Assembly: GCA_963965975.1 (NCBI GenBank) | Contig: OZ014411.1 | Coordinates: 27,328,249 to 27,392,248 of the forward strand | Reading direction: 5' to 3' | Source: Xestospongia bergquistia | Lineage: Eukaryota > Porifera > Demospongiae > Haplosclerida > Petrosiidae | DNA: 64,000 bases | Shown: positions 1 through 64,000 of the stretch, piece after piece | Layout: each line of letters opens with the position of its first letter | Position numbering within the stretch: position 1 is the first letter of the stretch | Made by a program: the position numbers and the translations under genes | The notes under the pieces: model-generated | Databases searched by the model: none | Told to the model about the DNA's origin: nothing | Seen by the model: only the letters and a program-made list of their open reading frames with translations

Positions 1-322
1 TTATACCCCTAAATCCTAAATCTTAGAACCCATACATGCTAATTATACTATCTTTTACCACTGGATGTGTCGAAATTGTAATAAAAAAGCAAATTAAAGT
101 AATAGTCAAGTCACAAATCAAAAGTTGTATAGAAGTAAATCAGAAATATCATTCTCCTCTATCATTGTGTCTGGTGGATGGAATGTAGCCAAGTTGAATG
201 AATATTATTATTATTAAAATATAAATAAGTAAATGACAAATATAATGACACCATAATTATTATTATAAATATGTGTGTTTTTCAGTTAATAAATTAAAAT
301 ATTATGATTGTTGCATTGTTCT

Positions 323-3300
323 TCACACAACATACTTTAATACAAAATGTTTTAATCGTTCTCTGCTGTTACTATATCTGCTAGTGATTAGTGGTTGAAT
401 TTCATCATCATCATCATTACTGGGAAGAGAGCCGTTATTAACATTGGCAAAATTTGATGAATTAATGGAATATTCAAAGCTCTCTGAGGATGACACACTT
501 GCCTAAGACATAAAGAACACTTCGTTAATCATAAACATTGTTACTATTATATCATAAACATTTATCACAGTATATAACAAGAACAGAAGAAACCATGTCT
601 TCTATTGTTGTATGTAGCTAGGCAACAATACAAGGTTAGTATCCATTCTATACACACTATAATTTCGTATGTACAACACCCACATTACAACTGTTTAGTA
701 ATATTTGATGGTGGTTTTGAGATATTTCAATAAAATGTAACAATCAATAACCTCATAGACACAGCATGAATATACAAGGCTTGATAACTTAAATGTTCTT
801 TGCTAGTTTCATTGAAGTTCTTACTTTTGTATTAAAACACTTTCTATAGCTTCTGAACATTTTAGTTAGGAAGTGATTGTGTGAGAATTATATGGTTAAT
901 AATATGTAAATAGTGAATGACAATTCATCATGGCAAAATGCAAAGAACACCAATTACTTCATGTATTTCTAGATTATTACTTTCTAACATTATAGTTTTA
1001 ATATGGATTTGCAGAATTGAAATATCTATTGAATGACACAACAATTCTCTATAGCTTATTCCTAGCATAAGTTTTACTTACAATGTATTAGTGTTACACT
1101 CAAATGAACAGCATATATAACTGACCTTTTCAAGACTTTCTTTCTCCTTTGACTTCCTTTTGATTTCAATAAATTCAGAGAAACAAAATCCTAAAAATGC
1201 AATTCCAATCAACGCCATTCCAACGTAGACAACAAATTTAGCACTAGTATGATGAATCAGAAAATCCACTAATATTGACACAGGTATTGCCATAACTGTC
1301 CCCACACTAGAAGAATAATAACATACTAACTAATAAATATAAACTATAGATAATAGAAAATTGTGATGTAAATTTTATGAAAAAATTGATAAAAAATTAC
1401 TGCAATAAGTACAAGAGATTGTTCACTTTCATAAATTGCCAAGTTATTAAAATAATATACTCTTCATCAATAAATCACACATTCATGATACCAAAGAGAT
1501 TATTATAGTCACAAACCTTGCAAATAATGGAGATGATAGAGCTATACATACAAAAATAGCTGCATTAAATATCACATCTAATATTGCATTATAATACATC
1601 AGTTCTAATACATCTAAACAATAAGAGACATATAGGATAATATAGTTTAATATTATGATGAAATAGTCTTACCTACAGTAGGCCATACAAAAGGTTCAAA
1701 TGTGAAATGAAGAATAAAAAGAGGTGGCCTGTGATAATAAGAAAGAATGTTAATTTAATTAATACTCTTAAGTTAGAAGTTATAAAGAAGATAAAAGCAA
1801 ATAGCATTCTTTAGTTCAACAATGCTAATAATTATATTCAAAAAGACATCATTCCTTTCACAGCAATATTATTTAAGTAAACACATTATAATATCATGTG
1901 ATCCATTTCTAATCCATGTTGCGTTAACTTCATTAAGTCACTAAGTACTCTACTATAGCACCTAACTAGACTAGACTAGATAGTTACTAGTTTAAATGCT
2001 ACATAATATTTGAAAGTATTTTTAAGTTGCTGAATTGTATCATGTAATTATTAGAAATATATGTGACCTGATTTGCAAAAAGGGACCACTTCTGTCAAAA
2101 CATATGTGACCTGGTTTGTGAAAAATCACCTGTTCAAACATCTCAAAAAACAGTTTTGTATACATACAGTTGTTATATATGCATAACTATTCTATATGTA
2201 TGCAAAACTGTTTTTAGTATTTTTTAACATTGTTTTTTTTATCACAAATCAGGTCACAAATGTTTTGACAGAAGTGGTCCCTTTTTGCAAATCAGGTCAC
2301 ATATACTAAATTATAAACCATATGTTTTATTTTATGTTTAATCATAACAATACATACCACATCCATAATACACTGTGTATTCCCATTAATCCAATAATCC
2401 TTAGTCCATTACAGGCTGAAGCAGGATCATCCTTCACAGTGGCAAATTTTTTGAACAAGACTTCTAGCAGGGCATATAATATCGTGCTAATTACAAGATA
2501 CTGATAGAGAGAGAGCGAAAGAAGGGGAGTGAAAGAGAGAGAGAGAGAGAGAGAGAATGTGTGTGTTAAGTAACTATCATCACATAGCTTACCACATATC
2601 CCAGAGCAGTTTGTCTTACAACACTATTTGAATCTCTCTCTGAGAATACAGCTACAAGAGTAACACCACATATTGAAAATATCACTGCTAAAATCTAGAA
2701 AATAATACACAATGTAACAGCAAATTTTAAAACAATAGTTGGATGTGTCAGATTTGTTTAATACAACTTAAAACAATCAAGACAGAACAGAACATTTTTT
2801 ATACTGAGTCACACAACTTCATTAGGCTACAACAACAACAACGACAATGTACACACAAATTATAATGACAGGAAGTATAATAACTACAGACAGGAAGTAT
2901 AATAAGTTACAGACAGGAAATATAATAACTAATATAGTTATAGACAGGAAGCATAATAGCTATTAATATAGTTATAAACAGAAAGTATAATAACTATTAT
3001 AGTTATAGGCAGGAAGTATAATAACTATTATAGTTACAGACAGGAAGTAAATAACTAATATAGTTACAGACAAACTACTATAGTTACAATGTATTTTAAC
3101 TGTTTAACAGCATAGATACAAACATGATGTTCCAGCTGCCATAAAGAATTAATAGGAGTTACATATAATGTCATGGCAATACTGTAGCTTTAAATCTGTT
3201 AAGATTGCTACCTTAACTACTGAAATTTTCTCTCTTAAGATTGGCACTGACAATATAAATGTGAATGCTACTGCAGACTGGTAGATAGCTGTGTTAGCTG

Positions 3301-5670
3301 GTACACTGGGTAAGAAAAAGAGACAACCAATCACAACTTGTATTAAGTATAGCAGAATGATTATTGTCACACCACATAGAATTATACAAGTATAACTAAA
3401 TGTCTGAAAATGCCTGAAAAACATTACTGGTGAGTTTTTCATTTGACTAGAACCATTGAATTGTATTTTCTCTTGGACAAAGACAATGGTCAAAACAAAT
3501 TAAAAGAAGGTCATTAAGTAGTATTAATTACAATAGTACTATAACATTATATTATATTATAATATTATATCATTACAAACTATACTTTATTTCTTTAAGT
3601 ACAATGATAAAGTGAAAGCTTTATGGAGCCATAAAGAATGTATATAGCAGACAAACTGTCTGCAAACATAACATATCATAAATGGTGTTTGATACAGATA
3701 TATAAGTTATGTAAACAAAAGCAACATCTGTCTAATTGTGGCATTAGAGTATATCACAGTTCAAAGGATATACTAATATTGATTTTCCCATTAACAAATG
3801 TACAATACTCTATATAAAATCCAGTTATAGTATCAGTAATACTCTTGTACTATAAGTAGACTTACCTTGTTCTGCTAAGAGATAAATACCAGAAATAAGC
3901 TGATACAAAACCTATAAGTCCAACCAAAGCACTACTCCATAATGCCTTCCTATAAAACAGATATCACAGTAAGAATGTCTGAAAACAATAATTTTCATTT
4001 ATAATGACACACAGGTATAATTGTCACAAGTTTAATTAGTTCGGAGAGAAACCTCATTTCTGGCTCTAGAGGAATACTACCAAATGCTAATTAGCATTAT
4101 GAACATGTAACACATTAGTAACTCATCTTTGTCATCTCTTTCAATAGTTATGTTAAATGTATGCTTGCTTAACCTGTGCTCTTTATAAACATTGGGCTTA
4201 TAGTATATCTGACTTGTTAGAGTATGTAAAGTGGTTTTAACAAGGTACCACAAATCTGGACATACTTGTTAAAGCCAAGATAGAAAATGGTAAGATTTAG
4301 AAATTAAAACTAACTAGTATCAGCTATAACATGCTACTGCTTATTAGTTAATTATTAAGTACAGTACTGAAAATTAAAATGAATTGGTTTAAGTTGCTCT
4401 AAAGACTCTAAACCAACCAAACTTAAGATACAGCAGTATAACTTAAGATACAGTAGGATAACTTAACATAATAAATTTCAAGGAATGTGAAAGTGTACAG
4501 TGTATGTATGAACAATCCCTTTATCAAGCTATGTAAGTTCTTATAGGTTTGACAAATCAATAATTTAAATTTAAAAACTATGCTAGTCTTATAATCAGAG
4601 TCCATAGTCAGTAAACAAAAGGCTTTCTTAGATATGTGGGATACAGGATATCATTGTACTCTATCTAATAATATTACTAATCAAAATAATGAAGTAAGCT
4701 AGCCAATCCGGTCCAGTCTAAAGAACAGTTCAAACAATGTTACAATTAATGATTGTCATGAACTCTAAACTGATTGTAATATTCAGTGATTAACTGATAA
4801 TTACTAAGTCACAATAAATGACAAGAACAAAAGTTTTGATTTCCTTACACAAAATGATTCTCTTGAACCGATTTCTGCAGGTGATTAAAATGAATTCCCT
4901 AAGTAAATGTTGTATTACAAACAAAGTACATTACCATTATGGGAAATTTTCATGCCATCAAACAGTATAATATTTTGAGTACATACTTCCATGTAAGTGT
5001 TCCTTCCCCTGCAGGATTACATCTGCAGTTCCCGGTAAAAATCTGCCATACTTTCCAGAAAACATAGATAATAGAATACCAGCTATGCACCCAATACACT
5101 AAAAAATATGGCTGAAAAGTAAAAAACATGTAATGTGTAACAGGTAGTAACAGGTGGACTATTGATGTGTCAATTTGCATTTACAATCAACAATAGAGTG
5201 TCATGTGTATTACCTACATCACACAATCATAATTATCTGTATTTCCTTCATTAACAACCACAAACACTTCAGTTACATATAACATGTACAATAATGGTAC
5301 CTGTGGATACTTTTGAAACAGTCCTTGCAATTTCTCAGCCATTATAACCCCTAATAATTAATAATACATTAATTAATAATTGCAATAACTACAATACTTA
5401 TAGTAAAGCTTTATCTAAACTGCATGCATTCTTACTACTGTAATGAGGTATGTTATGTACAATGATGACATAAAAATGACAATGTTAACTTAGTGAGTCA
5501 TATCGAGTATAGCGATAGAATTGACGTATCATTGATATTATTAAGCTTGTTTATCAGGCTATTGTATTAGTAAGTCATTGATTTATTGTCAACTTACATG
5601 ATACGATTGCTATCACAAGACAAAACACTGCACTAACAAATTTAATCACAGAAGAGCCAGTTACAGCCAT
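323..5670 (-). CDS. SLC35F/DMT-superfamily membrane transporter, 11 coding exons
   Basis: I could join 11 exons in phase with GT-AG borders: 5598-5670, 5301-5350, 4987-5111, 3866-3949, 3212-3305, 2593-2694, 2358-2500, 1673-1728, 1517-1613, 1126-1306 and 323-502. They total 1185 bases, giving 394 residues and a stop. The product is strongly hydrophobic, with about ten possible membrane helices. The block SVPANTAIYQSAVAF followed by LREKIS, and a later segment ALLEVLFKKFA, are typical of solute carrier 35F / drug-metabolite transporter proteins. The C-terminal tail is polar and acidic, with a short Asp run (DDDDE) and LIT, probably cytosolic. Such proteins move small molecules across membranes, but the substrate cannot be read from sequence. 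The start is the first ATG, followed by a hydrophobic helix. The gene is divergent from the MAP3K gene. Family assignment is good; subfamily is uncertain. Confidence 0.8.
2059..2304. mobile_element. Foldback/MITE-like inverted repeat
   Basis: About 246 bases form a near-perfect hairpin. Both arms contain TATGTGACCTGATTTGC and the block for AGGGACCACTTCTGTC in opposite orientation, and the inner part (ACAGTTTTG / CAAAACTGT) continues the pairing. It lies in an intron of the transporter gene, carries no coding capacity, and is flanked by TA-rich sequence compatible with a TA target duplication. It is most likely a miniature Tc1/mariner-type element. The family is inferred. Confidence 0.65.
2505..2556. 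repeat. GA microsatellite
   Basis: Purine tract dominated by GA repeats in an intron of the transporter gene. On the transcribed strand it forms a CT-rich tract close to a splice acceptor, so it may serve as a polypyrimidine tract. Confidence 0.8.
2868..3078. repeat. Minisatellite, about 30-base unit, roughly 7 degenerate copies
   Basis: The unit built around ACAGACAGGAAGTATAATAA with a trailing TATTATAGTT recurs about seven times with small changes inside an intron of the transporter gene. Unit length varies from about 24 to 35 bases. Confidence 0.8.
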
Positions 5671-5874
5671 CTTCGCCCTCTCAACTTATTAATAAGTTGA
5701 GGTTTTAAAACTATGTTAATTTTAATTAGCGAAATCACGTGTGGGAAGGGAGGGGGCTAGTTTTAAAGGACATTCATAGTGACCCAAAATGCGTCATACA
5801 AAAAGACTTGAGGAGCTTCTTATCTTATATGGCTGTGATCTCTACTAGCAACAAGCTACAAGTACTACATACAA
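5671..5874. promoter_or_regulatory. Short bidirectional promoter plus MAP3K 5' UTR exon
   Basis: About 200 bases separate the start codon of the minus-strand transporter from a GTAAGT donor at 5875. That donor is matched by an acceptor at 6074-6075, just before the MAP3K start codon, so the plus gene likely has a non-coding first exon ending at 5874. An E-box-like CACGTG lies near 5737. No TATA box was recognised. Shared use by both genes is inferred from the head-to-head layout. Confidence 0.55.
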
Positions 5875-6081
5875 GTAAGTGAATGCAAGTTATATCTATA
5901 GCGTTGTTGTGACCTTGTTAACCATACGGGGTAGGTACATGATAATACTGTTATAAGCTCACTGAAGATAATAGGGTGGCTTATAAAGCCTTCAATGAAC
6001 ACAATTTGTTAGCTTGATTTTAAAGATATATAGATATGCTCTTTTTATTTATAAAAGTTACTGCTATTGTTTTAGGAGGTC

Positions 6082-9000
6082 ATGTCAAGTAGAGTGAGTG
6101 ACAACTTATATCATCGTATTGCTGCAGATGTTCTCATTAATCGCAGGTAAAGAGTATTTCTATTTCTAAGAATGTGTCTATGTAGATTGTTTGAGGTAAT
6201 GATAATTATAGTAAGTTATTTTTGGTATAAGACTAATGCCACTTTTTCTTATCTTAAGTTATAGGGTTAGGAAAAATCAGTCGCATGGCTGGTTGCTAGT
6301 CATTCATTTAATTGTCTTTGAAGTAGTCTGTGTATAACATTCCATACCAGCTACTATAGTACATGTGTAATTAGTGAGGTTTTAACAATAGTGAACAATA
6401 GTTGTTGTATATAATTAGTAACCAAAACACTTGAAACAAATTAAAAACTTTAGTTACTTAATGCCATACTTTGTGTACTAGTTCAAAGTGATAATTATAT
6501 AATTATCAACAGCTAATTAGGATGTGTTAATGAGCTAGGTTAATTATTAGTTGTGCATATTATAAGTAGTATTGTATAGATATATGAACCAATCAAGGGG
6601 TGTGATCATACATGTAGCATTATAGTTACCTTGCATAAGCCCTGACTATTTCTATACAAAAACAAAACTCTATAACCATGTACATATTTCACTATGATCC
6701 TTGTATTTAAACATATAATTTTGTACTAGATACATTACTTATAGTATTGTAGATGTAACTATTACTTGTACTCTTTCTTTAATGTCTGATGACTTTATGA
6801 GATATCTGTTTTATCCTGTTTATAAATTTTACATAATAACAAACGTTTATTGATTGTTTGTACTTTAACACTTTAAGTCATAACAAACAATGACGAATCC
6901 TTTTAATCAATATTTATTATTTACTAAGCAAGAACTAATTATTAAACAATGAAGTCACTTAATTTTTGAATATCTATAATTGTATGTGATAGTTCTATTG
7001 TTAAAGATTAACACATCATTAATAAAGTTATTAACAATATGATCAGTCATTATGTCTTGTAATGATTACAAGACTGTCTTTAAAATCATACTCATTTTAC
7101 CATTTGAGGAACTGGTAGTCGGAGCTTATTGTAAAAAACTTGTTGAACTGATACTGACTATATCACCTTTGACCTAATACCTAATATATAGTGAACACAC
7201 ACATATTCCTGGTATAGTAGTAGTACAGAGTGTTAGACTATTCTTTTGACCACATGAATTCTTGGAACATTTAATTACAGCATTTATTGTATCATGATTA
7301 TAATTGAACTATTTAAATACAATAGGTAATTAGCATAGTTTAAATGATAGTACACTAATAATTCTGTATTTTCTATTCACTGTGTACACTCTGTAACAAA
7401 AAGAGAATTTAAATTATATGATACTTCTTTTGCCCATTCTTGAGATCTACATCATGATAATTACAATAATACTTTATTCTATTGTTTTGTCATTTGTTTC
7501 ATTTGTTTATTAACACAATAGAAGGGTGTTGTATTATGGTATTACTAAATAATGTCTATTGAAATGTGTATTTTTTCTCTTCCAAAAGACCGGGTAGTGC
7601 TGTTAGTGCCTTGTTAGAGGCTGCTGAGGTGAGTCACACAAATAATAATATTATTCATATTTTCATTATTCATTAATGTTAAGAGCATTTGGTAACTGTA
7701 GTCATCACATTTTTGACTTACACAATAAGTGAATACACTTATATTGTTTTTAATTATTATTGTTTTACAAAACATCTTTTTTCCAAAAAATAACTAACTA
7801 GTTTAACATTTCAAATTAAATTAAATATTTATTGTTTATTGCTTCATTTTTTTAAGGTGACAATGCCTCTAGTTACTTATACAAGTTTAATATTCCTTAT
7901 TATTATCATGTAATAATTACTAAGTATTAATTACAATTAGTCAAGCTAAATTTTTGAATTCTTTTATAGGCTGGTGCTGTTGATAAAGTAAAATCATTGT
8001 TAGAGAAATACAGAGCTATTGTCAATTTGAAATGTGAGACAACGGGAGACACTGCACTTATAGCTGCATCTCGTAATGGACATCACAAAGTTTGTTAAAA
8101 CACAAACTTTACTAACATTTATTTTGTAAACTTAACCTTACATTGTCACCAAACATCTAAGTAGCACCATTGCAATAAATGGTAGAAAGACAATGACTTT
8201 ATATAGTGTTAAAGAGCACAACATGACATTTTAACACCAATATGTCTTCTTTAAGTGTGTAACAAACTATACTCAATCAGAGTTGCTTATATGCTATAAA
8301 TAATGTTGTGGTAAGATACTTTACACAAAATGTATTAATCTGTTAATCTATTTTGTCCAAAGTAGTCTATCACCTTGATTGTTCATCACATCATATAAGT
8401 AGATATGATTGTATTTGTTTTGTTGAAAATATTAAAGTTCTTTTATGAAGTCATTTTATTTCTATCTATTTGTCTCTGACTGATGCAATTCAGGCATGAA
8501 AATGGTGTTCGTTGTTTTGGTGTTTATAACATTTTCAACTATATCCATTACAATAAATATAATACAGTTATTATATTAACTTATATAGATTTACATTGTT
8601 ACCAAACATTTAAGTAGTAATTTTGTTATCATTGCAATAAATGTATCTCTTATTGTATGTAGCAGTAATGTTGTTATTAATTGAGAGTGTATCACATATG
8701 TTAAGATCATAGATGAATGGTTAAAATGGCAAACAATTTTTATATAATTTGTGTAGATTGTTGATCTTTTACTGAAATATGGAGCTGATTGTACTCTACA
8801 AAATGATAATGGAGAGACTGTATTAGAAGTAGGATCACCTGATATTATTAGACAGATATTGAGTAAGTTGTTATTAGTATAAATAGTGATCTGATTTTAT
8901 AAATATAGAGCAATACTGCTTAATTGATTTATCATTTAATTATAATCATAATATATTAATTATTCCCTTTGATCTCTTATATTATTACAATAATATAGGC

Positions 9001-12000
9001 TAGCGTCATTGTGTCAACATCAATATTAACAATTATTTTATTACTTGCAGAGTCTATAAAACATGATGGTACTGCTTTATCTAATGCACAAGCTTTCCTT
9101 CATTCAGCATGGCTAGGTGATGCTGTCACTGTGAGAAAAAGTTTGGTAAGTTATCTTGTTAACTGATTGAAAAAATAGTGTTTTCCTTTTTATAAAATTG
9201 TTATTGTGTGTGGAGTTTATTAACACTTATGTCACATGACATCACACGATATACCATTTGGCATTTTGTGTGACAATATGTTAACACAAGTTTAACAATA
9301 TAATAATAATAATAATAACAATGTTTTCTGCCTAATGACTTATTAGATTATCAATATCAAAGTTATTGTATTTTAAAAAGAGTATGAAAAAGAACTTAAT
9401 AGTCTGTTTGTAAGAATAAACCTCCACAGCTTTACAACTATATACCTTAACATACTATAGAATTATACATACCACGTCTGATATGATGTCTAGCCATTGT
9501 ATGACATTGTTGTAATGTTATTATTATTATCTTTAGCAAATGTTTATCCTATAGTCTGGTAGTAATGTTATTGATGTAAACTGTCGTAACAGTGATGGTC
9601 TAACTCCAATGTTACTAGTAACAAGAGATATTGCGATGTTTGAAAAAGGTCAGTAATAAAAACATTTATCAAGTTTACATTAGTGTCACAACATTAAGAC
9701 AATTGGAGTGACTCAATAATTATTTATAAAATATCTCTTGTCTATATCTTTAGTACAAAATGTTATGCAAACAGAATACAATCCTGCTGAAGTGCTTCAA
9801 GAGTTAATCTTGAAAAATGCGTAAGTGATGAACACAAACCTGTAAGATACGACAGTAGTACTTTTTACAGTAGTGATCATGATAACTGTCTAATATTAAT
9901 ATATGATACATTTTACAAATATGATATTAATGTTTTACATATATTATTTTATACAGTGATGTTACAGCCTGTGATTCTCATGGAATGAGTCCACTTCATT
10001 TAGTGGCTGCTAATAAAAGTGTACATGCTAAGAAAATGGTATCTTTATTATTAAATAATGGAGGATTGTCAGGTTTGTATTTTGTGATACCCTGAAATAA
10101 GATATTTGACAAAAAATTAATGTTACTATCAGATTTTCCGTTGTTCTTTAGATTCATTAGATCACAACCTCTATACTCCATTACATGTTGCATCAGAAGT
10201 AGGACATACAGCTATTATTGTGGCACTGTTAGAAGAGGGAGGAGTTGACATCAATATGAAAGGAGGAGAGAGGGGAGAGACAGCTCTCATGTTATCAGTA
10301 AGACACCATGACTGTCATAGTAACAATAGAAACTTTAAATCTAATAGATCAAGCATACCTATTGTCATAACGTTTACACCACAATTATATTAGCTGTGGT
10401 AATGATATGCTTTTAATTAGGTGTTAGTTTTTAATGACCATATTAAAGTTCATGTAATGAATGGATTAAAATATTATATAATATTTTTGTCCTAAAGTAA
10501 TAACATCATTGTCACTTGATATACATTATGTTGATATTTTTACATTGTACTACTTATGTACATAAAATTCAAATTCAGTTTTAATTTACTTTTTATTATA
10601 TTTAGGCTCGTGAAGGTCACAAAGACACTGCTCAATATCTCTTATCTAAAGGAGCTGATGTCACTGTTGTAGACAACTATGGCGACACAGCTTTAGATGT
10701 TGCTACAACAACTTCCATGATCACTTTACTGAAAGGTATGTGGCAACACCTCATAATATTATCATGTACACACAATGTACATGTACAAGTACATTATTTT
10801 ATATACCTTTGATCTCTCATATAGTATTATGTTATATGCAGACATGGGGCAAGCATTTACTGAAGTGCTTGAAGCACAACTTAAAGCATTCATAAAAGAG
10901 CTTAAGCACAAGCACAAGCATTTATGCTTCTAAAAAATAAGTGCTTGAAGCACAAATTCAAGCACTTAAAAAATGCTTGAAGCACAAGCACAAGCATTTT
11001 TGACAAAAAATGTCCTTCAAATAAACAATTCTTTTATCTAAGTCAACTTTTAAAATACTTCTTGTTAGATCGTATAAACATTAGTTATAGAATATAGTAT
11101 CTACCAATCGGCATCTCTCTGGCCTAAAGATCTTGCTTGCCACACTAAACAGCTGCTCTACTACATAAAAAGATACAGGAACTCCCAACACAGTTGTAGT
11201 TATAGTTGCTAATGATGGATAAACAGACTGATAGCAAAGAGTATTAATAGATATGCTAAATGCACAAAGAACTTGCAGCCTTTGTGCTTAAAAGTGCTTA
11301 TAAAGTGCTTTAAAGCACTAATGCTATAAAGTGCTTAAGCACAAGCACAAGCATAAATGCTTATATATAATAAATGCTTGAAAGCACCTCCAAGCATTCC
11401 AAAAAATGTGCTTAAAGTGCTTTCAAGCACAAGCACTCAAGTGCTTGCCCCATGTCTGGTTATATGTTCTTATATCCTTAATAAGTTAAATAGCAAGTCT
11501 CAAATAATATCAATATTCTCACTAGGATTTTCATATAATAATAACATGGTTGTATCTCAATATGTTAGATTCTTTGGAAGATCAAAATGAAGAGATTGCT
11601 AGCAAAAAAGAGAAGTTTAATGATGGTCGTACTCATTCAGAAGAGGAGACTCCAATAGGTTATCCTTGTGAGCTCAGTGACGATGAGAATGGCTCTCTTG
11701 TTTGTATTCCACAACTTCCAGAGACTCCTACAAGACACGATCGGTCTTTCTTTATTACTGATCGCAGTGTAAGTAGTCATCCTTTGAAATAAATACAAAT
11801 ATAATATATGTTTTATGAATGGAAATAAGAGATGCTCATATTTAAGGGTCTATAACTGATCCTTCAACAGTGAGGTATTCTTAGTATAGTGTTGTCCTAA
11901 TAGACAAGAGAGAGGTTTTAACTACTTGTACTCATGATGATGTATATGTATACATATCATATGTATGTGTTATTGTTCTCTGTCTATTTAGACCTCTTTA

Positions 12001-15000
12001 ACTAGTCATCCTGGTGGCAACGTGGTGCGTCTTGAGAGTGTAGACTCCACTGATTTAAACTACCAATTTGAACAACTTGAGACAGGTAATAATAATGCAT
12101 TGTTGTACTATTATGCAAATAATAGATTAAATAAAAATATTTCAATATAAATCTCTTCTACAAGCTAACAAAATATCTGTTAGAAATTTCCAAAATATCA
12201 TTTTTTCAATAATTGTTCATTTACTTAACAATAGTATTTATATTTCTGTACTACATATTAGATGCTCCTACTCCTGATTTAGTTCAACCTCTAAGTGAAG
12301 TAGAAGCTGATGATGAACTAGAAGAAATTGGGAGTGGTTCCAAGCGGATTAAGCCTGCAACACGACGCTCTCAAGCTCGCCATACAATGGAAGAAAGTAT
12401 TGCCTCCAAGAGAAGTACTTTTCCTCGAGCCATTAAAGACTCTCTTCATCTACTACCAGTACGAGGACATAAGACATCTCGTACACTTGACAGTCGTATT
12501 CCAATAGACAACAATGCAGTATCAAAAGGTTTTTTAAATCAAAATAACTTTCCTATGGGAAATATTACCAGTCAACATACTGTACCTGATAGACATAGAC
12601 AGAATAAAGTTTTAAAGAAATCACGAAGTTTGAGTCGTTCTTTGGAGAGTTTGTCAGAGACTGAGAAGTCTAAACCTGTCACTCCAACATCTATTACACC
12701 AACATGTAACACTCCCACAAAAAATCAGAAAAGAATGAGTCTACCTGGAATAGCTAAACCAACTGACAATGGACAACAACAAAAAGGTATTCAATTTGTT
12801 ATATATCATTACTACATGTATAGTAAATACAATAGCTATTGTTTATGCATCATTTGATAATTCTATACTAGAATAGTCTTACATATCATTGTCCACTATA
12901 TCAATGTACCAGTAGTTAGTATATATAGTTCTATAGTTTTTCATATTTCTTTCTTTATTTTTGTTATTTCTATTTTGTCTTATGTTTCTATTTAGGATCT
13001 CCTACTAGCTCAGTGGCACATTTACCTCCTCTAAATAATTTACAACCAATAGCTATGGTGGCATTAGATGCTGAAAAGGAAAGATTTCAAATTGAGAATT
13101 TCTCTTCAAAACGAGGTCAAGGACGACGATCACTACCTACAGAACTTGTATCTAAGAGAACACTACCAAACTCAGTTCATAGGTTAGTTAGCATGTTGCA
13201 CTCATTCAACCTATGTAGGAGTCATTTTATTTTAAATCTTTGTGTAATATGATATCTCTTTGCCTTACAGTAGAAGATCTCATGGGGCTCTTACCAGCAA
13301 TTTTTCTCATAATGAGAAAACTAGCACTGGATCCAGTATGCCTCATCGACAATTGTCAGAAGAAAGGACATCATCAAAAGTCCCTCTACTTCCATCAGTT
13401 GTAGCTCCACAATTTGTACTTTCACAGCCTCCACAACCCTCCCATCCATCACAATTTTATCATCAACGTCCAAGACAACCTGTTGTTCGATCCAGTAGTA
13501 GTCGTTTACCTCAACCACCATCATCTAATAATTTAGTTACCACTCCAGTGACATCAACATTGTCAATTGTTAACGAAGACTCAGAGAACTCATCATCTGA
13601 TAAAACATTAACTAATTCACATGGAGAAAAAATGGTATGACAAATCCCAATTGTAGTGAATTATCTATACGTGATATATACGTACATATGTATCTCTCTC
13701 TCTCTCTTAGACCACGCCCACTCCAGGAGACTTCCAATCTGATAGCTTAGAGCAACAACATCCTATGTCACCACATGACCCTATTCCACTTTCCCCCGTT
13801 AATATTGATCCACATTCTCCTACATTTAATGTAGTAATAAATCATGCAGTTCGAGAGGATGGTGACCCTCCTCTCTCCCCAATATGGAATCAAATGCAGC
13901 AGTTTAATAGTGATGCTGAAACTTCTAGTTGTGGTTAGTTTAGTTTTAAACTAGAGACAATCCACTAATCACTAACAATATTAATTGACAGTATCATTAT
14001 TATAATATATATACTTACATTATAGGAGAATACATTTTGTCTTATATTGGTTCAGAAGCAACTTTCCCTCGACACTTGTTGTCTCCTGATTCTTCTTCTA
14101 CTCGTAAAGTTCTTGGCAATGACAGTGGGCGAGGAAGTGATGAAGATAAAGGAGACCCAAGTAGCAGTGATGAATCAGAAAATGAAGATAACCCAGATGG
14201 TAAGGAGGTACTTAAGTGGAAACGAGGACGGTTAATTGGGAAAGGAGCCTTTGGAAAGGTATGTATTTGTGTTGAATTATGTTACTTTGTGTAACTTGAT
14301 CTCTTTAGTTTTAATGGTTAGATTTTATTATTTATTGTTCAGGTGTGGGAGGGACTTATGGATTCTGCTAAACTAATAGCTGTCAAAGAAGTTGAATTAG
14401 ATGTTGGAACAACAGAGAAGGCACAATCTGTAAGTATCTTTATTATTACAAAGCTTCCCTCTCATTTACATACAGTTTTATGTTAGTTTTAATATTTCTT
14501 TTTTCTAGAAGTGCACAAAATTATTATGACAGTGTATATAAAGCATGCAACATAATAATTTGTAATTAAATATGTATTTAACTTTGAAATTACAAGTGTC
14601 AACATATTTCATACATAATGACTTCTTTTCTGTAGCAATTTGAAAAGATTCAACTTGAAGTGGACATCCTAAGGAGTCTATGTCATAGAAATATAGTCCA
14701 ATATTGGGGAGCTGCTATGGATAATGCAACAATTTATGTTTTTATGGAATTCATATCAGGAGGATCACTACAGAGTATATTAAAAAGGTAACCCTTTGAT
14801 GTTGAATATATTCATATAAACTGAAGACAGAATATTAGCAAGTGTTTTGTTATGATCATTATAGGTTTGGTGCATTAGATGAGCGTACTATAGCTCATTA
14901 TACTCGTCAAATTGCTCATGGTTTATCCTACCTACACAATAATGGTGTCATTCATCGAGATATTAAAGGAGCTAATATTATGGTTACCTCAAAGGGTGTG

Positions 15001-15806
15001 GTCAAACTCATTGACTTTGGCTGTGCTAAAAGATATTGTCAGGTATTTTACTTTAATTACATTATACTACTATATTAACTATATATATACTATATTATTA
15101 TTACATTATACTACTTAACATCATGTTACTGTTATAGGAATTAAGTGGTGGTTTTCATTCAGTACGTGGTACACCATATTGGATGGCTCCTGAAGTAATA
15201 TGTGGTCATGGTTATGGAAGAAAGTCAGATATATGGTCAGTTTTAAATACACAATAATACAGTTAGCAATAAAATAGATACTTTGTGGTTCAAGTACTGT
15301 TTTCTTAAATGAAGTGATCATAAATATTATCTGATAAATTTATTTCATTTTCAGGAGTCTTGGTTGTACTGTGCATGAAATGGCTACCACTAAGCCACCC
15401 TGGGGGGAGTTGCCTCCAGAAGCAGCAATGTTCCAAATAGGTATTGGAAAGTCAGTACCAGGGCTACCCGATCACTTATCAATCGAACTAAAAACTTTGT
15501 TCTCTGACTGTCTCTCTAGGTATGTAGTTCCTTTCTAACAGCATAGTAAATACATGCATAGTGATATAATTGTGCAGTCAGTCTTTAATCAGATACACAG
15601 CCTGTTGTTGTATGGCTATGTTAGTTCATTTATTTCAATATTTGCCTTCTATTATGTTGTGTGGATTAATTGTTGTTACTCTTTCATACAGAGATCCTGC
15701 AAAGCGTCCAACGTCACAAGAAATATTAAAACATTCTTTTCTTTTAAAACATAAACAACATTCTTTAGAATCTAAAGTCAAAAAGAAGACAAGTGTAACT
15801 AATTAA
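6082..15806 (+). CDS. Ankyrin-repeat MAP kinase kinase kinase (STE11/MEKK type)
   Basis: A multi-exon gene starts at ATG 6082 and stops at 15804-15806. The N-terminal exons (7590-10735) encode ankyrin-type repeats, for example [29 protein letters not shown] and [19 protein letters not shown]. The middle exons (11569-13932) encode a long Ser/Pro-rich, probably disordered linker. Exons from 14025 encode a full protein kinase domain: glycine loop [13 protein letters not shown] lysine, HRDIKGAN catalytic loop, [13 protein letters not shown] activation segment and the DPAKRPT end. HRDIKGAN and GTPYWMAPE are STE11/MEKK hallmarks, so it likely phosphorylates MAP2Ks in the cytosol. All key catalytic residues are present. 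The ankyrin part suggests regulation by a binding partner. Exon borders were read by eye; a few small exons may be off. The closest orthologue is not established. Confidence 0.88.
10839..11458. mobile_element. Non-autonomous hAT transposon, complete with 8-bp target duplication
   Basis: Terminal inverted repeats CAGACATGGGGCAAGCA and TGCTTGCCCCATGTCTG bound a 620-base element. The flanks carry a perfect 8-base target duplication GTTATATG (10831-10838 and 11459-11466), diagnostic of hAT transposition. Subterminal regions are packed with copies of AAGTGCTT/AAGCAC in both orientations, as expected of transposase binding sites. On the minus strand near 11090-11165 a remnant reads [19 protein letters not shown], the conserved C-terminal dimerisation segment of hAT transposases. 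The element is therefore an internal-deletion derivative. It sits in a MAP3K intron between exons ending at 10735 and starting at 11569. Confidence 0.93.
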
Positions 15807-16063
15807 ATTTATTTTACAAATCTAATTGGTTATAATTTTTTGTGTTGTTTTTAAATTATAAAGTGAAATAATAGATAATGATAAAAATAATTATTCATAT
15901 AATTCATTACTTTGCCGAAACAAAGCACCTAATGACTATTGTCACTTCCTTCATTATGCGTGCTGACTAGTCAGTCACTCACAGGAGGTGCAAAGTCAAG
16001 CATCATGAATAAGACTTGCTGCACACATACTAGTAAAAAAATAACTGACTGATCTATATCACA

Positions 16064-17326
16064 ATGTTTCCAAGGTTGCATTTGAAGAAAAAACCCTGTC
16101 TTGTAGGAGTGTTACTAGCAATTATTATTGTAGAAGTTTTTGCTCTTATAAATTTGAACAATCCTGTACCAATTGTTAATCGCTCTCGACCTCGATTGCA
16201 GCCATGGATAAAGGTGACTTCTCATACTACAGTATGGCAAGTAGCACACTACGACCACAGGCCCTTTGCCTATAGAAGTCCTGCAATAGTGATTATTATG
16301 TTTCATGATCATAGTGTTAAACAACCTGAATTATATCTGAAAACAAATACTTTTGGCTGTCTTAAAACGAAAGCCAAATGGATTGAATTTGGTAAACTAG
16401 AGAAGGTACCTAATGAAGAAGATTATTGTTATCTTGCAGTATTTAATCTCCCAAGACATACAATAGTTCCAAATGAAGTACAATTGAGTAATGCTTCTGA
16501 TTGCAGTGTGCCAGTGTCAGATGAAATGCCAGTTTATTATAAAGAAAAAGAAACAGAGATTGACTTTGCAACCTGTTTGCACAAAGGTGTAACAATTAAC
16601 AACAGTATTTGGGAAAAAACTACAGACCTTGCTTCATGGATTGAAATTAACCGTGCTGTAGGAGTGAGTCATATTACTATTTATAATCAACTTATTCCAA
16701 CCGTTACTCTTAATATGTTACATTACTATAAAGAACAAGGGTTTGTTGACTTGATTGGTTGGCACATCGATAATCCAATGAATAGAATCGGTAACAATGG
16801 TCAAATTGGATCAACAATGGACTGTTTATATCGTTACTTGAGACGAGCAAAGTATATCTTGTTTCTTGACATGGATGAGTTAATAATCCCTCATAATACA
16901 AACAGTTTGTTTGACATGATGAAATTGATTGGTAATGAAAATGTCACACAATATCGTTTTTACAATTCGTTTTGGCATGATGTAGGAAAAATTGTTAATG
17001 GCACCAAAAATAACCTCAATAAAATTGACTCTGAAGTTCTTCCCATTCACTTCAAGAGAACTAATCGGACTAAAAATTGTGAATCTACTAGACGATATAA
17101 GAATATAATAAAAACTGAAGGTGCTATTAGAGTGGGAATTCACAATGTATATAAAATGAAGAAAGGACAGAGAAGGTTTGAAGTCCCAGTTCATGTAGGA
17201 CTAATGCATCATTATAGAACACCAGATTATGCTATAGATGAGGAACAATTTGAAGACATGATAATGTCTCAATATGCAGACGAAGTAAAGACACATCTGT
17301 CAAGAATATGTATTTCATTATTATAA
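16064..17326 (+). CDS. GT92 (DUF23) family glycosyltransferase, intronless
   Basis: Single open frame of 420 residues. A short basic N-terminus (LHLKKK) precedes one hydrophobic segment at about residues 13-31, giving a type II membrane protein, probably Golgi. The GT92 core follows: CLHKGVTINN, DLASWIEINRAVGVSHITIY, then YILFLDMDELIIP, whose DMDE is the metal/nucleotide-sugar DxD-like site, and a late LMHHYRTPDY. Several N-glycosylation sequons (NNS, NVT, NGT, NRT) occur. GT92 enzymes include galactosyltransferases acting on N-glycan core fucose in nematodes; the acceptor here is unknown. Lack of introns next to intron-rich neighbours suggests an old retrocopy or a family-typical intronless gene. 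The start is the first ATG, with no good alternative. Confidence 0.88.
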   Translation: MFPRLHLKKKPCLVGVLLAIIIVEVFALINLNNPVPIVNRSRPRLQPWIKVTSHTTVWQVAHYDHRPFAYRSPAIVIIMFHDHSVKQPELYLKTNTFGCLKTKAKWIEFGKLEKVPNEEDYCYLAVFNLPRHTIVPNEVQLSNASDCSVPVSDEMPVYYKEKETEIDFATCLHKGVTINNSIWEKTTDLASWIEINRAVGVSHITIYNQLIPTVTLNMLHYYKEQGFVDLIGWHIDNPMNRIGNNGQIGSTMDCLYRYLRRAKYILFLDMDELIIPHNTNSLFDMMKLIGNENVTQYRFYNSFWHDVGKIVNGTKNNLNKIDSEVLPIHFKRTNRTKNCESTRRYKNIIKTEGAIRVGIHNVYKMKKGQRRFEVPVHVGLMHHYRTPDYAIDEEQFEDMIMSQYADEVKTHLSRICISLL

Positions 17327-17489
17327 TGCTTTTTTATACCTTAACAATTACCCTAGTTATTAAATTATGTTGTGGTTAGTCTATTATTCAATAAGTGAGT
17401 AAAGAGACCACTACTTTATCTTGATATATTAAATTATCCTTTTTATTACATGTGGCACATGGCTTCAATTATTATTAAAATATTTAATT

Positions 17490-17640
17490 GATGATAGCAA
17501 AGGAGTTGGACCACCATTTGATGGAATTTCTAGACTAGGAGTATGTTCATACTGTCTGTACATTTAGGCTTTCTGAGGTTACTCTGTTTTGATGAAGATA
17601 TTACATGAATGTAAGTATTATTTATTTCACAATGAAGTAC
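17490..17640 (+). pseudogene. Decayed duplicate of galactocerebrosidase exons 1-2
   Basis: The stretch at 17490-17545 repeats, with changes, the exon 1 end of the downstream GALC gene (GVGPPFDGI at 18200-18240), and 17555-17620 resembles its intron 1 and exon 2 start. No signal peptide or continuing exons follow, so it is a broken partial tandem copy. The rest of 17327-18115 shows no other feature. Confidence 0.65.
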
Positions 17641-18115
17641 AGCATTCTGTTACCCTAACTCTACATCTACTTCTGTAATTTTTGATTATACTAAATATAC
17701 CATCTCTGTATTCCATGTATCCTTACTTTTAGCACCAAAGTTTCTTAGCATGAAACGTTTCCACCATTCCTTTATTTAACTGAGTGATCATCTACTTCAC
17801 TCTTTATTGACCTTCACTCAAACTTATCCTGTGCTCTTCATCAGGTCATCCACATAATTACTTTAATTTTAATGTAAATGATCTACAAGAGATATATTCA
17901 AAGTGCAATGTTTTCCTGTCTAACTATAATATTATCCATTCGAAATTAAAACAAAGCACTAATTTTGTTCTTCACAAGCTGAATGCAGCATTTATGTTAT
18001 AAACACAATGACTATTTATATTGCATCACTGAGGTACCTCAATGATAAGAACATTCATAGCTATTACTTATTAATAATTCATTAGAGTAAACTAGGCGGT
18101 GTCAAGTCTAAAACA

Positions 18116-21100
18116 ATGACACTACTTCATAATCTCTGTGTGACTATCCTTCTTACTGTGACTTTAATTCAATGTTATACAGTTGATGATAGTAGAGGAG
18201 TTGGACCACCATTTGATGGGATTGGTGGACTAAGTGCAGGGGTATGTACTACTACTTTATATTGTATCAATATGTTACATCATAGTCTGTACACACATAT
18301 AGGCTTCATCAAGATTGTTACCCTGCTATGACAAAAGTATTGCCAACGAGATATTAGATATTCTGTTTAAGGTAATGAATAGTTAACTAACTCAACATGA
18401 AGTAGACTAATTATAATTATGATACAACCAAACTCTGACCTTTCTGATTGATGACTACAGCTACAATGAATATAGAAGAGGTGAACTCCATATATACTAC
18501 TTTCTTTTATAGCATTGATAGGTTGAATAAATAGTAATTAAATATGTACTTCAGCTCACATGACTCCCAGTCTAGTGAGTTGAACCCAACACAAAGTGGG
18601 AAAGGGATCTGAAAACAACTTTACACTTCGTCATCACATATTAATGGAGTTAAAACAACCTGCTATAATATATAATTATAAGTAAATCAATATTTCTCTT
18701 CATAATCACTAGGCTTTACTAATAGATTCATTTTTCTACCATAATTAAGACAATATCCATACATCACCATATTCTAAATTAAAATGAAAGAAACAATAGA
18801 CTAGCCCATTTCTAGGTATTAAAACAGTTGATTGTTCATTTTTATTTATTTAATTTATTTTAGCCTAAATTTGCAGCATCCTTACAAATTTTAAAAGTTG
18901 AAATTGGAGGAGATGGACAAAGTACAGGTATGCATCTGTTTATGATCTGGATAGGTTATTCACATCTAGTAATAAATATTTATTTATGTATCTATGATCA
19001 GACATGCTCTAACTATACTCAATGAGATATTTATCCACAATCTTTTTATGTCATTCTTTTAATATAACTCTTGATGTTATATAGATGGTACAGAGTCTTC
19101 ACATATGCATAATGAACAAGATGAAAACTATCAAAGTGGTTATGAATGGTGGTTAATGACAGAAGCTAATAAAGTGAATTACAACAATTACAATAAATTT
19201 TTATTGATTATTAATATTTCATAATAACCTCTAGCGTAATCCTGACATCAAACTCTATGGATTGCCATGGACATTTCCAGGTTGGGTAAGTAAATAACTT
19301 AATAAATTATTATTACATTTATTGTGTCATTAGTTGGGTAATGGTACTAGCAGTCCCTACAAATTCCCAGAGCTAACAGCAGGTTATATTGTAAAATGGA
19401 TATATGGAGCTAAGACTGTTTATAACTTGAACATTGATTATGTTGGGGTAAATATGTTTTAATTATACCAAATATAATTGAATTGTGAGTATATCAGATT
19501 TGGAATGAACGGAGTTTTGACTCTACATATATCAAGGTACTTAATTTATTATACAGACTGTTACAGTTTTGGTAGACATTACGTAGAGCCCTAGACACTG
19601 CTGGTCTAACCTATGTTCAAATAGTAGCTGCTGATGGCTCCTTTAACAGTATTGCTAATGCTGTTCTGGAAGACAAAGAACTAGCAGATGCTATAAGCAT
19701 TTTGGGGTAAATTGTAATTGTGTGTATTATACAATTACATGAATACTTTATATAGAGCTCATTATCCTGGAACAGTGAGTCCCACCAATGCTAAGATGAC
19801 TGGAAAACCACTGTGGTCATCAGAAGATTATAGTACATATAATGATGATATAGGAGCTGGTTGTTGGGCTCGAGTTAGTCCTTTCTAATACTTTACATGT
19901 ATAATTGTATTTGTTAGATATTGAATCAAAATTATGTTAATGGCAATATGACTAGGTTAGTTACCATTAATAACTGTTTTCTTATAACCATCTTTTTAGT
20001 ACTATAACTTGGAACATAATTGCTAGTTATTATGAGGGCTTACCTTATTTCCGTACTGGCTTAATGACTGCAGTTGAACCTTGGAGTGGTAATTATGATA
20101 TCAATGGTCCAATATATGTCACAGGTAACTCTTCAGTTATAACCTAATTAGTATTAACTTCAAATTGTATAGCACATACAACTCAATTTACTAAACCTGG
20201 TGATGTATATTTGTTAAATGGCTATGGATCAGGTCTTCTTCAGTATGGAGGAAGTTATGTTTCCATTATGGATCCTCAAACAAAAGACCTCACTATTATT
20301 ATTGAAACTATGGTACAGCTCCCTCAGTTATCAATTAATTGATTATTATCTTGTTGTAGTCTCATGATCATTCAAAGTGTATACGACCATCTCTCCCTGA
20401 ATATGATGTATCTTCACAACAAGTAACCTTTAATTTTAAAGGATCATTTGTGGGTTTTATAATTCATATACTACACATTTAAAATTATTATTATTGTTAG
20501 GTTTATATCACTGAGTTAAGTCGTTGGGATAGTCAACTGTTTGATCCTGAGACTAATACTTCAGAGTATTTTATTAATAATGGAACAGTAAAGGTAAGTA
20601 ATTATTTAAACATCACATTATTAATACCTTCATTTTAAAGGTAGTGGATAATGTTCTTACTCTTGATATACCAGCTGATCATATCATTACATTGTCCACC
20701 AAAAAGGGTCAAACAAAAGGGATGTACAATCCTCCACCATCTAAATCCTTTCCTATTCCTTATCATGATGACTTTGAATGTAAGAAGTCAATTTTTAATA
20801 TAAATATCTAAACATTCTTTGTTGTAGCTTATAATGAATTTAGCGAGGCCAATTATTTTTCTGATCAATCTGGTATTTTTGAAATCAGAAAGTCACAGTA
20901 TATTCAGGGAAAAGTCATGACACAAGTACATACATACACACTAGTGTTCTATTGATGTATCCATAATAATATTGTAGGTTGTTAGTAGACATGTAATTTC
21001 ATGGTGTAATGATGCCAATCAAGCAGTCACACTAATAGGACAATCTAGCTGGTAAGTAGTGCTATTGTTTCATTGAATAATGTTTTGTCTTTTAGGCAAT

Positions 21101-21734
21101 CTGTGATAGTTAGTGTTGATGTTGTCTTACCAAATAGTCACAATGTTGGTGCATTTCTTGGAGCTAGAATTAACAATGGAGGTTGCAGTGGTACAGCAAA
21201 AGCTACTGGAGTATTTTTGTGGATTAATACAACAGGACATTGGTCTGTGACTAAAGATATAGGTATGTTAATTAATAGAACATGGCAAAGCATAAAACTA
21301 TTGTTATGACATGTACAACAACATCATTTCTTCATAAACTTTTAGCTGGCAGTATGGTGGTTCACAGTGGAGATATAGATGTCTCTTCTGGTATAACATA
21401 CACGTTATCAATGGCAGTAAATGTAAGTATAAATCAGTTAACTTTACTGTAACCATAGTGATTTGGCATGGTTATATTTGATATTTATTTATTATGTATC
21501 AATCTGTCCACATAATTAATCATTGTGTAGGAGGAGTTTGTTTCCATTGCTATTAATGACAAAGTTTCTACTAAGCTACAAATTTCTGACGGACAAGGAT
21601 TTGTAGGATTTGGTACTTCAGGATATTTTCAAGTAGAGTTTGATAATTTCAATCTTACTAAAGGTGATAAATATATTCATGACGAGATTAACAGAGTAAT
21701 TATCAATGTAATAATACAAGTATCTATGTGGTAA
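18116..21734 (+). CDS. GALC: Galactocerebrosidase (GH59 family)
   Basis: A gene of many short exons separated by introns of about 45-60 bases with some longer ones, starting at ATG 18116 and ending at TAA 21732-21734. It opens with a signal peptide ([14 protein letters not shown]) followed by [19 protein letters not shown], the GH59 N-terminal signature. The TIM-barrel part carries YVGIWNER (acid/base Glu) and [11 protein letters not shown] (nucleophile Glu), so both catalytic residues are kept. Later exons encode the beta-sandwich and C-terminal lectin-like domain ([29 protein letters not shown]). The enzyme removes galactose from galactosylceramide in lysosomes. Length, roughly 640 residues, fits the family. 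A decayed copy of its first exons lies upstream. The last codons may instead be spliced, since a GTGATAA donor-like site precedes the stop. Confidence 0.92.
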
Positions 21735-22528
21735 CTATACTAAAACATATGATTTTAAGAGTTGCTTAATGGTATGACCAGACTTAGATTCTATAGTACT
21801 TTTAGAGTCACCACTTCCTAGTCTTCAGCATTGATATATCTTTGAACATAATACTATTAATACAAAGTATCTTAGGAACTTACTATTATACTAGTTGCAA
21901 TAATTTAATTTACTGAATCTTCATTACATAGCTACATGATTGCTACAATGAAGAATGAATAATGACAGCTGTTCTAATTAAGCTAGTGCATCATGATTTT
22001 GCTTTCTTTATTCATTGTGCTATTTGGACGTGTTTTTTAAATGAACATATTTTTTTCCAGCATTTTTTGATCTTGAGTTTTTATCATTCTGTGATTGATT
22101 ATTATTATTATTATTTTTCAGCTAAACTTACAGAACTTGATTAAAAACAATTCAAGTTATAACACTGAGTTTAAAAAAAATAAATCTATATAGTTTACAA
22201 TATCATTGACAATTATGGGTACTGATACACACTGTTATTGGATGTATTATGCTAATAGTTCCTAATATAATTAACGAGATGGGAGTGGATACATAGCAAC
22301 ATACCATATACTAAGAACATATAGAGTCACATACTATCAGTTCATATTTCTCACACCTTAGATATTACATGTTGTCAGTAATGTGTATCAAATATGCCTA
22401 CACCATAACAAACTACCTTATAACAACTCCCATTTCAGAAATGACTAAAACAATAAACAATTTAACTTTAAAATATCAAAAGTTTTACAAATTTATTAAC
22501 AAAACCACATCAAAGCAATACATTTTCA
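21735..22528. other. Intergenic between convergent genes, nothing recognised
   Basis: AT-rich sequence between the 3' ends of the GALC and DUF547 genes. Open frames here are short and lack family similarity or splice context. It probably contains both 3' UTRs. Confidence 0.6.
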
Positions 22529-24864
22529 TCACAGTTTATTCAATAGCCAATTATAATCATTATATTCAATTGTGATATCTTTAATATCAAATGATAACAA
22601 CTGTAACATTCCTTCCTTGCTGTCTTCTAACAAGAACTGTGATATCCACTGAAGAAGCTCAGAGGGAGTCGAAGCAAAGTCTTTGAAATACCACATGAAG
22701 ATTTTAGATAAAGTTACCTACAAGAAATAAATGTACATGTAATAAATGTTTATTGTGTAACAGTTAATTATTAGTTATTATAGCTCAAATAAAACAATTA
22801 ACATGTAATTGGAAAGCTAAAGTGTATAGCACACAAACCAATGATTAGTAAGACGTTGCTGATTAATAATAACTATTAATGAGGACACACCTTCTTATGA
22901 TGAACATCCACTTTCACTTCTTGTTCACAGAAACTAACGGCAGCTGAAGTTAATCCACGCTCTAGTTTACTAACTGAATATACCTGGATAGCTGGACATG
23001 ACTAGAATAACAGAACATAAATGACAATTGTTGCTTAACCAATGACAAAAGATGAAACATGTCATTCCATAATTCAATAAACTCACTACATTATTAAAAA
23101 GACTATACTTCACTATAACTTAAGTATTTTACTACAAGATGGATGGCAGTGTCTACTTGAGGAAATAAGGTATTTAGATCTTAAAAACAAACACTACAAC
23201 TATGTTTTACTCTGATACTCCAGTAATTTTTTTTACTAGAAAACTAATTTACCTTAGCTCCACAGACAAGAGCAAAATGAATTCGTGGGTCTAATTTAGA
23301 CATCACAAATTTAAGACGTGGATCACCTTCACCAAACATGACACGCCCACTAGCAGGATGAGGATAGTTACATCGTAACACACCATGTTCTATATCATCA
23401 AGGGAGAAGATATGACCACCTAAACAAGTTAAAGATATACATATTTATCTTTAAGGGGTTAAAATATAACAGTACTTTTAACCCTTTTTCAAAGATTGAC
23501 CTGTATTTAAATGTCTTTACTAATAATATTAGTAGATTAACCAGAACTATTGATAATATAATCAGGTTGAGTACTTAACAAAAACCAATTAAACTCAAAA
23601 ACTGTTATATTATTATGTATAATAGATCAAAGTTTATTCATAAAGAGATAACACAAGTTCTATATATATACATGTGTATTATTATATCTGTTTTCAATTG
23701 CCATACTTTGTATGTTAGACAATCATAAAGAATTATGAATGTGCGTAAGTAAATTAGTATGTATTTCAAACCTTTAATTGTGTCTACTAATATTAGGAAT
23801 TTTAATAAACTAACCAACTATCAAAAAACCAAAATACACTAAAATTATACATGTCAAAATTGACTTACAAAATTGCTATTGTTAATACATACTAAATCAT
23901 AACATTTCAAACTTGGTAAATTTAGTAAATGCATTTAATAGTGGGCTCAAGGTATTATATAAATTTCTTCAATTGAATTGATTGCTATGTGACTCTCGAA
24001 AACTCTCTAGTCTTCAACATCAACAAACCTCTAGTCTCATTTAGTAACACAAATGTCTTTGTATAATCTTTTAATATCATTTGTTACAATTATAATTTTT
24101 ACATAAAGATTAATACAATTTATATTCTTCTAATTTATGGTAACTTACCAATGTTATATTTTGTGTTACTCCAAAACCCTTCAATCTCCAACACTGAAGA
24201 AGGTAATGTGTCACAAAATATAAGTCCATGAATAGTCAGAGCATTATACACATCTTAGAAACATTAGCTGTTAAGATATTTAACAAGACATACTCTGACT
24301 ACCTGTCTATCAATTATATAACAATCTAGATATATCTTACCAACTAAAACCATTTCTACATGTACATGTACATTGTAATACTAGATGTATTAAACTATGT
24401 TAGACGCATCAAGCTTAAAGTCAGTAAACTATTAACAAACCATTAACATTAAGGTATTATGCCCATTCTGTGAGACTTTATCATTAATTTAAACATGTCA
24501 AGTTATCCTAAACTATTGTCATCCATTCATATGAAAGGCAACACAATTCAGAGTACCTTTACAATACTATTATACAGTACATTACAATTAATAGGATACT
24601 AATGAAGAAAGCCTTCCTTTCATCTTCAGTGCAACTAGAGAGATCAACATTACACAAGTTGTTAGCTACTTCACAGTACTCTGGAAACTCTTGGCTACTG
24701 CTTATTTTACTGTAATCCACATCTCTTCCATTTTCTGCTAAATACTGACCCTTTATGGATAACATGCTATGTTGTAAGGCCATGCCAACAGCCTCAACTG
24801 ATTGCTTAGTAGCGGAAGGAACAATAGAGAGGGATTTGTTAAGAATTCTTTCATGTGATGACAT
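22529..24864 (-). CDS. DUF547 domain protein
   Basis: Five exons joined in phase: start ATG 24862-24864, exon 2 near 24149-24256, exon 3 near 23254-23419, exon 4 near 22890-23001, and the last exon from 22719 to TGA at 22529-22531. The spliced product contains ERKAFFINVYNALTIHGL, then EGFWSNTKYNIGG, DDIEHGVLRCN, GDPRLKFVMSKLDPRIHFALVCGAKSCP and a final KIFMWYFKDF block. These are the conserved motifs of DUF547 in their usual order, including the His and Cys residues that have led others to suggest a protease-like fold. No signal peptide or membrane helix is apparent. Molecular function is unknown for the family. It is convergent with GALC, and upstream lies the CMC2-like gene on the same strand. 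Confidence 0.87.
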
Positions 24865-25743
24865 TTTGTAGTACGTATGATGCTAAAAGAAAAAAAATAG
24901 TATAAACTAAACACTCAAATCTGTCTGTATGTGATGACAAAAATAATTATAATGTGGGTGTGTTTTTTGTGTAATGGCAGCAATGTAAAATACATGACAT
25001 TCAATGCTACTGTCCAAAAATTAATGCGAGGCTGACTTGCATAGCTAGCCCCGCCCTTAAAATAAAAGACTAATGATGGACCTTCTTATTTTTAATACTC
25101 CAAAATTTTTGTTGAGGTCAAGTACCTGCTAACCACTGATAAATTGTATCATGTGATGGCTAATGGTGTAGTAGAGGAAAGAAAAGATTTACAAGAAACC
25201 TATCTTCACTGTTGTTCAGCTATACAATCATCATTAAAGAATTTTACTGTTACTAAGTTATTTGACAATAATTTAGCTCAAAATCATTATTTTCACAATT
25301 TTTAAATGATATATATTACATAATGTACATAATCTCTAACAATTAAAAGAGGTATTGACAATACAACAAATATAAAGATGACTTAGTTCTTTGATAATTC
25401 TCTTTTACAATCACAATAGTAAAGAAATAAGCTAGAGTACTACCTTTAGTATTCTTTCTATGAGGCCTACATGTGATCTGACACCCACTTATCAGTGATT
25501 AGCAATTACTTGAATTCACTGAAATTATTGGACATTCAGAACGAGATAGTCAATAACAATCCATCAGACGACTGTTTTTATTTAAGGGAGGGGCTGACTA
25601 TATGTAACTAAATGGGAGGTATGGAGTTGATTGTATTGCTACTCTAACATTAACACCATACAATCAATAAACATGTTGATATCCACTTATTGCCCAGTAC
25701 ATGTCTAATAATAAAATGAGATACTAACTCACAAAATTTTCAA
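24865..25743. other. Intergenic, upstream of DUF547 gene and 3' of CMC2-like gene
   Basis: AT-rich stretch with a GC-rich patch near 25025-25060 (GCGAGGCTGACTTGC, then CCCCGCCC). It probably holds the DUF547 promoter. No coding exon could be supported. Confidence 0.5.
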
Positions 25744-25968
25744 TTAATCTAAATTTTTAGCAGCTTCTTTTCTTTTAATGGACTCCTCCCAGTTTTTCTG
25801 ACGTCTCTCAATGTACTCTCTCTGTAAACAACGATTTAGTTCTCTCTTCAGATCGTTGCAAGCTCCTACAAATTTTTTCCACGGATGATCTGCGTGACAA
25901 CGAGTTAAAGCTTCTATCACTCGTCTACAGTCCTCAGTGTGTAAGTGAGGATGTAGTGGAGGGTGCAT
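25744..25968 (-). CDS. CMC2: CMC2-like twin CX9C mitochondrial protein
   Basis: A 74-residue protein from ATG 25966-25968. It begins MHPPLHPHLHTEDC, matching the usual CMC2 start, and has two CX9C motifs (C-RRVIEALTR-C and C-NDLKRELNR-C) plus a basic C-terminus ending KRKEAAKNLD. CMC2 is a small intermembrane-space protein imported by the Mia40 disulfide relay and needed for cytochrome c oxidase assembly. The reading frame stays open upstream to an ATG at 26020-26022, adding 18 residues, but the family starts at MHP, so the shorter start is preferred. The length fits the family (about 75-80 residues). A second small exon cannot be excluded. Confidence 0.87.
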   Translation of the reverse strand: MHPPLHPHLHTEDCRRVIEALTRCHADHPWKKFVGACNDLKRELNRCLQREYIERRQKNWEESIKRKEAAKNLD

Positions 25969-26884
25969 GCTACACTGAATGAAAAATGCCACGCCCTCTT
26001 TATAGGGAAGTCCCCGCCCCATGTACTTGCTGTCAAAAAATGTTATAGCATAGCAGAGTATTTATTGTCACACTTAAACACTTATTATGTACATGTCAAA
26101 TCTGTGAATGTACATAGTGTAGATCTAGTAATACTGTCATAGTTGATAATGGTGTTCATAGGGAGCAGGTCTATATTTATTGCTAGAAGACCAGCAGTTT
26201 TCCTTTCCTTGCAATTAGCTGTTGGTACAGTCTTTGTCTTCAAAATTATGAAGTATGTGTGCAAATTGTGACAAACAGCATTGAATAGGCAATGAAGTAG
26301 TGTCATGAGCTGGATCCAAGTACCACAGTCATAAGGGTTGGCTCTGTGTGCTAATTGTGTGGGCTACAATATCATATATTGTTAGTCTTGCATAAGAGAC
26401 CATCTCTCCTGTAGAAGAAAGGAAAAGTAAGGAAGGCTCTGGCTATGTGAGATTTATTCATTGTTTGCATACAAAGTGTGACAATGGGTCCTAAAGATTA
26501 TTTATCTATACATGACTGACATGTGTACAAAAAGGATGCTACTTAGGGAGGATCTCTAGCTCCACCAGTTTAGAACCTTGATCTCTATTATTTAAGAGTA
26601 CATTCTTGGGATTTAGATTATCCCATCCATTATTATATATAAGGTTTTCTATGCTTTTAATGCATTGTAATTATAATCTGACTATTCTGATGACCTAAAA
26701 CATGTTATTTATTAATCGGTTTTCGCACTGAATTACAAAAAGATAGAAAAAATATTATTAGTTACACATTTATGTCAAAGTTATAAGTGGTCTGTCATTC
26801 ATTGATACAATAATCTTTTAAGATTGATATCTCACCAACATTTTACACTGTTCAAAATTGTTCATACAACAGATACAATTATTA
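25969..26884. other. Intergenic, nothing recognised
   Basis: AT-rich sequence between the CMC2-like start and the left edge of the P450 duplication unit. CMC2 promoter elements presumably lie near 25990-26060, where CCGCCCC occurs. Short open frames show no recognisable protein. Confidence 0.5.
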
Positions 26885-27030
26885 GTAGGCCATATTAGAG
26901 GATGGTTTTTATTTGTCTCATGTAACATGTTTATAAAATACTAAATAAAATGTTTCTATACTTGTTAAATTAATGCTTGAATTAATTATAAAAAGAATGA
27001 ATTATTAAGTGCAAAGCTACATTATTTTTG

Positions 27031-29659
27031 TCAATAATTTTTGATTTTTCTTTGTTGGAGTGTACAATTAACATTATCTAGAGGCTGAGATGTGGCTCTC
27101 TGAACTGAAATCAGTTCATAATCAGGAGGGAGTTGAAAAGTAAATTTTTGAAAAAGACGAGAGAGCAACAGTTTAGCTTCCATCTAAATTAATGAACAAA
27201 TGAAAACAAATTTAACAATTGTAACTAACCATTGCAAAATGTTTCCCAATACATGAACGTAAACCAACACCAAATGGAAAATAAACTAATGAGCTAGGTC
27301 TAAAATAAAGTAAATAATTATAATATGAACTATAACATAGTTATTGTCATCAATTTTAATATAATAAGTCATTTAATATACTTACTGTTGTTTATCTGGA
27401 GCAAATCTATCAGGATCAAAGGTATCAGGATCATCAAAATATTTTGACATACGGCAATAACAGTTAGTAGGAACCTGTATTAAAATTATAACTATATAGT
27501 ATGTATGAATTATCTACATACAGTAATATATGTATTTCCTGGTATGTTATAGCCAGACAATTCAATTCCTTCTTTAGGAGAAGTTTTCATACTAATTCCA
27601 ACTGGTGGATGAAGACGAAGAACTTCTTGAATGACCTATATCATTAAAATTAATGTACATTAATACACAAAAAGTGAAACAAACCTGTTCAGTGTACTTT
27701 AGTTTATTGAGATCATCAGCAGTTATAGTATCTTTGTCACCTAATACTTCATCAATCTCAGCCAAAAGTCTTGTTAAGTCAAATCAGAGAGCTCTAGTAT
27801 ACATGATAACATTTTATACTCACTTTGTCAACACTTGAGGATGTTGAAGTATCATTGCAACAGCAAAGGATAATGTATTAGCAGTTGTCTCATGTCCTTA
27901 GCAATATAATCAATATAATAATTATGTAATGTTCTAAAAATTACTTACCAGCAATAAAGAATGTCATAAAGTCGTCCACTAATTGTTCAATGTCAGTTGT
28001 ATAATCAGCTTCTACAGTATAAAGTATAGATACACTATTAATGTTAATACCAATATATGCTAGCTTACGTGTAGTCTTTAGTATACAACTTAATATATCA
28101 TGTGGTATAGTCTCCCCTCTCTCAATGGATGATATTCGTTTCATTATGCAGTCTCTACCAATAGTACGCACTGCTCTAATAGCCTCAGCATGTTGTCTAG
28201 CATCAAAAGGATGAAGATACTAGAGAAAGCTTTGAAGTAAACAACATATGTATCTCATACTAACTTGATATGGCATTATTAATAGATTAAATTGTTTCTG
28301 TATTCCACACATTACAGAAACAATCAAAGATCGTATATGTCCATCACTTTTAACAAATTTTAAACCTAGTTTTTCAGGAGTCCACTCAGAAAAGTCAGAT
28401 GAAAACCCAACCTACACCCATATGTCATAATAATCATCAACATTATAAAGTTTACCTTGCTAATGATATCTAATGTAACATTAGACAATTCTAACTTCAT
28501 TGGTACTGGAGTCTTTCCATCTGCTGACTTTTGTAATTTCTCAATTAGTGAATCTGTACACTTTACAAAGGAAGGGATGAGCCCCTTGAGAAATCTAAGA
28601 AATACATTAACAATTAGTTATCTTAGACTATACATTAATATAGTTTTATTAAATTAAATTGACTATATACTATTTCATACCCTCTATTAAATGCTGGATC
28701 ATAAATCTTTCTTCGTGGTTTCCACTCTTCATTGTCTATAATTGTGAAGAGCCCTTTACCTAGTAGCCTGTACAATGATAAAAAGGTGCCCATTACAAGG
28801 ACTAGCAAAGTTGAACAAACCTTTCTCCACATAGATTAACAAACCATTTATAAGCCATGAAAGATTTAATATATTTAGGATTAGTCAATAGATTCTATAA
28901 ACAGTAAGTTGTACATTAAATAGCAAAGATGTACATACCTTAGCTCCTTCAGCATCCATACACACAACAAGAGGACTAGTGAATAAGAACAATACAAAAA
29001 CAGGAGGACTACCAGCCATCTCATGACTACCAATGGAAATAAAAAGCAAGTGAAATCTTTGAATATTTGTTTTATTAACTTACAGTTTCAACACAGTATA
29101 ATTAAATGGTCTATCTTCACCATACTGTTTTTTAGTGTCATTAAAGAATTTTAGGTGACCACCAAAGAAACTGAAAAAAGAATTACAGACATCAATTATG
29201 TAATTGTATCCTTAAAAGACAACTTTAGTAACTTATTAGTAATGGGATTCTATATTATAATAAAAAAATAATATGATATCTTAAACCTTAAGACCAAAGA
29301 TCATAGTAAACAACATCCAATACCAGTTTTTATTGACTCCTACTATTGTTAACATAAAGTACACTAACACTACAAGTAATAGTGATAGTTACATCTCTTG
29401 TTTAGTATATACATTAAATAATTATACTGTATTATAACAGGATGAATACTTGACTAAATGGTATTACTGACCTGTATAGTGGAGGTGATGGTATATGGGA
29501 ATATTGATGACGTAAAAACAATATGTAGCAAGTAAGAAGAGCAAAAGCAAATAGTGTCACTATTAATACTGAGCTGAGTACAGTGATCACAACTGATATA
29601 ATAGGAACATCTTGAAGTAGTAACACCTTAAATAGTAACATGTTAGAAAATTTCTCCAT
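27031..29659 (-). CDS. Cytochrome P450, CYP46-like, copy 1
   Basis: About 15 small exons on the minus strand, from ATG 29657-29659 to TGA 27031-27033. The product, about 500 residues, opens with an N-terminal membrane anchor (VLSSVLIVTLFAFALL) and a proline-rich IPSPPLYR hinge. Further on it has the I-helix AGHETTAN, the K-helix ExxR (EVLR), the FDPDRF motif and an intact heme loop FPFGVGLRSCIGKHFA with the Cys thiolate ligand. Overall order and blocks such as TIGRDCIMKR, GETIPHDILSCILK and QPLDNVNCTL resemble cholesterol 24-hydroxylase (CYP46A). It is likely an ER-bound sterol or lipid monooxygenase; the substrate is unknown. No stop or frameshift was noticed. It is the first of three tandem copies, and its exons look more like copy 3 than copy 2. 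Confidence 0.88.
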
Positions 29660-29715
29660 TTTAATTTGAGTCTAGTAGTACTGATATTTTCTTGGGAAAA
29701 CAAAAGTGGTAGTAT

Positions 29716-30570
29716 ACTAGTATGATGTCTTATTTATACTGAGATACTGGGCTAGTAATTTATCTAGCACCTCACGCAATACCAGTAAGTATGTCATTCA
29801 CACGTATGTATTAGTAACAACTGATGAAACAATGACTCTGATGCAACTTCCTGTATTATTCCTTCTTTATTACAAAGCTCATATCCGCAGCAACATCAGA
29901 CTTGTCCAAGAAGCAATTATAGACGTCACATCCGGTGTACTTTGGCAATTGATAGATATTAATACATAGATTTGATCTATAGGAATCTTGTAAGAAAAGA
30001 CAATGGATTAAAGATTTAACATATCAAAAACTGATACATCCAAATAATGGTCCTGATAAAACAATGCAAAAACGTTTTGCTTCACCAATAAACCAGTGGA
30101 CTTCAAACTTACAAAAAGCAAAAAGGAAAGATTTCTTACAAGTAATGCAATAAGTAGAAGTACATGTCCATCTAAAGAGAATATAAAGTCAGGCATTGCA
30201 AGGGCCATAGTTTATTAAAATTCCACACAAAGCAATGACAATAGACACAATTACATATTACTAATAATTACAAATACTCCAGATTTGATGTTACTATAGT
30301 AATGATCATTCCTCACAAACTTTATCTTATGATAGACAAGTCTATTTTCCTTCCTCTTTTATTTTCATTTGAACTCAAAATTTTTCAACTCTGAGGGCCC
30401 ATGTCAAAGAAACATATACAGTATAAATTATATATGTAGCATAACATGTGGAATTTAAATGTATGTAATTTCTCTAATTTCCACTTTTGCAAAATGTATG
30501 TCATACATAAATATTTCACTTACATCATATGTGTTGTATATACACATCATATGTTACATATATGTATCAT
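29716..30570. promoter_or_regulatory. Upstream region of P450 copy 1
   Basis: The part at 29716-29960 is clearly homologous to the sequence upstream of copy 3 (38930-39190), including ACATCACGCAATACCAGTAAG-like and TGATGCAACTTCCTGTATTA blocks, so it probably holds the conserved promoter. The rest is AT-rich with no supported gene; a short minus-strand open frame at 30008-30208 resembles nothing known. Confidence 0.5.
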
Positions 30571-31250
30571 ATAACTGTTTACTATGTATATATGTGATGT
30601 AACTTTCTTTGAATAAAGAATTATAGCATTAAAAGTAATGGAGCAGCTAACAAAGATAAATGCAAATAACCACATACAAAAGCCTTGCTAGTTAAGTTGC
30701 CTAAGCTTGAGCATATAAAGGGATACTCTCTATGTAGAGTTTATTCTCACTAGAAGTAATGGAATATATTACTACAATCAGAGGAGCTCACATCAGGAAT
30801 ACCAGTATACCCAGAGTTGCAGATGGACAGACATAATGGAGATTCCAAGACAAAAGAGTTGTCACAGACATCAACAATCAGCTCGTCACCTGTAATGACA
30901 AGTACACACACACATGTGCGCACACACAAAATTGAAAGAGGTGTGGAGCTAGTGAAGGAGATGATGAATAGGACAAAGAAAGAAACAGCCCCAATTCCAC
31001 AGATTTATCACCAAGCACTGCATGCAGGAAATAGCCTAGCATGAGAATCAAGGGAATGTTACTGCTGTTCTGTTGTCCTTTTCCTCAATGAGATCTAACT
31101 TCTACAGAAAGCATGACAGGTTGCCTCCACTTCCACATTCAATTGATAATTAAAATTTGATGGAGAATGGCCCAAAATCCTGAATGGAGAATACTTCATG
31201 CTTTGGTCTAGAGATTGTGTCTTTATGTTTTCCACCATCAATATTGTTAC
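30571..31250 (+). pseudogene. Remnant of FLYWCH/MULE-type transposon protein, copy A
   Basis: A plus-strand block beginning near ATG 30760 reads, in shifting frames, EYITTIRGAH, then WRFQDKRVVTDINNQLVTC with DKHTHT (a FLYWCH zinc-finger-like end), then VELVKEMMNRTKKETAPIP and a stretch like SFSSMRSNFYRKH. This order resembles FLYWCH-domain N-termini of MULE-type transposase proteins. Frames are broken by shifts and stops. An almost identical block lies at 35401-36080 as part of the P450 segmental duplication. The family call is tentative. Confidence 0.5.
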
Positions 31251-31401
31251 TATATCATTTTAGAGGGTGGGTTTTATTTGTATCATGTAATATGTTTATA
31301 AAAATAACAACAATAAATCATTCTATAGTTATTTTAATTAATGCTTGAATTAATTATTAAAAAAATAAATTATTAACAGAATCAAAGGTAGACTATTATG
31401 G

Positions 31402-34015
31402 TCAATTGATTTTATTTCTTTGTTGAAGTGTACAGTTAACATTATCTTGAGGCTGAGATGTGATTCTCTGAACTGAAATCAATTCATAATTAGGAGGGAG
31501 TTGAAAAGTAAATTTTTGAAAAAGACAAGAGAGCAATAGTTTAGCTTCCATCTAAATTAACGAACAAGTGAAAACAAATTTAACAATTGTAACTAACCAT
31601 TGCAAAATGTTTCCCAATACATGAACGTAAACCAACACCAAATGGAAAATAAACTAATGAGCTAGGTCTAAAATAAAGTAAATAATTATAATATGAACTA
31701 TAACATAGTTATTGTCATCAATTTTAATATAATAAGTCATTTAATATACTTACTGTTGTTTATCTGGAGCAAATCTATCAGGATCAAAGGTATCAGGATC
31801 ATCAAAATATTTTGACATACGGCAAAAACAGTTAGTAGGAACCTGTATTAAAATTATAACTATATAGTATGTATGAATTATCTACATACAGTAATATATG
31901 TATTTCCTGGTATGTAATAGCCAGACAATTCAATTCCTTCTTTAGGAGAAGATTTCATACTATATCCTACTGGTGGATGAAGACGAAGAACTTCTTGAAT
32001 GATCTATATCATTAAAATTAATGTACATACATTAATACACAAAAAGTGAATCAAACCTGTTCAGTGTATTTTAGTTGATTGAGATCATCAGCAGTTATAG
32101 TATCTTTATCACCTAATACTTCATCAATCTCAGCCAAAAGTCTTGTTAAGTCAAATCAGAGAGCTCTAGTATACATGATAACATTTTATACTCACTTTGT
32201 CAGCACTTGAGGATGTTGAAGTATCATTGCAACAGCAAAAGATAATGCATTAGCAGTTGTCTCATGACCTTTGCAATATAATCAATATAATAATTATGTA
32301 ATGTTCTAAAAATTACTTACCAGCAAGAAAGAATGTCATAAAATCATCCACTAATTGTTCAATGTCAGTTGTATGATCTGCTTCTACAGTATAAAGTATA
32401 GATACACTATTAATGTTAATACCAATATATGCTAGCTTACGTGTAGTCTTTAGTATACAACTTAATATATCATGTGGTATAGTCTCCCCTCTCTCAATAG
32501 ATGATATTCTTTTCATTATGCAGTCTCTACCAATAGTACGCAATGCTCTAATAGCCTCAGCATGTTGCCTAGCATCAAAAGGATGAAGATACTAGAGAAG
32601 GTTTTGAATTAAGCTATATAAGTATCTCATACTAACTTGATATGGCATCATTAATAGATTAAGTTGTTTCTGTGTTCCAAATATCACAGAAACAATCAAA
32701 GACCGTATATGTCCATCACTTTTAACAAGTTTTAAACCTAGTTTTTCAGGAGTCCACTCAGAAAAGTCAGATGAAAACCCAACCTATACCCATATGTCAT
32801 AATAATCATCAAAAACATTATAAAGTTTACCTTGCTAATGATATCTAACGTAACATTAGACAATTCTAACTTCATTGGTACTGGAGTCTTTCCGTCTGCA
32901 TATTTTTGTAATTTCTCAATTAGTGAATCTGTACACTTTACAAAGGAAGGTACAAGTCCCTTGAGAAATCTAAGAAATATATTAAGAATTGGTTTCCTTA
33001 GACAAGTAACAATATAATTTTATTAAATTAAATTAACTATATACTAATTCTTACCCTCTATTAAATGCTGGATCATAAACCTTTCTTCGTGGTTTCCACT
33101 CTTCATTGTCCAAAATTGTGAAGAGCCCTTTACCTAATAGCCTGTACAATGAGAAAAAAGATGCCCAGTATATACAAGGACTAGCAAAGCTGAACATACC
33201 TTTCTCCACAGAGATTAATGAACCATTTATAAGCCATGTAAGACTTAGAATGTTTGGGATTAGTCAAAAGATTCTATAAACAGTAAATTATACAAAAAAT
33301 AGCAAAGATACGGTATATATACCTTTGCTCCTTCAGGATCCATACAAACAACAAGAGGACTAGTGAATAAAAACAATACAAACACAGGAGGGCTACTAGC
33401 CATTTCATGACTAATAATAGAAATAAATAGCAAGTGAAATCATTGAATATTTGTTTTATTAACTTACAGTTTCAACAAGGTGTAATTAAATGGTCTATCT
33501 TCACCATATTGTTTTCTAACGTCATTAAAGAATTTTAAGTGACCACCAAAGAAGCTGCAAAAGAATTACAGACATCAATTATGTAATTGTATTCTTAAAG
33601 ACAATTTTGCTAACTTATTAGTAATAGAATCCTATATTATAATGAAAATTAGTAGTATACCTAAACCATAAGCCCAAAGATCATAGTAATCAACATCCAA
33701 TGCCAACTTTTATGGACTCACAATATTGTTAACATAAAGCACACTATTATTATTACAAATAATAGTGATAGTTACATCTATTAATTAGTATATATATTAT
33801 AGCTGGATGAATAATTAACTAAATGACCTGTATAGTGGAGGTGATGGTATATGGGAATACTGATGATGTATAAACAATATGTAGCAAGTAAGAAGAGCAA
33901 AAGCAAATAGTGTCACTATTAATACTGAGCTGAGTGCAGTGACTGCAACTGATATAATAGGAACATCTTGAAGTAGTAACACCTTAAACAGTAACATGTC
34001 AGAAAATTTCTCCAT
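31402..34015 (-). CDS. Cytochrome P450, CYP46-like, copy 2
   Basis: Same exon plan as copy 1, ATG 34013-34015 to TGA 31402-31404. The anchor, AGHETTAN, ExxR and heme loop (GLRSCIGKHFA) are all intact. It differs from copies 1 and 3 at scattered sites, such as FFLAG instead of FFIAG before the I-helix motif, and a K-to-Y change in the segment after CADGK-like sequence near 32905. Reading is open across all exons that I checked. The homologous upstream region present in copies 1 and 3 is missing beyond about 55 bases from the start codon, replaced by a truncated transposon, so its expression may differ. Confidence 0.87.
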
Positions 34016-34068
34016 TATAATTTGAGTATTGAGTATTTTCTCGGGAAAACAAAAGTGGTAATGTGCTA

Positions 34069-35402
34069 AGGTCTGTTCGTGTTCACCTTGCAGGTAGAAA
34101 AATTATCATAACTTTCTAATAACTCGACCAAATTCAAAATTTCAAAGTCAGGTGGTCTTCTGACGACCATCCGGTTCTTTTGATGTCATTTTTATATGAA
34201 TACGACCCACAAGAACAAGATTTGTTGTACTTTCCATAAGTAAAGTATAAGAGATGCCATTGACCACGAGGAATGTGATCTCGTTAATCAATAAAATGGC
34301 TGCTGCTTGAAGAGAGAAACCAGCACGGTAAGCAATAGTTCTAACTGTAAAAGTTTAATTATATAGATATAGGTAAAATAAATTGAATATAACTATTGCG
34401 TATGAGAATAAACACAAACAGAAGTATTACTGAAATCAGACTTGGATAAAAAAATATTATAAAAGTTATGACAGTGGTAATACATTGTCTAAAAAATCTT
34501 GATCAAAGTCTTTAAAAATCTCAGTTAAGTCACACCTTGGATCAGTACATATTGTTTGTGTAGGTTCTGTTATTTTTTGTAGTGCTTCATATATTAACTG
34601 TCTCTCATCTTTGTCCATCATGTCATTGTCAGTGTCAGTGTTATCATCATCGTCACTATCATCTTCTCCAAGTTCAATTATAAATTCTTCTATTGTATCC
34701 TCAATAAGTCCATCTTTTTCAAAGTATTCATTTTCTATGTCCACAACATGTCTACAAAAATTCCTCCACATGTCAGTTGTTGTATATGTAAACCCATCAG
34801 GTGTGAGCCGTTTAATTTCTGGTAAGTTGTATGTCTTATTATGTTTAGCTACAGAGCCTTTCACAGAAGCCCATGCTAACTCTATTGGATTGAGTTCACA
34901 ATGAGCTACTGGTAACCTTAAAACTGTATGTCCATGTGTGTGTGCTGCTTCATCAGTAAGGTACAAAGGTGCTGGTCTGTGTTGTTTTACTTTCTCTAGT
35001 AATGTCTTTTTAATGTCCTTGTCATCATATTCTATGTTATGTTCGTCTAACCATTTTTTAATATCATCTTTTCTGTTTGCAGTTGTTGGAGGTTTGTCCT
35101 TTTGTTTTGTGGCGTTGTCTAAAACTATCACAGATGTAGGTGGAATGTTTGGAAGTAGCTGTTGTGTAAACCATTCCATAAAGTGTTCTGAATTCATTTC
35201 ATCATGATAGTCTGCTGAGTTTGTCTTAGATCTAAAAACCAAGTCTGCACCAGAAACCCAACCTTCCACTCCACCAGCATGAACCACAATCAATCGTTGA
35301 CCTTTCCCACTTGGCACCTTTCATCCTCCTTTACCATCGATGTCTACCCAAATATGTTCTTTACAGTGATGTGTGTTTACCCATGTTTCGTCAGTATAGA
35401 TT
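34069..35402 (-). mobile_element. Truncated DDE (Tc1/IS630-like) transposon with broken transposase
   Basis: On the minus strand an open frame from 35317 to 34466 encodes 283 residues of a DDE_3-type transposase: VIVLDNATKQ (second Asp) and LPVAHCELNPIELAWASVKG (third acidic residue, Glu), followed by a C-terminal acidic tail. The first catalytic Asp lies upstream in YTDETWVNTHH (around 35370-35395), separated from the main frame by one in-frame TGA. The N-terminal DNA-binding part is absent because the homology stops abruptly at about 35402, where the duplicated P450 intergenic block begins. Sequence at about 34070 (GGTCTGTTCGTGTTCACC) may be the surviving terminal repeat. The element is dead as it stands. 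Confidence 0.78.
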
Positions 35403-36080
35403 TAACTGTTTACTATGTATATATGTGATGTAACTTTCTTTGAATAAAGAATTATAGCATTAAAAGTAATGGAGCAGCTAACAAAGATAAATGCAAATAA
35501 CCACATACAAATGCCTTGCTAGTTAAGTTGCCTAAGCTTGAGCATATAAAGGGATACTCTCTATGTAGAGTTTATTCTCACTAGAAGTAATGGAATTTAT
35601 TACTACAATCAGAGGAGCTCACATCAGGAATACCAGTATACCCTCAATGAAAGAGTTGCAGATGGACAGACATAATGGAGATTCCAAGACAAAAGAGTTG
35701 TCACAGACATCAACAATCAGCTTGTCACCTGTAATGACAAGCACACACACACATGCACGCACACAAAATCGAAAGAGTTGTGGAGCTAGTGAAGGAGATG
35801 ATGAAGAGTACTAAGAAAGAAACAGCCCCAATTCCACAGATTTATCACCAAGCACTGCAGGAAATAGCCTGGCATGAGAATCAAGGGAATGTTACTGCTG
35901 TTCTATTGTCCTTTTCCTCAATGAGATCTAACTTCTACAGAAAGCATGAGAGTTTGCCTCCACTTCCACATTCCATTGATAATTAAAATTTGATGGAGAA
36001 TGGCCCAAAATCCTAAATGGAGAATACTTCATGCTTTGGTCTAGAGATCGTGTCTTTATGTTTTCCACCATCAATATTGT
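35403..36080 (+). pseudogene. Remnant of FLYWCH/MULE-type transposon protein, copy B
   Basis: Near-identical to the block at 30571-31250. Here the second part is longer in one frame: VELVKEMMKSTKKETAPIP, IYHQALQEIAWHENQGN and SFSSMRSNFYRKHESLPPLP. A 12-base insertion near 35643 distinguishes it from copy A. It is broken by frameshifts. It was most likely copied together with the P450 gene instead of inserting independently. Confidence 0.5.
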
Positions 36081-36228
36081 TAATATACTATATTAGAGGG
36101 TGGTTTTTATTTGTATCATGTTTATAAAAATAACAACAAAAAAATCGTTCTATAGTTATTTTAATTAATGCTTGAATTGATTATAAAAAGAATGAATTAT
36201 TAACAAAATCAAAGGTAGAACATTTTGG

Positions 36229-38871
36229 TCAATTAATTTTTTTTCTTTGTTGAAGGGTACAATTAACATTATCTTGAGGTTGAGATGTGGTTCTCTGAAC
36301 TGAAATCAATTCATAATCAGGAGGAAGTTGAAAAGTAAATTTTTGAAAAAGACGAGAGAGCAAGAGTTTAGCTTCCATCTAAAATAATGAACAAGTGAAA
36401 ACAAATTTAACAATTGTAACTAACCATTGCAAAATGTTTCTCAATACATGAACGTAAACCAACACCAAATGGAAAATAAACTAATGAGCTAGGTCTAAAA
36501 TAAAATAGATAATTATAGACAATATAATATGAACTATAACATACATCAATTTTAATATTTGTAAGTCATTTAATATACTTACTGTTGTTTATCTGGAGCA
36601 AATCTATCAGGATCAAAGGTATCAGGATCATCAAAATATTTTGACATACGGCAATAACAGTTAGTAGGAACCTGTATTAAAATTATAACTATATAGTATG
36701 TATGAATTATCTACATACACAAATATATGTATTTCCTGGTATGTAATAGCCAGACAATTCAATTCCTTCTTTAGGAGAAGTTTTCATACTAATTCCAACT
36801 GGTGGATGAAGACGAAGAACTTCTTGAATGACCTATATCATCAAAATTAATGTACATTAACACACAAAAAGTGAAACAAACCTGTTCAGTGTACTTTAGT
36901 TTATTGAGATCATCAGCAGTTATAGTATCTTTATCACCTAATACTTCGTCAATCTCAACCAAAAGTCTTGTTAAGTGAAATCAGAGAGCTCTAGTATACA
37001 TGATAACATTTTATACTCACTTTGTCAACACTTGAGGATGTTGAAGTATCATTGCAACAGCAAAAGATAATGCATTAGCAGTTGTCTCATGTCCTTAGCA
37101 ATATAATCAATATAATGTTTATGTAGTGTTCTAAAAATTACTTACCAGCAATAAAGAATGTCATAAAATCATCCACTAATTGTTCAATGTCAGTTGTATG
37201 ATCTGCTTCTACAGTATAAAGTATAGATACACTATTAATGTTTATACCAATATATGCTAGCTTACGTGTAGTCTTTAGTATACAACTTAATATATCATGT
37301 GGTATAGTCTCCCCTCTCTCAATGGATGATATTCGTTTCATTATGCAGTCTCTACCAATAGTACGCACTGCTCTAATAGCCTCAGCATGTTGTCTAGCAT
37401 CAAAAGGATGAAGATACTAGAGAAAGCTTTGAAGTAAACAACATATTTATCACATACTAACTTGATATGGCATCATTAATAGATTAAATTGTTTCTGTAT
37501 TCCACACATTACAGAAACAATCAAAGATCGTATATGTCCATCACTTTTAACTAGTTTTAAACCTAGTTTTTCAGGAGTCCACTCAGAAAAGTCAGATGAA
37601 AACCCAACCTACACCCATATGTCATAATAATCATCAACATTATAAAGTTTACCTTGCTAATAATATCTAATGTAACATTAGACAATTCCAACTTCATTGG
37701 TACTGGAGTCTTTCCATCTGCTGACTTTTGTAATTTCTCAATTAGTGAATCTGCACACTTTACAAAGGAAGGGACAAGTCCCTTGAGAAACCTAAGAGAT
37801 ACATGAACAATTATTTTGCTATAGACTATACATTGTATTAACAATATAGTTTTATTAAATTAAATTGACTATATACTAATTCTTACCCTCTATTAAATGC
37901 TGGATCATAAATCTTTCTTCGTGGTTTCCACTCTTCATTGTCTATGATTGTAAAGAGCCCTTTACCTAATAGTCTGTACAATGAGAAAAAAGATGCCCAG
38001 TACAAGGACTAGCAAAGTTGAACATACCTTTCTCCACATAGATTAATGAACCATTTATAAGCCATGTAAGATTTAGTATATTTGGGATTAGTCAAAAGAT
38101 TCTATAAACAGTAAAATGTACATTAAATAGCAAAGATGTACATACCTTAGCTCCTTCAGCATCCATACACACAACAAGAGGACTAGTGAATAAGAACAAT
38201 ACAAAAACAGGAGGACTACCAGCCATTTCATGGCTAACAATAGAAATAAAAAGCAAGTGAAATCTTTGAATATTTGTTCTATTAACTTACAGTTTTAACA
38301 TGGTATAATTAAATGGTCTATCTTCACCATATTGCTTTCTAGCGTCATTAAAGAATTTTAGGTGACCACCAAAGAAACTGAAAAAAGAATTACAACATCA
38401 GTTATGTAATTGTATCCTTAAAAGACAACTTTAGTAACTTATGAGTAATGGGATTCCATATTATAATAAGAAAATTATATGATATCTTAAACCTTAAGAC
38501 CAAAGATCATAGTAAACAACATCCAATACCAGTTTTTATTGACTCCTACTATTGTTAACATAAAGTACACTAACACTACAAGTAATAGTGATAGTTACAT
38601 CTCTTGTTTAGTATATACATTAAATAATTATACTGTATTATAACAGGATGAATACTTGACTAAATGGCCATGGTGGTACTGACCTGTATAGTGGAGGTGA
38701 TGGTATATGGGAATACTGATGACGTATAAACAATATATAGCAGATAAGAAGAACAAAAGCAAATAGTGTCACTATTAATACTGAGCTGAGTGCAGTGACT
38801 GCAACTGATATAATAGGAACATCTTGAAGTAGTAACACCTTAAACAGTAATATGTCAGAAAATTTCTCCAT
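36229..38871 (-). CDS. Cytochrome P450, CYP46-like, copy 3 with altered heme motif
   Basis: Same exon plan as copies 1 and 2, ATG 38869-38871 to TGA 36229-36231. The N-terminal anchor, I-helix, ExxR and FDPDRF blocks are present. The heme loop reads GLRSCIEKHFA: the Gly two residues after the heme-ligand Cys, nearly invariant in P450s (FxxGxRxCxG), is Glu, caused by a single base at about 36441 (CTC for CCC on the plus strand). No stop was noticed elsewhere. It could be a recently inactivated copy, a variant allele, or a functional divergence. Upstream sequence (38930-39190) matches that of copy 1. Confidence 0.85.
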
Positions 38872-38879
38872 TATAATTT

Positions 38880-39415
38880 GAGTGTAGTGGTACTGAGTAT
38901 TTTCTCGGAAAAACAGTAAGTGGTAGTGTACTAGTATTATGCCTTATTTATACTGAGTTATTTAACTAATTCATCCAGAACATCACGCAATACCAGTAAG
39001 TATTTCATTCACACGTATATATCAGTAACAACTGATGAAACAACGACACTGATGCAACTTCCTGTATTAATACTATTTCATTGCAAAGCTCATATCCAAG
39101 ACAACACTAGGCCTGCCCACTCAAGGAAGTAATTAAGACGTCTCATCCGGTATACTTTGCTGCAGGATGATAGATATCAATATCTAGTAAGAAAAACCAG
39201 TGGCTTGAGAAAAAAAATGATATTATACATGTATATTACATAATACATAATTGCTATAATTATATTGTAGGCATGAAAAATATTTTTTGTATAATTGAAA
39301 TTGAAAATGTTAGAACAATACTAAAGTTATGGCAAAAATAACAGAAAACAATGCATCTCATTTTTCATATATGCAAAAAAGTTCTATGGATCATGTATAC
39401 ATGTTTATGTAATTA
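38880..39415. promoter_or_regulatory. Upstream region of P450 copy 3 and spacer to NLR
   Basis: 38930-39190 is homologous to 29716-29960 upstream of copy 1. Homology ends near 39190, marking the right edge of the duplication. 39200-39415 is AT-rich and likely includes the NLR 3' UTR. Confidence 0.55.
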
Positions 39416-42400
39416 CTAGGCACACCAATCTATAACTGGACAAACTGATGGTGGTAGAACAACCTCTTGCTTCTCTAGCTCTTGTTTTACTAAGCGCAAA
39501 TTATACTTGAGAAAAGAGGTTGGCTTTATGATTAGAAACTTGAGAGTGGGCTGAAGTAAAACAGTTTGCCAAAAACTTTTTACAATGGGGTTCTCACTGT
39601 TACGGTATTTAGGACGCTCTTCAATTGCAGAACCACTCATTTTTAAAATATACAGTTTGTTATGTTTTTCAATCAAGTCTTTAAGTAATGGTATAGTATG
39701 ATCTAAGAATATATCTCCTTTCACTTTATCGGAACTTCTTTTAAGATCTAAATGAAGTTGAGTTATATCTTTTTTGCCAATAAAGATGGTGTTAAGATCT
39801 GTCATAGGCAAAGGAATGGGTGTCCTTAATTGTTGAATTCGAGAGTTGTGTTGAAGACCTCTAACAAGATGAGTCTGGTATGTACTTGACATAGTTTTGA
39901 ACTGACTATGATCAATTTCTAAACACTCCATTGTTTGATTATGACATAACATAACTTCAAAAGCTTTACAAACATCCGGAAATGAAAAGGTATCTTCGTG
40001 AAACTTGACTCGAAGAGCTTTTAAATTTCTATTTGTTTGTAAACATGTAAACAACGTTCCTGCACTATCTTTATTATCAACAGTTACTGCAAGTACTTGT
40101 AGATTAGGATGCATAGCATTAAGTTGCATTATTTCATCATTATTAATTACACCTTGTCGTATCAGACAATGTAATTTTTTGACAATGTGAGGAAGACATT
40201 TCTTTAGTTGTCCTGGTTCTCGAGTAACTTTTAATGAAGTCAGAGGAGCCTTTACTTCTGATATCTCAAGGGATTTCAGATATCGATCAGGGAATTGTAA
40301 GCTAAGATGTTGTAAAGATTGACTGTCATTTAGTAAGCTAGTTATGGCTTCATTAGAAATTACAGGATGTTCTCCTTTTTTGTGAGAACTTTTGTCAAGC
40401 AAGTACAAGGAGAAGGATTTCATAGTAGTAGATTTTGCTATTCCAGATATGATAGAGTTAACTAAACAGATAAAATCAGATGTAAATAACTCAGAAGACT
40501 CTTTGTAATTAACTATTGTTTGAATAAGCATTTCATTCAATGATGATGACTTAAGTAGATCTTGTATGTCTTGAAATGCTGACTCTCCTATTGTTTTAGA
40601 ATAGTAACCGTGAACTGGCTCTACCCAAGTTGCAGCAAACTGAATGACTTTAAGATTCTTTAGTTTTAAAAGAGACTTTAGAAGATTAACAAACTTGGAA
40701 AGATCTTCCAATTCATTTGTTCTAGCAGTGATGTAGCATTCTCTTAAAGTGCAAGAAATTGGCGAACAAATCAATTTTGTTAATAAATCAACATTGACTG
40801 GATCATGTCTACTGTAAAGATCTAGTTCTAGTATTCTAATTTTACAGTTGTCAGCACGTGTAAGTTCAGAAAGACCATCAAAAAGCAGTGATAATTGACT
40901 TCCTCCAAACCCTCTTAAGTCAAGGTGATGCCACAACGAATTAGACTGACATAAAAAGAACTTCAAACAAAGAGTATCAAATAGTGTCAAACGATCTGGT
41001 CTTAACCTACGACTGCACAGAGAAGATTTAATAGAGTTGGTAAAGGTTTGACAAAGATGCTGATTTTGTGACTCGTAGAGAAGTCGAAATGTGAACACAT
41101 CAATATATTCAGGTTGATTGGATATATCATGACAATGACTGTTGTCAATACCATTAGAATCAAATGTGAAGTACACACTTTTGTTCTTATAAAAATTATT
41201 ATGTCTATAAGCACTAAATCCAAAATGTGGTTGTCGAATACAACTTACATTCATAGGAGGTTCTTTTGTGAAGTGATGAGAATGACTGACATCTTTTAAA
41301 CCAGTCAAGCCAGCTACAAATGTCAAACATATACGAAAGTGCTTGTTACCATAGTATTTATCAAATAACTCTACAGTATTGTCTTGATGAGATATCCACC
41401 ATGCTGCTAGAAACTCTTGAATTGTTAGATGAAGAAATTGATAGACATGATCATCATACAGAGTAAACATAGTAATTAAACCAAAAAAGTCTTCATTTTG
41501 AGCATTAGGAAGATATTTTTGAATTTGTTCAGTTGAAAATGTCATTTTGGGGGTTTCTTCAGCAAGATTGATGTATGCAAAATGACAAATTTCTTGAAAT
41601 CCCAAGTGGCTAGCTATATAGGAATCTTTAATTTTTGATATTTGTGTTGGCTCCCTATCAGTTCTTTTAAATTCCCTTTGAATTGTATAGATAACAAACT
41701 TTTCATACAATTCTGTCAAAGTGTCTGGCAATACTCCTTCTAACTTTTGATACACAAAGATGACAAGAGAACATACATAAGGTACATAACATAGAGACCG
41801 TACATCTTGACGTATTTGTAATTCTTTAATGAGTTTATCTGCTTGGATAGGATCTTTTGACAGAGTTTCTTTTATGCAATTCTCGATTTCACTCATTTTA
41901 AATCCAAGCACCTCAATATGCTTGACTGTCATCTCAGTCTTTAGAAGCGATGACAAAGCATACCTACGTGATGTTACAATCACTGAAGACTTTGCCAATA
42001 CTTCCTTTTTGATAATTTCACTGACAAAAGATTTCTGCTTTACTGTCTGACCTAACTCATCCCACCCATCAAAAATAAACAGGAGATTTTGCCCTTCTTT
42101 ATCAGTAAACCACTTAAAAACAGCCTCTACTTTGGGACTTCTATAAACACACTCACAAAGGTCTTTCAGAGATTCAGCAAGCTGGACTTTTTGATTACGT
42201 AACAGAAAGTACAAACACAATTGATAATTCTTTAACTTATCTTCAGCCCACATGTTACAAAGGTTACGACATAGTGTTGTTTTACCAATACCTGGAGGCC
42301 CATCTATAATTACATAAAGATGGTCATCGTCTACAATGTCTGACACGTCAATGACGTCAGCTCTTGAATCTGTTACAAGTGCGTCAATATCTCCTCTATG

Positions 42401-43959
42401 TGTTAACTCAGAGCTCTGTCTCTGTATGCCATAGTAATCAGTCTTACTTTGTGTAGTAACAAGTACTAATTTTCCAAAATAAGGTCTACCTACTTGTGGT
42501 GGCCATTCTGATTGTACAATCTGCATACCTTTATATCTTTGTTTAATAATTTTAATATATTCTAAAACCTCAGAACCAGGATTACTGAAGGCTAACTCAC
42601 CATCTGTCAATAATCAATGAAATATAATACATATAAATGTAGAAGTGATATGCAAATTATGAGTACCTTGTTGGGAGTAGTCATGTTTCAACTCACTAAC
42701 CAACTTGTTAATTTCAATTGTGTTTAGCTCTTCCATAGCCTCAATAAATTTGACAAATGCTCTCTCTTCATTTTTGACAGCACTTCTAACATCAGTCATC
42801 ACTCTGTCAAGACGTTGCCTTTTTGTTTCATGAGTATATCGATCAATTATATCTTCATGCATTTGTTCATTTAAGACACCTTTAGAAAATAGCTTTCTTG
42901 CTATGTCTGGTGGTTCCATATTACATGACACAATCTTATCTGTATATTGACATAAAACAACGTAGGCTGGATTATCTTCTGCAAAAGATTAAAACATTGT
43001 CAAAACAATGAAAATTGTTATATACGCATAAATATGTGTGGGTATAGTTACAATGTAGAAATTACAAAGCACATCAGCTTTGAAACAATCATGTGGAGAG
43101 CTAGGAAATAAATTAATTTTCAGCTAGTATGAGCTATCTGTAACTTGTGACTACATCATTTCATCTACATGAAATAAATTTGTCTGTGCAAATGTTTACA
43201 CTTTCTGTGAGTAAATGTTTGTAGCTTAAAATATGCTATGTGTCTTTAAAAGCTCAACAAAACTGGTAATGTAGTCTGTTGATTCTGTTTTTCAGAGATA
43301 ATTCTAATATGTCAATCTTAAGCCCAAACGTTCAACAAGCAATCTTACAAAACCTTATAAATATAAATACATTAGAATTAGAAAATCATAGATTCATTAT
43401 TTGTTTAAAACTATTTTGTCAATTCATAAAACAAAAAGATATATACACACATGCACATCTACTACATATCTCTCACACAAACAACTAAGGACAAATCATT
43501 GAGGTTGATTTCTGATGTCGGAATCTTCTGTCTTAATTGAAGAAAACCCCCGACTCTTCAACATATGACAACAAAACACTCATACTATCATCAGTTGAGT
43601 TCATATATAGCTAAAAAGCATTTAAAATGTTAAAACCACTTGGTATTGAACAATTTCATTTATGATTATTACACAGAACCCAATAGCTATTTAGTTCTAT
43701 AGACATTGCTTCACGAAGAACTGGTCCTAAATACAAATAACATATTATACATACCTCCAGTTCGAGGTCCTGGATTGAGTTCAATGTCACCACAAGTCAG
43801 TAATAACAACAGAACAATAACTCTTATAATAACAGATGAGTTGACAGACCAAGTTAACTGACTATTACTTGTGGGAATAAATATAGGTCTACTTCTGGTA
43901 GTAGGACTGACACCATTCCAGCCTCCAATACGAGCTCTCCATTGAATAAGACCAATCAT
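39416..43959 (-). CDS. NLR: 2A-like N-terminal peptide, CARD-like domain, NACHT, long C-terminus
   Basis: Three exons join exactly in phase: 43755-43959 (68 codons +1), 42667-42978, 39416-42603, giving about 1234 residues. Residues 43-54 are a hydrophobic run (VIIRVIVLLLLL) leading to CGDIELNPGP, which fits the 2A consensus D-[VI]-E-x-N-P-G-P; ribosome skipping would fall between G64 and P65. Residues about 70-165 form an all-helical CARD-like domain (DIARKLFSKGVLNEQ, ERAFVKFIEAMEEL). The NACHT domain has P-loop GPPGIGKTT at about 274-282 and Walker B FIFDGWDEL near 348-356, then SVIVTSRR and a winged-helix-like FLHLTIQEFLAAWW. The last 650 residues are leucine-rich but lack clean LRRs. An in-frame stop lies three codons before the Met, fixing the start if no upstream exon exists. 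Role: innate immune sensor. Dual targeting through 2A is inferred. Confidence 0.9.
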
Positions 43960-45300
43960 AGCTAACTAATGACTAGAAAAAGGAGCCTTCTCTATTACAA
44001 AGGCACGCCTTCTATAATTACAGTTAATAAATATTATTAACTCTCTACTCTCATATTACGATACTACAATACTGTACTTAAGGTACAGTATATGGTGAAA
44101 TACTGACTTCAAACAACATACGATAGCATTAAAATTATAATTATTAATAGCCAATAAAGAAAAAAGAGAGACTTATATAAATTATCACATTATTTTTCAT
44201 CATGATGCTCACAATAAAACAATACATATATAATTATACAGCACAGTGACTATTGACAAGTTCTGACTGTCATATAAAGGAAAAAGAAGTGAAAATAAAT
44301 TCACACATGTACATTAACTATTACTTACAAGTGGTTCAAATTCTTTAGGATCTACTAGTTTAAATTCAGCAACAAAGAAATAGAAATGTTTATAACATGT
44401 GTTGATGTGAGCTTCCTATGGGAAATTAAGTATTTGTGTATATTTATAAATTAATATGTAGTATGTACATGTGTGTGTGTGTGTGTGTGTGCGTACATGT
44501 GTGCAAAGTATCCAATGTTACATAAACTATATAGCTTATTTACTATACTTACAGCTCCAATAGTAATGAGTGATCAGTAATATAAAAGAAGAACCTTGGT
44601 ATTAGGCCAGCAACACCTATCACCACAGGCACTAGTGGCTGACTTGGTCATTTTTCAAATTGATACATATTTACCCAGAGTCTCTAAACTATTGATACCA
44701 GCACATGACTGAAAATGATTGTGGGCAGACTGGGCTGGGTGATTGACTGTCACAGGAGTTGCTTTTCTTAGGTGAAAGTGTCTTAACAAGATTCTTGAGT
44801 CTGGTTGCATCAAATAACTCAGTTAAATTATTGACTAGTTGAACATAATACTCATGAGCATCTTGGTATCTATCAGGAACAAATGATTCGTATGTATCTG
44901 TTTTCAATAATAAGCTCTGATATTTATTGTATTTTTCTTTTACTTGATAAATTTTGAACAAGAGATTCTTACGAAAGTGTTGTTGTACCACTGCTATACC
45001 TGTACATGTTGTATAAGTTTAGCAATACCTTCAGTAAACATACTCCTGTGTGACAGCATAAATTTGCATTAATTTAAATTTTTTTAACTTTAAAATATTA
45101 TGCCTCACTGTAAAAAATTAGGTGTCACTATGACACCACTTTTTGGTGTCATTGACTTGTGCAAATTTGACACCAATTTAGTGTCACAGCTAACCTTTCA
45201 TAATGTCATGATAGCACTTTATTCTCCTCCCCTAACACTTATTTAAGGAATGATAAATGAATGATAAATAATGTACATAAAACAAAAAGAAAAATAATGT
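43960..45300. other. NLR upstream region with isolated exon-like minus-strand segments
   Basis: Two minus-strand segments look exon-like: 44327-44415 ([20 protein letters not shown], with AG before and GTAAG after) and 44689-44991 (about 100 residues, polar, helical character, RYQDAHEYYVQLVNN). I do not recognise either, and I could not join them with confidence. They could be parts of an unknown gene or an alternative 5' end of the NLR. A GT microsatellite lies at 44468-44502. Confidence 0.35.
45121..45187. repeat. Cluster of alternating GTGTCA/TGACAC motifs
   Basis: Five copies of GGTGTCA-like and TGACACC-like heptamers alternate in orientation within 67 bases, allowing several hairpins. 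It could be the end of a small inverted-repeat element or a regulatory cluster. Confidence 0.6.
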
Positions 45301-45308
45301 GTCCAAAC

Positions 45309-45539
45309 TTAAAGCAATCCTTCAATGACTTGCTGAACCGAAAGTGGAAGTTTTTTCGCTTGATTCTCAAGACCACACATATATTCCAGTAGGTGACATA
45401 AGGACTTAGAAGGCACATGGAACTTGATGTTGAAGACATAATAGGAGGTTATACAACAATGTACAGCAGTCAGAAATGATGGCATCTTAAGGACATTGGT
45501 CTTTTCTATGACAACCATAGGCTGTATTGCTTTTGCCAA
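45309..45539 (-). other. Open minus-strand segment resembling a repetitive C-terminal domain
   Basis: About 76 codons, with VLKMPSFLTAVHCCITSYYVF and KLPLSVQQVIEGLL, recall a C-terminal segment that I have seen recurring in invertebrate repetitive open frames. It has no Met start and is bounded upstream by a stop within a palindrome (45540-45583). Most likely a fragment of a mobile element. Weak call. Confidence 0.3.
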
Positions 45540-45583
45540 GTTGTGAATGTGACAAAGTCAGCTGACTTTGTCACATTCACAAC
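45540..45583. repeat. Perfect 44-base palindrome
   Basis: Two 22-base arms without a spacer: the left begins GTTGTGAATGTGACAAAG and the right ends CTTTGTCACATTCACAAC. Pairing stops at 45539/45584. Perfect long palindromes are unstable, so it is recent, selected, or an assembly foldback artefact. Confidence 0.95.
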
Positions 45584-46409
45584 ATGCATATTGCTGGTTG
45601 ATTACAGGAATTCTAAAAAATAGGGTGGTTCATCAGACACTGGAAGACACCACTAACATAGCAATTGCTAGCTGTGTTGGTGATACAAGGGGGCTGTAAT
45701 ATTATGTAAAACAGCATGGCTATAATTTTATTCCACGAATACACGTATATAATTTGCTCATTATTGAACAAAAGGGTTAAAAATTGAAGGCTACCCTTCT
45801 CCGGTTAATGCTGACTATTGATATCCACCATTTTCTTCTGCGTGGTGGTGGTGTGGCTTGAAGATGGCCACTTGTTTAATATGACAAAGATCAAGATTAA
45901 GAGACTTGACATATTGGGATTCAATGTTGCTGACATTTGTGTTAGTGAATTCTTTTTAAAAGATGACTTACTTAACATGATGTAAGTTAAACGTTATACT
46001 TGAACTAAATATAAACTTAATTAATATAATTACATAACTTCATAGTAATTGCATGTCTACTATTATTACCACAAGTGTTTAAAGACATCCCTATTTTTCA
46101 TCTTAGTGAGGTCTATCAACATTGAACAATGTCAAATGTAATATTGTAATAAGTTGCATACAATATGTTATCTTAAAATTTGTCATAGTAGATTTGAGAA
46201 ATTTGTTTTACAGCTGAAATCTTAATAGAGAATTCAATGAATTTTAGAGGGTGTTGCCTCAGAATGAATATGTTTGTTGACGCTGTAACTCGTGTTGAAT
46301 AGACTAATTAAAGAGTTATTTTTGTCAAGTATAATTATTTTTTAAAAATTGGAGTGTTGAATTTCTCAGGATTTACGGTATCGTGGATTCTGTGACGTGG
46401 CAGGTATTC

Positions 46410-46440
46410 TATAAAATCTCTTGCAAACCAAACCAGAGCA
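46410..46440 (+). promoter_or_regulatory. TATA box and likely transcription start
   Basis: TATAAAA at 46410-46416 lies about 100 bases before the start codon at 46511, consistent with a start site near 46440 and a short purine-rich leader. This is the clearest core promoter in the window. Confidence 0.55.
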
Positions 46441-46510
46441 GAGTGTACAGGTCTGAACACAATTTCTTATCTACATTGAGACAAAGAAGAAAGAAACAAA
46501 GAGGAAAGCT

Positions 46511-46994
46511 ATGAGTGGTAAGTAATTAAAGTATTACTATACTTTTCTATGTGACCATGCTTCAAACCTTTTATATACGTTTAGGTACCCATTATTATCC
46601 CTATCATTTTGTTATGACTAATAATACCCAGGAGGCTGCATATCTTCAAAGTGTGTCTAGTTCTGGGTCTTGGAACCCACCCCTTGCACCTGAAATTTCT
46701 CCATTTGATACAGTTTCTGCAACGGTACCCTATTTCATGGTAAATCCAATGCCTTAATTTTTACTTTTGCAGGATACTGGACCTAATGGAGCAAGTGGTC
46801 AATTTACAATTCACTATAACTCAGGTGTTGATTTCTCGTTCCAGTTTGACAGCACTGTTTCTTCTCCAACATTTTCATCCTCAACAAGTGGAAATAATCC
46901 TAACAATTACATTGTTGATCAATATGGCCCAGTTATTGTTGGAAATACTGCTAAAGTTACCTTAAGCATTGCTGATCCCCGACTAAAAAAGTGA
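46511..46994 (+). CDS. Small beta-rich protein, possibly aegerolysin-like, three exons
   Basis: Exons 46511-46517, 46585-46739 and 46773-46994 join in phase (384 bases, 127 residues and TGA). The first exon encodes only MSG minus one base; the others give YYPYHFVMTNNTQEAAYLQ, a region rich in Ser/Thr/Pro, and GQFTIHYNSGVDFSFQFDS. There is no Cys, no signal peptide and no membrane helix. Alternating polar/hydrophobic residues indicate a beta-sandwich. Size and style recall aegerolysin-like or other small lipid- or sugar-binding beta proteins, but I see no decisive signature, so the function is unknown. It has its own TATA box. Its neighbour across the repeat-rich stretch is a beta/gamma-crystallin gene. 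Confidence 0.68.
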
Positions 46995-49900
46995 ATGCTC
47001 TGAATGAAAAGTTGCAAGGGGAACAACTACTACAAATGATAGTAATGAGACATTTAGTTTTTTTCTTAGAATTTCCTTTTTGTACTTTTAGGCCTTAATT
47101 TTTGTATTTGTTTTCATTTAAAAGATAAATTTCTCATTGAATGATTTTAGCAGAAAATGTATTACACATTAACACAGTACACTTAACAGTAACAGTATAT
47201 TATTATTATGAATTGTATTACAAGCTGCAACATGAGTTGTGCAACAAGATTAATATTTTCATGCCTTTCCTGTTGTAACCACTTGATACCTTCATTTACA
47301 CACATGAAAAATTAACAAAGATTTCATGTCAACAATTTGATCACAAAACTACTTTGGTATCAAGGAGGATAGATATACCGCCTGTGCCTGATATCTAAAG
47401 CCTAAGGCTTTCTCATTTAGGACAAAAATGTGCATGTCCGCATGTTATGATAGTTGTCTCATGTTTTAAATATAGACCTATTTTTCTACCATATAAGGTA
47501 ATTAGTTATGATACTATTATCCAAATTGAAAGTCGACAGGGAGTGATGGTGTGACATTCTCTGAGTAGTATTCCCTCCCAGTTTGTATAACCTTATCTTC
47601 TTGAGGCAGCTGTTCAAATTCATATGACTTCTATGACTGTGTCAGCATAACAGCTGTTATTATGCAACTCTTTCAGGTCATGCTATAGAAAACATAAAGC
47701 AACCTTAAAAATGTGTCATACTAGTAGTAAGGTAGAGATTCTAAGTGAAATATTTGATTATTATTCAAGTCCACATGATAAGTTAGTCTGTGTGACAAAC
47801 CTTGATGTTTAATAGCACCTCATAGACATATATACACCATCATATGCAAAAAGAGATTCGTCAATTGTAGCAAAAATACTCATATTCATGATAGCTCATA
47901 AGTATTTACTTCTCTATAATATAAAACAATGAGTGATAATACTACTGTTCCTTATTCTAAGCAGAAAGTTAACAAGAAGTATACTCAACGTTGTCTTTGT
48001 TATATTCCCTCCTAGGTTGTATAGTTTTATTTGATTGAGGTGTAGCTGTCTTAGCTTACACAACCTATGTCCAAATGATATTTATGATATTATGTTACTT
48101 CATCAGTTATTATCATTTATTAAAACTCTTCCTTTAATTTAAGTGAAGTACTTAGTCCAACTTCAACAAAACAGAAAGCATTATTATCCTGACTTTAATA
48201 TAAAGTTGGTTTGAATACTTACTTATTTTATTAAAGAGTGTTATTACAGCTCTTATACTTTCTATCATTGATCCTCACATGCTAAAAATTACTTCTTTAT
48301 GTTACAATTAAAGAAGACTTTAATTCTTATTAAGCAACATTTTCTCTCTGTCTCTGTTTCTTTCTGCTTGTTTGTCTGTCTGTCTGTCGACGTCTCTCTC
48401 TCGTTAAATACATTTAAAGAGTTGTTCTTAGAGCATACAGTTGCCTAGCTACATACAGGTGTTCACAGGTATATTTCTGGTAAATAAGAAGTAAATAGCT
48501 GTGATGTTACAATGATATGTATTAAGGTTTGTTAGTTTTTGACCATATAAGGTAATGAGTGATGATGTCTTTACTCAAATTGAAAGTATATAGACAGCGA
48601 GTGATAAGATAGTCTCACCTTATCTAAGTAAGTTTTCTTCCTAGTTGTTTAACCTTATCATCTTGAGCAACTGTCCAAATTGATATCACTTCTATTAATT
48701 AGTAAACAGTATACATTTAGGAATGATACCCACACATAGACACACACAATGAATGGTCACTATCATCATCACAGACATGTCAACGTGGGGCTTACTCCAA
48801 TAATCTATATGGTGATTCCATGGAAGTCTTGTGTGTTTTTTGTATTAAAACATTAGTGATGATTACAGCAACACTTGTGGTATAGTTCCTTATATGGAAG
48901 GTTGGATACTTAAAATATGCTAAGCACTTATGATTACTATTGTAAGAACCACAAGAATGAGAATATTACTAAAATTAATCCAAGCTGTATAGCACATTAT
49001 CATTCTGTAAAGTCCAGAGTTTAGGCAACAATATTAATGTTTTACTATATAGTGTTAGATCTGCTGTTATAAGATGCTTTGTTTTTGTAAAATATATACC
49101 CTCAATAAACAGACTAATGTATCCTCATATGTAACTAATATGTTATGATATAATGAATATACAGTATAACATCCATTATATTATCCAGAATCACTACTCT
49201 TATACATGACATAAAAAGAATTGATTATAGATGTATTGGAATATGACAGGTAATTCCAGACAATGATATAATACATACTTTTCTTTTTTCTTTTAGTGTT
49301 GAGTTGGTCAAAGAGCCTCAACGCTTTGAGATAAGACATATCCAGTGTATTGGTGACATATCAGACTGGTCAAGTCACTTATCACTGTATTGAATACCTG
49401 TTCTTGCACCTCAACAAAGAGGAGCGTCTCCTTCAAGGGACAGATTATTATCACTATCACTTAGAAGCCAAGAGGAGTCCAGTATGCAGATTGTATTTCT
49501 TAACAGTTTTGTTATTCCTCACTCTCATCTAACATTACACTGACAAAAAGTTAGTGTATTCTGAACAGTCATTATTGTAAAAGAAACTTAAGAATTCTCT
49601 GGTATTCTTTATTATCTTTATTTTTTGCTGAATTAGAGCCAAAAGATCCATTCTTTCTTAATAAAAAATTAGTATGAGAGCTTAGTTTCAATACGAGCTA
49701 TTGAAACATCTATAAATTGAGGATTACGTTAATTTCATCTATGAATAATTCAAGAATCTAACCCTACTTAGCCTGTGAAGATAAGTCTCAAATAAGTGTT
49801 AATGAAAAAGATACAGTCATGTGATAATATTACTAATGACAGTAACTACTTCCTTTATTAATACTCACATCCTGCTCTTGGTACATAGTGATTACGCCCA

Positions 49901-52900
49901 GAGTGTTGATAATGGCGTCTCAGTCGTCTACAGTATAGATATGTGTTCATTTATCATTGTCTACTAATCTTTCTCCATTTCTTTCTCTTTATCTCTCTCT
50001 GACTTCATTAATTTACACAATAAACAATATTAATAAGACTTTAGTTTATATTTTTGATGATTTTTCTTTTTCATACTTATAAGCCTTAATTTTGTATTTG
50101 TTTGCATTAAAAAGATGGTTCCATCATTGTGGAAAGGTTTAAGCATAAACACAAAGGACATGTCAAAGGACACTTAATGGTAACAGAATATTATTAATAG
50201 TTTAAAGGCTCTAGGATACAAGAATCATGCAGTTACATGCAATTAACAATTTTAATGCTTTTCTATTGTGCCTATTTAATACCTTCACTCTTATAATTAA
50301 TGCATATTAAATTGGAAATCTGGTAATCAATTGACATTATTATAATGGAAAGTCAAGAATGGACAATGGATGTTCTATTCTGGTTAATACATCAGATAAA
50401 TGTGTACTCTGGAATTCTCTGGTATATCTTCCTTATCTTAGCTACAAATATTTGTTAACTTAGCTGATATATTGGTTTACAGATGCATAATAAAGACTTG
50501 ATTTAAACATTTTTAGTATTAAGACGACTTTGGTATCAAAGAGCCTAGATATGCACTACTGGTACATGATATCTAAAGCCTATGTTGAAAAGTACTATCA
50601 ATTAGTGTAAGAATGTGCACTTATTATGATAGCTATCTGATATTTTAGGTATATTTTTATATTTATTCCATATAAGGTATTGAGTTATGATATTACTATT
50701 CTTTATTTCAAAATGAAGTAAACAGGACATGTATTCCAGCTTGTCTCTGTTATATTGTATTCCCTCATAGTTTGTACAGATTTATTTAATTGAGGTGAAT
50801 CTACCTTAGCTTTTATACAAAAAGATGTCCAAATTATATTATAACTTTAATTAGGGTACTTCATCAGTTGTTATCTTTAATAAAACTCTTAAACATAAGT
50901 GTAATGAACCACTTAGAGTTAAATCATATTAGTCTAGTTATAATTACTGCATACTAGTATAATTTAAAATTGTTCAGGTGTCCACATAAAAAAATCATTG
51001 CTCTAATTTACCTGCATTTCATCATCTAATTTGACAAAAGTACAAGTATCATCATCATAATTTGAGTGTGACTTTGCCGAATTGTTTGAATGTGTTTTAG
51101 ACAGACTTATTTTAATGCTTTGTCTTTCGGTGGTTGTTGTTAATTATTTGCTAAAAATTATTTGTGCATGTTATGATTAAGAACATTTACAATGCTTATT
51201 TAAACAGCTTTTTTGTTTGTCTCTCTGTCTCTTGTCTGTTTATATTTACTAAGTTGTTCCTAGTGCAGTGGTCTAGCTACATATTGTCTACTTTCAGTTT
51301 CAGTAAAGACATCATCATTTACTACCTTATATGGTGAAGAATGAGTATGAACTTCTTTCTGTCCATAGTCAGAGTTTAACTTTATACATTGATTATCATT
51401 GAAGCATATTGTAGCATTATTACTTTTTGTCATTTGCCCTGAAATATGCCCTGCGAATGTCTAAGAGTGATGGCATCACCTTATCTGAGTAGTATTCCCT
51501 CGTAGTTTGTATAACCTTATCTCAATGAGGCAGCTGTCCAAATCGATATGAATTCCATTCAGTAACAGGTCAACAGAACAGCTATTATCATGTGTCACTT
51601 TCAGGGTCAACATGCAGAAAATGTAAAGCAACTATGCTAGTCACGTGGTGAAGAAGACTCAAAGTGAAATACTTGATTATTATTTATGCGTACATGATAG
51701 ATCAGATTGTGTGACAGACGTCATAGTTGTTGCCTCTTTCACTGTTTAACTGGACTTAAAATACTCATACACATAATATTATGATAGCTGTGTTATGTCA
51801 TAACTATCTATTTATTTCTCTATGTTAATAAGTGATAATACTACTGTTCCTTATCCTAAGCAGAAAGTTAACAGGAAGTATGCTCCACCTTATATTCTTT
51901 CCTAGTTTATAAAGCTTTATTTGATTGAGGTGTAGCTGTCTTAGCTTACGCAAACAGATGTCCAAATGATATTTGACATTATGTTACTTCATCAGTTATT
52001 ATCATTTATTGAAATTCTTCCTTTAATTTGAGTGAAGTACTTAGTCCAACTTCAACAAAATGAAAAGTGTCATTTTCCTGACTAGAATGTAACTTTGTTT
52101 TAAATATTTTTATTAAAGTGTTATTACAATATTTAGTCTTTCTTTTGTTGCTGCTTATTTACTCTAAATTATTCTTCATGTTACAATTAAAGAAGGCTTG
52201 CAATGATTGTTAAAATAATTTTTTCTCTGTGTATTTCTGTTTGTCTGTCTCTGTCTCATTTGATATTTGAAGAGTTGTTCCTAGTGCATGCAATGACCTA
52301 GCTACATAAAGGCATACACAGACATATTCCAGGGTAGACAAGAAAGTAAATAATGCTATGATGCTTCAATGATATCCATATGTATGAAAGTTTATAATTT
52401 AATTCACCGTATCGCATATAAGGTAGTGAATATCTTTACTCAAACTGAAAGCAGACAAGGATTGATAGTATCATCTTATCTGAGTACTTTTTCTTCTAGT
52501 TTGTATAACCTATCTCCTTGAGATAACTGTCCAATTAATATGACTTCTTCTAGAAGGTCAACCAATAGCTGTTATTATGCAATTCTTTAAAGGTCAGGCT
52601 GTACAAGAAGGGAAAACAACTTAGAAAATTTTACTATTCACAAGTTGAGGACTCCAAATCAAATATTTAATCTATTAAATGTATTATTTAATCTAATTTA
52701 TTTATTTATTGGTGCTGTTAAATGAACCACAAAGTGTACAAGAAGCGTATGAAAATTGAAAGTTTACTAACAATTTATTAAGAAATTACCAGTAAATTGG
52801 CAGAAAACTTAATTAAAGTACTAGTTCCTCTATATTTTTGATAAACTATGACATTTAGCTAACAAAAAGTTTGACATTGTAAACTTGAACTTTTGGTCCA

Positions 52901-53330
52901 GTGATAATTGACCTTTCATATTGGGGGTCTACTGACAAACCACAAAGTTCTTCATAATTTTATATGCCATTATGTGTGTATGATGGCACTTCTATTACTT
53001 CTTTACAAACAACATCAAATTAACTAATTTAAAATCAGCAATGTGTTACAGTGCTAGCTGGACTAGCAGTGATAAACCAGCAGTAGTGTACAAGTGAAGT
53101 TGCATAGACTGGACATCTCATGTTTAAGTAAGTAACTCAGAGCTAATTAATAGTTATCTTATTAATTGTTATTCTTACATGTGCTAAACTAAGTTGACAA
53201 CTGTTTGCATAGCAATTTTTTTATCAAAAAATATTAAATTAAATGAAAACACTTCTAAAAATGAAATCCCTAGAATATCTAATTTAAAAAAAAGCCTATA
53301 ATAGCACTACAAGAAAAAACCTAGAAAAGT
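46995..53330. repeat. Gene-poor region of degenerate long direct repeats
   Basis: Blocks recur in order with moderate divergence: a TTGTATAACCTTATCTTCTTGAGGC-type block at about 47580, 48640, 51505 and 52495; a TTGATTGAGGTGTAGCTGTC-type block at 48030, 50780 and 51910; and a GTTGTTCTTAGAGCATACAG / CTAGCTACATA block at 48420, 51255 and 52270. They continue past the crystallin gene (54350-55650). This suggests an old tandem array of units of about 1 to 4 kb. A segment at 49298-49404 looks exon-like (VELVKEPQRFEIRHIQC after a TTTTAG acceptor) but stops quickly; unrecognised. Confidence 0.6.
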
Positions 53331-53367
53331 TACATTTGTCCATTTAGTCCATTGATTCCATGACTCT

Positions 53368-53922
53368 TTATGATGCCCTGATATACTTCATGGACTTGAT
53401 CAGGTCATTGACAGGCAAGCATCCAAGGTTGTACTGACCTGGTCCAAGGTCATATTGACCATTGATTGCAATTCTAGTGCCGGTGTAGTTGAATCCTGTG
53501 TAGAAGTTCCATATGCCACCAGTGATTATTAGAGAAGAGACTCCACTAATTTTGCCTTGACTGAAAGAATCAGAGAGGTCAGGAATTGAAGATTGGAACA
53601 AGTTTCCATATCCACGGTACTGACTGTTTTCAAACAATACAGCTCCTGGATTTACAATATTAAAACCTTGTGCGGATACAATACCGGTTTGCATGGCAAC
53701 TGCACCACTATCTGGTTGGACGATTTCTTCAGTCTTGCGATCATTTGGATGGTCATGATCAAAGTTTGGGACACTATAAATTACCCAGAAAGATTTAGGT
53801 TCACCTGATTCATAGACAACTTCAGCTTTGGTAAAATTACCAGATATGTTGGCATTGGAGTTGTAAATTGTTTTTTCTCCTATTGTACTTGTAAGACGGA
53901 GTGGATCACTGGGAGCCTGCAT
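53368..53922 (-). CDS. Beta/gamma-crystallin domain protein
   Basis: Single open frame of 184 residues. The C-terminal half (about residues 92-182) is a beta/gamma-crystallin pair of Greek-key motifs: VLFENSQYRGYGNLF, then SSLIITGGIWNFYTGFNYTG, QYDLGPGQYNLGCLPVND and SMKYIRAS. Y/F-x-G patterns and S-x-x sites are consistent with calcium binding. The N-terminal half (LTSTIGEKTIYNSN, SFWVIYSVPNFDHDHP) is beta-rich with no recognised family. No signal peptide is seen at the chosen Met. Sponges are known to have such crystallin relatives outside the eye; the role here is unknown. The 3' end and flank are duplicated in inverse orientation at 56700-56930. An upstream exon is possible, since sequence before the Met is not examined by any transcript. 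Confidence 0.8.
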   Translation of the reverse strand: MQAPSDPLRLTSTIGEKTIYNSNANISGNFTKAEVVYESGEPKSFWVIYSVPNFDHDHPNDRKTEEIVQPDSGAVAMQTGIVSAQGFNIVNPGAVLFENSQYRGYGNLFQSSIPDLSDSFSQGKISGVSSLIITGGIWNFYTGFNYTGTRIAINGQYDLGPGQYNLGCLPVNDLIKSMKYIRAS

Positions 53923-55771
53923 GTTTAGTATAGTCTGTAATCAGTATTTAATCTTACTAGTGGTATCCCAAGTTGTAGCTTCAACTGGTATAAAGTCACT
54001 TCTAGAATAGTTTTATAGTTACTACCTTCATGAATATGATTAACTAAATAAACTAACTAAATAAACTAGAAAGTTATGATGAAGCAGCAATTCATATATT
54101 TTGGAATAATATTAACACTTGTATGTACAAACTAAAGTTAGAAAAACTACCTGAGGCTAAATAAAATTCACAGATTGCTTTCCACCATTTTCATTAGTAA
54201 ATGTATAGTTATATTTTACTAGGAGGTCTAGCTACATAACTTAAATTGAAATGACTCATCCTATTTACTCAGATATTCAGAGAGCTGTTCAGTAAATGCA
54301 ACAGCCATCATCATAATAACTTGACCTGTTAATAGAAGTCATCATCAATATGAACAGCTGCCTCAATGAGGTAAGGTTATACAACCTATAGAGGGAATAC
54401 CACTCAGATATGGTAAGACTGTTACTCTATGTTTTTGCTTTCAGTTTGAACCATCACTCCTTACCCTATATGGAGAGATACTAGTATAAGCTGTCTGTAG
54501 TAAGCTCTTCCTCTAATTTAAGTGTAGTACTTCATACTTTGACAAACAAAAACCATCATCATTCTGACTGAAGCATGACTTTGTCACTTACTGATTTGAA
54601 TATTTTTAAGAGTTTATTAAAATCTTTATCTTTCCTTTGTTCTTGCTTATTTGCTCTAAATTATTTCTGCATGGTGTGATCAAGAATGCTTCAAAGCTTG
54701 TTAACCAACTCTTCCTCTCAATTTGTCTGTTGACATTTACAGATTTGTTCCCAGTGCAATGGTCTAGCTACATACAGGAAGCATACAAATTACAAAGTTA
54801 TGATATGTTTTGATAACATGCATATGTATAAAGTTAAAGTCTGACTAAGGAAAAACAATTCTTTTATTCAATCTCAACTGTATATAGGGAGTGATATTTC
54901 ATCATATCTGGATGGTATTCATTCCTAGTTTGTATAACCTTATCTTCTTGAGGCAGCTGTCCAAATTTATACGACCTCCATTAGCCAGTTAAAGCAGCAG
55001 GTTAAAACAACAGGTGTCTTGGAACTCTTTCAAGGTCACGCTTTAGAAAACGTAAAGTGACTTGAAAAGTATTTTATAAATGTTACAAGATGAAGACTAA
55101 AAGTGAACATTCAATCATTATTTAAGTCTACATGATAGATTAGTTTGTGTGACAATTTCATAGCTGTTGCTTCTTTTAATGCCTAATGCACTTAATAGAA
55201 ACAAACTGTGCATAGATTTATCCTATCTACCTTACACTAAAAGGTTTGACAATTATGACAAGTATACAATCATGCATACCTAATATAATACCTGTCTCAT
55301 TTCACACATATGTACTTATTTTATATGGTAATGAGTCTAATGTTCCTTATTCAAAACTGGGTGGTATAAGTTCTCTCTTAGTTTATATAACTTCATGTAA
55401 TTGAGGTGCAGCTGTCTGCTTACATAAGCAGATATCCAATGATTTCAGATTGTTCACTTCATTTATCTCGTTCGTTTGTTCCCTAGTTTATTTAGTTAAT
55501 CATATTCATGAAGGTGGTAACTTCAAAACTGACCTTTTATTAATTGCAGCTACATCTAAATGTTAAGATACAAATTAGTCATTTTTGTGATCACAACTCT
55601 CTCTCTCTATTATGTCATATTAACAGAGAACTATTCTAAGTGCAATGATCTAGCTACATACAAGCATTCATGGCCAAATATTCTAGGATAAAATTAGAAA
55701 GTTAATGATATTGTATGATACAATTATATATATATATATATATAATATTATATTAATATAATATTAATATA

Positions 55772-55827
<56 letters not shown>

Positions 55828-56699
55828 TGTTGTATGTATGTAAAACTAAAGTTTGACTTTAAGAAGAATTTATACTAGTAATTTTCCACATAAGATAATA
55901 ATAAGTAATGATTTCAAACTGAAAGCAGACACAGAGTAACAGTCTCACTGAGTGATATCCCCTAATAGATTTGCTTTAAGAAAAAGTATAAATAGGATGA
56001 ACCATTTTAACTTAAGTTATGACTGTCTATGGTATTAAAATGTAATAAAAGCTATTATAATAACTGATGGACAGCAATCTATGAATATTATTTGGTCATA
56101 GGTAGTTTTATAAAGTATTTGCATCACATGCAGATTTGTCATAACTTTATCGTTTTAGGTCACAATTCTACAAGTACATCTTCACTGAGGTATCCATACA
56201 GTTTAGTTAGATTTCTCGAAAATACTTTTAATTATTGAATTTGAAGCTGTTGTAACAATTTTGACTGCAAAGTTAGTAAAGGTAAAACATATTTGAACTA
56301 GAATGTTTCAGTCCAGAGCTTAACTATCTCTCAAAAACTAGTAACCTTCGCAAAACATTATTCCCATAATTACTTCAAATTTACCCATAATAACTCAACA
56401 TCAAAATTAACACATGTTCAGTTTATTACTTTAAGAATTAAACTTAGGTTTTAAGTTCATTTATTGTCTTGAATTTGTGAACATTTACTTGTTTTTTCAG
56501 GAGAAGTTGGCAGAGACAATTGTCTTTTAGCCATGTGTTTTTATATAAGCAATTACTCAAAAAACCCTCAAATGTGGGTATTAATAAACAAGATGTTCTT
56601 GTATACACATTCATACACTTGTTCAACTACAAATAACGTAATATGCTTGTAGTCCAAATTAACCAAGTAACTAGTAGCCAAAGATTAAAACTATTAACA
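53923..56699. repeat. Continuation of the degenerate repeat region
   Basis: More copies of the blocks described for 46995-53330 occur here, one in reverse orientation (54350-54470: AGGTAAGGTTATACAACC) and one forward (54920-55070). An AT microsatellite fills about 55715-55822. No gene supported. Confidence 0.6.
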
Positions 56700-56930
56700 T
56701 TTTGGTTGATACTAGCTACACAGGACTCAACTACACTGGTACTACAATCAAAGTCAACAGTCAACATGATCTTTTACCAGGTCAATACAACCTTGGATGC
56801 TTGCCTCTCAATGACCTAATCAAATCCATGAAGTATATCAGGGCAAGTATATTAGGGCATCATAAAGAGTCATGGAATCAATGAACTGAATGAACAAATG
56901 TAACTTTTAATAGGTTTTTTGCTTTGTTAT
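56700..56930 (+). pseudogene. Inverted partial copy of the beta/gamma-crystallin gene
   Basis: In frame it reads YTGLNYTGTTIKVNSQHDL, GQYNLGCLPLNDLIKSMKYI and RAS, matching the last third of the crystallin at 53368-53922 on the other strand. The 3' flank (ATGAACAAATGTAACTTTT) matches too. The stop of the parent is lost, and the first Greek key and N-terminal half are missing, so it is a non-functional fragment. Confidence 0.8.
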
Positions 56931-59379
56931 TATAGACATTTAGTTCAAGTTACTGTATAAGTTCAAGATACTGTACTTGTAGGGGTTTCATTTTTAGAAA
57001 CATCATTGACCTTATACTTTTAGATAGTATATTTAGTAAGGAATGATGAGTACAAATACAAGGTTAGGTAAAGGAATAATAATTGAGTTTGTTGACAAGA
57101 ATAGCATTGAATATTTAGGATGTTGGTTACTGTGGCATGACTGTGCCAAAAACAGTGCCATGTTCATTCCACCACTCATGTAAATTAGAGATAAAACCTC
57201 CATCTGTGGCATTGATTATTAGAATTAAATACCACTAGTGTAGGTGATGAGGTGCAAACAATACTTGTCTGAAGCAGTCTGATTTAAGACTATTAAGTGA
57301 ACAATTCCTGTATAGCAAACTAACATTACTACAGTACAAGTCAGCTTGCATTGGTAACTCAGTAGCCTATCGCACAAGCTTAAGGCTTCTGTACTTTAGT
57401 GTTCTCACTGTATTAGAAGTCCAAAGTTAATTTGAGCATAATTAAATAGTAAAGCTTTTCATTAATTGATGTCAAGATCCTTTGTGTTGTAACTATGATT
57501 GATACATGTCAATGGAGAATTAGTATTGTGTTATGGTGTCATCACATACCATAAACCATGTGCCAGGCAAGAACTGTGAATGACATGAGATTCGTGACAT
57601 TTATATTACTATGCTAGGAGAAGCTTGAGTTGATCATGTTGACTCTATACTGGTTTTTCTTCTATTATCTCTTCTCATTTGGTCAGGTGATACTGAACTC
57701 TCAATCAATGAGTTGAGATTCTTCACATTTAATTAGAACTGACATCAATAATGCTCTATATCTGCTTGTTAAGAGTAGCTTAATTTGATGTTAAAACAAG
57801 TGGACAGAACTCATTGGTCTTCTTGGTATCTCATTGGAGGAGAAGAGAAGGCGTAAGACAATGACCAGCAGTGATCAAGACCTTTGCTTTAGGGAAGGTT
57901 TAGAGTGGTAGACTACAAACTGTCCTATATATGCCATCATGGGAGAATGTATTTTGCTGTTAAAAACTATGAGACAAAAATATAACCACAAGCTTGAAAT
58001 GTTAACTGAGTAAGTATTATGAAACAAGGTATGGTGAGGTGTACAAGCAGAATATAAGATGTCTTGTTTGTTTTTAAAATAACCTAACACAAGTCAAATA
58101 TTGCATACCCACTTTACTGACCTTATTAATGCCATCACTTCACTCTATATGACACTTTTACACTAATGTTCTAATGCCATTTGAAAGCAGGAATGAATTA
58201 GAATTAACAAGAGGAATGAGAGATTACAAAAAATTAGTAAATATATCAATGAGACAGATGTATTCACATATCAATCCAAAGCAATTTTAGTTGACATTTG
58301 CTGAGTTTTAAAAAATCAGCTTTATTCAAGTGCACAAGTGTTTGCCAACTCTATTAAGTAAGTGAACTAAAGTACATTGTATGATTTGATGAAATTTGTG
58401 ACCATCCACCTAATTCAGTGAACCTGCTGTTTAATGTTACTGTGACCCTATGATTGAGAAATACAAATGCTAACCTATTGTACCAATAGAATGGCCTATT
58501 ATACCAATAGAATGACCACCACTATTTAGAGAAGATTCCTTTGGAAAATTGTTACTGCATCAAGCAAAAGATGGGTATGCAACAAGTTAAACCATGCAGC
58601 AAAAACAGCTATGTATGCTAAGAGACTTTGTTGATGAAATACATGACATTTCACAAGATGATACAGGTATTGTTATATTAGAAATTGTTGCAATTAATCA
58701 TTACATTTCAAAATATCATAAAATGGCCATATAGTTACTATAGTTTCAATAATGACTTAATACGTAGCCAGAACTACTAGTGTAACTCAATATATGAAGC
58801 CATCTATACAGTAATCTTTGTAATTGATTGCTCAATACTTGATACTATTTCAACTAAACTAACTTATAGTTACATAATCACACATAATAAAGCTCTATAG
58901 TACATTATCACATGTTGATTATAATGACATAGTCTGCCAACTGTACATAATTATACAACCAGTTGAAATAACTTATAATATTTACAGTGATATATTGTTA
59001 CATGAACAGTTAATATTATAGTAAATGAAACAGTATTTTGTTCACTTTTTTCATCTAAAAACTTTGCTATATGCAACCTGTATAACCATATACTGGTTAA
59101 ATTAACCAAACAATTTTTATAGTGATATATGCTCTTTAACTTTGTTACCTCATGACAACTACATTACTATATTATGTAAATAGTTTGGATACACTCACAG
59201 AGGCATATGATATATTTCATTCAAATAATGTATATGCTTTTTTGTTTGAATGTGTAATTGAGAAAATAGTTTTATAGCAGTTTAATTTTGAATGCCTTTT
59301 ACCTCTTAGTACTTGTATATTCCATAGAAAAGAACATAATACTATGAAACAGTAGATGGACTACACATGCAAACATATT
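56931..59379. other. Intergenic, nothing recognised
   Basis: AT-rich sequence without a supported gene. A short tandem duplication (ACCAATAGAATG) lies at 58482-58517. No NACHT P-loop or Walker B was found here, although a decayed NLR segment follows. Confidence 0.5.
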
Positions 59380-60000
59380 GAAGTTACAAGGTTTTCAGGG
59401 AATGAAATGGAAGTGGTAGTTAAAGAAATACTCAAAAAACCTTATCTAATGGAAAAGCTTGTCAATGAACTTGAAATGTGATGTGATGTCTTGTCACTGT
59501 GTTATATACCAGATATAGAGTTACCAACATTTATTCTACAAACTACAAGGAGACATATTAAACTCACGTTTACAGCATTGAAACACAAAAGCTTACAACT
59601 TTTACCAAAGGATTTTAAAATAACTTTTGAAATTGGTTTGCTTACTTCAACTTACAGATTCTTTTTTTGTGCGTGTATACATCAATCACTTTATGGGTCA
59701 CTAAAAGAAGACTTTCCAGGACTCATTATGTAGGACTGCATGATGAGGAGAATTACCAGTTTCTTTATTTAAGTATTCATGAATTCTTGCTGCATGGTGG
59801 ATAGTTAAAAATGAAAGGACAGAGAATGTGTTTGCTATGCATTTCCAAATAATGGGCACTGACTACAAACAGATGGAAGAGTCCAAATTAGAAGAATTTT
59901 GTTCCAGTATTGCTACATTTCATGCAGGTATTAAAAGCAGTTATTTTCAACTGGTCTCTTTCATCACAATACCACTCTACATGAGTTGAGTGTATCTATT
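59380..60000 (+). pseudogene. Decayed NLR (NACHT C-terminal part) fragment
   Basis: Successive frames match the region after Walker B of the intact NLR at 39416-43959: KHIEVTRFSGNEMEVVVKE, KKPYLMEKLVNELE, then after a stop VLSLCYIPD, FILQTTRRHIK, EDFPGLIM and, after a frame shift, ENYQFLYLSIHEFL. The order is the same as in the intact gene (KHIEVLGFKMSEIE, DVRSLCYVPYV, EDFFGLITMF, YQFLHLTIQEFLAAWW). Several stops and shifts make it non-coding. It lies about 16 kb from the intact gene, in opposite orientation. Confidence 0.75.
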
Positions 60001-61254
60001 CATTCCACTGTTTGTTACTAGAAATTAATAGATGAGGAATTTCTTCAATGTTATTTCTGACAAAGGAAACCATATAAAACTTAAATATCCATCATTTATA
60101 TCTAGTGATAAAGGTGAAATTATGATAAAATTGTTCTATGAGCAAGGATAAGTTTCATTTATGATACTCATATGTTGAGGTCACATAAAACTTTGAACTT
60201 TTAAAACTAGAGTACAGACTTTTATTTATACATTATTACTCGACATGAATGACAGATAAGGCAAAAGGCTGATTGTCTTCCTCCATCCTTCCCTTGAGCA
60301 TGCTTGTATCAACCTTATTATAACTTTTGTGCTGTTTATCATGGAGAATATATACTACTCACAAGAGCAAACATTAATTGAGAAGCATAAACGACAACAC
60401 CCACTCCAACCTTTGCTTAAAATAAGTGTGTCATATGACTCATTTGAAAAAAAACAACTAATCTTATGAGGAAAAAGCAGAATGTGCTGAAAGGATAGTT
60501 TGTTATCTTATGAGTCATTGTTGTGTCATGATTTTAACTATATATGCTGTCTGCTATGTAGGATATATCATTATCAATGTTTTCAAAGTGGGTGTATGAC
60601 ATCCTTTTTAGTTTATGGTAGTTGTTTGTAATAAGAATGACTATACAGTTTCAGGATGTACACTGAGAGTAAATAGGTTTCCTAGGGATTAGGGTACATT
60701 TTTCAGTGAGATTTACTCACTACATTCTAACATTTGAGTAATGCTTTTATCGATTCCCAGGTATAATAATTTTATCAAATTAAAGCTAGATTGTTTTAAA
60801 TCATAGTTGTTATGGTTGGTGGCAGAGACATAGGTTTGCCTACAATCAGTCGTGATATATCTATTCTGGTTTCTAGTCTCAGGCCTAGGATGACAATGTG
60901 TGGAGTAACTTTGACTTTATATACTTAGCTGAGATCAGATGTTCTCTGCATAGGTTATACTTATTATTCTAAACGCCTATATAGTGCTAATCAGCACTAA
61001 TCTAAAAAAACCATCTATGAGTTCACTGGCTAGCCTGTGCATTAGTTATCAATGTGGGGTACTGTACAAGCTGTATTAGGGGATGAGCTTCATTATTACA
61101 ACATTCATACAATTCTACATACCTGGTTACATGGAGGCACCAATATACCGAAAATACCGCATACATTTATATTATCCGTTATCTTGTGGGAAATATTTTA
61201 TCATCAGTGGGAAGGTGTCAGTCGGTAATTACTGATTGGTACTGGAGAGAGAAG
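60001..61254. other. Intergenic and SHOC2-like upstream region
   Basis: No gene recognised. The last 200 bases should hold the promoter and 5' UTR of the following gene. The frame before the chosen start is open to 61186 but contains no ATG. Confidence 0.5.
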
Positions 61255-64000
61255 ATGGACAGAATCAAGCAAAAGCTGAAAGGTGCTTTCCGTACCGGGG
61301 ATCAAGAAAGCGACGAAGAACCAGAGCTACAAGCTAGTGGAGGTGGTCTTGAGGATGAAGACACAGGCGAAAATGGAAGCAGTGGTGGCCACACAGTTGG
61401 TTTTGCTGTAGGCTTTGCTGACGAGCCTCCTCCAGAACGGAAGGAAAGAAAGCCGAGGTTTGCTGACATGGACGACGAAGGTCCACATGAAGGAGGAGGT
61501 AAAATGAATTCATTATGTGAGATTACTATTAGCCCTGTGGATTGATTAGTATGGGCGTGGCCACAGTGAATGTGTCTTATATCTTAGAATTTTTAATATT
61601 ATATTAAAACTCATTGGTTTGAAGTTCTTATGAGTTTCTAGTCATAGTGCTTGGTCAATGCACTTACAAGAAAGGATACTCTGACCTTTTGATCTCAGGA
61701 AATTTCTGGTATTATTTACATAACAAGTATCAGTTCATATAAACAACTAAACAACATTACAATTAATGAATTGTCTAAAGTGTACAAAGTTACTATGTTT
61801 AGTCATAATGTTTTAATTCTTGCAATATTTAGAATAATTAGAAATCAAAATACATTTATGGTATGTTGTATTATATTGGTTTGTTATGATACACCTGTTA
61901 TCTAATGATGTTTTTGAAATGTTATTATCACGACAGCCTGTGATAGTGAAAACAATAGATAATGGTTCTAATAAAAAGTAATTAATTGGCAGAAATTTAA
62001 ATAATTGAGTGACATGACACATTTTAGGGAATTTTCCCCTTCCAACATGTATAACTGTAGAGACAAGTATGTACTTATGATAAATATACATGTGTATTAT
62101 GGTAGCTTGCCAAATATTTGTATGCTGGTTGTCTGGTAAATCTTTTTCTTTAACTTGTAGTCTTGTAAATAGTCTTGTTTTATTAATTAAAAGACTTTCT
62201 AATATTCTTTAATTACTTTATAACTCTCCAATTGTCTATTGTGTTGTTATTGGATTGTTAAAATTATGATTTTTTGTGATCTTGTTAAAGCTCTTCTCTA
62301 GTGGTCATGTTTGTCAATACATTTGTAGATACCTAATATGTAAAATAACATTATGACATATACCTAGTTTGTAATAGATTTGATTGTTAAGTTTAAAATG
62401 TTTTGTCTCTAGTCAGTACACAGAGAGCATGACAAATTAAATATTGTAACTATTGGTCATAAAGAGACCAAGGATTACATACAGAACTATCAGTCTAAAC
62501 TGTAGGTATGTCTGTTTAAACTGTAGGTTGAGCTATATCAGTCTAAACTGTAGGTTTTTGCTATGTCTGTCTAGGATGTGGCTTATCAGTCTAAACTGTA
62601 GGTTGTGCTATGCTAGTCTAAATTGTAGGTTCTGTAATGGCAGTCAAAACTATAGGCTGTGCTATGTCTAAATTATGAGTTGTCATTTACTGACTGACTC
62701 TTAAATGTGTTGTTATTTGATCATATTGTTTTGTAGTCACACACACTTTAAACATTGACTCTATCTTTGACATAAAGTATCACTGTTAGTAACTTGGTTG
62801 ATTTCCTTTGATGATACAAGTTAATGATTGTTTGATATCATTCTACCCCTCCTTAAGTCCTTTAATATATATCTCTCTCTCACACACACACACACACTCT
62901 TCACACACACACACAGGAGGTGTTCGTTTTGCCTCTTTTGATGGCTCTACATCTCCTGGTGTGGAGAAAAAGAAGATGCAAGGCAAGAAAAAAGGAGTTA
63001 GAGTACTTGTACCAGAAGAAGGTGGTGGAGGAGAGAAAGCTAAAGCTGCAGGTGTAAAAAGTAAAGACAAGAAAGCTATTCAAGCTCCTTCATCAGTAAG
63101 TAAATCATGCTGTGTATATGATGGGCACTCTTCAATACATGTATCTGTACATATATTACAATACATGTAACTGTACATATGTTACAATACATGTATCTGT
63201 ACATATATTACAATACATGTATGTATCTGTACATATGTTACAATACATGTATCTGTACATATGTTACAATACATGTATCTGTACATATGTTACAATACAT
63301 GTGATTGTGTTTCATTTCAGGACATCAAAAAGAAAATCAGTAAATGTAAAGAAGAGAAGTCTATCATTTTGGATCTCAGTAAATGTGATGTAAGTGGTTG
63401 TGTAGTTAGTAATAAGTGTTTAGTCTATAGTACTATATAATCATTAGAGATAATATAGTGTTGTTTATCACACTTTTTGTTTATCTGGTACATTCTTATC
63501 TGTCAGTTTTGTTTGTTCTCATTGCTGTCGTAACATCTTGTAAACTAACTATGTCTATACACACATATATGTGTGTCATGTATATAATATATGTGAGATC
63601 ATATGTGCTTAGTAATATTACTTTCATATTTCACTTCTTGTACATGTATATACAACTTAGACCAGTTTATATAGTTGAGTTGTTATATTACTTTTTTGTG
63701 TATGTATATAACTTAGAATAGTTTATATAGTGAAGTCACTATATATTCATTCTTTGTATTCACACAGATTGCCACTATTCCAGGAAATATCAAGGAGGTA
63801 TTGTATATAATACAATATATATAATACTATATGTATGTATCAAGGATATGTATTGATGTACTCTTATTTTAGGTCCCATTTATTGAGGAACTTTATTTGT
63901 ATGGTAATCGTGTTAATATTTTGCCACCAGAAGTAGGACACTTGAAAAAATTAAGAAAATTGGCTCTAAATGAAAACTTATTGGCTGAACTACCAGGTAG
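61255..64000 (+). CDS. SHOC2: SHOC2-like leucine-rich repeat scaffold, 5' part (runs off window)
   Basis: Exons read in phase: 61255 to about 61500, 62917-63095, 63321-63389, 63770-63797 and 63873 to the window end. A charged, disordered N-terminus with an RVxF-like GVRF (start of exon 2) and a Lys-rich tract leads into [20 protein letters not shown] and the first leucine-rich repeats ([36 protein letters not shown]). This matches SHOC2, in which KELNKCREENSMRLDLSKR precedes the repeats and a GVAF RVxF motif binds PP1 catalytic subunit. SHOC2 brings PP1C to RAS (MRAS) to dephosphorylate RAF. The start is the first ATG in the frame. The remaining repeats lie beyond 64000. Another LRR scaffold is possible but less likely. 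Confidence 0.8.
62477..62690. repeat. Tandem repeat of CAGTCTAAACTGTAGGT units in SHOC2-like intron 1
   Basis: About six to eight degenerate copies of a 17-base core with spacers of 10-20 bases. Confidence 0.75.
62878..62915. repeat. CT/CA microsatellite at splice acceptor
   Basis: CT then CA repeats run up to the CAG acceptor of exon 2; the tract is pyrimidine-poor at its end, which may weaken splicing. Confidence 0.8.
63128..63302. repeat. 27-base tandem repeats in SHOC2-like intron 2
   Basis: About seven copies of TACATGTATCTGTACATATG with TTACAA spacers, almost identical. Each unit contains the palindrome ACATGT/TGTACA. Confidence 0.85.

What the first reader, a model, noticed from the sequence alone, without database searches (positions are those of the whole stretch)
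43755..43959. 2A-like ribosome-skipping peptide at the front of an NLR gene
The first exon ends with a hydrophobic run followed by CGDIELNPGP, a full match to the 2A core (D-I-E-x-N-P-G-P). It splices in phase to a CARD-like exon and then NACHT. 2A-like sequences have been described at the N-termini of sea urchin NLRs, where skipping sends the body to the cytosol and failure leaves a signal sequence attached. Here the same design appears in what looks like a sponge gene, with a longer leader (64 residues) rich in Thr/Ser/Arg. Two products from one mRNA (cytosolic NLR starting with Pro, and a secreted or membrane-targeted full-length form) would be expected.
Basis: partly seen in the sequence, partly recalled or inferred. 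Interest (0 to 1): 0.9.

Follow-up and report, generated by a model that had tools for sequence, protein, structure and literature searches.

The report
Sponge immune-receptor leader ending in 2A
A sponge immune-receptor gene begins with a short leader that ends in a virus-like "2A" signal expected to make the ribosome release the leader as a separate peptide, and the same leader design sits in front of many different immune-type genes in this genome and in another sponge.

Summary
Confirmed at the stated coordinates: a 64-residue leader ends in CGDIELNPG|P and splices in phase (43755/42978) to a CARD-like exon, then NACHT. Not chance: the DxExNPGP pattern has 164 hits in this genome, 0 reversed; 48 of 95 NACHT matches have a 2A site at most 6 kb upstream on the same strand, 0 on the opposite strand.

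The finding is larger than described. The leader is a cassette: N-terminal motif M-I-[D/G]-x-x-Q-W-R-x-x-I-G-x-W, free middle, hydrophobic segment, 2A. It lies before NACHT, ankyrin, GBP/ZU5 and other frames here and in Amphimedon queenslandica proteins. Of 118 motif sites placed (of 130), 102 have an exact in-frame 2A. The 16 others: 12 broken copies, 1 chance hit, 2 with a G-variant core, 1 open leader with a damaged core.

Skipping is untested. Sea-urchin NLRs with 26-residue leaders are the precedent; this is a new variant of that kind. Purifying selection on the motif suggests that the released peptide has its own job.

The parts
43755..43959 (-). Exon 1: 64-residue leader (up to the Gly of NPG|P) plus the first residues of the body; donor GAG|GTATGT, phase 1
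   Evidence: N-terminal motif pattern hit C1:27372185
43918..43959 (-). N-terminal motif MIGLIQWRARIGGW, the local form of the family motif M-I-[D/G]-x-x-Q-W-R-x-x-I-G-x-W
43789..43845 (-). Hydrophobic segment (19-residue Kyte-Doolittle mean 2.16; net charge +4 on its N-terminal side; it contains one Arg), directly before the 2A core
   Evidence: (row for L014)
43765..43788 (-). 2A core DIELNPGP; expected missing Gly-Pro bond between the last two codons
42667..42978 (-). Exon 2: CARD-like helical domain
   Evidence: CARD E 0.0032, below cut-off; model all-helical but low confidence
39416..42603 (-). Exon 3: NACHT domain and C-terminal region, stop codon included; no Pfam LRR
57495..60200 (+). 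Decayed paralogue (3' limit approximate, by eye): leader with stops, 2A degraded to GDTELSINE in a shifted frame, DEATH-like exon and remnant of the body with stops

Best explanation
The exon is the first coding exon of an NLR-like NACHT receptor and encodes a StopGo/2A leader. As the ribosome reaches NPG|P, the L-rich segment and the D-I-E-L-N-P-G core in the exit tunnel should block the Gly-Pro bond. The 64-residue leader is then released and translation continues, so the receptor body starts with Pro and is cytosolic (CARD-like, NACHT, C-terminal region). In rounds that do not skip, the body stays fused to a leader with one membrane-length hydrophobic segment and should be drawn to membranes. 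This leader is a phase-1 5' cassette spread over several death-fold receptor families of the genome, kept by selection on its N-terminal motif and its 2A. Shown: gene structure, motif, genome-wide association, conservation, loss of 2A mainly in broken motif-bearing copies. Inferred: skipping, its efficiency, localisation, the joins in the other families, function of the released leader.
For: In-phase gene model. 164 core-pattern hits, 0 reversed. 48 of 95 NACHT matches have a 2A site at most 6 kb upstream on the same strand, 0 on the opposite strand. An N-terminal-motif pattern without NPGP in it has 130 hits, 0 reversed; of 118 placed, 102 have an exact 2A downstream, each at a distance divisible by three. 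The 16 others: 12 broken (the window's 57495 copy included), 1 chance hit (L085), 2 intact leaders ending GGVELNPGP, 1 (L095) open leader with DVELKPGP and one base missing at the exon end. In 36 unique leaders dN/dS is 0.23 for N-terminal codons 2-15 and 0.28 for the hydrophobic stretch, about 1.06 for the middle. In a search with an A. queenslandica leader, 96 of 99 proteins with the motif have the core; 33 of 37 'ena' entries carry motif, 2A and body in one protein, which I take to be single uninterrupted frames (not verified; the window's own entry P0001 is just the exon-3 frame). 9 of 9 RefSeq A. queenslandica models in the two leader searches carry both. A GT begins at the eighth base after NPGP in 38 of 44 host-type loci; the window gene and L015 have one extra codon, same phase.
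Against: No skipping assay, RNA-seq or ribosome profiling. The core dN/dS (0.10) is biased because the loci were found by that pattern, and synonymous differences are near saturation in the N-terminal, hydrophobic and middle segments (pS 0.56-0.67), so the ratios are rough. The protein searches used leaders that include the 2A, so 96 of 99 and 9 of 9 are biased towards the core. 29 NACHT matches in the C2 cluster have no 2A. 7 of 44 host-type loci lack a recognisable N-terminal motif, and two near-identical sites without the motif read NYGP in an open stretch (L089, L090). L095 has an open leader with a lysine in the core; A. queenslandica P0160 (DVKLNPGP) and P0207 (no core) keep the motif without a standard core. 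G at the first core position (L079, L080) is permitted by Li et al. 2026 but usually goes with other upstream contexts. The window leader's uncharged run before 2A is only 9 residues.
Confidence: 0.82

Rival explanations
1. Sea-urchin model only: the leader is nothing but a signal or anchor sequence whose partial release by 2A divides the receptor between cytosol and exocytic pathway; the N-terminal motif merely serves that targeting.
For: Roulston 2016 (PMC4981915: abstract, passages and Results part 1 of 2 seen) showed this for a sea-urchin NLR leader. All 36 leaders here have exactly one hydrophobic segment and 35 of 36 exceed a 19-residue mean of 1.6.
Against: A 14-position motif far from the hydrophobic segment is conserved between species while the middle drifts. 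The number of hydrophobic segments varies from 0 to 3 in the 97 leaders found by the A. queenslandica search, which would change the topology of the fused body, so a fixed targeting role for the fusion is less likely to be what is conserved.
Confidence: 0.35
2. The leader came from a non-LTR retrotransposon whose 2A was captured, and is a fossil without present function.
For: The same genome has retrotransposon-type 2A copies with a PHD-finger-like stretch after NPGP and a similar L-rich 2A.
Against: Those copies lack the N-terminal motif and any death-fold exon within 1.5 kb, and only one (L009) has a GT at the host exon end. The host leaders are under purifying selection and motif-bearing copies lose the core mainly when broken. 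An origin by capture is not excluded; lack of function is unlikely.
Confidence: 0.06
3. The exon is not joined to the receptor gene, or the true start lies downstream, so the 2A is never translated with the body.
For: No transcript for this genome. In many A. queenslandica-type proteins a Met follows NPGP, and model P0169 starts there.
Against: 33 of 37 'ena' entries hold leader, 2A and body in one protein, A. queenslandica gene models start at the same Met, and phase-1 donors stand at a fixed place.
Confidence: 0.04

Closest known systems
N-terminal 2A-like signal sequences of Strongylocentrotus purpuratus NLRs (SpNLR2A; Roulston et al. 2016, PMC4981915)
   Same: 2A at the very front of NACHT genes, hydrophobic context, expected split into a cytosolic receptor and a fused form
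   Different: Sea-urchin leader is 26 aa and mostly a predicted signal peptide (12 of 14). Here 61-77 aa (36 leaders), with a conserved N-terminal motif, and also before non-NACHT architectures; the paper sorts sea-urchin 2A-like sequences into two main categories, NLRs and non-LTR retrotransposons.
Viral StopGo/2A elements, L-rich motif classes 2/6 (Li et al. 2026, PMC12846837)
   Same: D-I-E-x-N-P-G-P core, L-rich hexapeptide ending in (A/S/C)G before p12 = D (here LLLTCG)
   Different: Cellular gene, N-terminal position, p15 = L rather than the favoured S
2A of non-LTR retrotransposons (Odon et al. 2013, cited in PMC4981915, not read)
   Same: Same core and L-rich context; such copies are present in this genome
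   Different: Followed by a PHD-finger-like stretch; no MIxxxQWR motif; uncharged run median 10 (12 copies) against 15 (36 host leaders), with overlap
Amphimedon queenslandica NACHT and death/ankyrin proteins (UniRef and RefSeq models)
   Same: Same N-terminal motif and 2A leader
   Different: Leaders of the 97-protein set (named and unnamed) are mostly longer (median 140 aa up to the Gly against 72) and often have 2-3 hydrophobic segments; the names shown mention no 2A

Membership tests
StopGo/2A element | Core (D/G/C/N)(V/I)ExNPGP | tested here: met
   DIELNPGP at 43788-43765
StopGo/2A element | One of the known upstream contexts; for p12 = D an L-rich hexapeptide ending (A/S/C)G | tested here: met
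   LLLTCG; rule read in PMC12846837 section 10
StopGo/2A element | In frame with coding sequence on both sides | tested here: met
   leader, 2A and body in one protein in related genes
StopGo/2A element | Missing Gly-Pro bond in translation | not testable with these tools
   needs translation assay
SpNLR2A-type leader | 2A at the N-terminus of a NACHT receptor | tested here: met
SpNLR2A-type leader | 26-residue leader that is itself a signal peptide | tested here: not met
   64 residues, of which 38 precede the hydrophobic window; signal-peptide prediction itself not available here
SpNLR2A-type leader | Dual cytosolic / exocytic targeting | not testable with these tools
   needs localisation
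NLR | NACHT domain | tested here: met
   PF05729 E 1.9e-23
NLR | N-terminal death-fold domain | tested here: inconclusive
   CARD best hit but below cut-off; exon-2 model poor
NLR | C-terminal leucine-rich repeats | tested here: not met
   no LRR family at E <= 0.01; hence 'NLR-like'
Non-LTR retrotransposon 2A | 2A followed by retrotransposon domains (PHD, endonuclease, reverse transcriptase) | tested here: not met
   CARD-like exon and NACHT follow; Pfam lists no such domain

The most novel reading that the evidence does not exclude
The genes are two-protein units: 2A exists mainly to release the leader as a separate, membrane-anchored (tail-anchored-like) signalling micropeptide whose motif M-I-D-x-x-Q-W-R-x-x-I-G-x-W is a shared partner or licensing element for a whole set of death-fold receptors (NACHT, ankyrin, GBP/ZU5), made in fixed ratio with each receptor. 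Sponges would thus use ribosome skipping as a general wiring principle of innate immunity.
Probability: 0.35. Interest if true: 0.88.

Novelty: new variant of a known kind. Interest (0 to 1): 0.77.

Why it matters
Cellular 2A use is described as rare, with sea-urchin NLRs cited as an example (PMC12846837, PMC4981915). Here at least 102 motif-linked 2A sites in one sponge genome, and many A. queenslandica proteins, carry an N-terminal 2A, before several receptor types and behind a conserved leader motif. That makes a testable case for programmed ribosome skipping as a standing feature of an animal immune system, and defines a leader peptide whose function is an open question.

Tried and rejected
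Chance match: rejected (reversed-pattern control 0). Plain retrotransposon remnant: rejected for the window gene (no such domains by Pfam; different leader). CARD by fold: attempted, model too poor, so CARD rests on sub-threshold sequence hits. The DEATH-like exon of sister families was folded instead (pLDDT 85.3); Foldseek ranks solved death domains first (probability 1.00, best E only 0.037). Genome scans for Death, ZU5 and PF01048 were not turned into an association count. The second death-like exon type (L069/L073) got no convincing Pfam hit. Literature: searches (judged from listings, apart from the papers named) showed nothing on 2A in sponge receptors. Rao et al. 2025 (Cell Rep; known only from its reference and a sentence in PMC12846837) is not held, so prior description there cannot be excluded. 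The Dysidea avara NLR paper (PMC12909245, passages only) does not contain 'NPGP' or 'ribosome' but mentions transmembrane NLRs, first reported in A. queenslandica; such leaders could be the cause (guess).

Full report
1. The observation. On the minus strand, exon 1 (43959-43755) encodes MIGLIQWRARIGGWNG...VIIRVIVLLLLLTCGDIELNPG|P, with an in-frame stop two codons before the ATG. It ends at GAG|GTATGT and continues in phase 1 into 42978-42667 and 42603-39416, giving 1234 aa. NACHT scores E 1.9e-23 at residues 269-422; no LRR family reached E 0.01. Exon 2's best Pfam hit is CARD, below its cut-off (E 0.0032); the matching exon of the close paralogue L015 and pieces of two A. queenslandica proteins also hit CARD below cut-off.

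2. Not chance, and not alone. The codon pattern for DxExNPGP has 164 hits in the 146-Mb genome and 0 for the reversed pattern. Separate listings give 95 D-I-E and 66 D-V-E sites; with one D-D-E site these make the 162 sites I placed. Of 95 NACHT matches (a lower bound, 103 of 156 candidates were scored), 48 have a 2A site within 6 kb upstream on the same strand, 765-4005 bases away; none has one in the mirrored opposite-strand position, while 20 have one within 6 kb downstream on the same strand, which tandem arrays would give. The 29 NACHT matches on contig C2 have none, so there are NACHT genes with and without the leader. 114 of the 162 sites have no NACHT match within 6 kb.

3. Two classes of 2A. 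I had +/-1.5 kb around 60 of the 162 sites. By sequence 44 are host-type, 15 are of a retrotransposon type and one (L012) is unassigned. A PHD finger after 2A was tested by Pfam in 4 of the 15: above cut-off in L024 and L040, below it in L028 and L036; reverse transcriptase was not looked for. 37 of the 44 host-type loci have a recognisable N-terminal motif M-I-[D/G]-x-x-Q-W-R-x-x-I-G-x-W (36 different sequences). A GT begins at the eighth base after NPGP in 38 of 44; the window gene and L015 have one extra codon in the same phase.

4. Motif and 2A travel together. A DNA pattern for the N-terminal motif, with no NPGP in it, has 130 hits and 0 reversed. I could place 118: 102 have an exact 2A 165-210 bases downstream, always a multiple of three; 12 were not listed. 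I read the 16 others. 12 have stops, frameshifts or a lost 3' part (11 fetched plus the one at 57495 in this window); 1 (L085) is a chance hit; 2 (L079, L080) have intact leaders ending GGVELNPGP, a core within Li et al.'s expanded motif although G there usually goes with other upstream contexts; 1 (L095) has an open leader with DVELKPGP and one base missing at the exon end. In the other direction, 88 of 100 listed ILSGD[V/I]E sites (of 125) run into NPGP. Of the 12 that do not, three have stops in or before the core (L092-L094), two near-identical ones (L089, L090) read NYGP in an open stretch without the N-terminal motif, L091 is a chance hit, C14:894227 lies in L095, and 5 were not read. 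So among motif-bearing copies the 2A is lost almost only in broken ones.

5. Selection. In 36 unique leaders (630 pairs, Nei-Gojobori) dN/dS is 0.23 for codons 2-15, 0.28 for the hydrophobic stretch, 0.17 for the three residues before the core, 0.10 for the core and about 1.06 for the middle. The core value is biased by the search, the middle is aligned without gaps from the 2A, synonymous differences are near saturation, and leaders were recognised by a loose form of the motif; the N-terminal and hydrophobic values are the useful ones.

6. Other architectures. Six 8.5-kb regions show the same leader upstream of a P-loop GTPase-like frame (L069, no Pfam hit), long ankyrin arrays (L070 by Pfam; L071 and L074 by eye), a ZU5-like region (L072, below cut-off) and a GBP GTPase (E 2e-33) with ZU5 (L073, just over cut-off). 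The joins in these were not modelled. A CARD-like or death-type exon (death-like by eye for the L069/L073 type) follows the leader in 29 of the 44 host-type 3-kb loci and in none of the 16 others. The commonest type folds confidently (pLDDT 85.3) and Foldseek ranks solved death domains first (probability 1.00 but best E 0.037).

7. Another species. Among the 120 proteins listed (of 1078) for the window protein, 6 are named A. queenslandica proteins and all 6 carry the 2A leader, 5 with the motif at residue 1; the other 114, unnamed and in the case of P0001 just the exon-3 frame, show neither. A search with one of those leaders, 2A included, gave 119 proteins (one of them viral, P0232): 112 with the core, 99 with the motif, 96 with both. 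The exceptions with motif but no standard core are P0141 (VVELNPGP), P0160 (DVKLNPGP) and P0207 (none). By the precomputed Pfam column 60 of 119 hold NACHT (my count from the listing); others hold ankyrin, death, nucleoside phosphorylase (P0141, P0145) or BEACH (P0224). 33 of 37 'ena' entries have motif, 2A and body in one protein, probably a single frame. With a further leader search 113 of 115 motif-bearing proteins, among 132 in all, have a core in the first 300 residues, and 9 of 9 RefSeq models have both. These searches favour proteins with the 2A. P0244, from a JGI metagenome, shows a divergent form (MIDISLWRAAVG...LLSGDVELNPGP).

8. How it probably works. Skipping would release a 64-residue peptide with a basic, motif-bearing N-terminus and a hydrophobic segment directly before its C-terminal DIELNPG. 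That segment would still be in the exit tunnel at release, so the peptide would have to insert after translation, as tail-anchored proteins do (inference from established pathways). The receptor body starts with Pro in the cytosol. Unskipped chains keep the hydrophobic segment as an internal anchor. Host leaders are more hydrophobic than the retrotransposon-type ones (19-residue maximum, median 2.35 of 36 against 1.56 of 12), but the groups overlap and the window leader's uncharged run is only 9 residues. In the 97 leaders of the A. queenslandica search the number of hydrophobic segments varies from 0 to 3, against exactly 1 in the 36 leaders here; what stays constant is the motif and the 2A. 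I take this as a sign that release of the leader, not only targeting of the fusion, is what is selected.

9. Known or new. N-terminal 2A in NLRs is known from the sea urchin (PMC4981915: abstract, passages and Results part 1 of 2 seen; about 80% recoding estimated in vitro for one leader, 26-aa leaders). Li et al. 2026 (PMC12846837; abstract, sections 10 and 14 and passages seen) call cellular use rare. I found no paper on sponges, but Rao et al. 2025 could not be read. New here, as far as these searches go: the sponge lineage, the long leader with its conserved motif, and its spread over non-NACHT receptors.

Noticed in passing
window 57495-60200 (+): Decayed paralogue of a 2A-leader gene in the same window: stops in leader, DEATH-like exon and body.
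   Followed up: partly
window 36400-38900 (-): Exons that look like a cytochrome P450 (FPFGVGLRSC heme-binding-like motif), just downstream of the NACHT gene; by eye only.
   Followed up: no
G000 contig C2, 8.83-9.15 Mb: Dense cluster of 29 NACHT matches without any 2A site within 6 kb upstream: a second NACHT gene class without the leader.
   Followed up: partly
L002, L009, L024-L033, L036, L037, L040: Retrotransposon-type copies with L-rich 2A, most followed by a PHD-finger-like stretch (Pfam above cut-off in L024 and L040, below it in L028 and L036; the others not scanned).
   Followed up: partly
L016, L017, L089, L090 (contig C2, 1.28-1.36 Mb): Host-type 2A sites whose open upstream stretch lacks the N-terminal motif; two of the four read NYGP instead of NPGP.
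   Followed up: no
P0244 (JGI metagenome protein, 549 aa): Divergent leader MIDISLWRAAVG... with SGDVELNPGP from an unknown organism: the design may reach beyond the two sponges.
   Followed up: no
P0141, P0145 (A. queenslandica): The same leader in proteins with a nucleoside phosphorylase domain; P0141 has V at the first core position (VVELNPGP).
   Followed up: partly
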